This document shows, in pieces, positions 1 through 64,000 of a stretch of 64,000 bases of DNA. Origin of the DNA: Aliiroseovarius pelagivivens. Lineage in GTDB: Bacteria; Pseudomonadota; Alphaproteobacteria; Rhodobacterales; Rhodobacteraceae. Location of the stretch: contig NZ_OMOI01000002.1 in NCBI RefSeq assembly GCF_900302485.1, positions 620,001 to 684,000 on the forward strand, read 5' to 3'. The notes below the pieces were generated by a model. That model was not told where the DNA came from. It worked only from the letters and a program-made list of their open reading frames with translations, and ran no database searches. Made by a program: the position numbers and the translations under genes. Every line of letters starts with the position of its first letter. Position 1 is the stretch's first letter.

Positions 1-261
1 CAACACGCTACGACCGGGAAAACTGCGTCGCGCCAGTGCGCGGGCCACGGGGATGGCCAGAAGGATGCTAAGGGTGGCAGACAGGGCCGCCTGCCACAGT
101 GTGAAGCGAATGGCGGCCCAATCGGCCGGGCCAAGCCTGCCCGCGCCCTCGGCCCGCATCGCAACTGCAACCAACGTGCCAAGAGTCAGGCAGACCACCA
201 CCCCAAGCGCCAAGGCGCCAAGGATGGTGGTGGAGCTTATTTGGACGCGGCGGCGAGCCAT
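1..261 (-). CDS. thiP: Thiamine ABC transporter permease ThiP (5' end only)
   Basis: Only the first 87 codons lie in the window and the gene runs off the left edge. It starts at an ATG at 259–261, 25 bp inside the end of thiB, so translation is probably coupled. The visible protein begins MARRRVQISSTT, has a first hydrophobic segment (about residues 12–31), then a stretch containing FTLWQAALSATLSILLAIPV that is typical of the start of an ABC permease membrane domain. Family knowledge: ThiP forms the membrane channel that moves thiamine delivered by periplasmic ThiB, with ThiQ as ATPase. The assignment rests mainly on its position behind riboswitch-controlled thiB. ThiQ would be expected just outside the window. 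Confidence 0.85.
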   Translation of the reverse strand, partial: MARRRVQISSTTILGALALGVVVCLTLGTLVAVAMRAEGAGRLGPADWAAIRFTLWQAALSATLSILLAIPVARALARRSFPGRSVL

Positions 262-1226
262 TCGTCCAGAGCCGGCTTGCGGATCGCTTCGGCTTCTTCT
301 TCGCTGAACACCAATGCCTTGGCAGGCACGGGCAGGTTCTGGAAGCCTTCCGGCAGCTTGTCAGCGGCCAGTTTCGACGGGAACGACCAGTTCGAAGTCG
401 CGATCCCCGACTGGAACTCTTCGCTTAGCACGTAGGCCATGAAGGCGTCGGCCAGCTCGGGCTGATCGGTGTTCGCGATTTTGCCAACCAGGTCCACATA
501 CAGATAGTGGCCTTCGTCGAAGATCGCGGCGGACTTGGTCAGGTCTTCTTCCGCGATGATGTGATAGGCGGGCGAGGTGACGTAGGACAGAACCATGTCA
601 GCCTCACCATCGGTGAACATGCCGTAAGCCTCGGACCAGCCTTTGGTAACGGTCAGGATCTTCGGGTTCAGCTTGGCCCAAGCCTCGTCCGCCTTGTCGC
701 CATAAACCGATTTCACCCACAGAAGCAGCGCCAGACCCGAGATCGAGCTGCGCGGGTCCTGAATGACGATCTTGGTGTCGTCGGGCATCGCCAACAGCGC
801 GTCAAAGCTGGTCGGCGCGTCGGTGATCTTGGTGTTGTCATAGATGAAGGCGGTATAGCTGTAGTCGAACGGCACGAAGGTGTCGTCGGTCCAGTCGACG
901 GGCAGGGTCAGGCCGCTGACATCCAGCCCATGCGGAGCAAACAGGCCAGAAGCGCGGGCGCGGGCGGTGACATCGGTGTTTAAGCCGATCACAACATCTG
1001 CTTCGGTACGCTCGCCTTCAAGCATCAGGCGGGGCATCACATCGCCGGTGACGAATTCCAGATCGCAGGCACATTGGGCTTCAAAGCCCGCCTCGATCGA
1101 GGGGCCGGGGCCCCACTCGGATGCGAAGTAGTCAGGAGCATAAACTTGCAGCACGGGTTTATCCGCAGCGGTGGCCGCCGTGGCTGTCAGTGCAAGTCCT
1201 GCGACAAATGAAAGGGCTGTCTTCAT
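237..1226 (-). CDS. thiB: Thiamine ABC transporter, periplasmic binding protein ThiB
   Basis: A 329-residue protein with a clear Sec signal peptide (MKTALSFVAGL...ATAA, cleavage near residue 20). The mature part has the style of ThiB/TbpA-type iron(III)/thiamine-binding proteins (PVLQVYAPDYFASEWGPGP near the N-terminus, later FVPFDYSYTAFIYD). It captures thiamine or its phosphates in the periplasm for ThiPQ. I chose the ATG at 1224–1226 because a GGAGG ribosome-binding site stands about 6 nt upstream and the signal peptide starts there; an upstream ATG at 1274 would add 16 residues without such a site. A TPP riboswitch lies immediately upstream, which strongly supports the thiamine role. Confidence 0.93.
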   Translation of the reverse strand: MKTALSFVAGLALTATAATAADKPVLQVYAPDYFASEWGPGPSIEAGFEAQCACDLEFVTGDVMPRLMLEGERTEADVVIGLNTDVTARARASGLFAPHGLDVSGLTLPVDWTDDTFVPFDYSYTAFIYDNTKITDAPTSFDALLAMPDDTKIVIQDPRSSISGLALLLWVKSVYGDKADEAWAKLNPKILTVTKGWSEAYGMFTDGEADMVLSYVTSPAYHIIAEEDLTKSAAIFDEGHYLYVDLVGKIANTDQPELADAFMAYVLSEEFQSGIATSNWSFPSKLAADKLPEGFQNLPVPAKALVFSEEEAEAIRKPALDEWLAAASK

Positions 1227-1278
1227 TGGGTCCTCCATATGCGCCGAACGGATGGGGGCATTTGGGACATCCAAATCA

Positions 1279-1370
1279 CCTTCCCTCCGCCGGTGTTAGC
1301 CGGTTCAGGTTCTACGGGTCCGCGCATTGCGCATCTCAGCTGTGGGATCACAGCACCCCGAGGTGCCCCG
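1279..1370 (-). ncRNA. TPP riboswitch (THI element) upstream of thiBP
   Basis: Read on the minus strand, this stretch contains the conserved thiamine-pyrophosphate aptamer blocks in order: GGGGTGC near the 5' side, CTGAGAT (1334–1340), then ACCC, GAACCTGA and GCTAACACCGGCGGAGGGA at the 3' side. These are the diagnostic THI-box sequences. Between the aptamer and the thiB start lies a short perfect hairpin (ATTTGG/CCAAAT, 1260–1276) and the GGAGG site near 1232–1236, so control could be at translation initiation or by early termination; the mechanism cannot be decided by eye. High TPP should lower thiamine uptake. Confidence 0.95.
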
Positions 1371-1610
1371 TTCGTGCACAATGCACAGAGGATTGGCAAG
1401 CAGATTTGACGGGCGGCCTTGCGCGGGCCTTGCTGCCCCTGTGCAAGCCACTGAATAGAATGAACATTTGTCCTAAGACCTGTTTCGCGATTTCGTAGGG
1501 CCAGCCAACACGCAATCGAAAAGACGCGAAAACGCATAGCGGCCATGCCCTTGACCCAAGTGCAACAATCGGCGAAGTGAACGCTAACACCTTCAGTATC
1601 GGAGTGGTCC
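1371..1610. other. Intergenic region, divergent promoters expected
   Basis: With the riboswitch leader, about 380 bp without coding separate thiB (minus) from the exporter gene (plus). I expect the thiBP promoter upstream of the aptamer and the exporter promoter in the right half, but see no clear -35/-10 pair. No further gene is supported; small frames here lack ribosome-binding sites and recognisable products. Confidence 0.5.
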
Positions 1611-2570
1611 ATGTCGGACACATCTCAATCCCCCCTTCGCGGGCTTGGTTTCGCGTTTGCTGCCTTTGGGCTGTTTGCAACCCATGACGCCGTGATCAAG
1701 CTGCTCGGCGCGCAATTCGCCGTGTTCCAGATCATCTTTTTCGCGATGCTATTCGCGTTCGTGCCGATGGCTGTGATGATGTTGGCTGACCGTCAGGTGG
1801 ACAATTTCCGCCCGCATCACCCGTGGCTGATCCTGACACGCTCGGCGACTTCAGTCATCGCAATGTCTGCTGCGTTTTATGCCTTTACCGTCCTACCCCT
1901 GGCCGAGGTCTATGCCCTGCTCTTTGCCACCCCCCTTCTGATCACGGCCATGTCGGCGTGGCTGTTGGGGGAACCCGTGCGTGGTCAGCGTTGGGCGGCG
2001 GTGGTTGTCGGTCTGATTGGCGTTCTGATCGTGCTGCGACCGGGCGTCACCGTTATTACTTTCGGCCATGTCTGCGGTTTGATTGCGGCCTTCTGTTCGG
2101 CGCTTGGCTCGATCATCATGCGCAAAATCGGGGGCGAAGAACGTACCGCCGTGATGATCCTGTACCCGATGCTGTCGTCCATCCTGTCGATGGGTGTGAT
2201 CTTGCCCTTCGTCTATGTGCCGATGCAGATCGTGGATCTGGGCCTGTCTGCCAGCGTGGGCGTCATGTCGGTGTTTGCGCAGATGATGATCATTGCGGCC
2301 TATCGCGCCGCTCCGGCTGCCGTGGTGGCCCCGACGCAGTACAGCCAGATCCTGTGGGCCACCGCGTTTGGTGCTTTGTTCTTCAACGAACTACCTGACA
2401 TGTGGGTGGGCGTCGGTGCTGCGGTGATTATCGCCTCGGGCGTGTTCATCGTCTGGCGGGAAAGCCGGCCTTCTGTGTCCGTTCGCAACCCGATCTTGCG
2501 CAACCCGAACCCGCGTTACGATGCCGGCCCCTCGCCGAAGCCAAAACATCGCAGGCCCGAACAAAGCTAA
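1611..2570 (+). CDS. DMT-superfamily transporter (EamA family)
   Basis: A 319-residue, very hydrophobic protein with about ten membrane segments arranged as two EamA repeats. The first repeat ends near the loop LLGEPVRGQRWAAVVVGLIGVLIVLRPG, a hallmark of the EamA/RhaT drug-metabolite exporters; the second repeat ends with FFNELPDMWVGVGAAVIIASGVFIVWRE. The tail after about residue 285 is polar and proline-rich (NPNPRYDAGPSPKPKHRRPEQS). Substrate is unknown; the family exports metabolites, amino acids or drugs. It stands alone between the thi operon and aroC, so neighbours do not suggest a substrate. Confidence 0.85.
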   Translation: MSDTSQSPLRGLGFAFAAFGLFATHDAVIKLLGAQFAVFQIIFFAMLFAFVPMAVMMLADRQVDNFRPHHPWLILTRSATSVIAMSAAFYAFTVLPLAEVYALLFATPLLITAMSAWLLGEPVRGQRWAAVVVGLIGVLIVLRPGVTVITFGHVCGLIAAFCSALGSIIMRKIGGEERTAVMILYPMLSSILSMGVILPFVYVPMQIVDLGLSASVGVMSVFAQMMIIAAYRAAPAAVVAPTQYSQILWATAFGALFFNELPDMWVGVGAAVIIASGVFIVWRESRPSVSVRNPILRNPNPRYDAGPSPKPKHRRPEQS

Positions 2571-2642
2571 TCCTCGTTTACCCGAGTGCTTCCCTTTCTT
2601 TCCCCCCTTCGCTATCACGCTGGGGAATGAAGGAGCGCGCCC

Positions 2643-3752
2643 ATGTCGATGAACAGCTTTGGTCATATTTTCCGGGTCACCACTTGGGGTGAAAGCCACG
2701 GACCTGCCTTGGGTGCGACCGTCGACGGGTGCCCCCCCGGAGTGCCGCTTGAGGCCGAGATGCTGCAGGTCTGGTTGGACAAACGCCGCCCCGGTCAGAA
2801 CAAGAACACCACTGCCCGAAACGAGCCCGATCAGGTGCGCATCCTGTCGGGTGTCTATGAAGGGCAGACCACCGGTACGCCGATCCAGCTGATGATCGAA
2901 AACACCGACCAGCGTTCGAAAGACTATGGCGAGATCGAAAAGACCTTCCGTCCGGGTCACGCCGATATCACCTATTGGCAGAAATACGGAATCCGCGATC
3001 CGCGTGGCGGCGGGCGTTCGTCTGCCCGTGAAACAGCCGCGCGCGTGGCCGCCGGTGGTGTTGCCCGCGAAGCGCTGAAAGCGCTGGTGCCGGGGCTCGA
3101 GATCAAGGGCTATATGACCCAAATGGGCGAGAAGCACTTGGACCGCTCGAAGTTCGACTGGGATGCCATCGACAACAATGCGTTCTGGCTGCCGGATGCC
3201 AGCGCGGTGCAGGAATGGGAAGACTATCTGCAGTTCCTGCGCGTGAAGGAGAATGACAGCGTCGGCGCCGCGATCGAGGTCGTGGTGCGCGGTGCACCTG
3301 TTGGCCTAGGAGCCCCTGTTTATGCCAAGTTAGACACTGATTTGGCCGCTGCGATGATGTCGATCAACGCCGTGAAGGGCGTCGAGATCGGCGAGGGCAT
3401 GGCCGCCGCAGGATTGCGCGGTACTGAAAATGCAGACGAGATCTTCCTTGGAAACGATGGCAAGCCTGTCTTTTCCTCTAACCACGCCGGTGGGATTCTG
3501 GGTGGTATCTCGTCAGGTCAGGACATCGTTGTGCGTTTCGCCGTTAAGCCGACCAGTTCGATCCTCACTCCGCGTCAGTCGATCACAAAAACGGGCGAGT
3601 CGATTGAAGTCATCACCAAAGGTCGTCACGACCCCTGCGTTGGGATCCGCGCCGTCCCAGTTGGCGAGGCGATGGCCGCCTGCGTGATCCTTGACCACCT
3701 GATGCTGCATCGTGCGCAGATTGGCGAAGGCCCGCGCGGTCAGATCGGCTAA
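2643..3752 (+). CDS. aroC: Chorismate synthase
   Basis: A 369-residue protein that converts 5-enolpyruvylshikimate-3-phosphate to chorismate in the cytoplasm, the last step of the shikimate pathway; the enzyme needs reduced FMN. Signature segments are present: [20 protein letters not shown] at the N-terminus, the conserved [20 protein letters not shown] around residues 122–141, and the C-terminal [19 protein letters not shown]. The length is normal for the family. The ATG at 2643 follows an AGGAG site about 7 nt upstream. It is monocistronic here. Confidence 0.97.
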
Positions 3753-3785
3753 GGCGTTCAGCCCAGCCGATCCATTCGTTGGCGA

Positions 3786-4196
3786 TCAGGCCGTGGCGGC
3801 GGTCAGTGCGGTATCCATCAGCGCCTGAATGTCGGCCTTGCTGGTGCCAGCTACGATGCGCCCAAGCTCTTCATCGCCTTTCAAAACAACCAATGTCGAA
3901 CGTCGCGGAATGCGCAACGACTTGGCCAGTTTTGACTTTCCATGCTTGTCCCAATCGACATCGATAAAGGTGATCGCATCGTTATAGGCTGGGTTCTCGG
4001 CCTTCAAAGCATTGATCACGCGTTCTTGCGCGGCGCAGGTCGAGCACCAGCTGGCTTTGAAGTCCAAAAAGACGGTTTCGCCGTTCTCTAGCGCTTGGGT
4101 AACAAGGCCGGGGGCATAGTCCATAGAGCCTGCGCGGGCCAAGGCCGGCACAAGCGATACGGCGGCGGTAAGGGACAGGAAGTCGCGGCGGTTCAT
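3786..4196 (-). CDS. Thioredoxin-like periplasmic protein with WCSTC motif
   Basis: A 136-residue protein. The N-terminus MNRRDFLSLTAAVSLVPALARA resembles a twin-arginine (Tat) or Sec signal. The mature part is a thioredoxin fold with a WCSTC redox motif (Cys51, Cys54) after VFLDFKASW and a cis-proline region IPRRSTLVV. It lies 12 bp downstream of ccdA in the same operon, so the likely job is to receive electrons from CcdA and reduce disulfides in the periplasm, for example during cytochrome c maturation or DsbD-type repair. The exact client is not visible. Confidence 0.85.
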   Translation of the reverse strand: MNRRDFLSLTAAVSLVPALARAGSMDYAPGLVTQALENGETVFLDFKASWCSTCAAQERVINALKAENPAYNDAITFIDVDWDKHGKSKLAKSLRIPRRSTLVVLKGDEELGRIVAGTSKADIQALMDTALTAATA

Positions 4197-4208
4197 GGTT
4201 ATCTCCTT

Positions 4209-4922
4209 TCAGAGGGATACAGAGAAATCGTTGAGCCATGCAGGCAGGAACTGCACTGCCCAGGCTTCGAGGGTGTGGTGAAAACGAAACAGAATAGCGA
4301 CGCCAACGGCGAGGAATATGGCGCCCATAATCGGGCGTGATTTCTGCGCAATCCGCCGCATTAGAGCCTGTCTGCGCATGATTGCGGCCCGCGCGCCATA
4401 GCCCAGTGCGATGATGATCGTGGAGACGCCCAACGCGAACGCCACCATGATGGCAGCGGCCCACTGGATCGACTTACCCTGCGAGGCAAGCGAGATCGCA
4501 CCGCCTAGGGTTGGACCGATGCAGGGGCTCCAGACTGCGCCAAGCAACATACCGCCAAGGAACTGACCAGACAGGCCATTGCGGTTCACGTCGTCCAGAG
4601 TCGTGTCCGCTTGGGTCGAGACACCCGCCGTGGCGGTGGCAAATCGTTCGGACAGAACAGGGGTCATCAGGATTAGGCCAAAACCCACCATCAGGATGGC
4701 ACCGGCGCGGGCGACCATGTCCTCGGTCAGGCCGATGGTATAGCCCAGCACTGTGACCAGAAGGCCAAGCGTGACGAAAGATACGCTCATCCCTGCCGCA
4801 ACAGCTAAGGGGCCAAACCGGCTGGCCTGCAATGCGGTGGCCAACACGATGGGCAGCACCGGCAAGACGCAGGGGTTGATCAGGGTTAGAAGCCCGGCAA
4901 GATATCCAAAGACAAGTTCCAT
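4209..4922 (-). CDS. ccdA: Cytochrome c biogenesis/thiol-disulfide transporter CcdA
   Basis: A 237-residue membrane protein with about six segments. Two conserved redox cysteines of the CcdA/DsbD family are visible: NPCVLP (Cys18, first helix) and SPCIGP (Cys134, fourth helix). CcdA carries reducing equivalents from cytoplasmic thioredoxin across the inner membrane to periplasmic thioredoxin-like partners; the partner is probably the WCSTC protein encoded directly downstream. The C-terminal tail after about residue 190 has one more hydrophobic stretch, somewhat longer than the minimal CcdA. The ATG at 4922 is followed at once by the typical start MELVFGYLAGLLTLINPC. Confidence 0.93.
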   Translation of the reverse strand: MELVFGYLAGLLTLINPCVLPVLPIVLATALQASRFGPLAVAAGMSVSFVTLGLLVTVLGYTIGLTEDMVARAGAILMVGFGLILMTPVLSERFATATAGVSTQADTTLDDVNRNGLSGQFLGGMLLGAVWSPCIGPTLGGAISLASQGKSIQWAAAIMVAFALGVSTIIIALGYGARAAIMRRQALMRRIAQKSRPIMGAIFLAVGVAILFRFHHTLEAWAVQFLPAWLNDFSVSL

Positions 4923-4979
4923 GCTTGGAATGTCTCGGATATTGCCCGGAAAGTCATCTCACGAAGCGGGCAAGCGGCT

Positions 4980-5855
4980 TCACGTCTCTGTGGGGTTTTG
5001 TTTCGACAATTGCACCGCAAGGATGCCGACGGTGATGATGGCCACGCCGATAAAGTCCACAACACTTAGCGCTTCGCCAAGCAGCAACCATGCAATTGCG
5101 ACACCGAAAAACGGGTTCAGGAAGTGGAACGTCGCGGCTTTGATCGCTCCAATTCGGCCGACCAAGGTGAACCAAACCCACGTGGCCATTAGACCGGGAA
5201 CCAGAACGGTATAGGTGAAAGCCGAGGCAAGGCGCAGGCTGGGGGTGAAGGCTGGGCTCTCAAGGAACAGGGCTGCGATGAACAGTGCGCCGGCACCGAT
5301 AAACATTTGCAAGCCGACAATCATCATCAGATTGCCGCCCGAAGATGCAGTGCGCACAGACAGGGTGGCGGCGGTCAGCGCGGCAGCTGCCACGAAACAC
5401 AGAATGACACCTGTGATGTCCACGCCGCCTGACAGACGTGATCCCATAATCAGAGCCACGCCGATGATACCTGCAAACAATCCCGCGACCGCCATCGGGC
5501 GGAGACGATCCCCCAGTAGGATCCAGCCAGCAAGGGCCACCATCAATGGCATGGTGGATGCGATGATCGAGGCGAGACCCGCTTCGATCCACTGCATGGC
5601 GACGAAATTTAGACCCAAATACAGCGCGTTTTGACAAAATCCAAAGATGATGACGGCTCGCCACTGGTTCCGTGTCAGCTGCCAGCTTTGCCCCAGTGCA
5701 CGTGCAATGATGACGCCAAGTAGCCCCGAGATCAGGAACCTAAGAGACAATGAATAAAGGGGCGGAGCATCCGAGACGATGATCCGGGCCGAAGTGAAGG
5801 CCGAGCTCCACATCAGGGCAAAGGCCAGCCCCATGAAGATTGCGCGCAGATCCAT
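4980..5855 (-). CDS. DMT-superfamily transporter (EamA family)
   Basis: A 291-residue protein with about ten membrane helices and two EamA repeats. Recognisable parts are the N-terminal AFALMWSSAFTSARIIV, the loop ILLGDRLRPMAVAGLFAGIIGVALIM closing the first repeat, and AWLLLGEALSVVDFIGVAIITVGILAVQL closing the second. It is a presumptive metabolite exporter of unknown substrate and is not closely similar by eye to the EamA gene at 1611. It is transcribed toward ccdA, 57 bp away, and may share a transcript with it. Confidence 0.85.
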   Translation of the reverse strand: MDLRAIFMGLAFALMWSSAFTSARIIVSDAPPLYSLSLRFLISGLLGVIIARALGQSWQLTRNQWRAVIIFGFCQNALYLGLNFVAMQWIEAGLASIIASTMPLMVALAGWILLGDRLRPMAVAGLFAGIIGVALIMGSRLSGGVDITGVILCFVAAAALTAATLSVRTASSGGNLMMIVGLQMFIGAGALFIAALFLESPAFTPSLRLASAFTYTVLVPGLMATWVWFTLVGRIGAIKAATFHFLNPFFGVAIAWLLLGEALSVVDFIGVAIITVGILAVQLSKQNPTET

Positions 5856-5866
5856 GTCGTCTCCTA

Positions 5867-5895
5867 GAGCGCTTCCAGTTCATATTGGATCGCTT
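5867..5895. repeat. Imperfect palindrome upstream of the exporter gene
   Basis: The sequence around 5867–5895 reads AGCGCTTCCAGTT, a short centre, then TTGGATCGCT, giving an imperfect inverted repeat (AGCG..TCCA against TGGA..CGCT). It lies 11–40 bp upstream of the minus-strand exporter start, where it could be an operator, but the sequence also resembles dispersed intergenic palindromes of alphaproteobacteria. A genome-wide copy count would separate the two. Confidence 0.3.
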
Positions 5896-5970
5896 ATTCG
5901 CTGTCTCTTCCTTCGGTCGAACGCGAAAAGCGATGCTCAATGTATCAACGCGAATTGGCAACGCCTTAAT

Positions 5971-6000
5971 GAAAAGGGCCGCCAATTTGGCGACCCTTTC
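5971..6000 (-). terminator. Rho-independent terminator of the HU gene
   Basis: On the minus strand the stem GAAAGGG(T)CGCC pairs with GGCG(G)CCCTTTTC across a short AAATT loop, ending in a T-rich tract, 38 bp after the HU stop codon. Confidence 0.7.
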
Positions 6001-6038
6001 CGAATTCTGGCAGCGGGGCAAGGCCCCTTGTGACCAGA

Positions 6039-6326
6039 TCAGCCGTTTACGCTGTCTTTCAGCGCTTTGGCGATGGTCATCTTGACGACCTTGTCGGCCT
6101 CTTTCTGGATCTGCTCGCCGGTGGCGGGGTTGCGCACCATGCGTGCCGGACGCTCGCGGCAATAGATTTTGCCAACGCCGGGCAGAGTCACAGCGCCACC
6201 GCCCGAAACTTCGCGGGTGATGATGTTGATGATACCTTCCAGGGCACCAGCGGCGGACTTCTTGTCCGAACCCATTTCTTCGGCCAGAGCGGCTACCAGC
6301 TGGGTCTTGGTCATCGGTTTCGACAT
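6039..6326 (-). CDS. hup: HU-family DNA-binding protein
   Basis: A 95-residue histone-like protein that bends and compacts DNA as a dimer. Visible HU/IHF features are the N-terminal helices (TKTQLVAALAEEMGSDKKSAAGALEGI), the central GGGAVTLPGVGKIYCRERPAR, and the DNA-binding arm RMVRNPATGEQIQKEADKVVK; the arm tip proline of NPATGE is present. I start it at MSKPMTKTQ (ATG at 6324–6326), 8 nt behind a GAGGAG site, rather than at the upstream GTG. The gene is followed by a terminator. The arm sequence fits HU better than IHF subunits. Confidence 0.93.
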   Translation of the reverse strand: MSKPMTKTQLVAALAEEMGSDKKSAAGALEGIINIITREVSGGGAVTLPGVGKIYCRERPARMVRNPATGEQIQKEADKVVKMTIAKALKDSVNG

Positions 6327-6512
6327 GTATAACACTCCTCACAATTGCCCATTTCTTGGGCTTCATTGCGGGCATTTAACTGTATGTAGCAGGGCGACAC
6401 AATCGTTAGTTGCCCCTATTTTCCTAGGAAATCGCGCTTTTTCGCCAAAAAATAGCGTGGCTTCCCTAGGGTCAGGTTTGAATTCACCTTCAAACGGCTA
6501 TTTGCCCCCCAC

Positions 6513-7997
6513 TTACAAGAATGCCGTTTCTTCGAAGCTACGCAGTTTCCGGCTGTGGATACGTTCGATCGGCATATCGCGCAGGGTCTCCATCGCGTGA
6601 ATCCCGATCTGCAAATGTCGCGCCACCTGCGTCTTGTAGAAATCGGACGCCATACCGGGCAGTTTCAGCTCTCCGTGCAGCGGTTTGTCCGAGACGCAGA
6701 GCAGCGTGCCATAGGGCACCCGGAAGCGAAAACCGTTCGCCGCGATGGTCGCACTTTCCATATCAAGTGCAATGGCGCGGGACTGGGATAGGCGCTGGAC
6801 AGGGCCACGTTGGTCGCGCAGTTCCCAGTTGCGGTTGTCCAGTGTCGCGACGGTACCGGTTCGCATGATGCGCTTCAGGTCATAGCCTTCGTATTCGGTG
6901 ATCTTCGCCACGGCCTTTTCCAAGGCGATCTGGATTTCCGCCAGTGGCGGGATCGGTACCCAGATCGGCAGATCATCGTCCAGTACTTTGTCTTCACGCA
7001 GATAGGCGTGGGCCAGAACGAAGTCCCCAAGGCGCTGGCTGTTGCGAAGTCCTGCACAGTGGCCAACCATCAGCCAGGCATGAGGGCGAAGGACCGCAAT
7101 ATGATCCGTTGCAGTTTTCGCATTCGAAGGGCCGACACCGATATTGACCAGCGTAATCCCTGATCCGTCAGGACGCGTCAGGTGATAGCTGGGCATTTGC
7201 GGCAGTTTTTCCGGGGTCGGCAGATCTTCATCCGCGTTTGTGATCCGATGATAGCCCGGCCCAACAAAGGCATTATATCCGCTGTCGGGATCGGCCAGCA
7301 TCTGGCGGGCGTAGGCCTCGAACTCTTCGACATAGAACTGATAGTTGGTGAACAGAACGTGGTTCTGGAAGTCCTCGGGTGTGGTCGCGGTGTAATGCGA
7401 CAGGCGGGCCAGCGAATAGTCCACACGTTGGGCAGTAAACGGGGCCAGCGGCGCGGCATTGCCGTCATCAAGCTCGGCCACGCCGTTTACGATGTCATCA
7501 TTGGTGGTCGACAAATCCGGCACGTCAAAGACATCTCGCAGCGGATAGGTCATCGCCCCTTCCTGTGGAACGGTGATGTCCGGATTGCGCGACACCGCGA
7601 AATGCACAGGGATCGGGGTGGTCGAGTATCCGACCTGCACTGGCACGCCATGGTTCTGCATCAACAATTCGATTTGCTGCACCAGATAGTTCTCGAACAG
7701 ATCCGGGCGGGTGATCGTGCTGGCATAGGTGCCGGGGGCCGACACGTGGCCAAAGCTTAGACGGCTGTCCTTTTGCGCGTGGCTGGTCGTGGTCAGGCGA
7801 ATCTCGGGATAAAACGCGCGGAACCGGCTGGGTGGTTGAGTGCCGCTGGCGTTCTGCTCGAACGTCTCGCACAGAAAGGCGCAGGCAATTTCATAAAGCG
7901 ATTTCAGCTCGTCCACCGCGGCTTTGGGGTCGGTGAAAACCTGATAGTCTCCGCCGCCGGGGCTAACCACAGGGATTGAGGGTGCGCTGGGGGTCAT
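6513..7997 (-). CDS. amn: AMP nucleosidase
   Basis: A 494-residue enzyme that splits AMP into adenine and ribose 5-phosphate in the cytoplasm. The N-terminal half has the AMN-specific domain (SRFRAFYPEIRLTTTSHAQK, then YLVQQIELLMQNHGVPVQVG). The C-terminal half is a nucleoside-phosphorylase fold with VNIGVGPSNAKTATDHIAVLRP, MVGHCAGLR and the active-site segment ALDMESATIAANGFRFRVPYGTLLCVSDKP. Its start overlaps the last base of the adenine deaminase gene, so both are probably co-translated; adenine made here is the deaminase substrate. Length and motifs fit AMN well. Confidence 0.95.
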   Translation of the reverse strand: MTPSAPSIPVVSPGGGDYQVFTDPKAAVDELKSLYEIACAFLCETFEQNASGTQPPSRFRAFYPEIRLTTTSHAQKDSRLSFGHVSAPGTYASTITRPDLFENYLVQQIELLMQNHGVPVQVGYSTTPIPVHFAVSRNPDITVPQEGAMTYPLRDVFDVPDLSTTNDDIVNGVAELDDGNAAPLAPFTAQRVDYSLARLSHYTATTPEDFQNHVLFTNYQFYVEEFEAYARQMLADPDSGYNAFVGPGYHRITNADEDLPTPEKLPQMPSYHLTRPDGSGITLVNIGVGPSNAKTATDHIAVLRPHAWLMVGHCAGLRNSQRLGDFVLAHAYLREDKVLDDDLPIWVPIPPLAEIQIALEKAVAKITEYEGYDLKRIMRTGTVATLDNRNWELRDQRGPVQRLSQSRAIALDMESATIAANGFRFRVPYGTLLCVSDKPLHGELKLPGMASDFYKTQVARHLQIGIHAMETLRDMPIERIHSRKLRSFEETAFL

Positions 7998-9799
7998 TAA
8001 TTTTCCTTCAACAAATCGGTCAGTTCGAATTTCGTCACATCTACCAATCCCAAATCAGAGATCCGTAACTCGGGTATGACAACCAAGGCTAAGAAGCTGT
8101 GTTGGATCGAGGCGTTATTCAAGGTGCAGCCGCAAGTCTCCATTGCATCAATGATGCCCTGCGCTTTCACGGCCACCTCGGATGCCGGGGCGTCGGACAT
8201 CAGGCCCGCGACGGGCAGTTCGACCAGTGCCAGCTCTTTTCCGCCTTGATAGACACACATACCGCCGCCAACATCGGCCAGACGGTTGGCGGCCAGTGCC
8301 ATGTCGTCATGCGAGGTGCCAACCACGATCATGTGGTGGCTGTCATGTGCCACGGTGGATGCCATGGCCATCTGGCCCTGATACCCGAACCCATTCACAA
8401 AGCCATTGACCACGCCGCCGGTGCCCTTGTGGCGTTCGACCAGCGCAACCTGCGCCACATCCTGCGCTTCGTCGGTCTGAACGATGCCGTCAGACACCGA
8501 AAGGTCCCGTGTTAGAGCCTTTGTGGGCGCCTGATTTTCGACGATCCCAATCACTTTGGCCGTGACCGAGTTTGCACCCTCGGGTGCTTTCACGATGAAG
8601 TCATCGGGCACGATTGCTTTACCCATGTGCATCGTGGCCTTCGCATGGTCCGGCCAATCCAGATGTGGGCAGTCCACGGTGATCTTTCCGCCCTCAGCCA
8701 CGCTGGCGCCACGGGCGAATACGCGGTTGATCGGCAGGGTGGACAGGTCGTCGGTAAAGATCACATCAGCACGTCTTCCCGGTGTAATAGAGCCTAGTTC
8801 GCGTTCCAATCCGAAATGGGTCGCGGTGTTGATCGTCGCCATCTGGAGCGCAATCAAAGGATCACAGCCATAGCTGATCGCATAACGCAGGGCGCGGTTC
8901 ACATGGCCTTCCTCGACCAACGTTCCCGAATGGCAATCATCCGTGCAGATGATGAAATTGCGCGGGTCCAGTCCCTTTTCGGTCACCGCCGTGATCTGTT
9001 TTTCCACGTCAAACCAAGCGGACCCTAGCCGCATCATCGACCGCATCCCCTGACGGACACGCGCAATGGCGTCTGTTTCACAGGTGCCCTCGTGGTCATC
9101 GGCAGGCCCACCCGCCGCATAGGCGTGGAAATTCGGGCCCAGATCGGGGCTGGCATAGTGCCCGCCGATGGTCTTGCCCGCGTTCTGTGTTGCAGCCATT
9201 TCCGCCAGCATTTTTGGGTCGCTATGAATCACGCCGGGGAAATTCATCATTTCGCCCAGCCCGATGATGCCGGGCCACGTCATCGCCTCGGCCACATCCT
9301 CGGGGGTGATTTCAAAGCCGGTTGTCTCAAGTCCCGGCGCGGACGGCGCGCAGGACGGCATCTGTGTATAGATGTTGACCGGCTGGATCAGAGCCTCATC
9401 ATGCATCAAGCGCACACCTTCCAATCCCAGCACATTTGCGATCTCGTGCGGGTCGGTGAACATGGTGGTGGTGCCATGGGGGATCACGGCGCGGGCAAAC
9501 TCGGCCGGGGTCAGCATTCCGCTTTCAATATGCATATGCCCATCGCACAGGCCGGGGATCAGATATTGCCCATCGGCGTCGATCACCTGTGTATCCGGTC
9601 CGATACAATGGCTTGCGTCTGGGCCGACATAGGCAAAGCGCCCGTCGGCCATCGCGACCTGCCAGTCCAGCACCTCGCGCGTGTGAACATTCACCACGCG
9701 GCCGCCTTGAATTACGGTGTCTGCTGCTTCACGCCCGGCGGCGACGGCAATCAATCGCGCAGCACTTTCGGGCCAAGATTTAAGAATTGGTCTTTCCAT
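7997..9799 (-). CDS. ade: Adenine deaminase
   Basis: A 600-residue amidohydrolase that converts adenine to hypoxanthine and ammonia. The N-terminal part shows the metal-binding cluster GLCDGHMHIESGMLTPAEFARAVIPHGTTT and DPHEIANVLG; later come IGGHYASPDLG, ICTDDCHSGTLVEEGHV and the C-terminal adenine deaminase domain (VAHDSHHMIVVGTSHDDMALA). I start it at the ATG at 9797–9799 (MERPILKSWPESAARLI), since the 33 upstream codons are non-conserved. It heads the operon with amn, and together they route AMP to hypoxanthine. It diverges from the SDR gene at 9897. Confidence 0.95.
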   Translation of the reverse strand: MERPILKSWPESAARLIAVAAGREAADTVIQGGRVVNVHTREVLDWQVAMADGRFAYVGPDASHCIGPDTQVIDADGQYLIPGLCDGHMHIESGMLTPAEFARAVIPHGTTTMFTDPHEIANVLGLEGVRLMHDEALIQPVNIYTQMPSCAPSAPGLETTGFEITPEDVAEAMTWPGIIGLGEMMNFPGVIHSDPKMLAEMAATQNAGKTIGGHYASPDLGPNFHAYAAGGPADDHEGTCETDAIARVRQGMRSMMRLGSAWFDVEKQITAVTEKGLDPRNFIICTDDCHSGTLVEEGHVNRALRYAISYGCDPLIALQMATINTATHFGLERELGSITPGRRADVIFTDDLSTLPINRVFARGASVAEGGKITVDCPHLDWPDHAKATMHMGKAIVPDDFIVKAPEGANSVTAKVIGIVENQAPTKALTRDLSVSDGIVQTDEAQDVAQVALVERHKGTGGVVNGFVNGFGYQGQMAMASTVAHDSHHMIVVGTSHDDMALAANRLADVGGGMCVYQGGKELALVELPVAGLMSDAPASEVAVKAQGIIDAMETCGCTLNNASIQHSFLALVVIPELRISDLGLVDVTKFELTDLLKEN

Positions 9800-9896
9800 G
9801 GACCAATTGTTCCGAAATCTTCTGTTAGCGCAACCCCCTATCCGGGTCCGGTGATTTTGCACTTTCAAATCGCGCGGTGGCGGCGATACTGCGCGC

Positions 9897-10730
9897 ATGA
9901 AAAAGACACTCTTTGTATTCGGATTTGGCTATTCGGCGCGCGCATTGGCGGCAGAATTGCCGGGTGATTTCACCGTAATCGGCACCTCGCGCGAGGCTGG
10001 GCCGGATGTGATCCAATGGCCGGGCGGCGACATTTCGCATGCGCTGTCTCAGGCGACACATCTTCTGATCTCTGCCGGGCCAGACGGGGACGGAGACCCC
10101 GTTTTGCGCCAGGTTAGAGACGAAATCTCAGCTTTAGCCCCGCAGCTTGAGTGGGTCGGCTACCTCTCGACCACCGGAGTCTATGGCGACCATCAGGGCG
10201 GATGGGTCGACGAGGACACGCCGCTTATGCCGTCCACACGACGGGGCAAATTGCGCGTGCAGGCCGAAGCGGACTGGCAGGCGTTGGCGGCGGAGGCGGG
10301 GCTGCCCCTGCATATCTTCCGGCTGGCGGGTATCTATGGCCCCGGGCGCGGCCCGTTTTCCAAGGTGCGTAAGGGGACCGCGCGGCGGATCATCAAGAAA
10401 GATCAGGTGTTTTCGCGCATCCATGTCGCCGATATCGCGCAGGTTCTGGCGGCCTCGATCACACAGCCCAATCCGGGAGGGATCTATAATCTCTGCGATG
10501 ACAACGCCGCCCCGCCCGAGGATGTTCTGGCCTATGCGGCAGAGTTGCTGGGTCTGCCCGTGCCACCTGCCATAGATTTCGAAACCGCCGAGATGACCCC
10601 AATGGCGCGCAGTTTTTATGCGGAAAGCAAGCGGGTGCGGAACGACCGGATCAAAGACGAGCTGGGGGTAAAGCTGCGCTTTCCGACCTATCAGGACGGG
10701 CTGAAAGCACTGCTAAAAGCCGAGGGTTAG
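9897..10730 (+). CDS. NAD(P)-binding SDR-family protein (YeeZ-like epimerase)
   Basis: A 277-residue protein. The N-terminus [21 protein letters not shown] carries a shortened Rossmann glycine motif (GFGYSA), followed by a beta strand with [15 protein letters not shown], the segment [21 protein letters not shown] and [13 protein letters not shown], typical of atypical or extended SDRs of the YeeZ type. The usual YxxxK pair is not obvious, which is common in these atypical SDRs and may mean a binding or regulatory rather than catalytic role. The substrate is unknown. Its end overlaps the end of dxs by 4 bp (convergent). Confidence 0.75.
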
Positions 10731-12655
10731 GCTCGCTTTTCACCGATCTGCGCGACGCCCAGCACGTCCAGCACCTTGGCTTCGATGTCCTTGGCGGACA
10801 GCTTGGCGTCCTCGTACATCCGTGCAGGCGATGCGTGGTCGATGAACGTATCGGGCAGAACCATCGAGCGGAACTTAAGGCCGGTGTCGAACACACCTTC
10901 TTCCGCCAAAAGCTGCGCCACATGGCTTCCGAATCCACCGACTGCACCTTCTTCGATGGTGATCAGGGCTTCGTGGTGTTCCGCCAGCGACAGGATCAAC
11001 TCGCGATCCAGCGGTTTGGCGAAACGGGCGTCAGCGACGGTGGGGGTGATGCCACGTGCGGTCAAAGCCTCGGCCGCGGCTTCGGCTTCCGACAGGCGGG
11101 TGCCGAAGGACAGGATTGCCACGCGCGAGCCTTCGCGGATCATGCGACCTTTGCCAATCTCCAGCACTTCGCCTTTTTCAGGCAGCTCGACACCCACGCC
11201 TTCGCCACGCGGGTAGCGGAAGGCGGATGGCCGGTCGTTGATCGAATGCGCGGTGGCGATCATGTGCATCAGCTCGGCTTCATCCGCGGCGGCCATCAAG
11301 ACGATGTCGGGCAGGTTGGCCAAGAAGGCGATGTCGAAGGATCCGGCATGGGTCGCCCCATCGGCGCCCACCAGACCGGCACGGTCGATGGCAAAGCGCA
11401 CGGGCAGGCGTTGGACGGCCACATCATGCACGACTTGGTCGTATCCGCGTTGCAGGAAGGTCGAATACATCGCGCAGAAGGGCTTCATGCCGCCAGCGGC
11501 CAGCGCGGCGGCGAAGGTGACGCCATGTTGTTCGGCAATGCCCACGTCAAAACAGCGCGAGGGATAGCGTTCCGCCATCAGGTTCAGCCCGGTCCCGTCC
11601 GGCATCGCAGCGGTGACGGCGCAGACCTTGTCATCTTCGGTGGCCAGCCGGACCAGCTCTTTCCCGAAGACCGAGGTATAGCTAGGCGCATTGGATGGCG
11701 CTTTGTGCTGCTTGCCGCTGGCCACGTCGAATGTCGCAGTGGCATGGCCACGGTCGCGCGCCGCCTCGGCGGGGGCATAGCCCTTGCCCTTTTTGGTGAT
11801 CACATGGATCAGCATCGGGCCGGTGGCGCGGTCATGGACGGTGCGCAAGACGGACAGAAGGCTGTCCATGTCATGCCCGTCGATGGGGCCAACGTAAGAA
11901 AAGCCCAGTTCTTCGAACAGAGTGCCGCCGACGGTCATGGATTTCACCATTTCCTTGGCGCGGCGTGCGCCTTCCTGGAAGGGTTCGGGCAGCAGGCTGA
12001 CCGCGCCTTTAGCGGCGGCTTTCAACTCTTGAAACGGTTCTTCGGCGTAAAGACGGCTGAGATAGCTGGACAGCGCACCGACCGGCGGGGCGATCGACAT
12101 GTCATTGTCATTCAGGATCACGAACAGGCGGCGGTTCAGGTGACCTGCGTTGTTCATCGCTTCGAACGCCATACCGGCCGACATGGATCCGTCACCGATC
12201 ACGGCAACCGCGTCGCCGATCCCATGTTCCGGTGCGCCGCCAAGGTCGCGGGCGACCGAGAAGCCGAGGGCAGCCGAAATCGAGGTCGAGCTATGCCCGG
12301 CGCCGAACGGATCAAACGGGCTTTCCGAGCGTTTGGTGAAGCCAGACAAGCCACCTTCGCAGCGCAGAGTGCGGATGCGGTCACGTCGACCCGTCAGAAT
12401 CTTATGTGGGTAACACTGGTGGCCCACGTCCCAGACGATCCGGTCCTTGGGGGCGTCAAACACCGCATGCAGCGCCACGGTCAGCTCAACAACACCCAAA
12501 CCAGCGCCCAAATGCCCGCCGGTTTCCGACACGGCCGAGATCGTTTCGGCCCGGACTTCATGGGCCAGCCGCTCAAGCTCGCTGTCCGACAAGGATTTCA
12601 TGTCGGCGGGGACTGCTACGCGGTCCAGAATGGGTGTTTCGGGTCTGTCAGACAT
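10727..12655 (-). CDS. dxs: 1-deoxy-D-xylulose-5-phosphate synthase
   Basis: A 642-residue thiamine-diphosphate enzyme that joins pyruvate and glyceraldehyde 3-phosphate, the entry to the MEP isoprenoid pathway. Visible: [14 protein letters not shown], the ThDP-binding [18 protein letters not shown], the central [12 protein letters not shown], the pyrimidine-domain [18 protein letters not shown], and [16 protein letters not shown]. The correct start is the ATG at 12653–12655 ([13 protein letters not shown]); the open frame extends about 100 codons further upstream through the ispA end and is not coding. It follows ispA by 16 bp in an isoprenoid operon. Confidence 0.96.
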
Positions 12656-12671
12656 AAAATGCCCCGTTTGC

Positions 12672-13526
12672 CTATCTGTCCCGTTGGATAACGAAGCGCG
12701 CGGCCTCTCGCAAGGTGTCGGCATCCTCACCATAGGGTGAAAGTGCGTCACAGGCTTGATCAACAAGCTCTTTTGCGCGGGTCTTTGCCGCTTCCAACCC
12801 CAAAAGCGAGACGAACGTGGCTTTGCCTGCATCCGCATCCTTGCCAACGGCTTTTCCAACGGCGGCGGCATCCCCTTCGACATCCAGAATGTCATCGGCG
12901 ATTTGAAAGGCCAGACCAAGCGCGGTGGAATAGTCTCGCATCGGGGCAATGTCTGCCCCGGCCAACATGGCACCCGCTTCGCCAGACCAACGGATGAGCG
13001 CGCCGGTTTTACCGGCCTGAAGCTCGGTGATCTGGTCCAAATTCAGCGGGGAATCGGCGGTTTCGGCGGCGATATCCAACGCCTGCCCATGCACCATGCC
13101 CAACTGTCCGGCGGCGCGTGCCATGGACGAGATCAGTGGCACGCGGGCCTCGCCCACGTCGTCATGGGTCAGCAGCTCGAACGCGAGCGTTTGCAGGGCA
13201 TCGCCCACCAGAACGGCGGTGGCATCGTCCCATTTCTTGTGCACGGTCGGCAGTCCGCGCCGCAGGTCGTCGTCGTCCATGCAGGGCATGTCATCATGGA
13301 CCAGAGAATAGGCGTGGATTGCTTCGATTGCGGCTGCAGGCCACAGCGCGCGGGATTCGGAAACGCCGTGAATACGGGCGCTTTCCATCACCAAAAAGGC
13401 GCGCAGACCCTTGCCGCCCGCCGTGGCATAGCGCATCGGTTCGGCCAAGGCGCCCTTGTCGGAAATCGCTGCGTGCAGATGCGCCCGCGCGGCGCGCGCC
13501 GTGTCGTCCAGACGTGTCTTGAACAT
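12672..13526 (-). CDS. ispA: Polyprenyl (farnesyl/geranyl) diphosphate synthase
   Basis: A 284-residue trans-isoprenyl diphosphate synthase. The first aspartate-rich motif is [21 protein letters not shown] (DDxxxxD type), the second is [23 protein letters not shown] near residue 40 binds the diphosphate. The two-residue insertion in the first motif is typical of short-chain bacterial farnesyl or geranyl diphosphate synthases. It directly follows xseB (start codon adjoins the xseB stop) and precedes dxs, the classical xseB–ispA–dxs order. The chain length of the product cannot be fixed from sequence by eye. Confidence 0.94.
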
Positions 13527-13769
13527 TTACAGCCCTTCGACAGGAGTGGTGCCGCTAGGCTCTCCGTTCTTGTCCAAGGTGATCGCAGCGACCTTTTCTT
13601 CGGCCTCTTTCAGCTTGGTTTCGCACCGCGCTTTCAGCTCGGCCCCGCGTTCATACAGCTTGATCGAATCCTCAAGCGCCACGTCACCGCGTTCCAGTTG
13701 GCCCACGACGGCCTCGAGTTCCCGCATGGCCTCTTCAAAGGACATTTCGCTTACTGGTTTGTCGCTCAT
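13527..13769 (-). CDS. xseB: Exodeoxyribonuclease VII small subunit
   Basis: An 80-residue protein. The core SFEEAMRELEAVVGQLERGDVALEDSIKLYERGAEL followed by CETKLKEAEEKV is the full XseB signature: two helices with the conserved LExIV..LExG..LEeSl..yerG pattern. It joins XseA (encoded elsewhere) to make the single-strand exonuclease VII. The gene overlaps the HDAC-family gene upstream by 4 bp (ATGA) and abuts ispA downstream, so it is translationally coupled inside this operon. Confidence 0.95.
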   Translation of the reverse strand: MSDKPVSEMSFEEAMRELEAVVGQLERGDVALEDSIKLYERGAELKARCETKLKEAEEKVAAITLDKNGEPSGTTPVEGL

Positions 13770-14701
13770 GCGCCGCGCTCCATCATCACGTTGATATAGG
13801 CCCCGACGCTGTCGCCAAGGGCTTCCAGATCATAGCCGCCCTCAAGCGACGATACCACCCGCCCGGCACAGCATTTATCCGCCAGATCGCAGATACGATG
13901 CGCCAGCCAGGCGAAATCCTCGGTTTCCCAATGCAGATTGGCCAGAGGGTCGCGCCTATGGGCGTCGAACCCGGCAGAGACCAGAACAAGCTGCGGGTTA
14001 TAGGGCTCGATCACGTCGGTCAGGATGCGATCCCACGCGTCACGCATTTCCTCGCCGCCGGTTCCGCTTTTCAGGGGAAGGTTAAGCACCTGCCCAAACG
14101 CGCCTTTTTGGTGAAGACCGCCAGATCCCGGATAAAGCGGCATCTGGTGAGAAGATACGAACCGCACTCGGCTTTCATGCCACAGCACATCCTGCGTGCC
14201 GTTGCCGTGATGCACGTCGAAATCCAGCACCGCCACGCGATCCAGCCCATGCTCATTGGCCGCGTGAATGGCGGCAATGGCGACCGTTGAAAACAGGCAG
14301 AACCCCATCGGGTTGGCTTTCTCGGCGTGGTGGCCGGGGGGGCGACAGGCGACAAATGCGTTTTGCGCTTCACCTGCCATCAGGCGATCCACAGCGTCCA
14401 CGTTCCCACCAATCGCGCGCAAGGCGGCTTCGAACGATCCGGGGGCCATGAAGGTGTCGCCATCCAGCTGCGCCCAACCTTCGACCGGCTGGGCATTCTC
14501 GATCCGCTCGAAATAGGCACGGGAATGTCCAAGGCGCACATGATCCAAAGAAGCAACAGGCGGTTCGGGCCGAACTAGAGACTGAAAATGAGGGGCCGAC
14601 AGGGCGGTTTCGATTGCCTCTAACCGCGCCACCTGCTCGGGATGGCCGGGCGGGGTCACGTGATCAAAGCTGACGGGGTGGGTGTAGAGCAACGTTGTCA
14701 T
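13766..14701 (-). CDS. Histone deacetylase family protein
   Basis: A 311-residue zinc hydrolase of the HDAC/acetoin-utilisation/acetylpolyamine amidohydrolase superfamily. Active-site elements are visible: RPPGHHAEK, GFCLFSTVAIAA, the metal-ligand segment VLDFDVHHGNGTQDVLW, and VSAGFDAHRRDPL; the C-terminal SLEGGYDLEAL closes the pocket. The real substrate in bacteria is usually unknown (acetylated lysines, polyamines or small molecules). It is the first gene of the xseB–ispA–dxs operon, an arrangement I recognise from Rhodobacterales, and starts at the ATG at 14699–14701, 46 bp from the divergent secreted-protein gene. Confidence 0.9.
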   Translation of the reverse strand: MTTLLYTHPVSFDHVTPPGHPEQVARLEAIETALSAPHFQSLVRPEPPVASLDHVRLGHSRAYFERIENAQPVEGWAQLDGDTFMAPGSFEAALRAIGGNVDAVDRLMAGEAQNAFVACRPPGHHAEKANPMGFCLFSTVAIAAIHAANEHGLDRVAVLDFDVHHGNGTQDVLWHESRVRFVSSHQMPLYPGSGGLHQKGAFGQVLNLPLKSGTGGEEMRDAWDRILTDVIEPYNPQLVLVSAGFDAHRRDPLANLHWETEDFAWLAHRICDLADKCCAGRVVSSLEGGYDLEALGDSVGAYINVMMERGA

Positions 14702-14747
14702 GGCGCGACGCTAGGACAATACTGACACAACAACAAGAGAGGTTCCC

Positions 14748-15290
14748 ATGCGCTGGATACTACCGTTACTCGTGGTCGCACCCCCGGCTTTCGCAGAAGG
14801 GTTTTCGACCCAAGTCACCGGCGATTTCAACGCCGATGGTATCGCGGATCATGTGGCGTTGATTGATTTTGGGGACCACGGCCAAGCCGATCTTCTTTTG
14901 AAGTTGGGTGATGGTTTGCAAACAATTTGGCTGCAGAACCTTATCTGGGTCGGAGGGATTGGTCAGCAGCCGTCGCTAACGATCACCCCACGCGGTTCGC
15001 TTCAGATGATGTCACACAACAGTTCAATTGGTCGGAACCGGTGGGAGCAGATCCATACGCTTGCCTGGCGTGAGGGCGCGATGAGGGTCGTCGGGTATAC
15101 GTATCGCTGGTATGACACGCTGAATCTTGACGATATCGGCAGCTGTGATCTGAACCTTCTAACTGGCAAGGGCGAGATTTCGGTAGGACAAGACGATACA
15201 ACGCGTTCGATATCCGTCACGAGCCCAGCCTTCGCTGTTCAGGACTGGCTTTATGAAATGCCGCCGGAATGCGAGGTGCTGTTCGACTGA
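14748..15290 (+). CDS. Secreted protein of unknown function with one FG-GAP/EF-hand-like motif
   Basis: A 180-residue protein with a short Sec signal peptide (MRWILPLLVVAPPAFAEG, cleavage near residue 16). Right after it comes GDFNADGIADHVALIDFGDHGQADLLL, a DxNxDGxxD calcium-loop-like motif as in FG-GAP/VCBS repeats, but only one or two copies exist, too few for a propeller. The rest (LNLDDIGSCDLNLLTGKGEI and the end EMPPECEVLFD) has two cysteines that could form a disulfide. No family recognised. It lies between the HDAC gene and petR and is convergent with petR, 7 bp apart. Confidence 0.75.
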   Translation: MRWILPLLVVAPPAFAEGFSTQVTGDFNADGIADHVALIDFGDHGQADLLLKLGDGLQTIWLQNLIWVGGIGQQPSLTITPRGSLQMMSHNSSIGRNRWEQIHTLAWREGAMRVVGYTYRWYDTLNLDDIGSCDLNLLTGKGEISVGQDDTTRSISVTSPAFAVQDWLYEMPPECEVLFD

Positions 15291-15297
15291 AAGTGCC

Positions 15298-15999
15298 TTA
15301 GTCCGGCGCCAGCATATATCCCGCTCCGCGCACCGTCTGCAGATAGCGCGGTTGTTTAGGGTCCATTTCAAGCTTGCGGCGCAGACGCGTGATCTGCACA
15401 TCCACGGCACGCTCTTGTGCCTGCCCCTGATCCCGGCCCAGTTGCTCGACCAACGAGGTTCGGCTGACCGGTTCGGCTGGTGTGGCCGAGAAGATCTTCA
15501 TCAGCTGGTTCTCTGTCGCGGTCAGGCGCACCAACTCCTCGCCGCACCAAAGCTCGCCCCGCTCGATGTCATAGGTCTTGTCGCCCAACGTCAGGGATTT
15601 CGGGCTTTGATCCTCGGTCGTGGTCGGTATGCGTCGCAAGATAGCGTTGATCCGCAGCAGAAGCTCTTTTGGCTCAAACGGTTTGGCCAGATAGTCATCC
15701 GCCCCTGCCTCAAGGCCCCTGATGCGGTCCTCGGTCTCGCCTTTGGCGGTCAGAAGCAGGATTGGCGTGGTCAGGGTTTCACGCAAAGATCGGGTCAGGC
15801 TGATCCCATCTTCGCCCGGCATCATGACGTCGGTCACGATCAGATCGAAATCCAGCCCGGCCAACAAGCGTCGAGCGTGCGCCGCATCCCGTGCCGCGCT
15901 GACCCAGAACCCGTTGCGCACCAGAAACTTCTGAAGCAGCCCACGAATGCGTTCGTCATCATCGATGATCAGAAGATGTGCCTCGGGTGCCTCAGTCAT
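15298..15999 (-). CDS. petR: OmpR-family response regulator, PetR-like
   Basis: A 233-residue two-domain regulator. The receiver domain (about 8–120) has the acidic pair in LIIDDDERIRGLL, the phospho-acceptor aspartate in IVTDVMMPGEDG, and the lysine in YLAKPFEPKELL. The C-terminal winged helix (about 135–230) ends with the typical RLRRKLE...YLQTVRGAGYMLAPD. It overlaps the upstream MarR gene by 8 bp. The MarR plus response-regulator pair matches petP–petR of Rhodobacter capsulatus, where petR is needed for cytochrome bc1 (petABC) expression; no histidine kinase or petABC is in this window. Confidence 0.85.
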   Translation of the reverse strand: MTEAPEAHLLIIDDDERIRGLLQKFLVRNGFWVSAARDAAHARRLLAGLDFDLIVTDVMMPGEDGISLTRSLRETLTTPILLLTAKGETEDRIRGLEAGADDYLAKPFEPKELLLRINAILRRIPTTTEDQSPKSLTLGDKTYDIERGELWCGEELVRLTATENQLMKIFSATPAEPVSRTSLVEQLGRDQGQAQERAVDVQITRLRRKLEMDPKQPRYLQTVRGAGYMLAPD

Positions 16000-16498
16000 T
16001 TCTGCTATCCTTCATCCGAGTGAAATGGCGCTGCATGTCGTGGTCCATCATTGCTTCTAGCACAGTGCGGAACCCCTGTACGGCCTCTGGCCCGGCTTCA
16101 CGATAGGCTTGGCGCATCCGTTCGCGCTGGGCGTCGGATAGCTCTTGTTCCAGCGCAGCGCCCTTGTCGGTCAGAACCAGATGCCGCTCGCGCTTGTCAC
16201 GGGTACCAACGCGGCTTTCCACCAGTTCATCCGTGATCAACGTCCTCAGCACGCGGTTCAGCGACTGTTTGGTCACGCCAAGGATAGACAGCAGGTTGTT
16301 TACCGTCGTGCCCGGTGTACGGCTGATAAAGTGCAGCGCACGGTGATGGGCGCGGCCATATCCATATTTGTTCAGAATACGATCCGGATCAGCAGTAAAG
16401 CCGCGATAGGCAAAGAACATCGCCTCGATGCCCTTGCGCAATTGCTCGTCTGTTAGAAACAGAAGGCTTTGCCCGCCGTGGGGCTGCCGCTCACTCAT
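15992..16498 (-). CDS. petP: MarR-family regulator, PetP-like
   Basis: A 168-residue winged-helix protein. The core shows helix FRAHHRALHFISRTPGTTVNNLLSILGVTKQSLNRVLRTL (written here in parts: AHHRALHFISR, VNNLLSILGVTKQSLNRVL) and the wing RDKRERHLVLTDKGAALEQEL, classic for MarR. I start at the ATG at 16496–16498 behind a GAGGA site; an upstream in-frame start adds seven residues. It forms an overlapping pair with the PetR-like gene downstream and diverges from ilvE. A histidine pair within YGRAHHRAL could sense something, but no ligand can be named. Confidence 0.85.
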   Translation of the reverse strand: MSERQPHGGQSLLFLTDEQLRKGIEAMFFAYRGFTADPDRILNKYGYGRAHHRALHFISRTPGTTVNNLLSILGVTKQSLNRVLRTLITDELVESRVGTRDKRERHLVLTDKGAALEQELSDAQRERMRQAYREAGPEAVQGFRTVLEAMMDHDMQRHFTRMKDSRND

Positions 16499-16685
16499 GA
16501 TGTCCTCTTCACAAATCATGTTACAGTTTCCAGTTTTATGTCAGTGTTGTTGACTTTCCAAGAATCAATTGTTAGCGATTTGCGGATTTCGCGAAATATT
16601 ATGTCCGAAGCGGACCGATATTGCGCAACAATTGCAAAAGCACTGCGGGACGGTCCCGTGGCACAGAACTGGAAAGGACGGAAAC

Positions 16686-17552
16686 ATGAGCGGATATGAT
16701 GATCGCGACGGCAAGATCTGGATGGACGGCCAATTGGTCGATTGGCGCGATGCGAACGTCCACATTCTGACCCACGCGCTGCACTATGCCTCGTCGGTTT
16801 TTGAGGGCGAGCGCCTGTATGACGGCAAGATCTTCCTCAGCCGCAAGCACTCGGAACGCCTGCTGAAATCGGGCGAGATGATGGACATGCCCATCCCCTA
16901 TTCGGTGGATGAAATCGAAGCCGCCAAACAAGCAGTTGTCGAGGCGAACGACCTGACCAACGCCTACGTTCGCGTTGTTGCGTGGCGCGGTGCCGGGGAA
17001 GACATGGGTGTCAGCTCCGCGAAGAACCCCGTCCGTATGGCCGTGGCCGCGTGGGCATGGGGCGATTACTACGGCGACGCCAAGATGAAAGGCGCCAAGC
17101 TGGACATCGCCAAGTGGAAACGTCCGTCGCCGGAAACCATTCCGACAGCCGCCAAAGCGGCAGGTCTTTACATGATCTGCACCATGTCCAAGCACGCGGC
17201 CGAGGCCAAAGGCTGCTCGGATGCGCTGTTCATGGACTACCGCGGCTACGTGGCCGAGGCGACCGGCGCGAACGTCTTCTTCGTGAAGGACGGCGAGGTT
17301 CACACGCCGCTTCCCGACGCGATCCTGAACGGCCTAACCCGTCAGACGGTTATCGGCATGCTGAAGGAAAAAGGCATCACCGTGCATGAACGCTATATCA
17401 TGCCCGAAGAACTGGCCGATTTCGAACAGTGCTGGCTGACCGGCTCTGCAGCCGAAGTCACACCCGTTGGTCAGATCGGGGACTATATGTTCGAGGTGGG
17501 TGCGCTGACCCGCGACATCTCGGAAAGCTACGAGAAACTCGTGAGAAGCTAA
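16686..17552 (+). CDS. ilvE: Branched-chain amino acid aminotransferase
   Basis: A 288-residue fold-type IV PLP enzyme that transfers amino groups between glutamate and branched-chain keto acids. Features: DANVHILTHALHYASSVFEGER at the N-terminus, a lysine in the SKHAAEAKGCSDALFMD region, the conserved YVAEATGANVFFVKDGEVHTP, and LTRQTVIGML followed by ADFEQCWLTGSAAEVTPV. The start is the ATG at 16686 (MSGYDDRDGKIW) behind GGAC/GGA; the longer upstream open frame is not supported. It diverges from the petP–petR pair across a 187-bp region. Confidence 0.93.
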   Translation: MSGYDDRDGKIWMDGQLVDWRDANVHILTHALHYASSVFEGERLYDGKIFLSRKHSERLLKSGEMMDMPIPYSVDEIEAAKQAVVEANDLTNAYVRVVAWRGAGEDMGVSSAKNPVRMAVAAWAWGDYYGDAKMKGAKLDIAKWKRPSPETIPTAAKAAGLYMICTMSKHAAEAKGCSDALFMDYRGYVAEATGANVFFVKDGEVHTPLPDAILNGLTRQTVIGMLKEKGITVHERYIMPEELADFEQCWLTGSAAEVTPVGQIGDYMFEVGALTRDISESYEKLVRS

Positions 17553-17616
17553 CGCCGCTTAACTTTTTTTGAACGCCCGTCCCCTAGGCTGATGCCACTC
17601 AAAGGGGGCGGGCGTT

Positions 17617-18045
17617 TTGCTGTCCAGAAACATCAAGATCTTGATTGCGATCATCGTGGTTGTGGTGCTGCCAACCGTGGCGGCCCTGGCGTGGTATGCG
17701 GTGACCAAGGACCCGACGATTCGCCCTCTGGGCATTACCAAGCAGGCGCTGGTCGAGCAGACCTCGGATGATGGTGCCATGCTAACCATCGTGATCCGTT
17801 TCGATCCTGATGAAGACACGAAAACCAGCGAGCTTCTGGGCACAAAAATCGCTTATGCATTCGAGGCAAAGGGGGTCGTCGGCAGTGTCAAACGGCTTCC
17901 CGTGCCGGGAAACGAGATGACGGTGACTTACCTGATCGGAGCCTCGACCATCGGGCCCTATCCAGCGTCACACGCCTCGACTGGGATCAACGCTGCGGTA
18001 GGGGCGTATCGCATGATCGTACCGCCCGAAATCTTGGAAAACTAG
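17617..18045 (+). CDS. Conserved single-pass membrane protein of unknown function
   Basis: A 142-residue protein with one N-terminal membrane segment ([22 protein letters not shown], residues about 8–29) and a soluble, presumably periplasmic, domain rich in beta-type sequence. It starts at a TTG codon; an AAGGGGG site 8–12 nt upstream supports it and no ATG is available in the right place. The segment [29 protein letters not shown] has no motif I recognise. It follows ilvE by 64 bp and overlaps the end of queG by 4 bp (convergent). Confidence 0.7.
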
Positions 18046-19148
18046 ACGGCCTGAAGCCGCGATTTGGCCCAGCGCGCCGCATCTGCCACCACTGGGTCCG
18101 GATCCGCCAAATGCGGCTCTAACGCAGGCAAAAATGCACTGTCGGCAGAGTTCCCGACGGCGTAAAGCACGTTGCGCAGGAACCGATCCCGCCCAATCCG
18201 CTTGATCGGACTGCCCGAAAACTTCTCTCGGAACCCGGCGTCATCCAACCCCATCAGCTCGGCCAGTTTCGGGGCCACAAGATCCTCACGTGCGGCATAG
18301 CGCATCTCGTGTGCGCCTTCGGCGAACTTGTTCCACGGGCAGGCAGCAAGGCAATCGTCACAGCCATAAATCCGGTTGCCCAGTTTTGATCGCAACTCTT
18401 CGGACATGGGGCCTTTGTGCTCGATCGTCAGATAGGAAATGCAGCGCCGCGCATCCAACTGGAACGGCGCGGGGAACGCATCGGTCGGGCAGGCGTCCAG
18501 ACAAGAGGTGCAGGATCCGCAATTCTCGCGCCCCGGTTCGTCCACCGGCAACTCCAGCGTGGTGAAGATCGCGCCCAGAAAGAACCAGTTCCCCAGTTCG
18601 CGCGACAGAAGGTTGGTGTGCTTACCCTGCCAGCCAAGACCAGCGGCGGCGCCAAGGGGCTTTTCCATCACCGGGGCGGTGTCGACGAAGACTTTGATTT
18701 CGCCGCCGAAGTGATCAATCATCCAGCGCCCCACGCGTTTGAGCCGCTTCTTCACGATGTCATGATAGTCTCTATTCTGCGCATATACGCTGATGGCCGC
18801 GCGGTCCGGCTGTCCGATCACCTCCATTGGGTCGTGACTGGGGGTATAGGGCTCGGCCAGCATGATCACGGATTTTGCCTCGGGCCAAAGGGCGGCGGGG
18901 TTGCCGCGCCAATGCATCCGCTCACCCATCCACGCCATGTCCCCGTGCCGTCCTTCGGCCACGAACTGCTCAAGCCGTGCGGCGATCTCGGGCACGGCAT
19001 CTGGTCGACAAATGCGCGCCATAGCAAAGCCCTCGGCTTCGGCCTGTGCGACAATCTCTATTTTCTTACCTGAAATATCCTCGGGGGGAGAGCCGGGTTT
19101 GCCCGGATCGGGGGGCAGACGGCCCCCCTGCGGCGGCTTGCGGCTCAA
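18042..19148 (-). CDS. queG: Epoxyqueuosine reductase
   Basis: A 368-residue iron-sulfur, cobalamin-dependent enzyme that reduces epoxyqueuosine in tRNA to queuosine. Two [4Fe-4S] ferredoxin-type clusters are visible ([16 protein letters not shown] and [15 protein letters not shown]); upstream lie [15 protein letters not shown] and [21 protein letters not shown], typical of QueG. The C-terminal [21 protein letters not shown] looks like a HEAT-like repeat, as in known QueG. About 30 proline/glycine-rich residues precede the conserved start, so the true start may be slightly downstream. It overlaps the upstream GST-like gene by 4 bp. Confidence 0.94.
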
Positions 19149-19810
19149 AAGTCCAGATCCGCGTAGTGCGCGGGCTGGGGGAAGCCGGGGATCTGGTCGG
19201 CCAGAATCGACCGAAATGCCGGGCGGGATTTGATCTTGGCATACCAGTCACGCACGTTCGCATTCCGGTTCCAATCCACATCTCGGATGTAATCCAGCGA
19301 TGACAGATGCGCAGCTGCGGCGAAATCCGCCAGCGACAGTTCGTTGCCCGCCAACCAGCGCCGTTGGTCCAACAGCCATCCCATATAGTCTAGGTGATAC
19401 TTGATCGCCTTGGCACCCGCCTTCACGTTCTTGCTTTCGGGATATCCGGCGCCCATGACCTTTTTGTTTACCCGCTCATACAGCAGGTTCGAGGTCACCT
19501 CGTTATGGAATTTGTCGTCAAACCAGCTGACCAGACGACGCACCTCATAGCGCCCCTCGGGATCGCGGGGAAGAAGCGCGGGCTCGGGGTGTTTTTCTTC
19601 CAGATATTCGCAGATCGCGGCACTTTCGGTCAGAAGCTGTCCGTCGATCTTCAGGATCGGTACTTTGCCCGCCGGATTGCGGCGCAGAAACTCGGGGTTA
19701 CGTTCCCAATAGCGCTCTTCGACAAGCTCGACCTCGACCTTCTTTTCGGCAAGGGACAGCCGCACCTTGCGGCAAAACGGAGAGAGGGGAACGTGAAAAA
19801 GGCGGTTCAT
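19145..19810 (-). CDS. Glutathione S-transferase-fold protein, possibly FzlA
   Basis: A 221-residue protein with an N-terminal thioredoxin-fold GST domain ([49 protein letters not shown]) and a C-terminal all-helical GST domain ending in [25 protein letters not shown] start it at the second ATG (19808–19810). Genes of this type next to queG, NDUFA9-like and uppP genes in alphaproteobacteria encode FzlA, an FtsZ-binding division protein without ordinary GST activity. The neighbourhood here (queG, mtgA, and nearby uppP and NDUFA9) fits, but by sequence alone an ordinary GST is possible. Confidence 0.8.
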
Positions 19811-19864
19811 GTGCAACTTCTGGTCTTGGAGTATGTCCCGTATTGCCCCGAACGCGTCACGGGA

Positions 19865-20599
19865 TCAATCCTCGAAGCAGTCAGAGCGACCATCCGCGCG
19901 GATCGTGGCCGCCCCATCAATGATTGACTGGGCCCGTTTGCGCACGAATGGCGACGGTCGCGCGGCGGATCGTTCCTTGGGGTTGGGTAGTAGGGCCGCC
20001 AGACGGCCGGCCTGCACTGCGGTCAGTTCCTCGGGGCCGACACCGAAGTAGTGGCGCGCGGCAGCTTCGACGCCAAAGACGCCTTCGTCAAACTCGGCGA
20101 TGTTCAGGTACACTTCAACAATTCGCCGCTTGGTCCAGACCAGTTCGACCGCTGGGGTCAGCCCGGCTTCCATCACTTTGCGCAGCCACGACCGCCCATG
20201 CCACAGGAAGGTATTCTTCACGACCTGTTGGGTCAAAGTGGACGCGCCCCGATTGCCTCCGTCCTCGATTGCGGCACGGATTGCGCCCATATCGAAGCCC
20301 CAGTGCTGGCAGAAGTTCGCGTCTTCGGCGGCAACGACAGAGCGGGCCATGACCGGGGCGATTTCTTCCAGATCGACCCACTGCCGATCCACATCCCCCA
20401 ACCGCATCTTTTCGGCGATGATATAGGGCGTGGTGGGGGGGTTAAGCACAGAATAGGCGGTAACGAACAGGGCGATCAGAATCACCACAGCCAAGACGCC
20501 GCGACGCAGCCAGCGGAGTGGTTTGAACCACTTTCCGGGCTTGGTCTTGCCTGTCTTTGCCTTCGGCGCCTTTTTCTTGGCTGCCGGCTTTTTTTTCAT
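19865..20599 (-). CDS. mtgA: Monofunctional peptidoglycan glycosyltransferase
   Basis: A 244-residue protein that polymerises glycan strands from lipid II at the periplasmic face. The N-terminus (from the ATG at 20597–20599) is lysine/alanine-rich (KKKPAAKKKAPKAKTGKTK), followed by one membrane segment (VLAVVILIALFVTAYSVL) and a GT51 domain: VVAAEDANFCQHWGFD with the catalytic Glu, GASTLTQQVVKNTFLWHGRS, and RRIVEVYLNIAEF with the second Glu. No transpeptidase domain follows, so it is the monofunctional MtgA type. The longer open frame upstream has no conserved sequence and is not used. Confidence 0.94.
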   Translation of the reverse strand: MKKKPAAKKKAPKAKTGKTKPGKWFKPLRWLRRGVLAVVILIALFVTAYSVLNPPTTPYIIAEKMRLGDVDRQWVDLEEIAPVMARSVVAAEDANFCQHWGFDMGAIRAAIEDGGNRGASTLTQQVVKNTFLWHGRSWLRKVMEAGLTPAVELVWTKRRIVEVYLNIAEFDEGVFGVEAAARHYFGVGPEELTAVQAGRLAALLPNPKERSAARPSPFVRKRAQSIIDGAATIRADGRSDCFED

Positions 20600-20709
20600 T
20601 GCTCGTGCCACAGACCTTTCAGACCACGACAAACGGGCGGGGGTCAAGGTCTGGATCAAAGCGCGGGTTCTCGGGATGTGCAAAAATGCATTCAGGTAAG
20701 GAGGGTCCA

Positions 20710-21216
20710 ATGGAAATGAATGAACTTCCGTTCTATGACATGAGCGATAATCCGACTGGCTGTTGCCCCGTTTTCAAACCTGAGACTTGGGAAGGCGTGA
20801 CGCTTCATTTTAAAGATAAGCCCTTTGTCAGGGCCAAAACGCACTCGGTTCTTCATGTGCCTGTCGATATGGGGAAGGTGTTTTCCCGCGTTTTCAAGCA
20901 TATGGAAGACAGTGGAGCGTATGAGGCGTCCGACTTCGTCGTGATGAGCCGCGATTTGTCGTCGTGGAAAGCAGAACATCTGTTCGCCGCAAACAAGCCT
21001 GTGGACGCCGAAGAGATGACCACCCTGTCAGGTGAATTCGTCACCAAGGTTTTTGAAGGCGGGTATCGCGAGGCTAAGAACTGGCACAATGAAATGCAGG
21101 GGCTTGCGACAGAGCATGGCACGCAAAATGCCGAGGTCTGGTTCTTCTACACCACCTGTCCGCGCTGTGCGAAGATCTATGGCAAGAACTATGTTGTGGG
21201 GCTGGCACGCCTGTAA
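20710..21216 (+). CDS. Conserved protein of unknown function with C-terminal CPRC motif
   Basis: A 168-residue soluble protein, starting at ATG 20710 after a GGAGGG site. Visible are PTGCCPVFKPETWEGVTLHFKDKPFVRAKTH (written in parts: GCCPVFKPETWEG, HFKDKPFVRAKTHS) and the C-terminal FYTTCPRCAKIYGKNYVVGLARL. The CC pair near the N-terminus and CPRC near the C-terminus could jointly hold a metal ion. I do not recognise the family. It is divergent from mtgA and convergent with gltB, so it is probably expressed alone. Confidence 0.8.
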   Translation: MEMNELPFYDMSDNPTGCCPVFKPETWEGVTLHFKDKPFVRAKTHSVLHVPVDMGKVFSRVFKHMEDSGAYEASDFVVMSRDLSSWKAEHLFAANKPVDAEEMTTLSGEFVTKVFEGGYREAKNWHNEMQGLATEHGTQNAEVWFFYTTCPRCAKIYGKNYVVGLARL

Positions 21217-21245
21217 CAAAAAAAGGGCGGCCCGAAGGCCGCCCT
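21217..21245 (-). terminator. Rho-independent terminator of the gltDB operon
   Basis: A perfect 9-bp stem (AGGGCGGCC/GGCCGCCCT) closes a 4-base loop that reads TTCG on the minus strand and is followed on that strand by seven T residues. It lies 23 bp after the gltB stop and can also serve the convergent gene weakly. Confidence 0.9.
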
Positions 21246-21267
21246 GTGTGTTTCTGCTGCGCCGAAG

Positions 21268-25792
<4,525 letters not shown>

Positions 25793-25806
<14 letters not shown>

Positions 25807-26620
25807 GTGTTTCACCCTCTTTGAAGGAAAATGTGGCGTTGGCTGGATCATTCGCGTCGGCGAAGAGATACACAGATTCCGGAATTGATTTGAAAGTGGC
25901 GGCGACATCCTCGTCGCTGCCGAAAAGCCCGGCCGATACGATAGGGCCAAGCAGTTTGTTACGTTTTAGGTGCGGGGCAACTGTATGATCCAAGCCGTCT
26001 ACTTCGAGCATATGAAGAGACCCAGCAGGCGCGATACCCTGAAGCAGAGATCTCTGCTTGTTATCGTCTGCGTCCTTGTTGCCATAGATGAGACAGAAGC
26101 GAGCTTTCGTATCTGTAACCGCGTTCAAGGCCGAAGGCAGAATGTCCGGGCCGAGATGATCGCGAAATCCATCCCATTCCGGTCCTGCAACCATCTCGGG
26201 GCTGACCGACAAGGCAGGCACGAAAGCCACCACATTTGAAAGACCAAACACGCCGGCGAATGACATAGCGCCATAGCCCCCGCTTGAATTTCCCACTGCC
26301 GAGTCACATTCAAAGCCAGTCTGCTCGAGGAACTGCGACACCTCGCGGACAACCTCATCGCGGACGCCCGGTTGCGAGTAGTACGAGTGGGTCAAATCCG
26401 TAACATACAGCAGATTGTGCAGGCGATTTTCGCTGGCCAACTTCTTGAATTCAAGGCGCGGCGGGCCGTCCTCTTCAAGAAATAGACCGTTGAAGCACAG
26501 GACGATCTTGTTGCTATGACCCTTACACATACGAACAAGCACCCGATCAGATCGGTGAATGACCGTGTAGTCATCCTGCGGCCGCGGTGGCCGTTTTATG
26601 AGTGCTTTGATGTTGAACAT
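25793..26620 (-). CDS. Alpha/beta-hydrolase-like protein between gltD and gltB
   Basis: A 275-residue soluble protein of unknown function. It has a nucleophile-elbow pattern GNSSGGYGAM (G-x-S-x-G type), a downstream acid segment LIYGNKDADDNKQ and a candidate catalytic histidine in VDGLDHTVAPHL, in the order Ser–Asp–His expected of an alpha/beta hydrolase. The N-terminus NKIVLCFNGLFLEEDGPPRLEF resembles the strand and oxyanion region. It sits 26 bp after gltD and overlaps gltB by 14 bp, so it must be part of the gltD–X–gltB transcript. It appears less GC-rich than its neighbours, possibly a later insertion. The substrate is unknown. Confidence 0.75.
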
Positions 26621-26646
26621 GGTCAAAACGTCGGTGGCTTGGCCTT

Positions 26647-28080
26647 TTACTCGGCTGCGACAGCGGCAGTTGCGCTCAGGCTGTCCAGAATGCTGGCCGC
26701 TGCTTCACGACCATCGCGGATGGCCCAGACCACCAGCGACGCACCGCGCACGATGTCGCCCACGGCCCAGACGCCGTCCAGATCGGTCTGATGCGTCTCG
26801 AACGCGGCTTTCACAGTGCCCCAGCGGGTTACCGGCAGATCTTTCTCGCCCCACAGGGTCGGCAGGTCTTCGGGTTCAAAGCCTAGGGCTTTGATGACCA
26901 GATCGGCGTCTTCGGTATAGTCCGAGCCTTCGATCACTTCCGGGCTGCGACGGCCAGATGCATCGGGTGCGCCAAGGCGCATCTTCTGAACGATCACGCC
27001 GTTGACCGGATTGCCGGTGAAGCCTTTCGGGGCCGACAGCCAGACGAATTCCACGCCTTCCTCTTCGGCGTTCTGTGTTTCCCGCTGCGAGCCGGGCATG
27101 TTGGCGCGGTCGCGACGATACAGACATTTCACCGACTTGGCGCCCTGACGGATCGCGGTGCGAACGCAGTCCATTGCGGTGTCACCACCGCCGATGACGA
27201 CGACGTTCTTGCCTTCTGCATTCAGCTCGCCGCTTTCGTATTCCGGCACGGTGTCACCAAAGCTCAGCTTGTTCGAGCAGGTCAGATAGTCCAGCGCCGG
27301 AACGATGCCGTCGGCACCAGCACCCGGACCCGACAGGTCACGGCCTTTGTAAACGCCGGTGGCCAGCAGAACGGCGTCGTTCTGGGCGCGGATGTCTTGG
27401 AAGGTGATGTCTTCGCCGACATTGCAGTTCAGAACGAACTCAACGCCTGCGTCTTCCAGCAACTTCACGCGGCGCATGACCACGTCTTTTTCCAGCTTGA
27501 AACCGGGGATGCCATAGGTCAGCAGCCCGCCTGCACGGTCGTGGCGGTCATAAACGGTGACTTTGACGCCAGCGCGTACCAGCACGTCAGCGGCCGCCAG
27601 ACCACCGGGGCCTGCACCGATGATGGCAACTTTTTCCGAGCGATCCGCAGCCGGGGTGATGTCTTCGACCCAGCCGTTTTCCCATGCTGTGTCAGTGATG
27701 TATTTCTCGACCGCGCCGATGGTCACGGTGCCGTGGCCCGACTGTTCGATCACGCAGTTGCCTTCGCACAGACGGTCCTGCGGGCAGATGCGGCCACAGA
27801 TCTCGGGGAAGGTGTTGGTGGACTGGCTGAGGGCATATGCCTCTTTCAGACGGCCGGTGGCGGTCATGCGCAGCCAATCGGGGATGTTGTTGTGCAGCGG
27901 GCAATGTGACTGACAATAAGGTACGCCGCACTGGCTACAGCGGCTGGCCTGCTCGGCTGCCTTCTGCGCGGCGAACTCGGCGTAGATCTCGTTGAAGTCT
28001 TCTTTACGGTTTTCGGCGGCGCGCTTCTCGGGCATGTCCCGATCGACCGACACGAATTTCAACATAGGCTGCTTTGCCAT
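26647..28080 (-). CDS. gltD: Glutamate synthase (NADPH) small subunit
   Basis: A 477-residue flavoprotein that takes electrons from NADPH and passes them to GltB. The N-terminal part has the iron-sulfur cysteines (CSQCGVPYCQSHCPLHN and CGRICPQDRLCEGNC), then the FAD-binding GAGPGGLAAADVLVRAG, and the NADPH-binding VVIGGGDTAMDCVRTAI. Residues near the end (LDGVWAVGDIVRGASLVVWAI) complete the FAD site. It is the first gene of the gltD–hydrolase–gltB operon. Confidence 0.96.
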   Translation of the reverse strand: MAKQPMLKFVSVDRDMPEKRAAENRKEDFNEIYAEFAAQKAAEQASRCSQCGVPYCQSHCPLHNNIPDWLRMTATGRLKEAYALSQSTNTFPEICGRICPQDRLCEGNCVIEQSGHGTVTIGAVEKYITDTAWENGWVEDITPAADRSEKVAIIGAGPGGLAAADVLVRAGVKVTVYDRHDRAGGLLTYGIPGFKLEKDVVMRRVKLLEDAGVEFVLNCNVGEDITFQDIRAQNDAVLLATGVYKGRDLSGPGAGADGIVPALDYLTCSNKLSFGDTVPEYESGELNAEGKNVVVIGGGDTAMDCVRTAIRQGAKSVKCLYRRDRANMPGSQRETQNAEEEGVEFVWLSAPKGFTGNPVNGVIVQKMRLGAPDASGRRSPEVIEGSDYTEDADLVIKALGFEPEDLPTLWGEKDLPVTRWGTVKAAFETHQTDLDGVWAVGDIVRGASLVVWAIRDGREAAASILDSLSATAAVAAE

Positions 28081-28324
28081 CCTGGCTCTCCCTCGGCTGG
28101 CCCGTTTTCGGGCAGACTCTTGGCTTGGAGTTTGGTTTTTAAGGGGACTCGTCAGAAATGAAAAGTCAATAATGCTTACCTAAATGCGAAAAAATGGGTA
28201 CGGATGAGCCAATTTGTCGCCGTGTCGTCAAAAAATAGGTAAGTAGAGCATACCTATAAAGCCTCTTCCCTTTCCGGACCGCTGCTTTAGCTTGCCGCAC
28301 AGCTTTATTTTCAAGGAACCGAGC
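28081..28324. promoter_or_regulatory. Divergent gltD/uppP control region with TACCTA half-sites
   Basis: This 244-bp, comparatively AT-rich region separates gltD (minus) from uppP (plus). It holds a perfect inverted repeat TAGGTA-N9-TACCTA (28236–28241 and 28251–28256), which runs into TATAAA (28255–28260), a possible -10 box toward uppP. A third TACCTA lies at 28177–28182, nearer gltD. The arrangement suggests an operator for a shared regulator, whose identity is unknown. Confidence 0.45.
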
Positions 28325-29128
28325 ATGTCGCTTGCCCACATTCTTCTGGTCGCCATCATTCAGGGAATCACCGAGTTTCTGCCCGTTTCGTCCTCGGGTC
28401 ATCTGGTGTTGGTGCCACATTTGACCGGGCTTCCGGATCAGGGTCTGGCGATTGATGTGGCGGTGCATATCGGCACGCTGGGGGCGGTGATGCTGTACTT
28501 CTGGCGCGATGTGCAGATCGGATTGGCGGGTATCCCGCGGATGTTGACGGGTCGGATCGACACGCCGGGCGCGAAGCTTGCCTTCCTGTTGCTGGTGGCC
28601 ACGATACCGGCAGTAGTCCTTGGATTGATTTTCAAAATGACAGGGCTGAGCGATCAGATGCGGTCGATCAAGGTCATTGCGTGGACGATGATCCTGTTTG
28701 GCCTGGTGCTGTATTGGGTTGATCAGAAGGGCAGCGTTCAGAAGAACGCGGGTGATTGGAGCCTGAGGGACGCCATTATCATGGGGCTGTGGCAGGCGCT
28801 GGCGCTGATCCCGGGCACGTCACGGTCCGGGGCCACGATCTCGGGTGCGCGCGCGCTGGGATACGAGCGGTCGGACGGGGCGAAGCTGGCCATGTTGATG
28901 TCGATCCCGACGATCATCGCTTCGGGCGTTTTGCTGGGGGCCGAAGTTGTGGCCACAGCAGATGCGCAAGTTGCCAAGGACGGCGCCATCGCGGCGGTGT
29001 TTTCGTTCGTCGCAGCTCTGCTAGCGCTCAGCCTGATGATGCGGCTTCTGAGGTCCGTCAGCTTTACCCCATATGTGATCTATCGGATCGCGCTGGGTGT
29101 GGTGCTGTTGGGAATCGCCTATCTGTAA
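28325..29128 (+). CDS. uppP: Undecaprenyl-diphosphatase UppP (BacA)
   Basis: A 267-residue inner-membrane enzyme that recycles undecaprenyl pyrophosphate for cell-wall synthesis. Diagnostic motifs are IIQGITEFLPVSSSGHLVL near the N-terminus (catalytic Glu and Ser residues) and ALIPGTSRSGATISGARALG in the second half. About eight membrane helices are visible. I start at the ATG at 28325 (MSLAHILL); an upstream start at 28292 would add eleven residues. A terminator follows. Confidence 0.96.
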   Translation: MSLAHILLVAIIQGITEFLPVSSSGHLVLVPHLTGLPDQGLAIDVAVHIGTLGAVMLYFWRDVQIGLAGIPRMLTGRIDTPGAKLAFLLLVATIPAVVLGLIFKMTGLSDQMRSIKVIAWTMILFGLVLYWVDQKGSVQKNAGDWSLRDAIIMGLWQALALIPGTSRSGATISGARALGYERSDGAKLAMLMSIPTIIASGVLLGAEVVATADAQVAKDGAIAAVFSFVAALLALSLMMRLLRSVSFTPYVIYRIALGVVLLGIAYL

Positions 29129-29130
29129 CG

Positions 29131-29160
29131 AAAAAAGGCGCGGAGAACCGCGCCCTTTTC
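29131..29160. terminator. Bidirectional terminator between uppP and the NDUFA9-like gene
   Basis: Stem GGCGCGG (29137–29143), loop AGAA, and CCGCGCC (29148–29154), flanked by an A-run on the left and TTTT on the right, so it can end transcription in both directions for the two convergent genes. Confidence 0.85.
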
Positions 29161-29178
29161 TATTCACAAACCGTTGCC

Positions 29179-30165
29179 TCAGATGTCAGTGCGCAGGTTC
29201 TTTGCCGAGTTCTGGATCGCGGCATACTGCCCGCTTACGCGGAAGCGCCACAGATAGTCCGGCAGGATCGCGGCCATGGCACGCGGGGTAATGCCCAGAT
29301 CGGCAAAGCCCTTGGCGTCCTCGGATACCACGTTGTCATAGCCAAGGCTGGTGACCTGATCACGGGTCAGGGGCGATGCAATCAAGCCGCCTGAGATCCA
29401 CTGGATCAAATCAAAGATCCCAGCCTGAAGGCGTGCGATGCCAAAGGGCAGGTTTACAACCAAACGGCGGCGCTGGGTAACGGTCAGCATGCGGTCAATC
29501 GATTCACGCAGAGTTTCCACGTCCGGGCCGCCCAGCTCGTAAACACCAGCTTCGACCTGACCCAGTACCGCCAGCTCGGCAGCGTTGGCTACGTCGTCCA
29601 CGTGAACCGGCTGGAACTTGGTGTCGCCGCCAGTGATCGGCATGACCGGACCGAAGCGGGTCATGTTGGCGAAACGGTTGAAGAACTGGTCGTCGGTTCC
29701 GAAGATGACCGAGGGTCGCAAGATCACTGCGCCAGGGAAGGCGGCCTGAACGTCCTCTTCACCCTGAGCTTTGGTGCGGGCGTATTCGCTTTCGCTTTCG
29801 GCATTCGCGCCGATGGCCGACAGCTGAACCAACTGGCCCACGCCTTCCTCGGTCGCGATCCGTGCCACGCGGCCTGCGCCGTCATGATGCACTGCATCAA
29901 AGCTGTTCTTCCCGATCGAGTTCAAAACACCCACGCAGTTTACAACTGCATCTGCGCCTTGCATGGCGGCGCGAACGGATGCGTCATCTCGGATGTTGCA
30001 CAGGATCGGTTCTACCTGACCCACGGCGCCATAAGGTTTTACGAACAGCGCTTCGTTCGGTCGGCGCACAGCAACGCGAACGCGCCAACCATGCTTGGCC
30101 ATGCGACGGGCGATATAGCGCCCTACAAAGCCTGAACCGCCATAAATCGTGACCAACTTGGACAT
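29179..30165 (-). CDS. NDUFA9-like NAD(P)-binding protein
   Basis: A 328-residue atypical SDR. The Rossmann motif is TIYGGSGFVGRYIARRMAKHGWRVRVAVRRP at the N-terminus, followed by DAVVNCVGVL, VQLSAIGANAESESEYARTKAQGE and ILRPSVIFGTDDQFFNRFA. This is the alphaproteobacterial homologue of the complex I accessory subunit NDUFA9. Its function in bacteria is unsettled; it may bind complex I or a quinone-pathway partner. The start is the ATG at 30163–30165, since the 21 upstream codons are not conserved. It is convergent with uppP and diverges from the tRNA-Leu gene. Confidence 0.88.
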   Translation of the reverse strand: MSKLVTIYGGSGFVGRYIARRMAKHGWRVRVAVRRPNEALFVKPYGAVGQVEPILCNIRDDASVRAAMQGADAVVNCVGVLNSIGKNSFDAVHHDGAGRVARIATEEGVGQLVQLSAIGANAESESEYARTKAQGEEDVQAAFPGAVILRPSVIFGTDDQFFNRFANMTRFGPVMPITGGDTKFQPVHVDDVANAAELAVLGQVEAGVYELGGPDVETLRESIDRMLTVTQRRRLVVNLPFGIARLQAGIFDLIQWISGGLIASPLTRDQVTSLGYDNVVSEDAKGFADLGITPRAMAAILPDYLWRFRVSGQYAAIQNSAKNLRTDI

Positions 30166-30304
30166 GGAAGCTCTCCTTGAATTCCTAGGCTTTGCATAGC
30201 TTTCCAAGCGCGTTTGAGCAAGGCGCAAACGGAATCACGGAAAAGCGAAGAAATAATGTTGACACTCCCCACGCGTCACACTAAATCCCCCTTCACCAAC
30301 CCGT

Positions 30305-30391
30305 GCCCAGATGGCGGAATTGGTAGACGCGCTAGCTTCAGGTGCTAGTGTCCGTATGGACGTGGAGGTTCGAGTCCTCTTCTGGGCACCA
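30305..30391 (+). tRNA. tRNA-Leu (anticodon CAG)
   Basis: The sequence folds as a class II tRNA: the acceptor GCCCAGA pairs with TCTGGGC, the D-arm region is GCGGAATTGGTAGACGC, the anticodon loop is CTTCAGGT with anticodon CAG, and a long variable arm TGTCCGTATGGACG precedes the T arm GGAGGTTCGAGTCCTCT. The CCA end is encoded (30389–30391). It closely resembles bacterial tRNA-Leu(CAG). Its 3' end is the left attachment site of the adjoining island and stays intact after insertion. Confidence 0.97.
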
Positions 30392-30396
30392 TTTTC
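30376..30396 (+). repeat. Left attachment site (attL) of the genomic island
   Basis: The last part of the tRNA-Leu gene and the next few bases (CCTCTTCTGGGCACCATTTT plus C, 21 bp) recur exactly at 39764–39784. Direct repeats of a tRNA 3' end with an integrase gene just inside mark a tyrosine-recombinase insertion. Confidence 0.92.
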
Positions 30397-30434
30397 CCTT
30401 GAAATGTAAGATAAAACAGCCACTTAGCTGGAAA

Positions 30435-30456
30435 TCGCTTCACATTCGCTTTACAA
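30435..30456 (+). repeat. Tandem 11-bp arm-like repeats, left end
   Basis: Two adjacent copies, TCGCTTCACAT (30435–30445) and TCGCTTTACAA (30446–30456), lie 39 bp inside attL. The same tandem pair occurs at the right end (39684–39705) in the same orientation, as expected for integrase arm-type binding sites. Confidence 0.6.
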
Positions 30457-30472
30457 CGGAGTGAACACGGCG

Positions 30473-31852
30473 ATGAGGCTCACAGTGTCTGTTAAGCATC
30501 TCAGAAAAGAAAACCGCTCCGGGATCTATCGCTACAGAAGGCGCGTTCCCGAGGATTTGCGGCTCGTTATTGGTAAGAGTTTTATCGATCAGACCCTGGA
30601 AACGACTGATGAGCTGGTTGCGGTCCAGAGGCGTGAAGAAATTCACCAAAAGGTTCAGCGGTTGTTTGCGGAGCTCCGTTCAAAGGGAACGGAAAAGCTC
30701 GAATATCAGACTGCAAAGGAAACCTTGAAGGACCTTGGGGTTTGGCAGGGAGCTCAATCAGACATGCAGCCCGTCCTATTGGATACTTCAACGCCGCCGG
30801 TGTTCGAGAAGATGACCCAAGCAATCCTCGCTGAAAGTGATCCCAAGAAGCAGCTCCTGCTTATGAAGGCAAAGTTCCAAGGAGTGAAACCTCCGGCCAT
30901 CCGCTTGAATGAGGCTGTAGAGGTTTACCTAGATGAGCGGGCAGGGGATAACTTTGAAAACCTCAAGAAGCAAACAACGCTAGCTGCACGGGCTCTCTGT
31001 GAAGCCAAAGGTGAAGACAATCCGGAGATCGCTGAGGTGACCTTTGATGACGCCTATAAGCTCCGTGATACACTGTTGGAGGCCGGGAAGGCTGCAGATA
31101 CAGTGAAGAAGCGCTTGGGGTCTCTGCGGGCGGTCTACAACGTGGCAAAGCGCAGATTGAACCTGCCACAATTGGTCAACCCCTTCGGAGGAATATCTCT
31201 ACCCAAAGGCCACAAGGAGGGCCCGGCGAAAGAGAAGCGCCAAGCGCTTACAGTAGATGAGATTAAGCTGTGTCAGCCGGAGATCAACAAAAGCAATGAA
31301 GACATCAAAGACCTCTGGACGCTGATGATCTACACGGGTGCGCGTCCATCTGAGCTCTGCCGTCTAAAATGGGAAGACGTGCGTTTGAAGGATGATGTCC
31401 CCCATATTCGGATCAACGCGGGACCTGGTAGGCCGATTAAGACCGAAGGCTCCGAGAGAAGTGTGCCTCTGGTAGGGAGGGGGTTAACAATCTTAACTCG
31501 CCGCAAAGAGAAGCTTATCGGAACCGCTCATTCAAAAATCGATGTAATCCCTCGGTATGCGCATAGAGGTGGACCGGGAAACGTCTCCGGGCTCATGATT
31601 AAAGCGATGAAGAAGGCGGATGTTTGGGTCACAATCAAGAAGGTACCATACTCAATTCGCCACTCCCATAAGGATTGGATGCGCAGAGTAGCTCGGGAAG
31701 AAATGACCAACCGCATTCATGGTCATGGGCGTAAGTCAGTTGCAAACGACTATGGTTCGGATGAGTTCTTGAGTGAGTTGGAGAAAATCATTTCTGAAGG
31801 GCTAGAACGATCAGGGCTACATCCCGGCATTGGAAACGCTATTGATAGCTAA
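30473..31852 (+). CDS. int: Tyrosine integrase of the tRNA-Leu island
   Basis: A 459-residue site-specific recombinase that integrates and excises the island. The N-terminal region (VKHLRKENRSGIYRYRRRVPEDLR) is of the arm-binding type seen in alphaproteobacterial phage-like integrases; a core-binding domain follows (about 145–235). Catalytic residues are all present: Arg291 in TGARPSELCRLKW, Lys323, Arg396-His397 in YSIRHSHKDW, His418 in IHGHGR, Tyr427 in NDYGS. I prefer the ATG at 30473 to the GTG at 30461 because the GGAG site overlaps that GTG. It is read away from the tRNA, immediately inside attL, and should be active. Confidence 0.93.
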   Translation: MRLTVSVKHLRKENRSGIYRYRRRVPEDLRLVIGKSFIDQTLETTDELVAVQRREEIHQKVQRLFAELRSKGTEKLEYQTAKETLKDLGVWQGAQSDMQPVLLDTSTPPVFEKMTQAILAESDPKKQLLLMKAKFQGVKPPAIRLNEAVEVYLDERAGDNFENLKKQTTLAARALCEAKGEDNPEIAEVTFDDAYKLRDTLLEAGKAADTVKKRLGSLRAVYNVAKRRLNLPQLVNPFGGISLPKGHKEGPAKEKRQALTVDEIKLCQPEINKSNEDIKDLWTLMIYTGARPSELCRLKWEDVRLKDDVPHIRINAGPGRPIKTEGSERSVPLVGRGLTILTRRKEKLIGTAHSKIDVIPRYAHRGGPGNVSGLMIKAMKKADVWVTIKKVPYSIRHSHKDWMRRVAREEMTNRIHGHGRKSVANDYGSDEFLSELEKIISEGLERSGLHPGIGNAIDS

Positions 31853-31900
31853 TCAACTTCAGGTTACCTATAAAAAGCCTAATAATTTGAAAGTGCTGCA

Positions 31901-32884
31901 GTGAACCAACACAACCGCCCCGTAATGTTTTGCGATCTTTTTGTCTCAACGAACAAGCAACACATTCTGCCCGCACCGCTTAAAGACCTGTTAGGGGTTC
32001 TAGATACATATCGCCTCACCAACTCAACTGCGATGGATCGAGAAGGTGGACGCGTATCTTACTTTATATCTGACATCGTTTTTGATGACAGCAAGGATCT
32101 GGCCTTCCTTTATGTTGGAAAGCACGACGAGAACGGTAGCGATCCAGCTATTTCAACGAAACAATCGGCTGGAAGCTATGACACAGACATCATCGAGAAA
32201 AAAGTAAATCAAGGCAATGCTGCAGGTGGTCACATCGCAATTCACTTGGTTCCTAGAAATACAAAAGATGGTCACCTTTATTACACCGCCGTTGAAGCAT
32301 CCGAAGGATTAGGACGTTCAATCTGTCAGGCTCTGCTTCGATACGTTTTCAATGAGATATACGTCAACGATCCACAGGAAATGACCGCCAAGCGGACCAC
32401 TTCCACAGCAAAAAAAGCGGAACCATATCGCCCGTTATTCGAATTTCTCGGTATGCCTAAAGATTTCATTGAAGCAGATCTAGCCAAGGCTCACGGTGTC
32501 GATCTCAAAATCGTTCGGACAAAACCTACTGGAACGATGGGACACGCGGCTGCAAGTTTGCAGGCTGAAGAAGCTGTCGTACTCAAACCATCAAAAGAGC
32601 AAGGGTTCCCAAAAACTATTGATGGTATTAAAAACATTATCAAAGCAGTGCCTGGAAAGCTGTTGAGTGGCCGCTTCTCATACAAACTCAACGGCACCAC
32701 ACAACCAATCAAGTTTAAGATAGTTGATGGAACTGTGCTCTTTGATGAATTGTTAATCCAAAAAATGATCGTGGGCCCAATATCTTCCAAGATGGCAACC
32801 ATTACTCCCGACAGTAAGATACACTCAGAGTTTTCGGAACTGATGGCAAAAGTTCTAGTCGACAAAATAAACAGCTTGAAGTAG
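31901..32884 (+). CDS. Island protein of unknown function, first gene of a two-gene module
   Basis: A 327-residue soluble protein with a GTG start. I recognise no family. Visible features are FCDLFVSTNKQHILPAPL near the N-terminus, two acidic beta-like segments (VSYFISDIVFDD and LAFLYVGKHDENG), a G/A-rich stretch GNAAGGHIAIHLVPRN, the segment YYTAVEASEGLGRSICQALLRYVFNEIY, and a lysine-rich second half. No signal peptide, membrane segment or nucleotide motif is present. Codon use is AT-rich, unlike the host core. It is 27 bp upstream of a membrane-protein gene, so the two probably act together; a sensor plus membrane-effector defence pair is possible but unproven. Confidence 0.7.
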   Translation: MNQHNRPVMFCDLFVSTNKQHILPAPLKDLLGVLDTYRLTNSTAMDREGGRVSYFISDIVFDDSKDLAFLYVGKHDENGSDPAISTKQSAGSYDTDIIEKKVNQGNAAGGHIAIHLVPRNTKDGHLYYTAVEASEGLGRSICQALLRYVFNEIYVNDPQEMTAKRTTSTAKKAEPYRPLFEFLGMPKDFIEADLAKAHGVDLKIVRTKPTGTMGHAAASLQAEEAVVLKPSKEQGFPKTIDGIKNIIKAVPGKLLSGRFSYKLNGTTQPIKFKIVDGTVLFDELLIQKMIVGPISSKMATITPDSKIHSEFSELMAKVLVDKINSLK

Positions 32885-32911
32885 ACAGTTAAAAAGAACG
32901 AAAGAGAAACA

Positions 32912-33499
32912 TTGACTTGGTATGAACTAACTCGTTGGTATGCATATCGACGCATCGAACACACCTCGATGCGCTTCTATACTATTGTTTTTCCTTTATT
33001 TTTCGCAACTGTCCTAACGAGCGGAGTTGCTCTTCTTCCAGGTGAAATCACACTAACGGGTGATGCTGGCTTCGTTACAGGGATCATTGGCGTTATTTCA
33101 CTTCTACCAGGCTTCTATATAGCTTCTCTAGCAGCCGTAGCCACCTTTGGTGGAGAACACATGGATGAAACCATGCCCGCTCCAGCACCTGAGGTTTTTA
33201 TCAAAACTGCACAAACAGAAGGACCCGAAGAACTTACACGCAGAATGTTCTTATCTTACCTGTTTGGCTATCTAGCAATTACTAGCCTACTTTTGGTCGC
33301 AATTTGCTTTGTTGTTGGTATCTGCGCTCCTGCAATTGGAGCAGTAATTACCGGACATTGGCCAATACATGCCGCTACTATCAATAACTGCTTAGAAGTT
33401 AGTCTAGTTTTTTGTCTTTCCTTTGTTATGGGCAGCATTTTGGTCACAACTCTTCACGGGACATATTATCTTATGGAGCGCATTTTTCAGCCAAACTAG
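32912..33499 (+). CDS. Island membrane protein with four hydrophobic segments, second gene of the module
   Basis: A 195-residue protein with a TTG start (WYELTRWYAYRRIEHTS follows). Four strongly hydrophobic regions are visible at about residues 22–42, 52–80, 112–146 and 160–188; some are long enough to be double-spanning. A polar, acidic loop (GGEHMDETMPAPAPEVFIKTAQTEGPEELTRR, about 79–110) separates the two halves. No enzymatic motif is seen. Its spacing to the upstream gene and shared AT-rich composition suggest a two-gene cassette. It could be a pore-forming or scaffolding membrane effector; this is only inference. Confidence 0.7.
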   Translation: MTWYELTRWYAYRRIEHTSMRFYTIVFPLFFATVLTSGVALLPGEITLTGDAGFVTGIIGVISLLPGFYIASLAAVATFGGEHMDETMPAPAPEVFIKTAQTEGPEELTRRMFLSYLFGYLAITSLLLVAICFVVGICAPAIGAVITGHWPIHAATINNCLEVSLVFCLSFVMGSILVTTLHGTYYLMERIFQPN

Positions 33500-33767
33500 G
33501 GTGCAGCCCACCTACCGATCTCTCCGGATAGGGCTATTGAGGAGCGGGCATATCCCACATTGAATGCTAAGCAACTTTTACCCCAAAAATTTGAGCCCCC
33601 TTCTTAGGTATCGAACGCGATGGATTTCCCCCCGTACCCCCTCCCCACGGGCCACCTTTGCGGTCCCCTCTCTGCACCTGCCCCACCCACCGGGGTCTTT
33701 TGCTCTGTGTGAAGGGCCTCCCTCGTCACTTCACTGGAACCCTGGGGATAACACAGCCAGTAGTTTG

Positions 33768-33794
33768 ATTGGGTTGCCCAATAAGAGGGAGACC
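33768..33794 (+). promoter_or_regulatory. Degenerate phage-promoter-like element, copy 1
   Basis: ATTG-GGTTGC followed after nine bases by GGGAGACC. It shares GGTTGC and a GGGAGA start with the elements at 33821 and 34862. The start GGGAGACC is what T7-type late transcripts begin with, but the -1 to -7 region (AATAAGA) is a poor match. Confidence 0.3.
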
Positions 33795-33820
33795 GGAAGC
33801 TCTTTCCGAGGGCGAAGACC

Positions 33821-33845
33821 AATTAGGTTGCCCCTATAGGGAAAG
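33821..33845 (+). promoter_or_regulatory. T7/K11/SP6-like phage RNA polymerase promoter candidate, copy 2
   Basis: AATTAGGTTGC directly followed by CCCTATAGGGAAAG. The CCTATAGGGA core closely matches the CACTATAGGGA core of T7-type promoters, and AATTAGG matches the upstream part of the K11 and SP6 promoters, with one extra base between the two blocks. It points toward the serine recombinase gene, about 210 bp upstream of its start. Confidence 0.45.
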
Positions 33846-33976
33846 CGCGAGACCAGTATGCTCCGATCCCAGGCGAATAGATGGACGAGCGGGCACTCCC
33901 CTTTGGTCCTAAAAGGTATACCAAATAGGATACTTTCAGGATTTCCCCTTCTCATTGATTTCATATGATATTTTTT

Positions 33977-34021
33977 GTCCTATAAGTTGGGGTTGACACT
34001 TATGGGACACTATTCTCATAA
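33977..34021 (+). promoter_or_regulatory. Promoter with overlapping operator for the serine recombinase
   Basis: An 11-bp imperfect inverted repeat (GTCCTATAAGT, 33977–33987; ACTTATGGGAC, 33998–34008, one mismatch) overlaps a consensus -35 box TTGACA (33993–33998), followed after 17 bp by TCATAA (34016–34021) as a weak -10. The gene start is 33 bp further on. The layout fits self-repression by the recombinase or control by a phage-type repressor. Confidence 0.55.
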
Positions 34022-34053
34022 AGCCTTAGAGGATTTCGAACACGAGGTGAGAC

Positions 34054-34629
34054 ATGACTGGGACAATAGTAGGGTACGCGCGAGTATCGACCGCCAAGCA
34101 GAACGAGAAGACACAGGTCCATAGCCTTGAACAGAACGGTGCAACGAGACTGTTCATTGACAAAGCGAGTGGAAAGTCCCGAGACAAACGTCCGGAGCTG
34201 GAGAGAGCACTGGACTGGGTGCGGGACGGGGACGTGTTGATGGTGACCCGTTTGGACCGCCTAGCTCGGTCAGTTCTCGACCTCCATGAAATCGCCAAGG
34301 AGCTAGAGCGGAAAGAAGTGGGGCTGCGGGTCATTGAACAAAGCATCGACACAACGACCCCACAGGGACGGCTCATGTTCACTATGCTGGGAGCCATTGC
34401 TGAGTTCGAGACCGCGCTCAGGGCAGAGCGGCAGGAAGAAGGCATAGCACTGGCAAAGGCAGAAGGGCGGTTCAACGGAAGACCCGTAGAGATTGATCAC
34501 GAGGCGGTTAAGAAGGCGCAGGAAGAGGGGAAGAAACCCACCCAGATTGCGGAGGAGCTCGGCATCGCTCGGTCGTCGGTTTACCGGGTCCTGGCGAAGA
34601 TCAAAGAGAGTGAGGCCAGCCAGCCCTGA
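34054..34629 (+). CDS. Serine recombinase (resolvase/invertase family)
   Basis: A 191-residue small serine recombinase. The catalytic domain starts IVGYARVSTAKQNEKTQ with the nucleophile Ser12, includes GDVLMVTRLDRLARSVLDLHEIAKEL and the long E-helix GRLMFTMLGAIAEFETALRAERQEEGI. The C-terminal helix-turn-helix is KKPTQIAEELGIARSSVYRVLAKIKE. It is complete and of the Tn3-resolvase/Pin size. On an element that already has a tyrosine integrase, a second recombinase may resolve dimers or invert a segment; no flanking transposon ends were found. Confidence 0.93.
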   Translation: MTGTIVGYARVSTAKQNEKTQVHSLEQNGATRLFIDKASGKSRDKRPELERALDWVRDGDVLMVTRLDRLARSVLDLHEIAKELERKEVGLRVIEQSIDTTTPQGRLMFTMLGAIAEFETALRAERQEEGIALAKAEGRFNGRPVEIDHEAVKKAQEEGKKPTQIAEELGIARSSVYRVLAKIKESEASQP

Positions 34630-34927
34630 CCCACCCCAATAGTTTGCTTGTGGCTCGCCCCCGGCGGGCGGGGTTCATCATACCCGTGCGTAGTTGTGTG
34701 TATCAGTTTCGCGCGGGAAAGGCAGAAAAGCTGCGAGCGGATTGGCGTCTCGTAGCCTCTGGGGCCCTGCTATCAGACGACCGCCGTTTACCTACCTCCT
34801 GAGCCATAAAAACAAGGCTCCCGAGCGAACTCGTGAGGAACCTCAGTCTGTCCCAACCGCCATTAAGGTTGCACCTATAAAGGGAGGAGCGCTTCGATCT
34901 CCCCCGAGTAAACATAGGACTTCCCAC
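34630..34927. other. Spacer between recombinase and RNase HI genes
   Basis: About 300 bp. Near the left end the G/C-rich inverted sequence GCCCCCGGCGGGC (about 34658–34670) could be a weak terminator of the recombinase transcript. The frame open upstream of RNase HI here lacks a ribosome-binding site and does not look like a conserved N-terminal extension. The right end holds a phage-promoter-like element. Confidence 0.45.
34862..34887 (+). promoter_or_regulatory. Phage RNA polymerase promoter-like element upstream of rnhA, copy 3
   Basis: ATTAAGGTTGC followed by ACCTATAAAGGGAGG. It shares ATTxxGGTTGC and xCCTATA with the element at 33821 and ends like the T3 promoter (AAAGGGAGA). It would start a transcript near 34882, about 45 nt before the rnhA ATG, a sensible leader length. 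Confidence 0.4.
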
Positions 34928-35428
34928 ATGAACAACATGCAACAACCTGCTTCGGCGGAACAATCCCACATTGCCTACACAGATGGCGCTTGCAGCGGCA
35001 ATCCCGGCCCTGGCGCTTGGGCCCATTTCACCCAAAACCCCGATGGAACCTTCACCGAAGCCTCAGGGTTCCTCAGCGACACGACCAACCAACGAGCAGA
35101 ACTCCTCGCCGCCATCAAGGCCCTGGAGGAGACCCCTGAAGCTGCACTCGTCCATATCCTGAGCGACAGCGCTTATGTGGTGAACAGTGCCACACAATGG
35201 CTTGAGGGGTGGAAGGTGAAGAATTGGCGGAATGCCAAGAAGAAGCCCGTCAAGAACCGTGACCTTTGGGAGCAACTGGACGCCTTGATGGCCACCCGCG
35301 AGGTCACCTTCACGCACATCCCTGGGCATTCTGGCATTTCTGGCAACGAACGCGTGGACGCTCTTGCGAAGCAGACTGTCACCGACAGGGCAGGCATCGG
35401 ACCATTCACTTTCACAATCGAACAATGA
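34928..35428 (+). CDS. rnhA: Ribonuclease HI carried by the island
   Basis: A 166-residue RNase HI that cuts the RNA strand of RNA–DNA hybrids. The four acidic catalytic residues are in place: Asp in AYTDGACSGNPGPGAW, Glu in TTNQRAELLAAIKAL, Asp in ILSDSAYVVNSATQWLEGWK, and Asp in GNERVDALAKQ; the basic protrusion (WRNAKKKPVKNRDLW) and the His loop HIPGHSGISGNE are present. I start it at the ATG at 34928 (MNNMQQPAS). A chromosomal rnhA is expected elsewhere in the host, so this is likely an extra copy used in replication of the element. Confidence 0.92.
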   Translation: MNNMQQPASAEQSHIAYTDGACSGNPGPGAWAHFTQNPDGTFTEASGFLSDTTNQRAELLAAIKALEETPEAALVHILSDSAYVVNSATQWLEGWKVKNWRNAKKKPVKNRDLWEQLDALMATREVTFTHIPGHSGISGNERVDALAKQTVTDRAGIGPFTFTIEQ

Positions 35429-35441
35429 GAAGCGTCGAGAC

Positions 35442-36039
35442 ATGTACAGCGCAACACCGACCTCCAAAGATGTAGCTTACCTACTCGATCACCCCGACAA
35501 GGCGGAGAAGTTTGACGCTCACTTTGGTGAGGGGAAGGCAGCTCAATACCTGCAAGCTCACACCAGCGCGGAGCGGCCTCAAGAAGCCCTTGAAGGTTAC
35601 CGTCACTTCCGGCCCCCGGAGCGTTGTGGATGAGGAGCTCCGCAAGCTGAACTACGGCTTCACTGGTCCGGATCGAAAGATTGGGGCAATTACCCTCTCC
35701 TCGGAGCAATTCCAGGAGTGGTCCCGCCTCATGGGAACCGTGAAGATCGGCGCGAAGAACCTTGAGGCTCAGCTCGAAGCTGCAATGCAGACCGAACGCT
35801 ACGACCTTGGCCGCGAGAAGGTCCCTGACGGGATCACCTCCCTGGCTAAAAGCCATCGAGTCGAGATGTTGCGCAACATCATCACCGCCTACAAACAGAA
35901 GTCCCGAGCGGCCCACTTTGAGAGCAACCCGGAGCTGTACGAGGCGTGGGTGGAGTACGAGCGGTACGAGGCAGAGGCAGAGGCAGAACGCGGGATTGCC
36001 CAGAAGGGTGACCGTGAGAACCTGCTGCTGAAGTTCTAG
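35442..36039 (+). pseudogene. Frameshifted phage-type protein (structural/polyvalent C-terminal domain)
   Basis: Two overlapping frames together look like one protein. From the ATG at 35442, MYSATPTSKDVAYLLDHPDKA and FDAHFGEGKAAQYL read well in one frame, which stops near 35633. From about 35590 the +1 frame reads VTVTSGPRSVVDEELRKLNY, then ITLSSEQFQEWSRLMG and a charged helical tail to the TAG at 36039. The combined order (FG.GxAA..L, then a segment with LTxEQ..xxxRLxG, then helices) reminds me of C-terminal extensions of phage virion-internal or polyvalent proteins. Either a mutation broke the gene or a +1 frameshift is used. The downstream frame alone has only a TTG start. Confidence 0.55.
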
Positions 36040-36066
36040 CCGAAGCCAAAATCACAACTGAAACCT

Positions 36067-36090
36067 AGGGGACCCTTCGGGGTCCTCTTT
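36067..36090 (+). terminator. Terminator after the rnhA–virion-remnant genes
   Basis: Stem AGGGGACCC (36067–36075) and GGGTCCTCT (36080–36088, one G-T pair) around a TTCG tetraloop, followed by a short T run. It lies 28 bp after the preceding stop. Confidence 0.65.
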
Positions 36091-36116
36091 CAATTCAACA
36101 AGCAAGGAGAATGGCA

Positions 36117-37010
36117 ATGTCCTTCTTTGAACAATTGGGGGTAGAGCGCGGGGAGACCCGAAAGGAAGCGTTTGACCGCCTTTCCCTTCAGCATGAGGAG
36201 GGCCTGGGACAACGAGCTGAGAACATCCGCACCGTCGTGTTATCCTCGCTCTCAGTGGAGCCTCTGGTCTTCCAGCACCGAGAGGATGGACCAGGGGATA
36301 TGTGGGGCCACGAGCTGCACCTGGACAACCTGAAGCAAGCGATCAAGCGTGAACCGGGCCACAGGCTGGACCCCATCGTAATCTGGCAATGTGGGCCCGA
36401 TTTCATCGTCATTGATGGTCACTTTCGGGTTGAGGCATACCGCCAATACGCACGGGATAAGAAAACCCAGCCGAAGCGCTTCAAGGTGCCCTGTCAGGTG
36501 TTTCACGGGGGACCTCTTGAGGCACTGGATCGCTCAATCACACTCAACAAGAAAGTGTCCTCCCCTCTGACCAAAACGGAGCTCAGCAATGCAGCTTGGC
36601 AACGGATTTGTTTGAGCTGGGATGGTGAAGGGTGGAGCACTTCCAAGAAGCAGTTAATCGCCCTTGGATTGGTCGCAGACAACACCATCGCTAGGATGCG
36701 GCGAACCTTCATGAAGCTGCTGAAGTCCGGAAAGGTGACCACAGAGGATTGCCACGGGATGACCTGGCAGGACGCGGAAGCGGCCCTGAAAGGGATCGAC
36801 GGTGAGGATGTGAAAGATTGGTGGGATGATGATGAACGCTGGGATGCGGGAGTCCAGGAGCTAGCTGACAGGCTCTCTCGCACGTTTGGCTCGATCTTGC
36901 GCGAGGCTCCTTTGTTCACTCTAGCAGCGTTTGAACGGTATTCGCCGCAGTTGGTCGCTGCCTGGGAAGAGTACATGCTGGAAGAACGGGAGCTCTGTGA
37001 GGACTTCTAG
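36117..37010 (+). CDS. ParB/Srx-domain protein of phage type
   Basis: A 297-residue protein. Residues about 60–120 carry a ParB-N/Srx-like core: DPIVIWQCGPDFIVIDGHFRVEAYRQYA (read in parts: DPIVIWQ, FIVIDGHFRVEAYRQY), corresponding to the nucleotide-binding DGHHR-type motif of ParB nucleases. A helical region with WSTSKKQLIALGLVADNTIARMRR (about 178–202) resembles a helix-turn-helix. Phages and plasmids carry such proteins as partition, nuclease or regulatory factors. Start choice: an AAGGAG site 7 nt before the ATG at 36117 favours it over the ATG at 36111. Confidence 0.75.
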   Translation: MSFFEQLGVERGETRKEAFDRLSLQHEEGLGQRAENIRTVVLSSLSVEPLVFQHREDGPGDMWGHELHLDNLKQAIKREPGHRLDPIVIWQCGPDFIVIDGHFRVEAYRQYARDKKTQPKRFKVPCQVFHGGPLEALDRSITLNKKVSSPLTKTELSNAAWQRICLSWDGEGWSTSKKQLIALGLVADNTIARMRRTFMKLLKSGKVTTEDCHGMTWQDAEAALKGIDGEDVKDWWDDDERWDAGVQELADRLSRTFGSILREAPLFTLAAFERYSPQLVAAWEEYMLEERELCEDF

Positions 37011-37174
37011 GAACCTCAGAGGGTATGCGATGTTGGAGGGTGCGTTTCGCATAGGCAATCAGAGCGCGGAAAACCTGTTGACCCGTGCCGCACTTTCATC
37101 TTAAGTCTTTGGAGGGAAAGGATTATTCCTACAAGTGGAAGCACTTCTCCCCTTGAAGAAGAAGGAGAAAAACC

Positions 37175-37372
37175 GTGCTTAAAGACCCTATCCAACCCGC
37201 CCTGAAAATCGGACGCCTTGTCCTCGATCTCCAGCGTGACGAACCCCTCCCTGGCGAACCCATCGCCTATGCCCGAAAAGATGTGATGGCCCACTGTGGT
37301 TACCTGGTGTTTAGGCTCGGGGCGTTCTTGTTCTTCCTGGAATGGGAGCGGGGCAAGAGAGCGACAGTGTGA
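37175..37372 (+). CDS. Small phage-type protein of unknown function
   Basis: A 65-residue frame with a GTG start preceded by a strong AAGGAG site (spacing 7 nt) and followed directly by a good terminator, which together argue for a real gene. The product (KDPIQPALKIGRLVLDLQRDE then YLVFRLGAFLFFLEWERGKRATV) has a hydrophobic C-terminal half but no recognised motif. Confidence 0.5.
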   Translation: MLKDPIQPALKIGRLVLDLQRDEPLPGEPIAYARKDVMAHCGYLVFRLGAFLFFLEWERGKRATV

Positions 37373-37390
37373 CCCCCAAAACGAACCCAC

Positions 37391-37423
37391 GAGGGCGGCA
37401 GAGATGCCGCTCTCTGTTTTTTT
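37391..37423 (+). terminator. Rho-independent terminator closing the phage-derived block
   Basis: Stem GAGGGCGGCA/TGCCGCTCTC (one mismatch) with a GAGA loop, followed by TGTTTTTTT. It separates the plus-strand phage-type genes from the minus-strand three-gene module. Confidence 0.85.
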
Positions 37424-37563
37424 GACGGTAATGAATACAAGGCCAAAGAGCCTGAACTGTTGAGCGCGACAGAGCGCCGCTCGGAGTATGTTCTACACCC
37501 CAATAATTCACGACTTAGGAGCGGCGATCACTGAGTATTGCTACACGGCGGCTGGGAGATGAA

Positions 37564-38025
37564 TCAAAACCACTTACGCTTCAGTTTGCGCCTCTGGTTG
37601 CGTACAACTCTTGCAAGGTCATGCGCCTGGCTTCTCATCTGAATAGCGCGGATTTCGTCCTTTTTTCGTTCGCGCCCTCCGAACTCACCTCCAGTAAGAA
37701 CACTATCCAAGCGGTTTACTTCAGTTTCCACAGCCTTCCCGGCATCGCCATCGAACATGTCACTACACATCTTCCCGATGTCGTGCATTGCGGGCACAAT
37801 TTGCACCTTAAGTTCTTCGTCTTCATCCGAACCGTCACGAAGCCAGTACAGCCCCCCGAGCTCTGAAACTCGATCAATCTGCGCAACAATGCGATGAACA
37901 TCTTGTGTGCGCTCCTCCTCAATGAAGGAACTGTGAGAGACGCGAGAGTCAAACCAAACTGTGCCCAGTTTAGCGAGGATAAAGCCTACCCCCGCAGCGA
38001 ATGCATCAACTAAAAATGAGAGCAA
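37564..38025 (-). CDS. Small membrane-anchored protein, third gene of the STAS/GHKL module
   Basis: A 153-residue protein of unknown function. A TTG start gives an N-terminal hydrophobic segment (LVDAFAAGVGFILAKLGTVWF, about 5–25), probably a membrane anchor, followed by a charged, helical cytosolic part (VHRIVAQIDRVSELGGLYWLRDG, VNRLDSVLTGGEF, RSQAHDLARVVRNQRRKLKRKWF) that ends strongly basic. It lies 12 bp behind the STAS-like gene, so all three minus-strand genes form an operon. A membrane effector or localisation partner is conceivable; there is no direct evidence. Confidence 0.65.
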   Translation of the reverse strand: MLSFLVDAFAAGVGFILAKLGTVWFDSRVSHSSFIEEERTQDVHRIVAQIDRVSELGGLYWLRDGSDEDEELKVQIVPAMHDIGKMCSDMFDGDAGKAVETEVNRLDSVLTGGEFGGRERKKDEIRAIQMRSQAHDLARVVRNQRRKLKRKWF

Positions 38026-38037
38026 CTAGATTCCAGC

Positions 38038-38385
38038 CTATCCTGCTATTTGCCCGCCCTTAGCCTTGTTTGCGGCGGCCTGGTCGATAAATTCCCAGAT
38101 GCGGGTCACATATCTTTGATACCCTTTCGAGGCGTGAAACCTCAAGAGTTCACGAATCATGTCTGGCGACATTGAAGCCCGAACAAGACCACCAAATGCC
38201 TCCTCTAAAAACGATGATGGATAGCCGGGCGCACCGTCTAAGTCGATAATGACCTCCTCACCCGCCTTCAGATGTGGAAGGAGGAAGTCCTCTCTAAATC
38301 TAGTACCGTTTCCATCACCGTCGACAAGATAGCGCCCTGCCGGGAACGGATGAAAGTCTTCGATGACATTGATTTGTTTGGTCAT
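38038..38385 (-). CDS. STAS-like small protein (DUF4325 type)
   Basis: A 115-residue protein. The arrangement AGRYLVDGDGNGTRFREDFLLPHL, then EEVIIDLDGAPGYPSSFLEEAFGGLVR, is the pattern of the STAS-like DUF4325 family: a G.RFR..L..L helix, a beta strand ending in Asp, and a P.SFL.EAFG.L segment that corresponds to the phosphorylatable DSSG loop region of anti-anti-sigma factors. It overlaps the upstream ATPase gene by 4 bp (ATGA), so the two are translationally coupled and probably bind each other. Its serines in PSSF are candidate control sites. Confidence 0.8.
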   Translation of the reverse strand: MTKQINVIEDFHPFPAGRYLVDGDGNGTRFREDFLLPHLKAGEEVIIDLDGAPGYPSSFLEEAFGGLVRASMSPDMIRELLRFHASKGYQRYVTRIWEFIDQAAANKAKGGQIAG

Positions 38386-39485
38386 GACGCTTGTCTCTCA
38401 GCCTGGATTTCCACCGGCAGGCTCCATTCAATTAGTGTCCCGCCAATGTGGCGAGGAAGTGAAAATAACTCCACCTCCTGGTTAGGAGTATATATGATGC
38501 CTCCCGCGCCACTCAATATACGTACTCTTCCTTTGCCGTAGCCCTCTACTGGCGAGATCACGTCCGTTAGTCCCTGACCTCTGCCCATAGCCGATCCTTT
38601 TGATGTCCTGCTTACCTCCAGTGCGGCAGCAATCATACGCGCATGATCCTTAACCAATGATGACATTATCGAGCTGACCCCAAGAATCGAACGGACACGC
38701 TCTGCAAGATGCCACCGATTCAACGTCGCAGGTATGCCTACACCTTGATCAAATACAACTACACTTACCTCTGCCCTTGAAGCAGAGAACACACCGGTTG
38801 CCCACCACGGTTTACCGTCCAAGGGTGAGAAATTGTAACCTTCATCCTCTGGATAAGCGTGGTCAACTGCGTTTCCGGTCGCTTCGATCATCGCTTCGTA
38901 TAGCTCTGGACCTTGCTCCAGTACATTCGCAACCTGCTCTAGTCGCGTTCGGATTCTTTGTACCCTTGCCGGGTCTAGTTTATTGCAGGCAATCATCGGG
39001 AGAACTGTTACTTCCTCGTGCCTCCACTCGTCAGGCCAGCGAACGCCAAGCTCAATGCCGATTAGATCAAAGAAACCCAGTTGTTCGAGGCGCATAACAA
39101 CATGAGCAGCCCAATCCCCTAGTCGGGATGCAATCAATCGAACCTTGGTAGGGTGCCTAGACATTATACGGTCAATTTCAGCGTTCAAGACTAGCATTGC
39201 AGCCGCAGACGCCCATTTAGTCTTGCTGAAATCAATCTGGATTACCGATTGTCGCCCTTCCGGATTGTTGCCGATTTTTTTAATTTCCTGAATGCAGGCA
39301 AGCGTATCGGCACACTCACTCGACAGATTGAATGCCTCGGGCATAGAGATCAGATAACGCTCACCGGAATACAGATAATTTCTGCGCCTCAGGTCACTGC
39401 GCCTGCGTTTTTTCCGCAAGCGCTCTAGGCGCTCTTTCTGTGAAAATTTTAGCTTTTTCATAAACTTATCTTTTCGAAATTCCAT
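38382..39485 (-). CDS. STAS-like/GHKL ATPase fusion protein, first gene of the module
   Basis: A 367-residue protein. The first 40 residues are very basic (KKLKFSQKERLERLRKKRRRSDLRRR), perhaps for nucleic-acid binding. Residues about 78–150 read like a STAS-type domain (SVIQIDFSKTKWASAAAMLVLNAEI). A GHKL (HATPase_c) domain follows: N box EATGNAVDHAY (Glu201, Asn205, Asp208), G1 box VVFDQGVGIP (Asp246), G2 box GSAMGRGQGLTDVI, and the closing strand GTLIEWSLP. It resembles anti-sigma kinases such as SpoIIAB/RsbW fused to a STAS-like partner. The start is uncertain: the ATG at 39485 or at 39461. It lies next to attR and opposes the other island genes. Confidence 0.8.
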   Translation of the reverse strand: MEFRKDKFMKKLKFSQKERLERLRKKRRRSDLRRRNYLYSGERYLISMPEAFNLSSECADTLACIQEIKKIGNNPEGRQSVIQIDFSKTKWASAAAMLVLNAEIDRIMSRHPTKVRLIASRLGDWAAHVVMRLEQLGFFDLIGIELGVRWPDEWRHEEVTVLPMIACNKLDPARVQRIRTRLEQVANVLEQGPELYEAMIEATGNAVDHAYPEDEGYNFSPLDGKPWWATGVFSASRAEVSVVVFDQGVGIPATLNRWHLAERVRSILGVSSIMSSLVKDHARMIAAALEVSRTSKGSAMGRGQGLTDVISPVEGYGKGRVRILSGAGGIIYTPNQEVELFSLPRHIGGTLIEWSLPVEIQAERQAS

Positions 39486-39763
39486 GCACGGCTTCAGTCC
39501 GGCTTGGTGCGGTATTCGAAATACGCTGTATGAAGCGCGATTTCCAGACCATTTGTTGAACTATGGCGAGAATTGAAGGCCCAGCTACGAGCCAGTTGTA
39601 TAGTGGGACAAATTATAGGGGTGGTATGGGTTGGTGCAGCTTGCACTGGGATTGCGAAACAAATTTTGGACGCTCCGAGAAGATCGCTTCACTATCGCTT
39701 CACATTTCACAAAAAACAGTCCAGTATGGCCTTGATAATAAAGCGATAATTTCGGGCTAGATG
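39486..39763. other. Right-end region of the island
   Basis: Contains the presumed promoter of the STAS/GHKL operon, then the right arm-like repeats. A 65-codon plus-strand frame (39563–39760) has no ribosome-binding site, no recognisable product, and ends in attR, so I do not call it a gene. Confidence 0.5.
39684..39705 (+). repeat. Tandem 11-bp arm-like repeats, right end
   Basis: TCGCTTCACTA (39684–39694) and TCGCTTCACAT (39695–39705) stand head to tail, 58 bp inside attR. The second copy is identical to the first copy at the left end (30435–30445). Confidence 0.6.
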
Positions 39764-39784
39764 CCTCTTCTGGGCACCATTTTC
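39764..39784 (+). repeat. Right attachment site (attR) of the genomic island
   Basis: An exact 21-bp copy of the tRNA-Leu 3' end and following bases (see 30376–30396). It defines the right boundary; excision would rejoin tRNA-Leu with the sequence leading to the TadE gene. Confidence 0.92.
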
Positions 39785-39881
39785 TCCTGACAGTGGAATT
39801 TCTACCCCGTATCAACCACTTGGTATGATTCGAGTCGTTAAGGAAGATGGGCCTGAATGTGGCGCGCGTGAACGCTCGATT

Positions 39882-39889
39882 TTAACCAT
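39882..39889 (+). promoter_or_regulatory. CtrA-type half-site TTAACCAT upstream of the Tad genes
   Basis: TTAACCAT is the known CtrA half-site of alphaproteobacteria and lies about 155 bp before the TadE start, followed by a second TTAA. An 8-base match can be chance. The rest of this 260-bp host region (39785–40045) shows no gene. Confidence 0.35.
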
Positions 39890-40045
39890 TAAGGCAGGTA
39901 CGACACGGTAACCTATACAAAAGTACAGGTGGCTGGGTGAAATGCCACATTTTGCACACATTCCCGGCTCTTTTTTCCTTCTTGCGGGCTAAGTTGCCCG
40001 TTAAGGTTTAAAGGGCGTCGAGCTTTCTTATCTTGAGCAGGTGAA

Positions 40046-40465
40046 ATGAATATTTGGTCCAAAAATAGAGTGATGAATGAAGATGGTACTGCGACCGTAG
40101 AGACGGTTCTGTGGTTGCCCGCACTTTTCATGATTTTCATCCTGATCATCAACACGTCCTTCGTGTTCTACAAACAATCGATCATGATGCGCGTTGTACA
40201 AGACGCGAACCGAGCACTGTCGGTGGGGCGTATCGGACCCGTAGACGACATGCAGGCAGCTGCGGCCAACACTCAGACCTATGTCAAAGACCGCATCTCG
40301 GGCTTTGCCAGCAATGGCACTGTGAAGACCACAGTCAATTCGTCGACCGGAGTGATCACCACGACTGCGTCGGTTCCGATCTCGGATCTGGTTTTTAACG
40401 GGAAATTCAATATCCTTACTGGCTTCTCGGTCTCTGCCCAGTCGCAACATTTCGTTGAGTATTAA
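40046..40465 (+). CDS. TadE-family pseudopilin-like protein
   Basis: A 139-residue protein with the TadE signature: a short positively charged start, then EDGTATVETVLWLPALFMIFILIINTSFVFY (read in parts: EDGTATVETV, LPALFMIFILI), i.e. a Glu at position 5 of a hydrophobic helix, followed by a polar beta-rich part. TadE-like proteins are minor components of Tad (Flp) pili or related export complexes. It overlaps the ribosome-binding region of the TadG-like gene and is probably co-transcribed with it. No other tad genes are in the window. Confidence 0.85.
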   Translation: MNIWSKNRVMNEDGTATVETVLWLPALFMIFILIINTSFVFYKQSIMMRVVQDANRALSVGRIGPVDDMQAAAANTQTYVKDRISGFASNGTVKTTVNSSTGVITTTASVPISDLVFNGKFNILTGFSVSAQSQHFVEY

Positions 40466-40475
40466 GGTGATCGCC

Positions 40476-41810
40476 ATGACCCATACCTCTTTATTTCTTA
40501 GCCGTATCCGGCACTTCAGAAAAAACGAAAACGGTGCAATCACGATTTTCGGATTGTTCCTTTTTGCTGCGATCGTTCTGGTCGGAGGTCTGGCGATCGA
40601 CATGCACAACCTGATGACCGCGCGTACGCAGTTGCAGGTGTCCGCTGACCTGACGGCCCATGCAGCGCTGTATCGCCGCGATTTTGAAAGCGATCCAAAC
40701 ACGGCGAAGACCCAAGCACTGGCTTTGGCTCAAGCAAGCATGCCGAAAGCGACGTATGGCGATGTCATCGAGGCGAAGGATATTACGTTCGGTAGGTATG
40801 ACCCGTCGACCGAGAAGTTCACGCCCGATTCAAACTCGAGATCGGCCGTTCATGTCTATTCGACGCGACTGAGTTCAAAATCAAACCCGGTTTCGACATT
40901 TGTTCTGCGCGTTCTGGGCTTTGTTAACTATGACATGTCAGTCCAGTCGGTGTTCACCACCTTCCGTCCGACCTGTTTCCGTGAAGGATTCGTGGCAGAT
41001 GAGCGTGTCGATGTTCAATCGAACAATGCCTATTCTAATGGGTTCTGCATCCATTCAAACGATCATGTTTCTTTGAACAATGGCAACTCGTTCGAAACGG
41101 GTACCATCGTGTCCATGCCTAATCTTGGAGACATTGATCTGCCCCGGTCGGGGTGGGAACAAAACGAGGGTCTGCAAGCTGCGCTGCGCGAGGGTGCCTA
41201 TCGCATGCGCATTGTGGCCAAGCTGCCCTTTATCATTCAGGGTCTGAAAGATCGTGATCCCGAATACTTGCCGGATTACATTGATCCCTTGAAACCAGTT
41301 GAATTCTTTTCCCTCAACAACGGCCAGAAGCTATTGATGTCGGATCTGAAGGCTAATCGTGTTCATATTATTGGTTGCGGTAATAACGGGGTTCTGACGA
41401 TCGACGAGCCGTCGGCAATTACTGATGTGGTTATTGTAACCAGTTGTTTGGTGAAGTTCGGTCAGGCGCTGAACATCGAAAACTCGATCATCGCAACCAC
41501 CCATACCGATACCAAGTCCATGGACTCGAGCTCAAGCTTGACGCTCGGAAAGAATGACAGTTGTGCGGATGGTGGTGGCGCCGTGTTGTTGACCATGGGC
41601 GGTGTGTCGTTCACCTCGGATTTCCACATCTTTGGCAGCCAAATTATCGCAGCGGGCGATATCGATTTCACAGCGAATGCAAATGGTATTGAGGGTGCGT
41701 CCCTGATCGCTGGAGGAGAGATTGATTCCACCTCGAACGCGAATATGGGTTTCTGCGGCACCGGGATGACCAACATCTACGAAGCCGACTACTTCCGCAT
41801 GGCTTACTAA
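40476..41810 (+). CDS. TadG-related pilus assembly protein with long repetitive C-terminal domain
   Basis: A 444-residue protein. The N-terminus after the ATG at 40476 (AAGGTG site 8 nt upstream) has ENGAITIFGLFLFAAIVLVGGLAIDM, a TadE/TadG-type membrane helix, then a Tad-like region (QLQVSADLTAHAALYRRDFE). Beyond about residue 165 is an Asn/Ser/Gly-rich part with short recurring strands (SNNAYSNGFCIHSNDHVSLNNGN, NIENSIIATTHTDT, DIDFTANANGIEGASLIAGGEID) that looks like a beta-solenoid. This is much longer than a simple TadE. It may form the surface part of a Tad-associated structure; four cysteines could make disulfides. Confidence 0.8.
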   Translation: MTHTSLFLSRIRHFRKNENGAITIFGLFLFAAIVLVGGLAIDMHNLMTARTQLQVSADLTAHAALYRRDFESDPNTAKTQALALAQASMPKATYGDVIEAKDITFGRYDPSTEKFTPDSNSRSAVHVYSTRLSSKSNPVSTFVLRVLGFVNYDMSVQSVFTTFRPTCFREGFVADERVDVQSNNAYSNGFCIHSNDHVSLNNGNSFETGTIVSMPNLGDIDLPRSGWEQNEGLQAALREGAYRMRIVAKLPFIIQGLKDRDPEYLPDYIDPLKPVEFFSLNNGQKLLMSDLKANRVHIIGCGNNGVLTIDEPSAITDVVIVTSCLVKFGQALNIENSIIATTHTDTKSMDSSSSLTLGKNDSCADGGGAVLLTMGGVSFTSDFHIFGSQIIAAGDIDFTANANGIEGASLIAGGEIDSTSNANMGFCGTGMTNIYEADYFRMAY

Positions 41811-41825
41811 GATGAAGATTTGAAG

Positions 41826-41860
41826 AACCGGCCAGATGTGTATCGTCTGGCCGGTTTTTT
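41826..41860 (+). terminator. Rho-independent terminator after the Tad genes
   Basis: An 11-bp stem (AACCGGCCAGA/TCTGGCCGGTT) around a 9-base loop, followed by TTTT; a strong intrinsic terminator 16 bp after the stop codon, placed between two convergent genes. Confidence 0.9.
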
Positions 41861-41875
41861 CATGTCTGGATGGGA

Positions 41876-42622
41876 TCAAAGGGGCGGGGTGTTACGCTCT
41901 TTCAGAACCTTTTCCAGCTTCAATCCGGAATGCGGGGTTCTTTCATTCAGAAGCCGCCGCACTTCGTTCTTCATGTTCGGGGGTCTCTTCAGGTTCACGG
42001 TGTTGAACAGTGAGGAGTCCCAAAGCCCGTCAGGCAGGTTGTTCGTCAAATAGCCCTCGTCGCGCGGTAGCGACCACATCGTGACGCCCGTGTTCGTTTG
42101 ATGGCGCGAAAACCGCAGATCAACAAAGCCGGCGCAGGGTTGAATATCGGCCAGCGTCGGGCAGTTCTGCCCAAGAAAGCACGCAGTCCCGGTGCCCAGC
42201 AGGTCGACCTTAAAAATCTGAGGGCATTTCTTACCAAACGCAAAGTTCCGCCAGCCGAGGCTATCTTGCTGTTTTTTGAAAACGAAGGCGTGCGCCTGAT
42301 ACCCAAGCGTATTTTTCTCTAGGTCAAGCTGGTCAGTGAAGCCGAGCGTACGTTCGACATAGTCGTCCGGATAGATGATGTCGTCATCAATGGTGAAAAC
42401 GATATCATCCTCAGCCACCGGAAACGCGAATTTGCCAGCGTCCTTCAGATCCTCATCCGGGATCATGTATTCCAGGTTCGGGATCTCGTCCAACCCGGGC
42501 GGAGGCGCTGTGAATTCGTTCAAGCAGACAAAGAGCCGATCAACCTGCGGCGCGATGCTTCTGACTGCCTCAAGCAGCAGGTCTTGTCGTTCTGGAAATG
42601 TAGCGAGATGCGCCCTGATCAC
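41876..42622 (-). CDS. Glycosyltransferase-like protein
   Basis: A 248-residue protein with a GTA-type glycosyltransferase style: an N-terminal region (RQDLLLEAVRSIAPQVDRLFVCLNEF), a DxD metal motif in DIVFTIDDDIIYPDDYVER, and QTNTGVTMWSLPRDEGYLTNNLPDGLWDSS near the end. I set its start at the GTG at 42620–42622, which overlaps the sulfatase stop (GTGA, 4 bp), so the two are coupled. Acceptor and sugar are unknown; a role in modifying a surface polymer is possible. Confidence 0.7.
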   Translation of the reverse strand: MIRAHLATFPERQDLLLEAVRSIAPQVDRLFVCLNEFTAPPPGLDEIPNLEYMIPDEDLKDAGKFAFPVAEDDIVFTIDDDIIYPDDYVERTLGFTDQLDLEKNTLGYQAHAFVFKKQQDSLGWRNFAFGKKCPQIFKVDLLGTGTACFLGQNCPTLADIQPCAGFVDLRFSRHQTNTGVTMWSLPRDEGYLTNNLPDGLWDSSLFNTVNLKRPPNMKNEVRRLLNERTPHSGLKLEKVLKERNTPPL

Positions 42623-44268
42623 GCCTCGTCGTCCTGCACGTGATTGTCCACTGCGCGGCCGCGATAGGCCTGCGTCAGTTCGTCCGCCACTTCGGATCCG
42701 TCTTTCAGGAAAGGCAGGATGCCACGACGCATCGAGCGGCCACGCCCGGCTTCGATCTGGGCATCGGATTTGGTGACGCGCTGGCTCATCCGGCGGCCCC
42801 ATTGGCCAAGCATCTCGTACAGGCGGGCGATCTGATCCTGATGGGCGTTGCCACGCGCCAGATCGTTCAGCTCGTCCGGGTCGGTGTCCAGATCAAACAA
42901 CATTGGGCGCAAGCCGCCTTCGGCGTGCATCAGCTTGTAGCGTCCGTCGAAGACCATAAACAGCCGCGCATCTCGCGTACTGACACCCAGTTTGTCGCAG
43001 ACGGGCGTTGAAGAATAATCGTATTCGCTGATCGCGAACTGGCGCCAATCGGGCGTTTCGCCGCGCAGCCACGGCATCAGGCTGTGACCCTCAAGAATGT
43101 GGTCGGCGACGGTGCCGCCAGCGACCTCGACAAAGGTGGGGGCCAGGTCGATGGCTTCAACCAGCGCATCGCAAGTGGTGCCCCGGGTGGCATCTGCTGA
43201 CGAGCGCGGATCGGCAATGATCAGAGGCACTTTCACGGAGGGTTCGTGGAACAAGTCTTTCTCGCCCAGCCAGTGATCGCCCAGATAATCCCCGTGGTCC
43301 GAGGTCAGAACGATCATCGTGTCATCTGCCTGCCCAGTAGCGTCCAGATGATCCAGAATGCGCCCCAGATGATCGTCGCATTGCTTGATCAGGCCCATAT
43401 AGGCGGGAATCACTTTGCGACGAACCTCGTCCTGCTGGAAGGCGGCGGCGATCTTGTTGTGCATGAAGGCGTCAAACACGGGCTGCGCATCTTGGCGTTC
43501 CTCGTCCGAGCGCACGGCGGGCGGCACGTCATCCGGCCCAAACATGTCGTGATAGGGCGCAGGCACGATGTAGGGCCAATGCGGTTTGATATAGCTGACA
43601 TGCGCGCACCACGGCCCCTTGGCTTGGTCCATGAAGCGCAGGGTTTCGCTGGTCAGCCACGCGGTTTCGCTGTCTTCTTCGCGGATATTGGCGGGCTTGT
43701 CGGCGTTGTCGAACATCCAGCCGCTGGCGATCTCGCCATCTTCAACGCCCGCGTTGGCATTCACCGACCACGGATTTTCGGCCTCGTACCCTTTGGACTT
43801 CAAATACGCGTTATAGGGCGAGTGCTTTTCGTCATAGAATCCGTCTGGCCCCTCGGCCCACAGACCGTCGTCACGGACCCAGACGTCAAAGCCGCATTCG
43901 GCCTGACGCGCACCGATGACGCTGTCGGGCGCGATGCCAAGACGTTTCATACCCTCGGCATCGACCTTCATATGGGTCTTGCCAAGAAGCCAGCAGCCCA
44001 TCCCGGCTTCGCGCAGGTGGTCGCCCATCGTGTGTTCACCCACGCGCAGCGGGAAGCCGTTCCATTGCGCCCCGTGGGACGAGGCATAGCGCCCGGTATA
44101 GGTGCTCATCCGGCTGGCACCACAAATGGGGGACTGCACATAGCAATTGGTAAAGCGCACACCACGCGCCGCGACGCGGTCGAAATTGGGGGTCTTCAGC
44201 GTCGGGTGACCGGCGCAGCTGAGGTAATCAAACCGCAGCTGGTCATACATGATGAAAAGAATGTTCAT
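42619..44268 (-). CDS. Sulfatase-superfamily hydrolase (sulfatase or phosphonate monoester hydrolase)
   Basis: A 549-residue enzyme of the alkaline-phosphatase-like superfamily. The N-terminus ILFIMYDQLRFDYLSCAGHP carries a metal-binding Asp; PICGASRMSTYTGRYASSHG holds the C-x-A-x-R sequence (Cys49–Arg53), a variant of the CxPxR site where Cys is turned into formylglycine. Downstream KTHMK, VSYIKPHWPY and VLTSDHGDYLGDHWLGEKDL complete the metal and substrate site. The layout (Cys-Gly-x-x-Arg) resembles phosphonate monoester/diester hydrolases, but choline-sulfatase-type enzymes are also possible. It shares an operon with the glycosyltransferase downstream. No maturase is nearby. Confidence 0.88.
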   Translation of the reverse strand: MNILFIMYDQLRFDYLSCAGHPTLKTPNFDRVAARGVRFTNCYVQSPICGASRMSTYTGRYASSHGAQWNGFPLRVGEHTMGDHLREAGMGCWLLGKTHMKVDAEGMKRLGIAPDSVIGARQAECGFDVWVRDDGLWAEGPDGFYDEKHSPYNAYLKSKGYEAENPWSVNANAGVEDGEIASGWMFDNADKPANIREEDSETAWLTSETLRFMDQAKGPWCAHVSYIKPHWPYIVPAPYHDMFGPDDVPPAVRSDEERQDAQPVFDAFMHNKIAAAFQQDEVRRKVIPAYMGLIKQCDDHLGRILDHLDATGQADDTMIVLTSDHGDYLGDHWLGEKDLFHEPSVKVPLIIADPRSSADATRGTTCDALVEAIDLAPTFVEVAGGTVADHILEGHSLMPWLRGETPDWRQFAISEYDYSSTPVCDKLGVSTRDARLFMVFDGRYKLMHAEGGLRPMLFDLDTDPDELNDLARGNAHQDQIARLYEMLGQWGRRMSQRVTKSDAQIEAGRGRSMRRGILPFLKDGSEVADELTQAYRGRAVDNHVQDDEA

Positions 44269-44331
44269 AGCTGCCCCTCCACCGGCGTTTACCGCACGGT
44301 AGGGCAGGCGATGCGGATCAGCAATGGGCGA

Positions 44332-45558
44332 TCAGATCTGGCGGCCCTGCAAAAGACGCGGCAGATCCCCCGTCAGGCCAGCGGCCTCGCGGATGAAGTT
44401 GCGGCGCAGGCCGGGCATGGCGTTCACTGCGCCCAATCCGATGTCACGCGCGACACGCAGGATTGGATTGTCGTTTGAAAACAGCCGGTTGGTTGCCTCG
44501 GTCATCATGACCATCTGCGAAATGTCCCAGCGACGCCATTGTTGATAGCGCTCCAGAACATCCAGACGACCGATGTCTTCGCCCCGACGGCGGGCCAGTG
44601 TCAGAACTTCGGCCAGCGCTGCCACGTCTTTCAGACCTGCGTTCAACCCTTGCCCGGCAATCGGGTGCATCCCGTGTGCCGCATCCCCAACCAAGGCCAG
44701 ACGATCCGCGATGAAGCTGTTCGCCACGGTCAGGTTCAGCGGATATGTGAACCGTTTTCCTGCAAGGCTGATGTCTCCAAGGAACGACCCAAAGCGTGGG
44801 CGCAATTCCTCCAGATATCCTTCGTCATCCAGCGCGTGAATGCGGGCAGCCTCGTCATGGGTTTCGGTCCAGACGATCGAGCATTGGTTGCCCGGCAGCG
44901 GCAGGATCGCCAAGGGGCCTGCAGGCATAAAGAACTGGTGCGCTACGCCCTCATGCGGCAATTCGTGATCAATCGCGCAAACCAGCGAGGTCTGACCATA
45001 ATCATGCCCATGCCGCTTGATGCCCGCGCGTTCGCCCGTGCCAGTCCTACGCCCATCGCAGCCAACAACCATGCGTCCGGTCAGAGTTTTGCCCGAGGCT
45101 AGTTTCAACGTGACCGAGGCCGGCTCGATCGTTTGATCCACCACCGTATCCTGATCAATCAGTGTGATGTTCGGGTGTGCCTCGACTGCGTCCAGGAAGG
45201 CGCGGGACAGGAAGCGATCTTCGACCATATAGCCCATCGGGCCTTCGTCGATCTCGGCGTGGTCGAACTCCAGCACGAACGGGCCGGGGCCTTCGCCGGG
45301 GCGTCCGTCGGAAATGCGGATGTCCAGAAGCGGCTGCGCGTGTTCCGAGACTTGGGGCCAAACGCCAAGGGCAACCAGCAACCGTTGCGACGCCAACGCC
45401 AACGCATAACCGCGCCCGTCAAAGTCATCGCCCCCCCGCGCGCCCTTCGGCAACGCGTCAATCATGGTCACCTTGAACCCGGTGTCTCCAAGAGCCAGCG
45501 CAAGGGCAGGGCCGTTCAGACCTCCGCCAACGATCAGGATATCGGCATCATGTTTCAT
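44332..45558 (-). CDS. FAD-dependent ubiquinone-biosynthesis hydroxylase (UbiH/UbiF/VisC family)
   Basis: A 408-residue flavin monooxygenase. The dinucleotide motif is ADILIVGGGLNGPALALALGDTG at the N-terminus; the second FAD motif is DRLALVGDAAHGMHPIAGQGLNAGLKDVAALAEVL (DxxxLVGDAAH..P..GQG type), typical of UbiH/UbiF/UbiI hydroxylases. It likely hydroxylates the ubiquinone ring. I start at the ATG at 45556–45558 (MKHDAD), preceded by AGAGG; an upstream ATG at 45594 is possible. It diverges from the amidase gene. Which ring position it hydroxylates cannot be told. Confidence 0.9.
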   Translation of the reverse strand: MKHDADILIVGGGLNGPALALALGDTGFKVTMIDALPKGARGGDDFDGRGYALALASQRLLVALGVWPQVSEHAQPLLDIRISDGRPGEGPGPFVLEFDHAEIDEGPMGYMVEDRFLSRAFLDAVEAHPNITLIDQDTVVDQTIEPASVTLKLASGKTLTGRMVVGCDGRRTGTGERAGIKRHGHDYGQTSLVCAIDHELPHEGVAHQFFMPAGPLAILPLPGNQCSIVWTETHDEAARIHALDDEGYLEELRPRFGSFLGDISLAGKRFTYPLNLTVANSFIADRLALVGDAAHGMHPIAGQGLNAGLKDVAALAEVLTLARRRGEDIGRLDVLERYQQWRRWDISQMVMMTEATNRLFSNDNPILRVARDIGLGAVNAMPGLRRNFIREAAGLTGDLPRLLQGRQI

Positions 45559-45644
45559 ACCCTCTTTCTGCCCCCGCTGTTTGGGATTGTCCATGCGTCG
45601 TCCTGTCGTTACCGTCCATCGAACAACGAAAATAGGAGGCAGGG

Positions 45645-46973
45645 ATGAGCAACGCATGGCTGAACATGAGCATGGCAGATCTTGGCCGGGGTATTGCCAA
45701 GGGTCAGATTGACCCGGTGGACCTGGCGCGCACCTATCTGGACGCCATCAAAGCTCATCCGTTTGGCGACCGCATCTATGCCCGCCTGACCGAGGACCGC
45801 GCCATGTCCGAGGCCCGCGCCGCGTCGGAGCGTGCGCAATCCGGGCATCGCCTTGGTCCGCTGGACGGTGTGCCGATCAGCTGGAAAGACCTGTTCGACA
45901 CTGCTGGTACTGCGACCGAATCCGGCTCGGCCTTGTTAAAAGACCGCGTGCCCAATGAAGACGCCGAGGTTCTGCGCAACGCCACCGCCGCCGGGATGAT
46001 CTGTCTGGGCAAGACACATATGAGCGAGCTTGCCTTCTCGGGCCTTGGCCTGAATCCGGTCACCGCGACCAGCCCCTGTGTGAATGATCATGACGCCGTG
46101 TCGGGCGGCAGCTCGTCTGGGGCGGCGACCTCGGTGGCCTTCGGGTTGGCCCCCTGCGGGATCGGGTCGGACACGGGCGGATCGGTGCGGATCCCGTCGG
46201 CTTGGAATGATCTGGTGGGATTGAAAACGACCTCGGGTCGGGTGTCGTTGAAGGGCGTGGTGCCCTTGGTGGCTAGCTTTGACACGGTTGGGCCCCTGTG
46301 CCGTACGGTCGAAGACGCCGCCCTGATGTTGGCCACGTTAGAAGGCGGAACACCTGCCGATCTGCGCGGCGCTTCCCTGAAAGGCACACGTCTTTTGGTG
46401 CTGGAAAACGGGTTCGAGGGCTGCCGGGACGAACCGCTGGCCGGGTTCGACAGCGCGCTGGGCCGCCTGATGGATGGTGGTGCGTTGGTCGAACGTTTGC
46501 ACCTTCCCATTGTGGACGAGGCTTTGGCCATGTCGGGCGTTCTGTTTACCACCGAAGCCTACGCCATGTGGCGCGAAGAGATCGAGGCCCAGCCAGACCT
46601 GATGTTCGCTGAAATTCGCGAGCGGTTCATGGCGGGGGCATCCTTCTCGGGGGCCGATTTTGTGGCGGCGTGGCAGCGATTGGACGACATTCGCACCGAA
46701 TTCCTGTCCGAGGTCGCCGGGTACGATGCCGTGGTCCTTCCGACCTCGGCCATCATGCCGCCCAATGTGGCTCGCCTGATGTCGGACCATGACTATTACG
46801 TCGAAGAAAACCTTTGGGCGCTGCGTAATACGCGGATCGGAAACCTGCTGGGACTATGCGGTCTCAGCCTGCCGACCGGGCTGCCGTCGACCGGGATCAT
46901 GCTTTTGGGTGCGCCGATGGGTGAAGAACGCCTGCTGCGCCTTGGCGCGGCCTGCGAGGCAGTGTTGTCCTAA
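45645..46973 (+). CDS. Amidase-signature-family enzyme
   Basis: A 442-residue amidase. The Ser-cisSer-Lys triad is present: Lys81 in GVPISWKDLFDTAG, the cis-Ser within AVSGGSSSGAATSVA (about 156–157), and the nucleophile Ser180 in GIGSDTGGSVRIPSAW. This group includes GatA, indole-acetamide and allophanate hydrolases and many catabolic amidases; the absence of GatB/GatC neighbours and the low similarity in the second half argue against GatA. An AGGAG-type site precedes the ATG at 45645. The substrate is unknown. Confidence 0.88.
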   Translation: MSNAWLNMSMADLGRGIAKGQIDPVDLARTYLDAIKAHPFGDRIYARLTEDRAMSEARAASERAQSGHRLGPLDGVPISWKDLFDTAGTATESGSALLKDRVPNEDAEVLRNATAAGMICLGKTHMSELAFSGLGLNPVTATSPCVNDHDAVSGGSSSGAATSVAFGLAPCGIGSDTGGSVRIPSAWNDLVGLKTTSGRVSLKGVVPLVASFDTVGPLCRTVEDAALMLATLEGGTPADLRGASLKGTRLLVLENGFEGCRDEPLAGFDSALGRLMDGGALVERLHLPIVDEALAMSGVLFTTEAYAMWREEIEAQPDLMFAEIRERFMAGASFSGADFVAAWQRLDDIRTEFLSEVAGYDAVVLPTSAIMPPNVARLMSDHDYYVEENLWALRNTRIGNLLGLCGLSLPTGLPSTGIMLLGAPMGEERLLRLGAACEAVLS

Positions 46974-47104
46974 AAGCCACAACTGCATCCTCCAAGCGTC
47001 GAATTTTACGGTGAAATTCTGGACCAGCCGGGATTTGCAGGCTATCGTCGACCGTAACGGGGCGACATGACCCCGAAAACTGAGGCAGTATAAAGACGTT
47101 TCAA

Positions 47105-48286
47105 ATGACGTTTCCCGAGCGGTATTCCGGCTTGCCCGAGTATGCATTCCCGCGATTGCGGACCCTTCTCGACGCTCATGCGCCGGGCGGAGAAGTCATG
47201 CATATGACCATTGGCGAACCCAAGCATCCCTTTCCAAGCTGGGTGCCTGAAGTGTTGGCCCAAGCCGTTGATGGATTTGCAAAATATCCGCCGAATGATG
47301 GTGCGCCCGAGCTGTTGGATGCGATCTCTGGCTGGCTGAATCGGCGCTATGGCGTGGATGTCCCCAACGATCAAATCATGGCGCTGAACGGAACTCGCGA
47401 AGGTCTGTTCAACGCGTTGATTGCCCTTTGCCCGGAACAGACGTCGCGCGGCGAAAAGCCCGTCGTTCTGATCCCGAACCCGTTCTATCAGGTCTATGCG
47501 GTTGCCGCCGTGACCGTGGGCGCAGAACCCGTGTTCCTGCCCGCGATCCCCGACAACAACTTTCTGCCGGACTATTCGAAACTGCCGCCCGAGATCCTGA
47601 ACCGGACCGAAGTGGCCTTTATCTGCTCGCCGACCAACCCGCAGGGCGCCGTGGCAGACCGCGACTACTGGGCGAACCTGATTGCGCTGGCCGAGAAGTA
47701 TGATTTCAAGATTTTTGCGGACGAGTGTTATTCCGAGATTTACCGTGACGCGCCGCCCCCCGGCGCGCTTGAGGTTGCCCGCGAAGGCGGCGCTGACCCG
47801 GAACGCGTGACGATCTTCCATTCGCTGTCGAAACGGTCAAACCTTCCCGGCTTGCGCTCGGGCTTTGTGGCCGGAGGGCCGGAAAGCATCAAGCGGGTGC
47901 GCCAGCTGCGTGCCTATGCCGGTGCGCCGCTGCCCTTGCCTTTGCAGCGCGTCGCAGAACGGGCCTGGACCGACGAAGAGCATGTGATCGAAAACCGCCG
48001 GCTGTACCAAGAGAAGTACGCCATTGCGGATGAAATTTTCGCGGACGTTCCGGGGTACAGGCCCCCAGAAGCCGGCTTTTTCCTGTGGCTGCCCGTTGAA
48101 GATGGCGAAGCTGCGGCGATGAAAATGTGGACCGAGACTGGCGTGCGGGTTCTGCCCGGCGCGTATCTGTCGCGGGATGTGAATGAAGAAAACCCCGGCA
48201 AGGGGTTCATCCGGGTCGCAATGGTGGCCCCGAAAGAAGACATGACGCGAGGTCTGATTCAGATCCGCGACGGTCTGTATAAGTAA
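47105..48286 (+). CDS. Class I/II aminotransferase (DapC-like)
   Basis: A 393-residue fold-type I PLP enzyme. The N-terminus has PLPxIGEPxH-like MTIGEPKHPFPSWV; the PLP lysine is Lys243 in FHSLSKRSNLPGLRSGFV, with ICSPTNPQGAV and ADECYSEIYRD before it. The pattern SLSKRSNLPGLRSGF is typical of succinyldiaminopimelate transaminases (DapC) and related aminotransferases of alphaproteobacteria. It stands 12 bp upstream of ftsK, probably in one operon. DapC is the best guess for function, not certain. Confidence 0.85.
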   Translation: MTFPERYSGLPEYAFPRLRTLLDAHAPGGEVMHMTIGEPKHPFPSWVPEVLAQAVDGFAKYPPNDGAPELLDAISGWLNRRYGVDVPNDQIMALNGTREGLFNALIALCPEQTSRGEKPVVLIPNPFYQVYAVAAVTVGAEPVFLPAIPDNNFLPDYSKLPPEILNRTEVAFICSPTNPQGAVADRDYWANLIALAEKYDFKIFADECYSEIYRDAPPPGALEVAREGGADPERVTIFHSLSKRSNLPGLRSGFVAGGPESIKRVRQLRAYAGAPLPLPLQRVAERAWTDEEHVIENRRLYQEKYAIADEIFADVPGYRPPEAGFFLWLPVEDGEAAAMKMWTETGVRVLPGAYLSRDVNEENPGKGFIRVAMVAPKEDMTRGLIQIRDGLYK

Positions 48287-48298
48287 GGACGAGGTGGT

Positions 48299-51265
48299 AT
48301 GGCGTATCAGGCGAAACAACGAGATCCGATCTTTGACAGCACCACGCAAGCGGTGTTGGAACGACGCGGGAAAGAGCTTTTGGGCATCGGTCTGATTGCC
48401 CTTGGCATCGTGATTGCGTTGATCCTTGGAAGCTATTCGCCTGAAGATCCCGGCTGGATGTCGGCCACCGATACGCCCGCGCAGAATGCTTTGGGTCGAT
48501 TTGGTGCCTTTATCGCGTCGCCCTTGTCGGTCATCGCGGGCCTGGGTTCTTGGGCGCTGCCGCTGATCCTTGTGGTCTGGGGCCTTCGCATGACGTTCCA
48601 TATCGGTGAAGAACGCGCTGTTGGGCGTCTGATTTTTGCCCCGATCGCCGTGGCGCTGTGCTCGGTCTATGCATCGACCTTGGTGCCGGGCGCTGGCTGG
48701 ACCCATTCGTTTGGACTGGGCGGATTGTTTGGTGACACCGTGCTGGGTGCGATGTTGTCGGCCCTTCCGATTAGCGCTGGCGCTGGGCTGAAGGCGATGT
48801 CGGTCGTTACCGCCGTTGCCGCCCTGCTTGCCACATTGTTCGTCCTTGGTCTGGATAAGCCCGAATTGAAGCGCATCGGCCATTTCTTGGCCGTCAGCGT
48901 GGTCATGACCTATGCTGGCATTGTTTCCCTGATGGGTAAGGGCGCGAAAGGCGCGGCCACCGGCGCCGCCGCCACCGCCCGCCACATGCAGGCCCGTCAT
49001 ACCGCCCGCAAAGAACAGCAGCATGCGCAGGACGAGTATCAAGAGCTTCTCGAGGAAGAGTTCTCGTCTCCGCCGCCTTTGCGTACTGCGCGTGTGCTGC
49101 GCCCGGAACCTCCGATGCATGGTGCGCCTGAAGCCGTTATTCACGAAGAACCCGCCCCCGCGCCGCAAAAGCAGGGCCTGCTGGCATCGCTGATGCGCCG
49201 CAACGTCGAGCCCGAGCCGGAACTGGTGGAACCCGCTGTGTTCGAAGGGGATATCCCGGATGAACTGGGTGGCGAGGATCGCATTCGGGCCAAGATTGCG
49301 TCGGCTCTGAAAAACCGTTCGCGTGAGATGCCCATTGCCAACCCAATGCGCGCCGAGCCTCCGTTGGAGCGCGCCGTATCGCGTCACCGCCGCAGCCCGG
49401 ATCCGATGATCCTGAACACCTCGATGCCTGCCGAGCCCGACATGGATGTGCCCATGGAAGATCCTTACGCGGATCCTTATGCGGCACCGATGGTCGAAGC
49501 GCCTATGGTCGACGCCTATGCGGCGGCCCCGTTGGAAGACGAGCTTGCAGAAGACGATGACATGATCGTCGAAGATTTGATGGCCCCGTCCGCCGAACCC
49601 GAGGCACGCGTGTATACGCCGCAGCATTCGGGCTTTACTCAGCCTGCCAAGAAGGTCGTACAGCATCCGCCGAAGAAATCGGCCCAGCCCTCGACCCGTG
49701 CAAAGGCCGAGGCGCAGCCCGCGCTGAAATTCGACGATTCCCATCCGGGGTACGAGCTTCCGCCGCTGAGCCTGTTGGCCAATCCCACGACGATCGAGCG
49801 TCATGTTCTGTCGGATGAAGCGTTGGAAGAAAATGCGCGGATGCTGGAAACCGTTCTGGATGATTATGGCGTGAAGGGCGAAATCGTATCCGTTCGCCCC
49901 GGCCCCGTCGTCACCATGTACGAGCTGGAACCCGCCCCCGGCCTAAAAGCCAGCCGCGTGATCGGTCTGGCTGATGATATCGCGCGCTCGATGTCGGCAT
50001 TGTCGGCCCGTGTCTCGACCGTGCCGGGTCGTTCGGTCATCGGGATCGAATTGCCCAACGAACGCCGCGAGATGGTGTCCTTCCGCGAGATCCTGTCGAC
50101 CCGCGACTTTGGCGACGGTAACCAGCGCCTGCCGCTGGCGCTGGGCAAGGATATTGGTGGCGAGCCTGTCGTGGCAAACCTTGCCAAGATGCCCCACCTT
50201 TTGATCGCAGGGACAACCGGGTCCGGTAAATCCGTGGCCATCAACACAATGATCATGTCGTTGCTCTATAAGCTGACGCCGGAAGAATGCCGGATGATCA
50301 TGATCGATCCGAAGATGCTGGAACTGTCTGTCTATGACGGCATTCCGCACCTGTTGTCGCCCGTTGTGACCGACCCGAAAAAGGCGGTTGTCGCCTTGAA
50401 ATGGGTCGTGGGCGAAATGGAAGAGCGTTATCGCAAGATGTCCAAAATGGGCGTGCGTAACATCGAAGGCTATAACAGCCGCGTCGCCGACACGCTGGCC
50501 AAAGGCGAGATGTTCGAACGCACCGTTCAGACCGGTTTCGATGATGACACCGGCGAACCGATCTTCGAGACCGAGGAATTCGCGCCCGTGAAACTGCCCT
50601 TCATCGTCGTTGTCGTCGATGAAATGGCTGACCTGATGATGGTCGCCGGCAAGGAAATCGAGGCCTGCATTCAGCGTTTGGCGCAGATGGCGCGTGCCTC
50701 GGGCATTCACATCATCATGGCCACGCAGCGCCCGTCGGTCGACGTGATTACCGGCACGATCAAGGCCAACTTCCCGACCCGGATTTCGTTCCAAGTGACG
50801 TCAAAAGTCGACAGCCGTACCATTCTGGGTGAACAGGGGGCCGAGCAGCTTCTGGGCATGGGCGACATGCTCTACATGGCAGGTGGGTCGAAAATCACCC
50901 GTGTCCACGGGCCGTTTGTGTCCGACGAGGAAGTCGAAGAAGTCGTCACCTATCTGAAAAGCTTCGGCCCGCCCGAATATGTGGGCGGCGTGTCGGATGG
51001 CCCGGCAGAAGACAAGGCCGACAACATCGACGCGGTTCTAGGGCTGAACACGGGTGGCAACACCAATGGCGAAGATGCGCTTTATGATCAGGCGGTTGGA
51101 ATTGTGATCAAGGATCGCAAATGCTCAACTTCCTACATCCAGCGCAAACTGGGCATCGGCTATAACAAAGCTGCGCGTCTGGTCGAGCAGATGGAGGACG
51201 AAGGTCTCGTTTCCGCATCAAATCATGTCGGTAAACGCGATATTCTGATCCCCGAACAGCAGTAA
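48299..51265 (+). CDS. ftsK: DNA translocase FtsK
   Basis: A 988-residue septal motor that moves the chromosome terminus during division. Four N-terminal membrane helices (to about residue 210) are followed by a proline/alanine/glutamate-rich linker (about 225–480) with repeated short Met/Pro/Asp units (e.g. [22 protein letters not shown]). The RecA-like motor has Walker [15 protein letters not shown] (about 638) and Walker [18 protein letters not shown]. The C-terminal gamma domain ([20 protein letters not shown] to GKRDILIP) reads KOPS sites. Length and order are canonical. Confidence 0.97.
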
Positions 51266-51349
51266 ACCAAATCCGGACAACGATCCGGTCTGCGTCGTCC
51301 CTTGCGGGGCGACGTGTTCCTTCAACGACAATAAAACTGAGGCAAACCC

Positions 51350-51697
51350 ATGATTCAACGACGTCACACGAACGACCGTATGAGCCAGAGCGTCACCCAC
51401 AAAAGTGTCGTCTATCTGGCCGGTCAGGTCGGCACCCCCGGCAACAGCGTGGCCGAACAAACCCGCGAATGTCTGGAGCAGATCGAAAAGCTTTTGGAAG
51501 AGGCCGGATCGTCCACCAAGCACATGCTGCAAGCGATCATTTGGATGGCTGACATGAAGGACTTCGCCGAGATGAACGAGGTCTGGGACGCTTGGGTTCC
51601 TAAAGGCCATGCGCCTGCCCGCGCGACCGGCTCGGCCGATCTGGCCACCCCCGGCCACAAGGTCGAAGTGATCGTGACCGCCGCTGTCGCGGAATAA
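51350..51697 (+). CDS. RidA-family enamine/imine deaminase
   Basis: A 115-residue YjgF/RidA protein. Visible features are the start RRHTNDRMSQSVTHKSVVYLAGQVG, the central LLEEAGSSTKHMLQAIIWMADMKDFAEMNEVWDAW, and the active-site arginine in GHAPARATGSADLATPGHKVEVIVTAAV. RidA proteins form trimers and hydrolyse reactive 2-aminoacrylate-type intermediates made by PLP enzymes. It follows ftsK by 84 bp and is read in the same direction. Confidence 0.92.
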   Translation: MIQRRHTNDRMSQSVTHKSVVYLAGQVGTPGNSVAEQTRECLEQIEKLLEEAGSSTKHMLQAIIWMADMKDFAEMNEVWDAWVPKGHAPARATGSADLATPGHKVEVIVTAAVAE

Positions 51698-51801
51698 CCG
51701 CGACCCTTGAAAGGCGCGTTATCGCCTATCACCTACTGTTCGGGCTTAAATTTCCCATATCAAACGGGATAGAGTACGCCCGAGCAGTAAAGGTAAGATA
51801 G

Positions 51802-52410
51802 ATGACCCCCTTGCGTATGACTTTCGCCGCACTGGCCTTGATGGCCACGGCGCTTCCGGCTCAGGCCGAAAAGATCAGCCTGAACGCGATTTCCAACTAT
51901 TTGAATGGTCTGACCACGGCCAAATCGCAGTTCACCCAGATCAATGATGACGGCACGATTTCGACCGGGACGATCTATCTGAAACGTCCGGGACGGGCGC
52001 GGTTTGAATACAACCCGCCGATGGATGCCTTGGTTGTGGCCGGGGGATCTCAGGTTGCGATCTTTGATGGAAAATCCAACGCGGGCCCGCAGCAATACCC
52101 ACTGAAACGCACGCCGTTGAACCTGATTCTGGCACGCGACGTGAATCTGAGTCAGGCAAATATGGTGGTGGGTCACAATTATGATGGGACGGCGACCACG
52201 GTCGTTGCGCAGGACCCCGAAAATCCCGAAGTCGGGACGATCGAGCTGAAGTTCACTGCAAACCCGACAGAGCTTCGCCAGTGGATCATCACGGACAATG
52301 CTGGGTCGAAAACGACAGTTCTTTTGGGTGAGTTTGAGAAAGGCGTGCCGCTTGGATCATCGCTGTTTTCGATCACTGCCGCGATCAATAAGCGGGGCGC
52401 GCGCGACTAA
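51802..52410 (+). CDS. lolA: Outer-membrane lipoprotein carrier protein LolA
   Basis: A 202-residue periplasmic chaperone that ferries lipoproteins from LolCDE to the outer membrane. It has a signal peptide (MTPLRMTFAALALMATALPAQA, cleavage after about 22) and the LolA fold pattern: ISNYLNGLTTAKSQFTQ, GTIYLKRPGRARFEYNPPMDALVVAGG, and LRQWIITDNAGSKTTVLL. Its position close behind ftsK is the classic ftsK–lolA neighbourhood of many proteobacteria. Confidence 0.94.
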   Translation: MTPLRMTFAALALMATALPAQAEKISLNAISNYLNGLTTAKSQFTQINDDGTISTGTIYLKRPGRARFEYNPPMDALVVAGGSQVAIFDGKSNAGPQQYPLKRTPLNLILARDVNLSQANMVVGHNYDGTATTVVAQDPENPEVGTIELKFTANPTELRQWIITDNAGSKTTVLLGEFEKGVPLGSSLFSITAAINKRGARD

Positions 52411-52430
52411 AGCCTTCCCCGACGGTTGAC

Positions 52431-52454
52431 CTGACCCGGTCTTTACCGGGTCAG
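52431..52454. terminator. Hairpin between convergent lolA and SLT-lipoprotein genes
   Basis: A perfect 9-bp stem CTGACCCGG/CCGGGTCAG with loop TCTTTA. There is no strong T-run, so it may be a weak or factor-dependent terminator serving either strand. Confidence 0.5.
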
Positions 52455-52462
52455 AATAGGTC

Positions 52463-53038
52463 TTACCGACAGCTTGCCAACTGGTGCTGGTACATCGCCG
52501 AGCGCGACCCCACCTGATCTGCCACGCGGATCAGCCAGGATTTGGATTTGTAGCTGCCGCGGAGATAGCCAGTCCGGCCCTCGTGATAAGCTAGGTATTG
52601 GTTGCGTGCGTCATGCAGCGGGATGCCGGTGACCTCGTTCGTTTGATTCATGTACCAGCCCATGAAATCCGTTGCGTGCCGGATGTTCGTGCGTTTCGAC
52701 CGTCGGCTGCCCTCGGACTTCTGGTATTCTTCCCACGTTCCATCCAGTGCCTGCGCATACCCATAAGCCGAACTTTGACGCCCCATCGGAAGAACGCCCA
52801 GCACGTATTTCATCGGGGTGCGTGCATCCTGCACGAATTTGGATTCCTGATGGATGATCGCCATCTGGACGTGAACGGGGACATTCCATTTCCGCTCGGT
52901 CTTTTTCATGGCGCTCAGGATTTTCGGCTGCTGCCGAACGATGCTGCATGCATTATCGAGATTTCGCGGCGCCTTGGACTTGCCGCCACATGATGCCACG
53001 AACGCAACGACCATGGTCGCGAGTATGAGTTTTTTCAT
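52463..53038 (-). CDS. Lytic transglycosylase-like (SLT) lipoprotein
   Basis: A 191-residue protein with a lipoprotein signal (MKKLILATMVVAFVASC, lipobox VASC at Cys17). The mature part has an SLT/lysozyme-like core: catalytic-type Glu in MAIIHQESKFVQDA, then SAYGYAQALDGTWEEYQ and NQYLAYHEGRTGYLRGSYKSKSWL. It should cleave peptidoglycan glycan strands at the cell envelope. It overlaps no neighbour and faces lolA. Confidence 0.85.
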   Translation of the reverse strand: MKKLILATMVVAFVASCGGKSKAPRNLDNACSIVRQQPKILSAMKKTERKWNVPVHVQMAIIHQESKFVQDARTPMKYVLGVLPMGRQSSAYGYAQALDGTWEEYQKSEGSRRSKRTNIRHATDFMGWYMNQTNEVTGIPLHDARNQYLAYHEGRTGYLRGSYKSKSWLIRVADQVGSRSAMYQHQLASCR

Positions 53039-53255
53039 CTGCCTACTGCTCGTATGTTTTTTATTTATTCTAGCGGATTTTCCGGCTTGTGGGAATCAGA
53101 ACATCAGCCTTTTTCGCGCCCGCGGCATATCTTTGCTGATTGTGTGAAAGCAGAGGTTCCAGATAGAAGCTGCCCAAACTGTTTCCAAAAATTCCGGTGG
53201 CACCGCATGGACATTGCGATGTGTTCGGCGGTAGTCATGGGACAGAGTTGGATAA

Positions 53256-53582
53256 ATGTTGAAGACACACGCAAAATATCATCTGGGTCAAGTTGTACGC
53301 CATCGGAAGCATCCCTTCCGGGGGGTGGTATTCGACGTGGACGCGATTTTTTCCAACACTGATGAATGGTACGACGCCATTCCGGAAGACAGTCGCCCAT
53401 CCAAGGATCAGCCGTTCTATCACCTGCTGGCCGAGAATGATCAAAGCTACTATGTGGCGTATGTTTCCGAACAGAACCTGGTCGAAGACCAATCTGGCGA
53501 ACCGATCGAACACCCTGATTTGCATGATCTTTTTGGGGATTTCGAAGATGGACAGTACCCGCTGCAGGTTCAGCTGAACTGA
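53256..53582 (+). CDS. hspQ: Heat-shock protein HspQ
   Basis: A 108-residue protein with the complete HspQ/YccV pattern: AKYHLGQVVRHRKHPFRGVVFDVDAIFSNTDEWY (read in parts: KYHLGQVVRHRKHPFRGVVF, DVDAIFSNTDEWY), then QPFYHLLAEN, YYVAYVSEQNLVED and GEPIEHPDL. HspQ binds hemimethylated DNA and, in E. coli, also stimulates Lon. A separate promoter region of about 215 bp lies upstream (53039–53255), in which I see no gene. Confidence 0.93.
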   Translation: MLKTHAKYHLGQVVRHRKHPFRGVVFDVDAIFSNTDEWYDAIPEDSRPSKDQPFYHLLAENDQSYYVAYVSEQNLVEDQSGEPIEHPDLHDLFGDFEDGQYPLQVQLN

Positions 53583-53621
53583 GCGCTCATTCGCGTTTCG
53601 AAATGCAGTTGACCGGCACAA

Positions 53622-54119
53622 TTAGTTCTCTCGTTGTTTTTGGACACCATGGCGCACGGGGGCAATCTCAGGTTTTTTTGCCTCGGGATTGGGGATCCAG
53701 AACGACAGGACGTTCCGTCCATCGCGCCGTTCATAGTGTAATTCCTCGGTCAGCTCGCGCACCAAAAGCCAGCCGAATCCCCCTTCTGGAAGGTCGCTGC
53801 TGTCGCAACTCAGATCATGTTCGACCGGCTTACTGGGTAGTCCCTTTGGTAGAGGCCGTCCATCGTCCTGCACCAAGACGCGGAACCCCATTTCCGAGGG
53901 TTCGACAGACAATTCGATGCGGCCTGAAGGATCTTCCTGATAGGCATGTTCAACAATGTTGTTCAGAACCTCAGCCAGAACAATTTCGACCACCGATTTT
54001 TCATCTTCTGACAGGGCCACGGCAAGCACCTGTTCCAAGACCTGTCGCACAGACAAGTTGTCGCTTGGAAATTTCAGGTTGAGTTTCTGACCTGAGCGTG
54101 GCTTCGCCGCGTTATGCAA
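53622..54119 (-). CDS. RsbW-type anti-sigma factor kinase
   Basis: A 165-residue GHKL protein. The N box is EIVLAEVLNNIVEHAYQEDPSG, then VLVQDDGRPLP (G1 box variant DDGRP) and EGGFGWLLVRELTEELHYER (G2). It is the kinase/anti-sigma half of a partner switch; the STAS protein encoded just upstream (54150–54497, 30 bp apart) would be its antagonist. No sigma factor gene is near, so its target is elsewhere or is not a sigma factor. The C-terminal tail (PEAKKPEIAPVRHGVQKQREN) is unconserved. Confidence 0.88.
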   Translation of the reverse strand: MHNAAKPRSGQKLNLKFPSDNLSVRQVLEQVLAVALSEDEKSVVEIVLAEVLNNIVEHAYQEDPSGRIELSVEPSEMGFRVLVQDDGRPLPKGLPSKPVEHDLSCDSSDLPEGGFGWLLVRELTEELHYERRDGRNVLSFWIPNPEAKKPEIAPVRHGVQKQREN

Positions 54120-54149
54120 ATTCTGTGCACTCCTGTAAGGATGGTCTTG

Positions 54150-54497
54150 TCAGCTTGCGTTGGCAAGACCGTCATCAAGGGCCGTGGCCACGTTGTCATG
54201 GATGGTAAACACCGTGTCCATACGGGTCAGAGTAAAGACTTTTCCGACGGTTTTGGACAGGGCAGCCAGTTCGAAACTGCGCCCGTCAGGCACTTGTTTC
54301 ATGGCGGCGACAATCGCGCCAAGACCGCTTGAATCGATGAAGTCGACTTTCGCCATGTCCACGACAACACGCTGCGGGCCATCCGACGTCATATCGCGCA
54401 TCTGATCTTTGAACTTGATGGCGATGGCGGCGTCGATTCGACTGTTGTCTACGGTGATCACTCGGGCCTCGGGTCCGTCTTGATAGGTTAGTTGCAC
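54150..54497 (-). CDS. STAS-domain anti-anti-sigma factor
   Basis: A 115-residue STAS protein of the RsbV/SpoIIAA type: VDNSRIDAAIAIKFKDQM, then VVVDMAKVDFIDSSGLGAIVAAMKQV, in which the DSSG serine (about Ser57) is the expected phosphorylation site, and GKVFTLTRMDTVFTIHDN at the end. It is the first gene of a two-gene operon with the RsbW-like kinase. Unphosphorylated, such a protein binds the kinase and frees the kinase's target. Confidence 0.92.
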   Translation of the reverse strand: MQLTYQDGPEARVITVDNSRIDAAIAIKFKDQMRDMTSDGPQRVVVDMAKVDFIDSSGLGAIVAAMKQVPDGRSFELAALSKTVGKVFTLTRMDTVFTIHDNVATALDDGLANAS

Positions 54498-54596
54498 GGG
54501 GTCGCTCCTTCCACGCGGTTAGTAGAACTACAGTCTAGACGGCGATCCTTACCATTCGGTAAGCGAGTACAGGAAAAGCATTGGTTGGAGGCTATG

Positions 54597-55775
54597 ATGA
54601 AAAACGTGGTTATCGCAGGGGCAGCGCGCACCCCAATGGGCGGATTTCAGGGCGCATTCTCGGGTGTGACGGCTTCCGAGCTGGGCGGCGCAGCGATCAA
54701 GGCCGCGTTGGAAGACGCGGGCGCAGAGGCCAGCCAAATCGAAGAGCTGCTGATGGGCTGCGTTTTGCCTGCTGGTCAGGGCCAAGCCCCCGCTCGTCAG
54801 GCAGGTTTTGCTGGCGGTCTGGGCAAAGAGGTTCCAGCGACCACGCTGAACAAGATGTGTGGCTCGGGCATGAAGACCGCGATGATCGCCTATGATCAGG
54901 TGGCGCTGGGCGGCACCGACATCATGGTCGCCGGCGGCATGGAGAGCATGACCGAGTCCCCCTACATCCTGCCGAAAATGCGCGGCGGTGCACGGATCGG
55001 TCATGGCGCGGTCGTAGACCACATGTTCCTGGATGGTCTGGAAGATGCCTACGACAAGGGGCGCCTGATGGGCACCTTTGCCGAGGATTGCGCCGAGAGT
55101 TTCCAGTTCACCCGCGAAGCGCAGGACGAATACGCGCTGAAGTCGCTGGCGAACTCGCTGGAAGCCCAGAAGACCGGCGCGTTCGAGGGCGAAATCGCCG
55201 CCGTCACCATCAAGACCCGCAAGGGCGATGTGGTCGTCGGCGAGGATGAGCAGCCCGGCAACGCACGCCCCGACAAGATCCCGACCCTGAAGCCGGCCTT
55301 CCGCAAGGATGGTACGGTGACGCCCGCCAACAGCTCGTCCATTTCGGACGGTGCGGCGGCCTTGGTTGTGGCTTCGGAAGACGCGGCCAACGCTGCTGGC
55401 CTGAAAATCCGTGCACGTATCATGGGTCACGCCAGCCACGCGCAGGAACCTAACCTGTTCACCACGGCCCCCGTTCCGGCAGCGCAAAAACTGTTGGATC
55501 GTCTGGGCTGGTCCAAAGATGACGTGGATCTGTGGGAAGTGAACGAGGCTTTCGCTGTCGTCCCCATGGCCTTCATGCATGAAATGGGCCTGTCGCGCGA
55601 CATTGTGAACGTAAATGGCGGCGCCTGTGCGCTGGGCCACCCGATCGGTGCCTCGGGCACGCGCATCATGGTCACGCTCTTGAACGCGCTGGAAAAGCGT
55701 GGTCTGAAACGTGGTGTGGCCGCGATCTGCATCGGCGGTGGCGAAGGTACTGCCATCGCGATCGAACGCGTGTAA
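54597..55775 (+). CDS. Acetyl-CoA C-acetyltransferase (thiolase)
   Basis: A 392-residue thiolase. The catalytic Cys88 is in TLNKMCGSGMK; the second-half residues are in EVNEAFAVVPM, GHPIGASGTRI and AAICIGGGEGTAIAIE. It condenses or cleaves acetoacetyl-CoA-type substrates. The GGAGG site sits best before the second of two ATGs (54597; MKNVVIAGAARTP). Without phaB or other neighbours I cannot say whether it serves PHB synthesis or degradation. Confidence 0.93.
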   Translation: MKNVVIAGAARTPMGGFQGAFSGVTASELGGAAIKAALEDAGAEASQIEELLMGCVLPAGQGQAPARQAGFAGGLGKEVPATTLNKMCGSGMKTAMIAYDQVALGGTDIMVAGGMESMTESPYILPKMRGGARIGHGAVVDHMFLDGLEDAYDKGRLMGTFAEDCAESFQFTREAQDEYALKSLANSLEAQKTGAFEGEIAAVTIKTRKGDVVVGEDEQPGNARPDKIPTLKPAFRKDGTVTPANSSSISDGAAALVVASEDAANAAGLKIRARIMGHASHAQEPNLFTTAPVPAAQKLLDRLGWSKDDVDLWEVNEAFAVVPMAFMHEMGLSRDIVNVNGGACALGHPIGASGTRIMVTLLNALEKRGLKRGVAAICIGGGEGTAIAIERV

Positions 55776-55798
55776 GGTCACATCGACCTGCAAGATTA

Positions 55799-55823
55799 GG
55801 GGCGCGGGTTTCCGCGCCCTTTT
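55799..55823 (+). terminator. Rho-independent terminator after the thiolase gene
   Basis: Stem GGGCGCGG/CCGCGCCC (loop GTTT) followed by TTTTC, 24 bp after the stop codon. Confidence 0.88.
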
Positions 55824-55837
55824 CATTTGGAAAACAC

Positions 55838-56290
55838 ATGAAGATCAACTACGCCGAAACCGCCCAGATCATTGCCTCGTTGACCGAAGGGGAAACGGAT
55901 GAGGTCGCCCTGATGGCTACTGTCGCCTGTGAACTGCATCACGCCGATGATCGGTTCGACTGGACCGGTTTCTATCGCGTGACGGAACCCGAGCTGCTGA
56001 AGATCGGGCCGTATCAAGGCGGACATGGGTGTTTGCAAATCCCGTTCTCGCGCGGTGTGTGCGGTGCTGCTGCCCGCACCGGTGAGGTGCAGTTGGTCGA
56101 TGATGTTGACGCTTTCCCCGGCCACATCGCCTGCGCATCTTCGACCCGCTCTGAAGTTGTGTTGCCGGTCTGGAATGCCGATGGCGCGCTGATCGCGGTG
56201 CTGGATATCGACAGCGATCAGCCCGCTGCGTTCACGCAGAATGACGCTGACGCGCTTGCGAAAATCCTGTCGGATACCTTTGCACGCTAG
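55838..56290 (+). CDS. msrC: Free methionine-(R)-sulfoxide reductase (GAF domain)
   Basis: A 150-residue single GAF domain. The diagnostic fRMsr region GCLQIPFSRGVCGAAARTGEVQLVDDV and DAFPGHIACASSTRSEVVLPVW holds the catalytic cysteines (Cys65, Cys75, Cys99) in the conserved spacing. The enzyme reduces free methionine-R-sulfoxide and so repairs oxidised methionine. It stands alone between thiolase and the XRE-cupin locus. Confidence 0.92.
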   Translation: MKINYAETAQIIASLTEGETDEVALMATVACELHHADDRFDWTGFYRVTEPELLKIGPYQGGHGCLQIPFSRGVCGAAARTGEVQLVDDVDAFPGHIACASSTRSEVVLPVWNADGALIAVLDIDSDQPAAFTQNDADALAKILSDTFAR

Positions 56291-56393
56291 GCTTGTTCCC
56301 GGTCGAATCTCTGTTTTTCTGACCGATTTCGCAGCCTGAACACGACAATTTTCCGTCGCATTCAGGCTTGCCACGAATCACCTTTCTGCCCCA

Positions 56394-56434
56394 GCATGAA
56401 AAAAAGCGTGAAAATTTCACGATAACATTCATGC
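56394..56434. promoter_or_regulatory. Concentric palindromic operator upstream of the XRE-cupin gene
   Basis: Inner inverted repeat CGTGAAA-A-TTTCACG (56407–56421) and outer repeat GCATGAA (56394–56400)/TTCATGC (56428–56434) share the same centre (56414). The half-sites GCATGAA and GCGTGAA are near-identical and 12 bp apart. It ends 9 bp before the start codon of the regulator gene, as expected for an autoregulatory operator. Confidence 0.6.
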
Positions 56435-56443
56435 GGAGGTCAC

Positions 56444-57022
56444 ATGCTACACAGCGATCCACAGCACCTGCACCGGACAAGTCTTGGGGCTGACCTGCGG
56501 GCCTTGCGCAAATCGCGCGGCATGACGATCTCGGATCTGGCCGATGCGTTGGGCCGTTCCATTGGGTGGCTTAGCCAAGTTGAACGCGACAAGTCCGAAC
56601 CCTCGATTTCCGATCTGCGTGCGATTTCCGAAGCGCTGGGCGTTCCTATGTCGCTTCTCTTCGCACACAAGTCCTCGCCTGCGGGCGAGCAGGGGCGGAT
56701 CGTGCGGGCCGGAAATCGCCGCCCAATGGGTGCAAGCCACGAAGGGTTGCGAGAGGAGTTGCTGTCGCCCGACCTGACCGATGATTTCGAGATGGTGCAT
56801 TCCACCTTCGAACCGCATTCCAAGATGCAAACCCCAGCCAGCCGTCCCACGCAAGAGGTCGGATACATGGTCTCGGGCAAGCTGGACCTGACCATTGGCG
56901 GGCGCAGTTTCACCGTTCAAACCGGCGACAGTTTCCGCATCAAGCACGAGACCTATGACTGGGCCAATCCCTATGACGAACCTGCCGTTGCGATCTGGGT
57001 GATCGCTCCGCCGGTCTATTAA
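56444..57022 (+). CDS. XRE-family regulator with C-terminal cupin domain
   Basis: A 192-residue protein. A helix-turn-helix (LGADLRALRKSRGMTISDLADALGRSIGWLSQVERDKSEPSISDLRAISEALG, read here only as its parts LGADLRALRKSRGM and ADALGRSIGWLSQVERDK) occupies residues about 14–68; a cupin follows from about 110 with EVGYMVSGKLDLTIGGRSFTVQTGDSFRI. Such sensors bind small molecules in the cupin and control the operon they sit in. It is the first gene of the XRE–GFA–LysE–dehydrogenase operon and probably regulates itself through the palindrome upstream. Confidence 0.88.
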   Translation: MLHSDPQHLHRTSLGADLRALRKSRGMTISDLADALGRSIGWLSQVERDKSEPSISDLRAISEALGVPMSLLFAHKSSPAGEQGRIVRAGNRRPMGASHEGLREELLSPDLTDDFEMVHSTFEPHSKMQTPASRPTQEVGYMVSGKLDLTIGGRSFTVQTGDSFRIKHETYDWANPYDEPAVAIWVIAPPVY

Positions 57023-57032
57023 CGAGGCCGCC

Positions 57033-57404
57033 ATGATCAAGGGAAGCTGCCTATGTGGGGCCATCACATTTTCAACTGACGCAACGCCCGAAGGCGTCTC
57101 GATGTGCCATTGCAGCCAGTGCCGCAAGCAATCGGGCGGCATCTGGTCCTCGGCCTTCGTACCGGAAACGGCTTTGACCATCACAGGCGAAGTGTCGTGG
57201 TACGCGGCCAGTGACGCAGCCAAGCGCGGGTCGTGTCCGACATGCGGGTCATTCCTGTTCTGGAAGGCCCATGACGAAGACACGATCAGCTTCGCGCTGG
57301 GTGCCGTCGATGGCCCCACGGGGCTGACGTTGGAAAAGCACATCTTCATGGCGGACAAAGGCGATTACTACGACATCGCCGATGGCCTGCCGCAGAAGGA
57401 TTAA
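57033..57404 (+). CDS. GFA-family (glutathione-dependent formaldehyde-activating type) protein
   Basis: A 123-residue zinc protein. The Cys motifs of the family are complete: GSCLCGAITF, MCHCSQCRKQSG, and CPTCGSFLFW. GFA proteins are named after a proposed role in joining formaldehyde to glutathione, though many members are of unknown activity. Its place upstream of an N-demethylating dehydrogenase, which yields formaldehyde, makes a formaldehyde-related job plausible here. The gene is 10 bp behind the regulator and 3 bp before the LysE gene. Confidence 0.88.
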   Translation: MIKGSCLCGAITFSTDATPEGVSMCHCSQCRKQSGGIWSSAFVPETALTITGEVSWYAASDAAKRGSCPTCGSFLFWKAHDEDTISFALGAVDGPTGLTLEKHIFMADKGDYYDIADGLPQKD

Positions 57405-57407
57405 GCT

Positions 57408-58031
57408 ATGTTAGAGACGCTTTTTCTTATGGATCCATGGGTCATCGCCACCTTCATCGGGGCGTCGATCCTGCTGTATCTGACCCCCGGCGCGGACATG
57501 ATGTTTGTCATTGCCAGTGGCATAGCCGGTGGGCCGAAATCGGGTCTGGCCGCCACCGCAGGTGTGATCCTTGGCGTGGCCTTTCAGGTCATCCTTGCCG
57601 CTGCCGGGCTGGCCCTTTTGATTGCCGCGTCGCCCATCGCGCTGGATGTGATCCGATACGCAGGCGCTGCCTATCTGGCGTGGCTTGCGTGGCACAGCTG
57701 GCGCTCAAGCAGCGCCCCGGATACCCGCAAGGGCCGGGCCGATCTGTGGCGCGCGTTTCGCCGTGGTCTTGTGACCAACCTTCTGAACCCCAAGGTGATC
57801 CTGTTTATCCTCGCCTTCCTGCCGCAATTCGTGGATCCCGCGATCGGCCCGGAATGGCAGCAGATCCTGATCCTTGGGATCATCTTCGCTATTGGCGGCT
57901 TCATTGCCGACGGGCTGATCGGCATCTTCGCCGGTCTGGCCGCCGACAAAGTCCGCAAATCAACTCAAACAATGAACAAACTGTCCGCCGTGATCTTCGG
58001 AGCACTCGCCGCACGGCTGGCATGGAATTGA
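57408..58031 (+). CDS. LysE-family amino acid/metabolite exporter
   Basis: A 207-residue protein with about six membrane helices. The signature LYLTPGADMMFVIASGIAGGPKSGLAATAGVILG (read in parts: TPGADMMFVIASGIAGGPKSG, LAATAGVILG) and the later RGLVTNLLNPKVILFILAFLPQF are diagnostic of the LysE/RhtB family. It could export an amino acid or methylated glycine made by the locus; the substrate is not known. It ends 17 bp before the dehydrogenase gene. Confidence 0.9.
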   Translation: MLETLFLMDPWVIATFIGASILLYLTPGADMMFVIASGIAGGPKSGLAATAGVILGVAFQVILAAAGLALLIAASPIALDVIRYAGAAYLAWLAWHSWRSSSAPDTRKGRADLWRAFRRGLVTNLLNPKVILFILAFLPQFVDPAIGPEWQQILILGIIFAIGGFIADGLIGIFAGLAADKVRKSTQTMNKLSAVIFGALAARLAWN

Positions 58032-58048
58032 CCAACAGGAGACCTTCA

Positions 58049-60496
58049 ATGTCCGACTTCCCCACCAAAGCACGCGTCGTCATCATCGGCGGCGGTGTTG
58101 TCGGCGCCTCGACGCTGTACCACCTTGGCCTGAAGGGCTGGACCGATTGCGTTCTTCTGGAAAAGAACGAGCTGACCGCTGGGTCGACCTGGCACGCGGC
58201 GGGCAACGTGCCCACGTTCTCGAACAGCTGGGCGATCATGAACATGCAGCGCTATTCGACCGAGCTGTATTCGCGTCTTGGCGAAGAGGTCGACTATCCG
58301 ATGAACTATCACCAGTCAGGCTCGATCCGCTTGGCGCACACCAAGGAGCGGATGGAAGAGTTCGAACATGCGCGCTCCATGGGCCGCTATCAGGGCATCG
58401 AGATGGAGATGTGGACGCCCGAGCAAGCGAAAGAGCGTTACCCGTTCCTTGAAACTCACGACCTGATGGGCGTGCTTTGGGATCCGTCGGATGGCGATAT
58501 CGACCCCGCTCAGGTCACGCAAGCCATGGCTAAGGGTGCGCGCGATCTGGGTCAGAAGATCCTGCGGTTCACGCCTGCGACGGGCGTGACCCAGAAAGAA
58601 GACAAGACATGGATCGTCCACACCGAAAAGGGCGACATCGAATGTGACTACGTTGTGAACGCCGCCGGGTATTATGCCCAGCGCGTGGGCGAGATGTTCA
58701 AGCCGTACGGCGGACGCACCGTGCCGATGATGGTGATGGAGCATCAGTACCTGCTGACCGAACAGATCCCCGAGGTCGAAGCGTGGTCCAAGGAACATGG
58801 CAGCAAGCTGCCCCTGATCCGCGACGTGGACGTGTCGTATTATCTGCGTCAGGAAAAGCACGGCTATAACCTTGGCCCGTACGAGCCGAACTGTAAGGCG
58901 CATTGGATCGGTGACGAAGACCAGATGCCGGACGATTTCAGCTTCCAGCTGTGGCAGGAAGATCTGGACCGGATTGAAGACATCGTCGTCGACGCGATGG
59001 CCCGCGTGCCGCTGATGGAAACCTCGGGCGTGTCCAGCGTGATCAACGGTCCGATCCCCTATGCGCCGGACGGCTTGCCCCTGATGGGCCCGATGCCCGG
59101 TGTCGCGAATGCGTTCGAGGCCTGCGTCTTCACCTTCGGCATCGCCCAAGGCGGCGGGGCCGGTAAGGTTATGGCCGAATGGATCGTCGATGGCGCGCCC
59201 GAGTGGGACATGTGGGCGGTCGATCCGCGCCGCTACACCGACTACACCGATCAGGACTATTGCGATCAGAAAGGTATGGAAGTTTACGGCAACGAATACG
59301 CCATGCACTTCCCCCATCACGAATGGCCTGCCGCCCGCGACAAGAAACTCTCGCCGGTGCATGACCGTGTGATTGCTGCGGGTGGCGTCATGGGCGCCTA
59401 TAACGGCTGGGAGCGCGCCAACTGGTTTGCGCAGGACGGCGACGATACATCGGAAGAAGCGACGCACACCTGGGGCCGCTCTGGCCCGTGGGAGGCGCGC
59501 ATCAAAGAAGAATGCGAAGCCGTGCGGGATAGCGTCGGTGTTCTGGACTTGCCGGGCTTCTCGCGCTTTGTCGTCAAAGGCGAAGGTGCAGCCGAAACGC
59601 TGCGTGGACTGGTCACTGGTGGTCTGCCCAAGATCGGGCGCATCAATCTGGTCTACATCGCCGACAACCGTGGCCGGATCCTGACCGAGATGTCGTGCAT
59701 GCGGTTGGGCGAAGACGACTTCGTCATGATCACCGCAGCCTCCGCCCAATGGCATGACCGTGACATTCTGGTGAACGCAATGCCGGCGACTGTCTCGGTC
59801 GAGGATGTGACCACCACCCGCGACACGCTGATTGTGACCGGACCCAAGTCGCGCGAGTTGCTGGCGGGTCTGTCGGATGCGGATCTGAGCCTTGGCTGGC
59901 TGACCCATCAGGCGGCCACCGTGGCTGGCAAACCCGCGCATCTGGTGCGCGTGTCTTTCGCAGGCGAGTTGGGCTGGGAGGTCCACGCGCTGAACGACGA
60001 CATGCCGGCGATCTATGACGCGATCATTGCGGGCGGCGCCAAGCCGTTCGGCATGTACGCTCTGAATTCCTTGCGACTGGAGAAGGGCTATCGCGCATGG
60101 AAGGGCGATCTGTCGACGGATTACTCGCTGCTGGAAGGCGGGCTCGGTCGCTTCGTCAAGCTGGACAAGCCGCAGGACTTCCCGGGCAAGGCTGCAATCC
60201 AGAACGAGATGCAGCAGGGCGTGAAGAAATCCTTTGTCACCCTGACGGTCGACGCTGGCGATGCAGATGCGCCCTATATGTCCTGCATCTGGTCGGGCAA
60301 CGAGATTGTGGGCGAAACCACATCGGGCGGATGGGGCCATCGCGTAAACAAGTCGATCGCGCTGGGCATGGTCCGCACCGAGCTGGCCAAACCCGGCACC
60401 GAGCTTGAGGTCGAAATCTACGGCGAAAAGTTCAAAGCCGTGGTGCAGGAAGACCAACCGCTTTGGGATCCGGCAAACGAGCGCCTGCGCGCCTGA
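58049..60496 (+). CDS. Dimethylglycine/sarcosine dehydrogenase-like FAD oxidoreductase with GcvT domain (copy 1)
   Basis: An 815-residue protein. The N-terminal DAO domain has the FAD motif RVVIIGGGVVGASTLYHLG and GSTWHAAGN, the histidine pair region that in related enzymes carries FAD covalently. The C-terminal GcvT (aminomethyltransferase) domain, from about residue 430, binds tetrahydrofolate; it ends around ALGMVRTELAKPGTELEVEIYGEKFKAVV. The family oxidises N-methyl groups (dimethylglycine, sarcosine) and passes the carbon to folate or releases formaldehyde. It is the last gene of the XRE–GFA–LysE operon. The start at ATG 58049 follows GGAGA. Confidence 0.88.
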   Translation: MSDFPTKARVVIIGGGVVGASTLYHLGLKGWTDCVLLEKNELTAGSTWHAAGNVPTFSNSWAIMNMQRYSTELYSRLGEEVDYPMNYHQSGSIRLAHTKERMEEFEHARSMGRYQGIEMEMWTPEQAKERYPFLETHDLMGVLWDPSDGDIDPAQVTQAMAKGARDLGQKILRFTPATGVTQKEDKTWIVHTEKGDIECDYVVNAAGYYAQRVGEMFKPYGGRTVPMMVMEHQYLLTEQIPEVEAWSKEHGSKLPLIRDVDVSYYLRQEKHGYNLGPYEPNCKAHWIGDEDQMPDDFSFQLWQEDLDRIEDIVVDAMARVPLMETSGVSSVINGPIPYAPDGLPLMGPMPGVANAFEACVFTFGIAQGGGAGKVMAEWIVDGAPEWDMWAVDPRRYTDYTDQDYCDQKGMEVYGNEYAMHFPHHEWPAARDKKLSPVHDRVIAAGGVMGAYNGWERANWFAQDGDDTSEEATHTWGRSGPWEARIKEECEAVRDSVGVLDLPGFSRFVVKGEGAAETLRGLVTGGLPKIGRINLVYIADNRGRILTEMSCMRLGEDDFVMITAASAQWHDRDILVNAMPATVSVEDVTTTRDTLIVTGPKSRELLAGLSDADLSLGWLTHQAATVAGKPAHLVRVSFAGELGWEVHALNDDMPAIYDAIIAGGAKPFGMYALNSLRLEKGYRAWKGDLSTDYSLLEGGLGRFVKLDKPQDFPGKAAIQNEMQQGVKKSFVTLTVDAGDADAPYMSCIWSGNEIVGETTSGGWGHRVNKSIALGMVRTELAKPGTELEVEIYGEKFKAVVQEDQPLWDPANERLRA

Positions 60497-60561
60497 TCGC
60501 AAGAAGAACCAGCCCTGCGCGGCGCAGTTCGCGTGGGGCCACCAATTGGGAGGGAACAGAG

Positions 60562-61530
60562 ATGAAGGATATGATCCAGCATCCGATTCAGGTCGACATT
60601 CTGATGTCGGACGGTTTCGTCCTGACAGAATTGTCTGCCATTCTTGAGCTTCTGCGTATCGCCAACCGGGTCACGGCCCGTCAGGTGTTTCGCTGGCAAA
60701 ACCTGTCGCGCCACGGGGGCGATATCCGCTGTCGCGCCGGGATCGACGTGGCGACCCAGCCTTTCCACCCCAAGCCGTCGGCGCACTACGTCTTTGTGCT
60801 GGGCAACTCTGACCCAGACGCAAAAGAGCTGTCGCTGCAAAAGGAAATCAAGGCCTATCAATGGGCCGGAGCCCGCGTGATCCTGCTGTCCGAAGCCGCC
60901 AGCCGTCACATCGCCGAAACCGGCGAACAAACGATGAGCCACACCACCCATTGGGAAAACCGCGCGGTGTTGAACGAACGCGGTACGCCGGGGGTGGGGT
61001 CTTATGCGCTGGTTGCTGATGACGGGCGGATCATTACCTCGGCCGGGATGGGATCGACCCATGACCTTGTGCTGGCGCTGCTGGGCAGCCACCTGTCGGC
61101 GGCCTCGGTCGCGACGGTTGCTGACATTATGTTGCATGAAAACATCCGCACCTTCGCGACCCTGCAACCCTTTGGCGGGAAAGAACTTACCCTGACCGGA
61201 AACCGGGCGTTGGATCAATGTGTCGAGCTGATGCAGGCCAATCTGGAAGAGCCTTTGCGCATCTCGGAACTGGTGGCGTTGCTGGGCATCTCTGAACGCT
61301 CGCTGGAACGTCATTTCCGTACGCATTTTCACACCACGCCCAATGCTTACTATCGCGAACTCCGTCTGAACCACGCCAACACGTTGCTTTTGAAAACCGC
61401 GATGAGCGTGCGGGATGTTGGGCTTGCCTGTGGCTTTCCCAATGGGTTTTCGTCGCTCTTTCGGCGCCACTTCGGCGTGACCCCCATGTCGCTGCGCAAG
61501 AACGGAAACTTGGCGGCTTACAGTAACTGA
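60562..61530 (+). CDS. GlxA/GbdR-like AraC-family regulator with a GATase1-like sensor domain
   Basis: A 322-residue regulator. The N-terminal part (about 5–190) is a DJ-1/GATase1-like domain (VDILMSDGFVLTELSAILELLRIAN, HYVFVLGNSDPDAKELS, GVGSYALVADDGRIITSAGMG). The C-terminal AraC DNA-binding domain reads LRISELVALLGISERSLERHFRTHF and MSVRDVGLACGFPNGFSSLFRRHFGVTPMSLRK. This architecture is that of GbdR, which controls glycine-betaine and dimethylglycine catabolism in Pseudomonas. It lies between two dimethylglycine-dehydrogenase-like genes, supporting that role. ATG 60562 follows a GGGAGGG site. Confidence 0.87.
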   Translation: MKDMIQHPIQVDILMSDGFVLTELSAILELLRIANRVTARQVFRWQNLSRHGGDIRCRAGIDVATQPFHPKPSAHYVFVLGNSDPDAKELSLQKEIKAYQWAGARVILLSEAASRHIAETGEQTMSHTTHWENRAVLNERGTPGVGSYALVADDGRIITSAGMGSTHDLVLALLGSHLSAASVATVADIMLHENIRTFATLQPFGGKELTLTGNRALDQCVELMQANLEEPLRISELVALLGISERSLERHFRTHFHTTPNAYYRELRLNHANTLLLKTAMSVRDVGLACGFPNGFSSLFRRHFGVTPMSLRKNGNLAAYSN

Positions 61531-61614
61531 TTTCCGGCAATTTTGTCGGAAACACGATGTTTGGTCGCGACGGCTCGTGCCACCTTCGACCCGAATCCAT
61601 CAAGGAGTGATGCC

Positions 61615-64000
61615 ATGTCCCTGCCCACACAAGCCCGCGTAGTCATCATCGGTGGCGGCGTTATCGGCTGCTCTGTCGCCTATCACCTGACCAAGCTTGG
61701 TTGGAAAGATGTGGTGTTGCTTGAACGCAAGCAGCTGACATCCGGCACCACATGGCATGCCGCCGGTCTGATCGCGCAGCTGCGCGCGACGGCGAACATG
61801 ACGAAGCTCGCGAAATATTCGCAGGAACTCTATGGCGATCTGGAAGCGGAGACAGGCGTTGCCACCGGCTTTAAACGTGTGGGCTCGATCAGCGTTGCGC
61901 TGACCACCGAACGGATGGAAGAACTGGCCCGTCAGGCCGCCATGGCCCGCGCATTCGGTGTGGATGTGGAAGAGATCTCCGCCGAAGAGGCCCTGTCGCG
62001 CTATGAACATCTGAACATCGATGGCGTGGTCGGTGGCGTGTGGCTGCCGAAAGACGGGCAGGGCGACCCGGCCAACATCGCGCTGGCGCTGGCCAAGGGT
62101 GCGCGCCAAAAGGGTGCAATCGTCAAAGAACGCACCAAAGTTACCAGCATCAAGCGCGACGGGCGCAAGGTGACAGGGGTCGATTGGGCGTCGGATGATG
62201 GCAAGGAACAGGGTCACATTGCCTGCGACATGATCGTGAACTGCGCAGGCATGTGGGGTCACGAGGTCGGCCGCATGGCCGGTGTGAACGTGCCCCTTCA
62301 TGCGTGCGAACACTTCTACATCGTAACCGAGGCCATTCCAAACCTGACCCAAATGCCCGTCCTGCGCGTGCCGGACGAATGCGCGTACTATAAAGAAGAT
62401 GCGGGTAAAATGCTGCTGGGTGCGTTTGAACCAAACGCGAAACCATGGGGCATGAAGGGTATCGCAGATACGTTCGAGTTCGACCAACTGCCAGAAGATT
62501 TCGACCACTTTGAACCGATCTTGGAAAACGCCTGTAACCGCATGCCCATGCTGGCCGAGGCCGGTATCCACACTTTCTTCAACGGTCCCGAAAGCTTCAC
62601 GCCCGACGATGCCTATCACCTTGGCCTCGCGCCCGAGATGGACAATGTCTGGGTCGCTGCGGGCTTTAACTCGATCGGCATTCAGTCGGCGGGTGGCGCA
62701 GGTATGGCGCTGGCGCAATGGATGGAGGACGGCGACAAGCCCTTCGATCTGGGCGATGTGGACATCAGCCGGATGCAGCCGTTCCAAGGCAACAAACACT
62801 ACCTGTTTGAACGCTCGAAAGAGACACTCGGCCTGCTTTATGCCGACCACTTCCCCTTCCGCCAGAAAGCCACCGCGCGTGGTGTGCGCCGCACGCCCTT
62901 CCATCACCACCTGAAGGAACAAGGCGCCGTGTTCGGCGAGCTTGCCGGGTGGGAACGTGCCAACTGGTTCGCGAATGAAGGCCAAACAGCCGAGTATGAA
63001 TACACTTGGGGGCGCCCCAACTGGTTCGACAACGCCGCCGCTGAACACAAAGCGGTGCGCGAGAACGTGGGCATGTACGATATGACCTCTTTCGGCAAGA
63101 TTAGGGTCGAAGGCCCGGATGCCGAGGCGTTCATGAACTATGTGGGCGGCGGCGATTACTCGGTGCCCAATGGCAAGATTGTCTACACTCAGTTCCTGAA
63201 CCGTCGCGGCGGGATCGAGGCGGACGTGACCGTCACCCGCCTGACCGAGACCTCGTATCTGGTCGTCACCCCCGCTGCCACACGTCTGGCCGACCAGACA
63301 TGGATGCAGCGCCACGTGGGCGACTTCCGCGTGGTGATCACCGATGTGACCGCAGGCGAAGGCGTCTTGGCTGTGATGGGTCCGAACGCGCGCAAGCTGC
63401 TTGAAAAAGTCAGCCCGAATGACTTCACCAACGCCACCAACCCCTTCGGCACCGCCCAGGATATCGAGATCGGTATGGGTCTGGCCCGCGCCCACCGCGT
63501 GACCTATGTCGGTGAACTCGGGTGGGAGATCTATGCCTCGGCCGATATGGCGGGGCATGTCTTCGAAACCCTGTTTGATGCCGGGCAGGACATGGGTCTG
63601 AAGCTTTGCGGCATGCACATGATGGATAGCTGCCGGATCGAAAAGGGCTTCCGTCATTTCGGCCATGACATCACCTGCGAAGATCATGTGTTGGAAGCGG
63701 GGCTTGGCTTTGCGGTGAAAACCGACAAGCCAAACTTTATCGGTCGCGACGCGGTACTGGCCAAGAAGGAAAGCGGGCTGGAAAACCGCATGGTCCAGTT
63801 CAAACTGACCGATCCCGAGCCGCTGCTCTATCACAACGAACCCGTCATTCGCGACGGCGAGATCGTGGGCTACCTCAGCTCGGGCTCTTACGGGCACCAT
63901 CTGGGGGCGGCGATGGGCTTGGGTTATGTGCCTTGCAAAGGCGAATCCGCAGCGGATGTTCTGGCATCGAGCTATGAGATCGACGTGGCAGGCACACGGG
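61615..64000 (+). CDS. Dimethylglycine/sarcosine dehydrogenase-like FAD oxidoreductase with GcvT domain (copy 2, truncated by the window)
   Basis: The visible 795 residues start at the ATG at 61615 (MSLPTQARVVIIGGGVIGCS) behind an AAGGAG site and stay open to the window edge, so the 3' end is missing. The DAO domain has VIIGGGVIGCSVAYHL and SGTTWHAAGLIAQL; the GcvT half has FGKIRVEGPDAEAFM, RRGGIEADVTVTRL, and GWEIYASADMAGHVFETL. It is a paralogue of the gene at 58049 but clearly diverged. Together with the GbdR-like regulator it suggests stepwise oxidation of dimethylglycine and sarcosine by separate enzymes. Confidence 0.88.
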   Translation, partial: MSLPTQARVVIIGGGVIGCSVAYHLTKLGWKDVVLLERKQLTSGTTWHAAGLIAQLRATANMTKLAKYSQELYGDLEAETGVATGFKRVGSISVALTTERMEELARQAAMARAFGVDVEEISAEEALSRYEHLNIDGVVGGVWLPKDGQGDPANIALALAKGARQKGAIVKERTKVTSIKRDGRKVTGVDWASDDGKEQGHIACDMIVNCAGMWGHEVGRMAGVNVPLHACEHFYIVTEAIPNLTQMPVLRVPDECAYYKEDAGKMLLGAFEPNAKPWGMKGIADTFEFDQLPEDFDHFEPILENACNRMPMLAEAGIHTFFNGPESFTPDDAYHLGLAPEMDNVWVAAGFNSIGIQSAGGAGMALAQWMEDGDKPFDLGDVDISRMQPFQGNKHYLFERSKETLGLLYADHFPFRQKATARGVRRTPFHHHLKEQGAVFGELAGWERANWFANEGQTAEYEYTWGRPNWFDNAAAEHKAVRENVGMYDMTSFGKIRVEGPDAEAFMNYVGGGDYSVPNGKIVYTQFLNRRGGIEADVTVTRLTETSYLVVTPAATRLADQTWMQRHVGDFRVVITDVTAGEGVLAVMGPNARKLLEKVSPNDFTNATNPFGTAQDIEIGMGLARAHRVTYVGELGWEIYASADMAGHVFETLFDAGQDMGLKLCGMHMMDSCRIEKGFRHFGHDITCEDHVLEAGLGFAVKTDKPNFIGRDAVLAKKESGLENRMVQFKLTDPEPLLYHNEPVIRDGEIVGYLSSGSYGHHLGAAMGLGYVPCKGESAADVLASSYEIDVAGTR

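Follow-up and report, generated by a model that had tools for sequence, protein, structure and literature searches.

We identified a three-gene operon, here called K, S and M, which is probably a VapKSC-type switch, mobile and self-contained, with a membrane protein as its effector. VapKSC is described as an anti-phage system made of a kinase, a STAS antitoxin and a PIN RNase (Chambers et al., EMBO J 2026; PMC13373217). The operon is encoded on the minus strand at the attR end of an integrative island in the window (the whole stretch of DNA that was analysed, 64,000 nucleotides). The gene order, the overlap of K with S, the conservation of the triplet and its mobility were all observed directly. 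The operon has the following features.

38382..39485, minus strand: K, an open reading frame of 367 aa with a basic N-terminal extension, a predicted STAS region and a GHKL kinase-type ATPase, VapK-like
38038..38385, minus strand: S, 115 aa, a DUF4325 STAS-like protein, VapS-like, with a 4-bp overlap with K
38212..38217, minus strand: codons of Ser57 and Ser58 of S, motif PSSFLEEAFGGL
37564..38025, minus strand: M, 153 aa, TTG start, 12 bp after S, a predicted effector in which a single membrane helix at the N-terminus precedes a cytoplasmic domain bearing A..YW and TGG.F motifs

The three reading frames and the 4-bp K/S overlap lie where the initial annotation had placed them. S was assigned to DUF4325 in Pfam (PF14213, 50.3 bits against a cut-off of 23, E 2e-13), which agreed with its earlier reading as a small protein of this type. 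Window K matched HATPase_c at 16.7 bits, under the Pfam cut-off of 26.4, and had no STAS match of its own in Pfam; no HTH match was obtained for K or S in the same library. In PHROGs, K matched phrog_3364 (E 2e-42) and S matched phrog_5816, both of which are families of unknown function. Window M had no match in Pfam, PADLOC, NCBIfam or PHROGs, and no PADLOC (2023) model matched any of the three window proteins.

The domains of K, which had been annotated as a STAS and GHKL fusion with a very basic N-terminus, became clear through its relatives. Comparison of K with a VapK profile using hhalign gave 268 collinear columns (E 8.8e-15). K against a single VapK gave E 6.4e-10 and an integrase control gave E 0.91, and HMM cross-matches also linked K and VapK. 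Because K matches the VapK profile, its N-terminal half can be read as a STAS domain. No match was found between K and S by profile, and single-sequence PDB searches with K and S returned nothing useful. E201, N205 and H209 of the N-box of K and its glycine motifs were invariant or nearly so in the family, as were most positions of the DQGVGIPAT and GRGQGL motifs. The basic N-terminus was real and conserved, as an extension of at least 25 aa was present in 31 of the 36 K-family members, the window's included, with a median of 39 aa and a Lys+Arg content of 36%. This extension suggests nucleic-acid binding and perhaps a different trigger. The trigger of K may differ because the aromatic residue that contacts ssDNA in CapK and VapK could not be placed in the K alignment; its column was sought by way of four non-Escherichia VapKs and was not fixable in K. 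In most of the aligned K homologues the start corresponds to the second Met of the frame (window 39461). This is the likely true start, and the 8 residues before it may not be real.

The relationship of S was assessed using a profile of 64 S sequences. The best match among 177,635 PDB sequences was Escherichia VapS 9z7o (E 0.0037); a 5-sequence S profile against the same VapS gave E 1. The similarity of S to VapS is thus weak, although significant. Ser57 of S aligned to residue 66 of the 9z7o chain, which would be VapS Ser48 if the chain carries an 18-residue tag (the chain has 134 residues and the numbering of the paper ends at 116). The VapS serine aligned to window Ser57 would then be the phospho-site Ser48. 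Serine was found at the Ser57 position in 61 of 71 S proteins and at the Ser58 position in 68 of the 71. The VapS of Deinococcus is, like window S, a PF14213 protein. By profile comparison, K and S are homologous to VapK and VapS, K over its full length.

M had been described as carrying a single N-terminal membrane anchor, and one hydrophobic segment was indeed present at its start. An iterated search from window M recovered 61 of 71 candidates (69 ORFs downstream of S and two database proteins) as a family with a median length of 158 aa and a hydrophobic helix from about residue 7. Lys and Arg were commoner after the helix than before it in all 61 proteins, suggesting an N-out/C-in topology, and a second hydrophobic segment was detected in two of them. 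Recurring motifs were [YFH]W (48/61) and [TS]GG (30/61), and no conserved catalytic-looking residues were found in the family. When 39 members were compared with Pfam, PHROGs and PADLOC, no family matched more than one member and no PIN family was among the matches; the sole PADLOC match was that of one member to LeoBC (E 5e-4). When the M profile was searched against the protein database, 13 proteins including the window's own were recovered, none of which had a Pfam domain. Against the PDB the best matches of this profile were designed helical maquettes, and these were taken as chance.

Conservation of the triplet was quantified at 116 distinct K-S loci with enough sequence left to hold a third gene. 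Identical S copies were removed (18) and the window locus was not counted. Loci set aside beforehand were two with K at a contig end, one with S at a contig end, four with K cut off (all S-M) and four without a K match (two S-M, one with another membrane protein and one with neither). Candidates from loci L001-L101 and two database proteins served to train the M model, which matched 60 of 64 K-S loci among later viral loci that were not identical to training copies. An M homologue was the third gene at 105 of the 116 loci, so that what had been proposed as a candidate module is a conserved gene triplet carried on mobile elements. At a further 8 loci this place was taken by another predicted membrane protein, small and carrying a strongly hydrophobic segment; these proteins may have been swapped in as effectors or may be diverged forms of M. 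Neither was found at three loci. At one of these, from Candidatus Entotheonella (L019, 7020-9301), an IS3-like element has inserted between S and a displaced M and the S frame stops early; another has a short S frame (L017), and the third has a 151-aa ORF whose hydrophobic segment is weaker (L151).

Several unusual arrangements were seen among the loci. One viral contig carries two K-S-M cassettes, the first cut at the contig end (L157, 1-4806). On Vibrio and Acinetobacter plasmids (L058, L059 and L060) the genes after S encode small membrane proteins unrecognised by the M model, and L058 has no K match. At L061 (2980-4261) and L081 (866-2216) a short GHKL-like protein of 174 and 186 aa, respectively, lacking the STAS half, precedes S and M.

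M could instead be a membrane anchor or sensor that holds S or K, with the freed partner acting elsewhere. A single helix followed by a long cytoplasmic domain with no catalytic pattern would suit this role, and in the Rex-like Butters pair a membrane protein is reported to sequester a cytosolic effector (PMC12894663). However, the third gene of VapKSC is the toxin and its S protein the antitoxin (PMC13373217), and unrecognised membrane proteins fill the M place at the 8 loci, which leaves this role for M rather unlikely. Control of a sigma factor by an ordinary partner switch is scarcely credible. The best PDB matches of the K profile, five sequences at E<=0.1, were all SpoIIAB (anti-sigma F factor) or RsbW, and the SpoIIAB-SpoIIAA and RsbW-RsbV pairs resemble K and S in joining a GHKL kinase to a STAS-type substrate. 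In contrast to those pairs no sigma factor was seen with K-S-M. None was found among ten island proteins scanned, where the HTH of the island resolvase cross-matched Sigma70_r4_2 under the cut-off, and the third gene was a predicted membrane protein at 113 of the 116 loci, in line with the earlier statement that these partner-switch proteins stand alone.

The triplet was widely distributed. K had 118 protein-database matches including the window's own, and scans with K found 34 loci among genome contigs and a further 16 among viral contigs. The scan with S found 248 viral relatives, of which 80 were kept. A single-sequence scan of genome contigs with K found no relative, and K relatives of two other clades searched against named phages detected Marinobacter phage AS1 only, which carries the triplet as AS1_41-40-39. 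Carriers were temperate phages, plasmids and islands. Plasmid examples came from Vibrio alfacsensis, from Acinetobacter, where K is truncated beside an IS3, and from Novosphingobium, where the M gene lacks annotation. In Francisella phage KIRK, Fhv_0046 (a match to AS1), Fhv_0047 (DUF4325) and Fhv_0048 (TM) are reported as consecutive genes (PMC7924643). The titles of K loci named Alpha- and Gammaproteobacteria, Desulfobacteraceae/Desulfococcaceae, Entotheonella, Opitutales, Akkermansia and Leptospira.

Genome sets were used to measure frequency. M was found in 11 of 385 genomes of the class, 8 of which also had a strong K; the other three had S-M without a K match, S-M at a contig end, and a borderline match (E 5e-4) without S. 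Strong K matches occurred in 10 of the 385 genomes, and four weak ones (E 6e-5 to 4e-4) were left uncounted. Two of the ten had no M match, one with the locus at a contig end (G732) and one with a missed ORF containing a helix and the TGG.F motif (G643). Among 30 DUF4325 loci classified in 398 genomes of the phylum (probably Pseudomonadota), seven were K-S-M, the window's own included, one was S-M with a short GHKL protein and three were VapKSC. DUF4325 was also found within long ORFs, about 335-533 aa in length (L064, L066, L067, L074-L077, L079, L083 and L085), six of which had no match to the K, VapK or S profiles. These ten long frames are a different, uncharacterised lineage.

The island that carries the window operon is 9.4 kb long and is sited in a tRNA-Leu gene.

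30305..30391, plus strand: tRNA-Leu(CAG), the integration site
30376..30396, plus strand: attL core, 21 bp, an exact repeat of the tRNA-Leu 3' end
30461..31852, plus strand: tyrosine integrase of the island
39764..39784, plus strand: attR core, 21 bp; the first codon of the K ORF is 279 bp away

The exact 21-bp repeat confirmed that the operon sits at the attR end, as did the near-empty site of the genus-mate G751, in which about 350 bp separate the tRNA from the right flank and one core copy is present. Other genus-mates hold inserts of about 2.3 kb (G752), 9.8 kb (G747) and 17.8 kb (G760) at the same site, and these differing inserts indicate that it is an integration hotspot. Of 21 genomes in the genus, only that of the window had K. 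The initial annotation called the element phage-like. An integrase, an RNase H and a ParB-like protein of phage type were found, but the ten island proteins scanned gave no convincing capsid, tail or terminase match, and integrative island is therefore the better name. A serine resolvase/invertase, the RNase H, which has an N-terminal extension, and the ParB-like gene occupy 34054-37010 on the plus strand. A second defence candidate is present on the same island at 31901-33499 (plus strand), where PADLOC recognised the pair PDC-M53A (E 7e-10) and PDC-M53B (E 2e-40; phrog_8257). Near the two island ends (30434-30455 and 39683-39704) the unit ATCGCTTCAC recurs in direct orientation, the copies being 86% alike, and these repeats are possibly arm sites of the integrase.

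In viral contigs repressor genes were among the neighbours of the module. An ORF was present within 400 bp upstream of K at 60 of 70 viral loci with distinct K, and it matched the repressor family phrog_4 at 18 of the 60 and Peptidase_S24 at 17 of the 60, two sets that may overlap. Of 55 viral contigs with a length of 25 kb or more, 16 had S no further than 2.5 kb from an end, compared to 6.6 expected; these 55 may include identical copies and their ends are only partly real phage ends. A promoter scan found 2 sites compared to 2.7 expected.

These neighbours raise the idea that K-S-M regulates lysogeny or induction of its carrier phage by sensing DNA damage, and the reported response of CapK to DNA damage (PMC13373217) would agree with it. 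However, S has no HTH match, unlike CapS with its wHTH, and the start of window K lies 279 bp from attR. In E. coli D3, where the module proteins are WP_042005405.1, WP_042005410.1 and WP_119743262.1, about 6.7 kb separate the module from CI, and no CI-type gene lies beside K at the plasmid loci viewed. We consider regulation of lysogeny highly improbable. The prophage position beside repressors, together with the membrane location predicted for M, would also fit a constitutive superinfection-exclusion protein whose level or activity K and S merely tune. This too is improbable, if slightly less so, as a constitutive protein would have no need of an ATPase and a phospho-switch and the module is also found on plasmids and on the non-phage island of the window.

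In E. coli the module was detected in 20 of 5,426 genomes by similarity to one lineage. Four of the 20 loci were viewed and all four lie between gpA (P2 replication endonuclease) and gpQ (portal gene), an interval of P2 reported to be an antiviral hotspot that houses old and tin (PMC9122126, PMC9519451). As this copy sits in P2-like prophages, the module is directly testable in E. coli. The logic first proposed for the operon, an ATPase/kinase, a phosphorylatable switch and a membrane protein, fits the homology to VapKSC and the P2 hotspot position of the four E. coli loci. No PADLOC 2023 model matched E. coli K, S or M, and none matched the 36 K-family members; PADLOC probably also includes a three-gene system directed against P1. 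That system comes from the P2 hotspot, is described as having 'no clear predicted domain' and protects against P1 (PMC9122126); going by the description alone, it could in principle be a K-S-M.

A VapKSC-type switch with a membrane-protein effector would operate as follows. At rest, unphosphorylated S would bind M and keep it silent. An infection or DNA-damage signal would turn K on, the trigger probably being a nucleic acid bound by K, as CapK is described as activated by ssDNA and as phosphorylating a STAS serine (PMC13373217). By homology, K would phosphorylate S at Ser57 or Ser58 in SSFLEEAFGG and phosphorylated S would release M. Freed M, held by its inner-membrane anchor with the C-terminal domain in the cytoplasm, may then disturb the membrane and stop growth, so that infection is aborted; the outcome could be abortive infection or stress arrest. 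Membrane disturbance is suggested by the topology of M and by the 8 loci with other membrane proteins, and RexB is a reported precedent for such an effector (PMC12894663). The toxin role of M, the trigger and the role in defence are suggested by anatomy only.

No description of K-S-M was among the matches listed for the open-access journal papers searched, two of which mention DUF4325. The earlier view that the combination has no described function was half true, because the K-S pair belongs with VapK-VapS of the 2026 VapKSC system; M was undescribed in the searches made. If the proposal is correct, what was described in 2026 as one kinase/antitoxin/RNase system would become a platform in which the same sensor-switch pair drives two or more classes of effector, PIN RNases and membrane proteins among them. 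It would also offer a function for DUF4325, phrog_3364 and the new membrane family.

VapKSC is one of the closest known systems. VapKSC-type loci were found with a VapS fragment on a Deinococcus plasmid and in three genomes (G210, G068 and G071). The Deinococcus locus has a STAS domain in VapK, a PF14213 VapS and a PIN third gene by Pfam, and the third genes of G210, G068 and G071 matched the Deinococcus PIN protein with phmmer E values of 4e-22, 1e-14 and 5e-6; the PIN model used for the census and for classifying loci was built from these four VapC-like proteins themselves. K-S-M shares with VapKSC the order kinase, STAS antitoxin and effector. Profile comparison links K to VapK and S to VapS, and the serine region of S aligns with that of VapS. 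VapKSC is reported to protect about 100-fold (about 2-log) against phage, protection is abolished by VapS S48A, and the biochemistry of VapK was beyond the reach of the original authors (PMC13373217). The third gene differs, being a PIN RNase in VapKSC and a membrane-family M in K-S-M. K also differs by its basic N-terminal extension, which is absent from three of the four VapKs compared; the ORF of the fourth begins further upstream, where the start may be wrongly placed. Strict membership of VapKSC was rejected as the third protein is not a PIN toxin.

CapK-CapS likewise combines a STAS-GHKL kinase with a STAS substrate and is described as adjoining immune genes (PMC13373217). An HTH is present at the N-terminus of CapK and a wHTH at the C-terminus of CapS, whereas K and S have no Pfam HTH match, and membership of CapKS was rejected on this basis. 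CapKS represses an adjacent immune operon. The gene that follows S is M, a possible immune gene, at 105 of the 116 loci.

RexB is polytopic and M has one helix, and lambda rexAB adjoins cI. No Rex-named family was among the matches listed for the K-S-M proteins, in libraries that may lack Rex models. RexAB and RexABpp resemble K-S-M as prophage-borne pairs of a cytosolic sensor and a membrane effector and differ in that no STAS/GHKL switch is described for them (PMC12894663). Whether K-S-M is a widespread, unnamed anti-phage system is evenly balanced in our judgement. In such a system a nucleic-acid-sensing GHKL kinase would phosphorylate a STAS antitoxin and thereby release an inner-membrane toxin of a new family. 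The system would then be a phospho-switched equivalent of RexAB, and the branch with membrane effectors in a VapK/VapS platform whose effectors can be exchanged.
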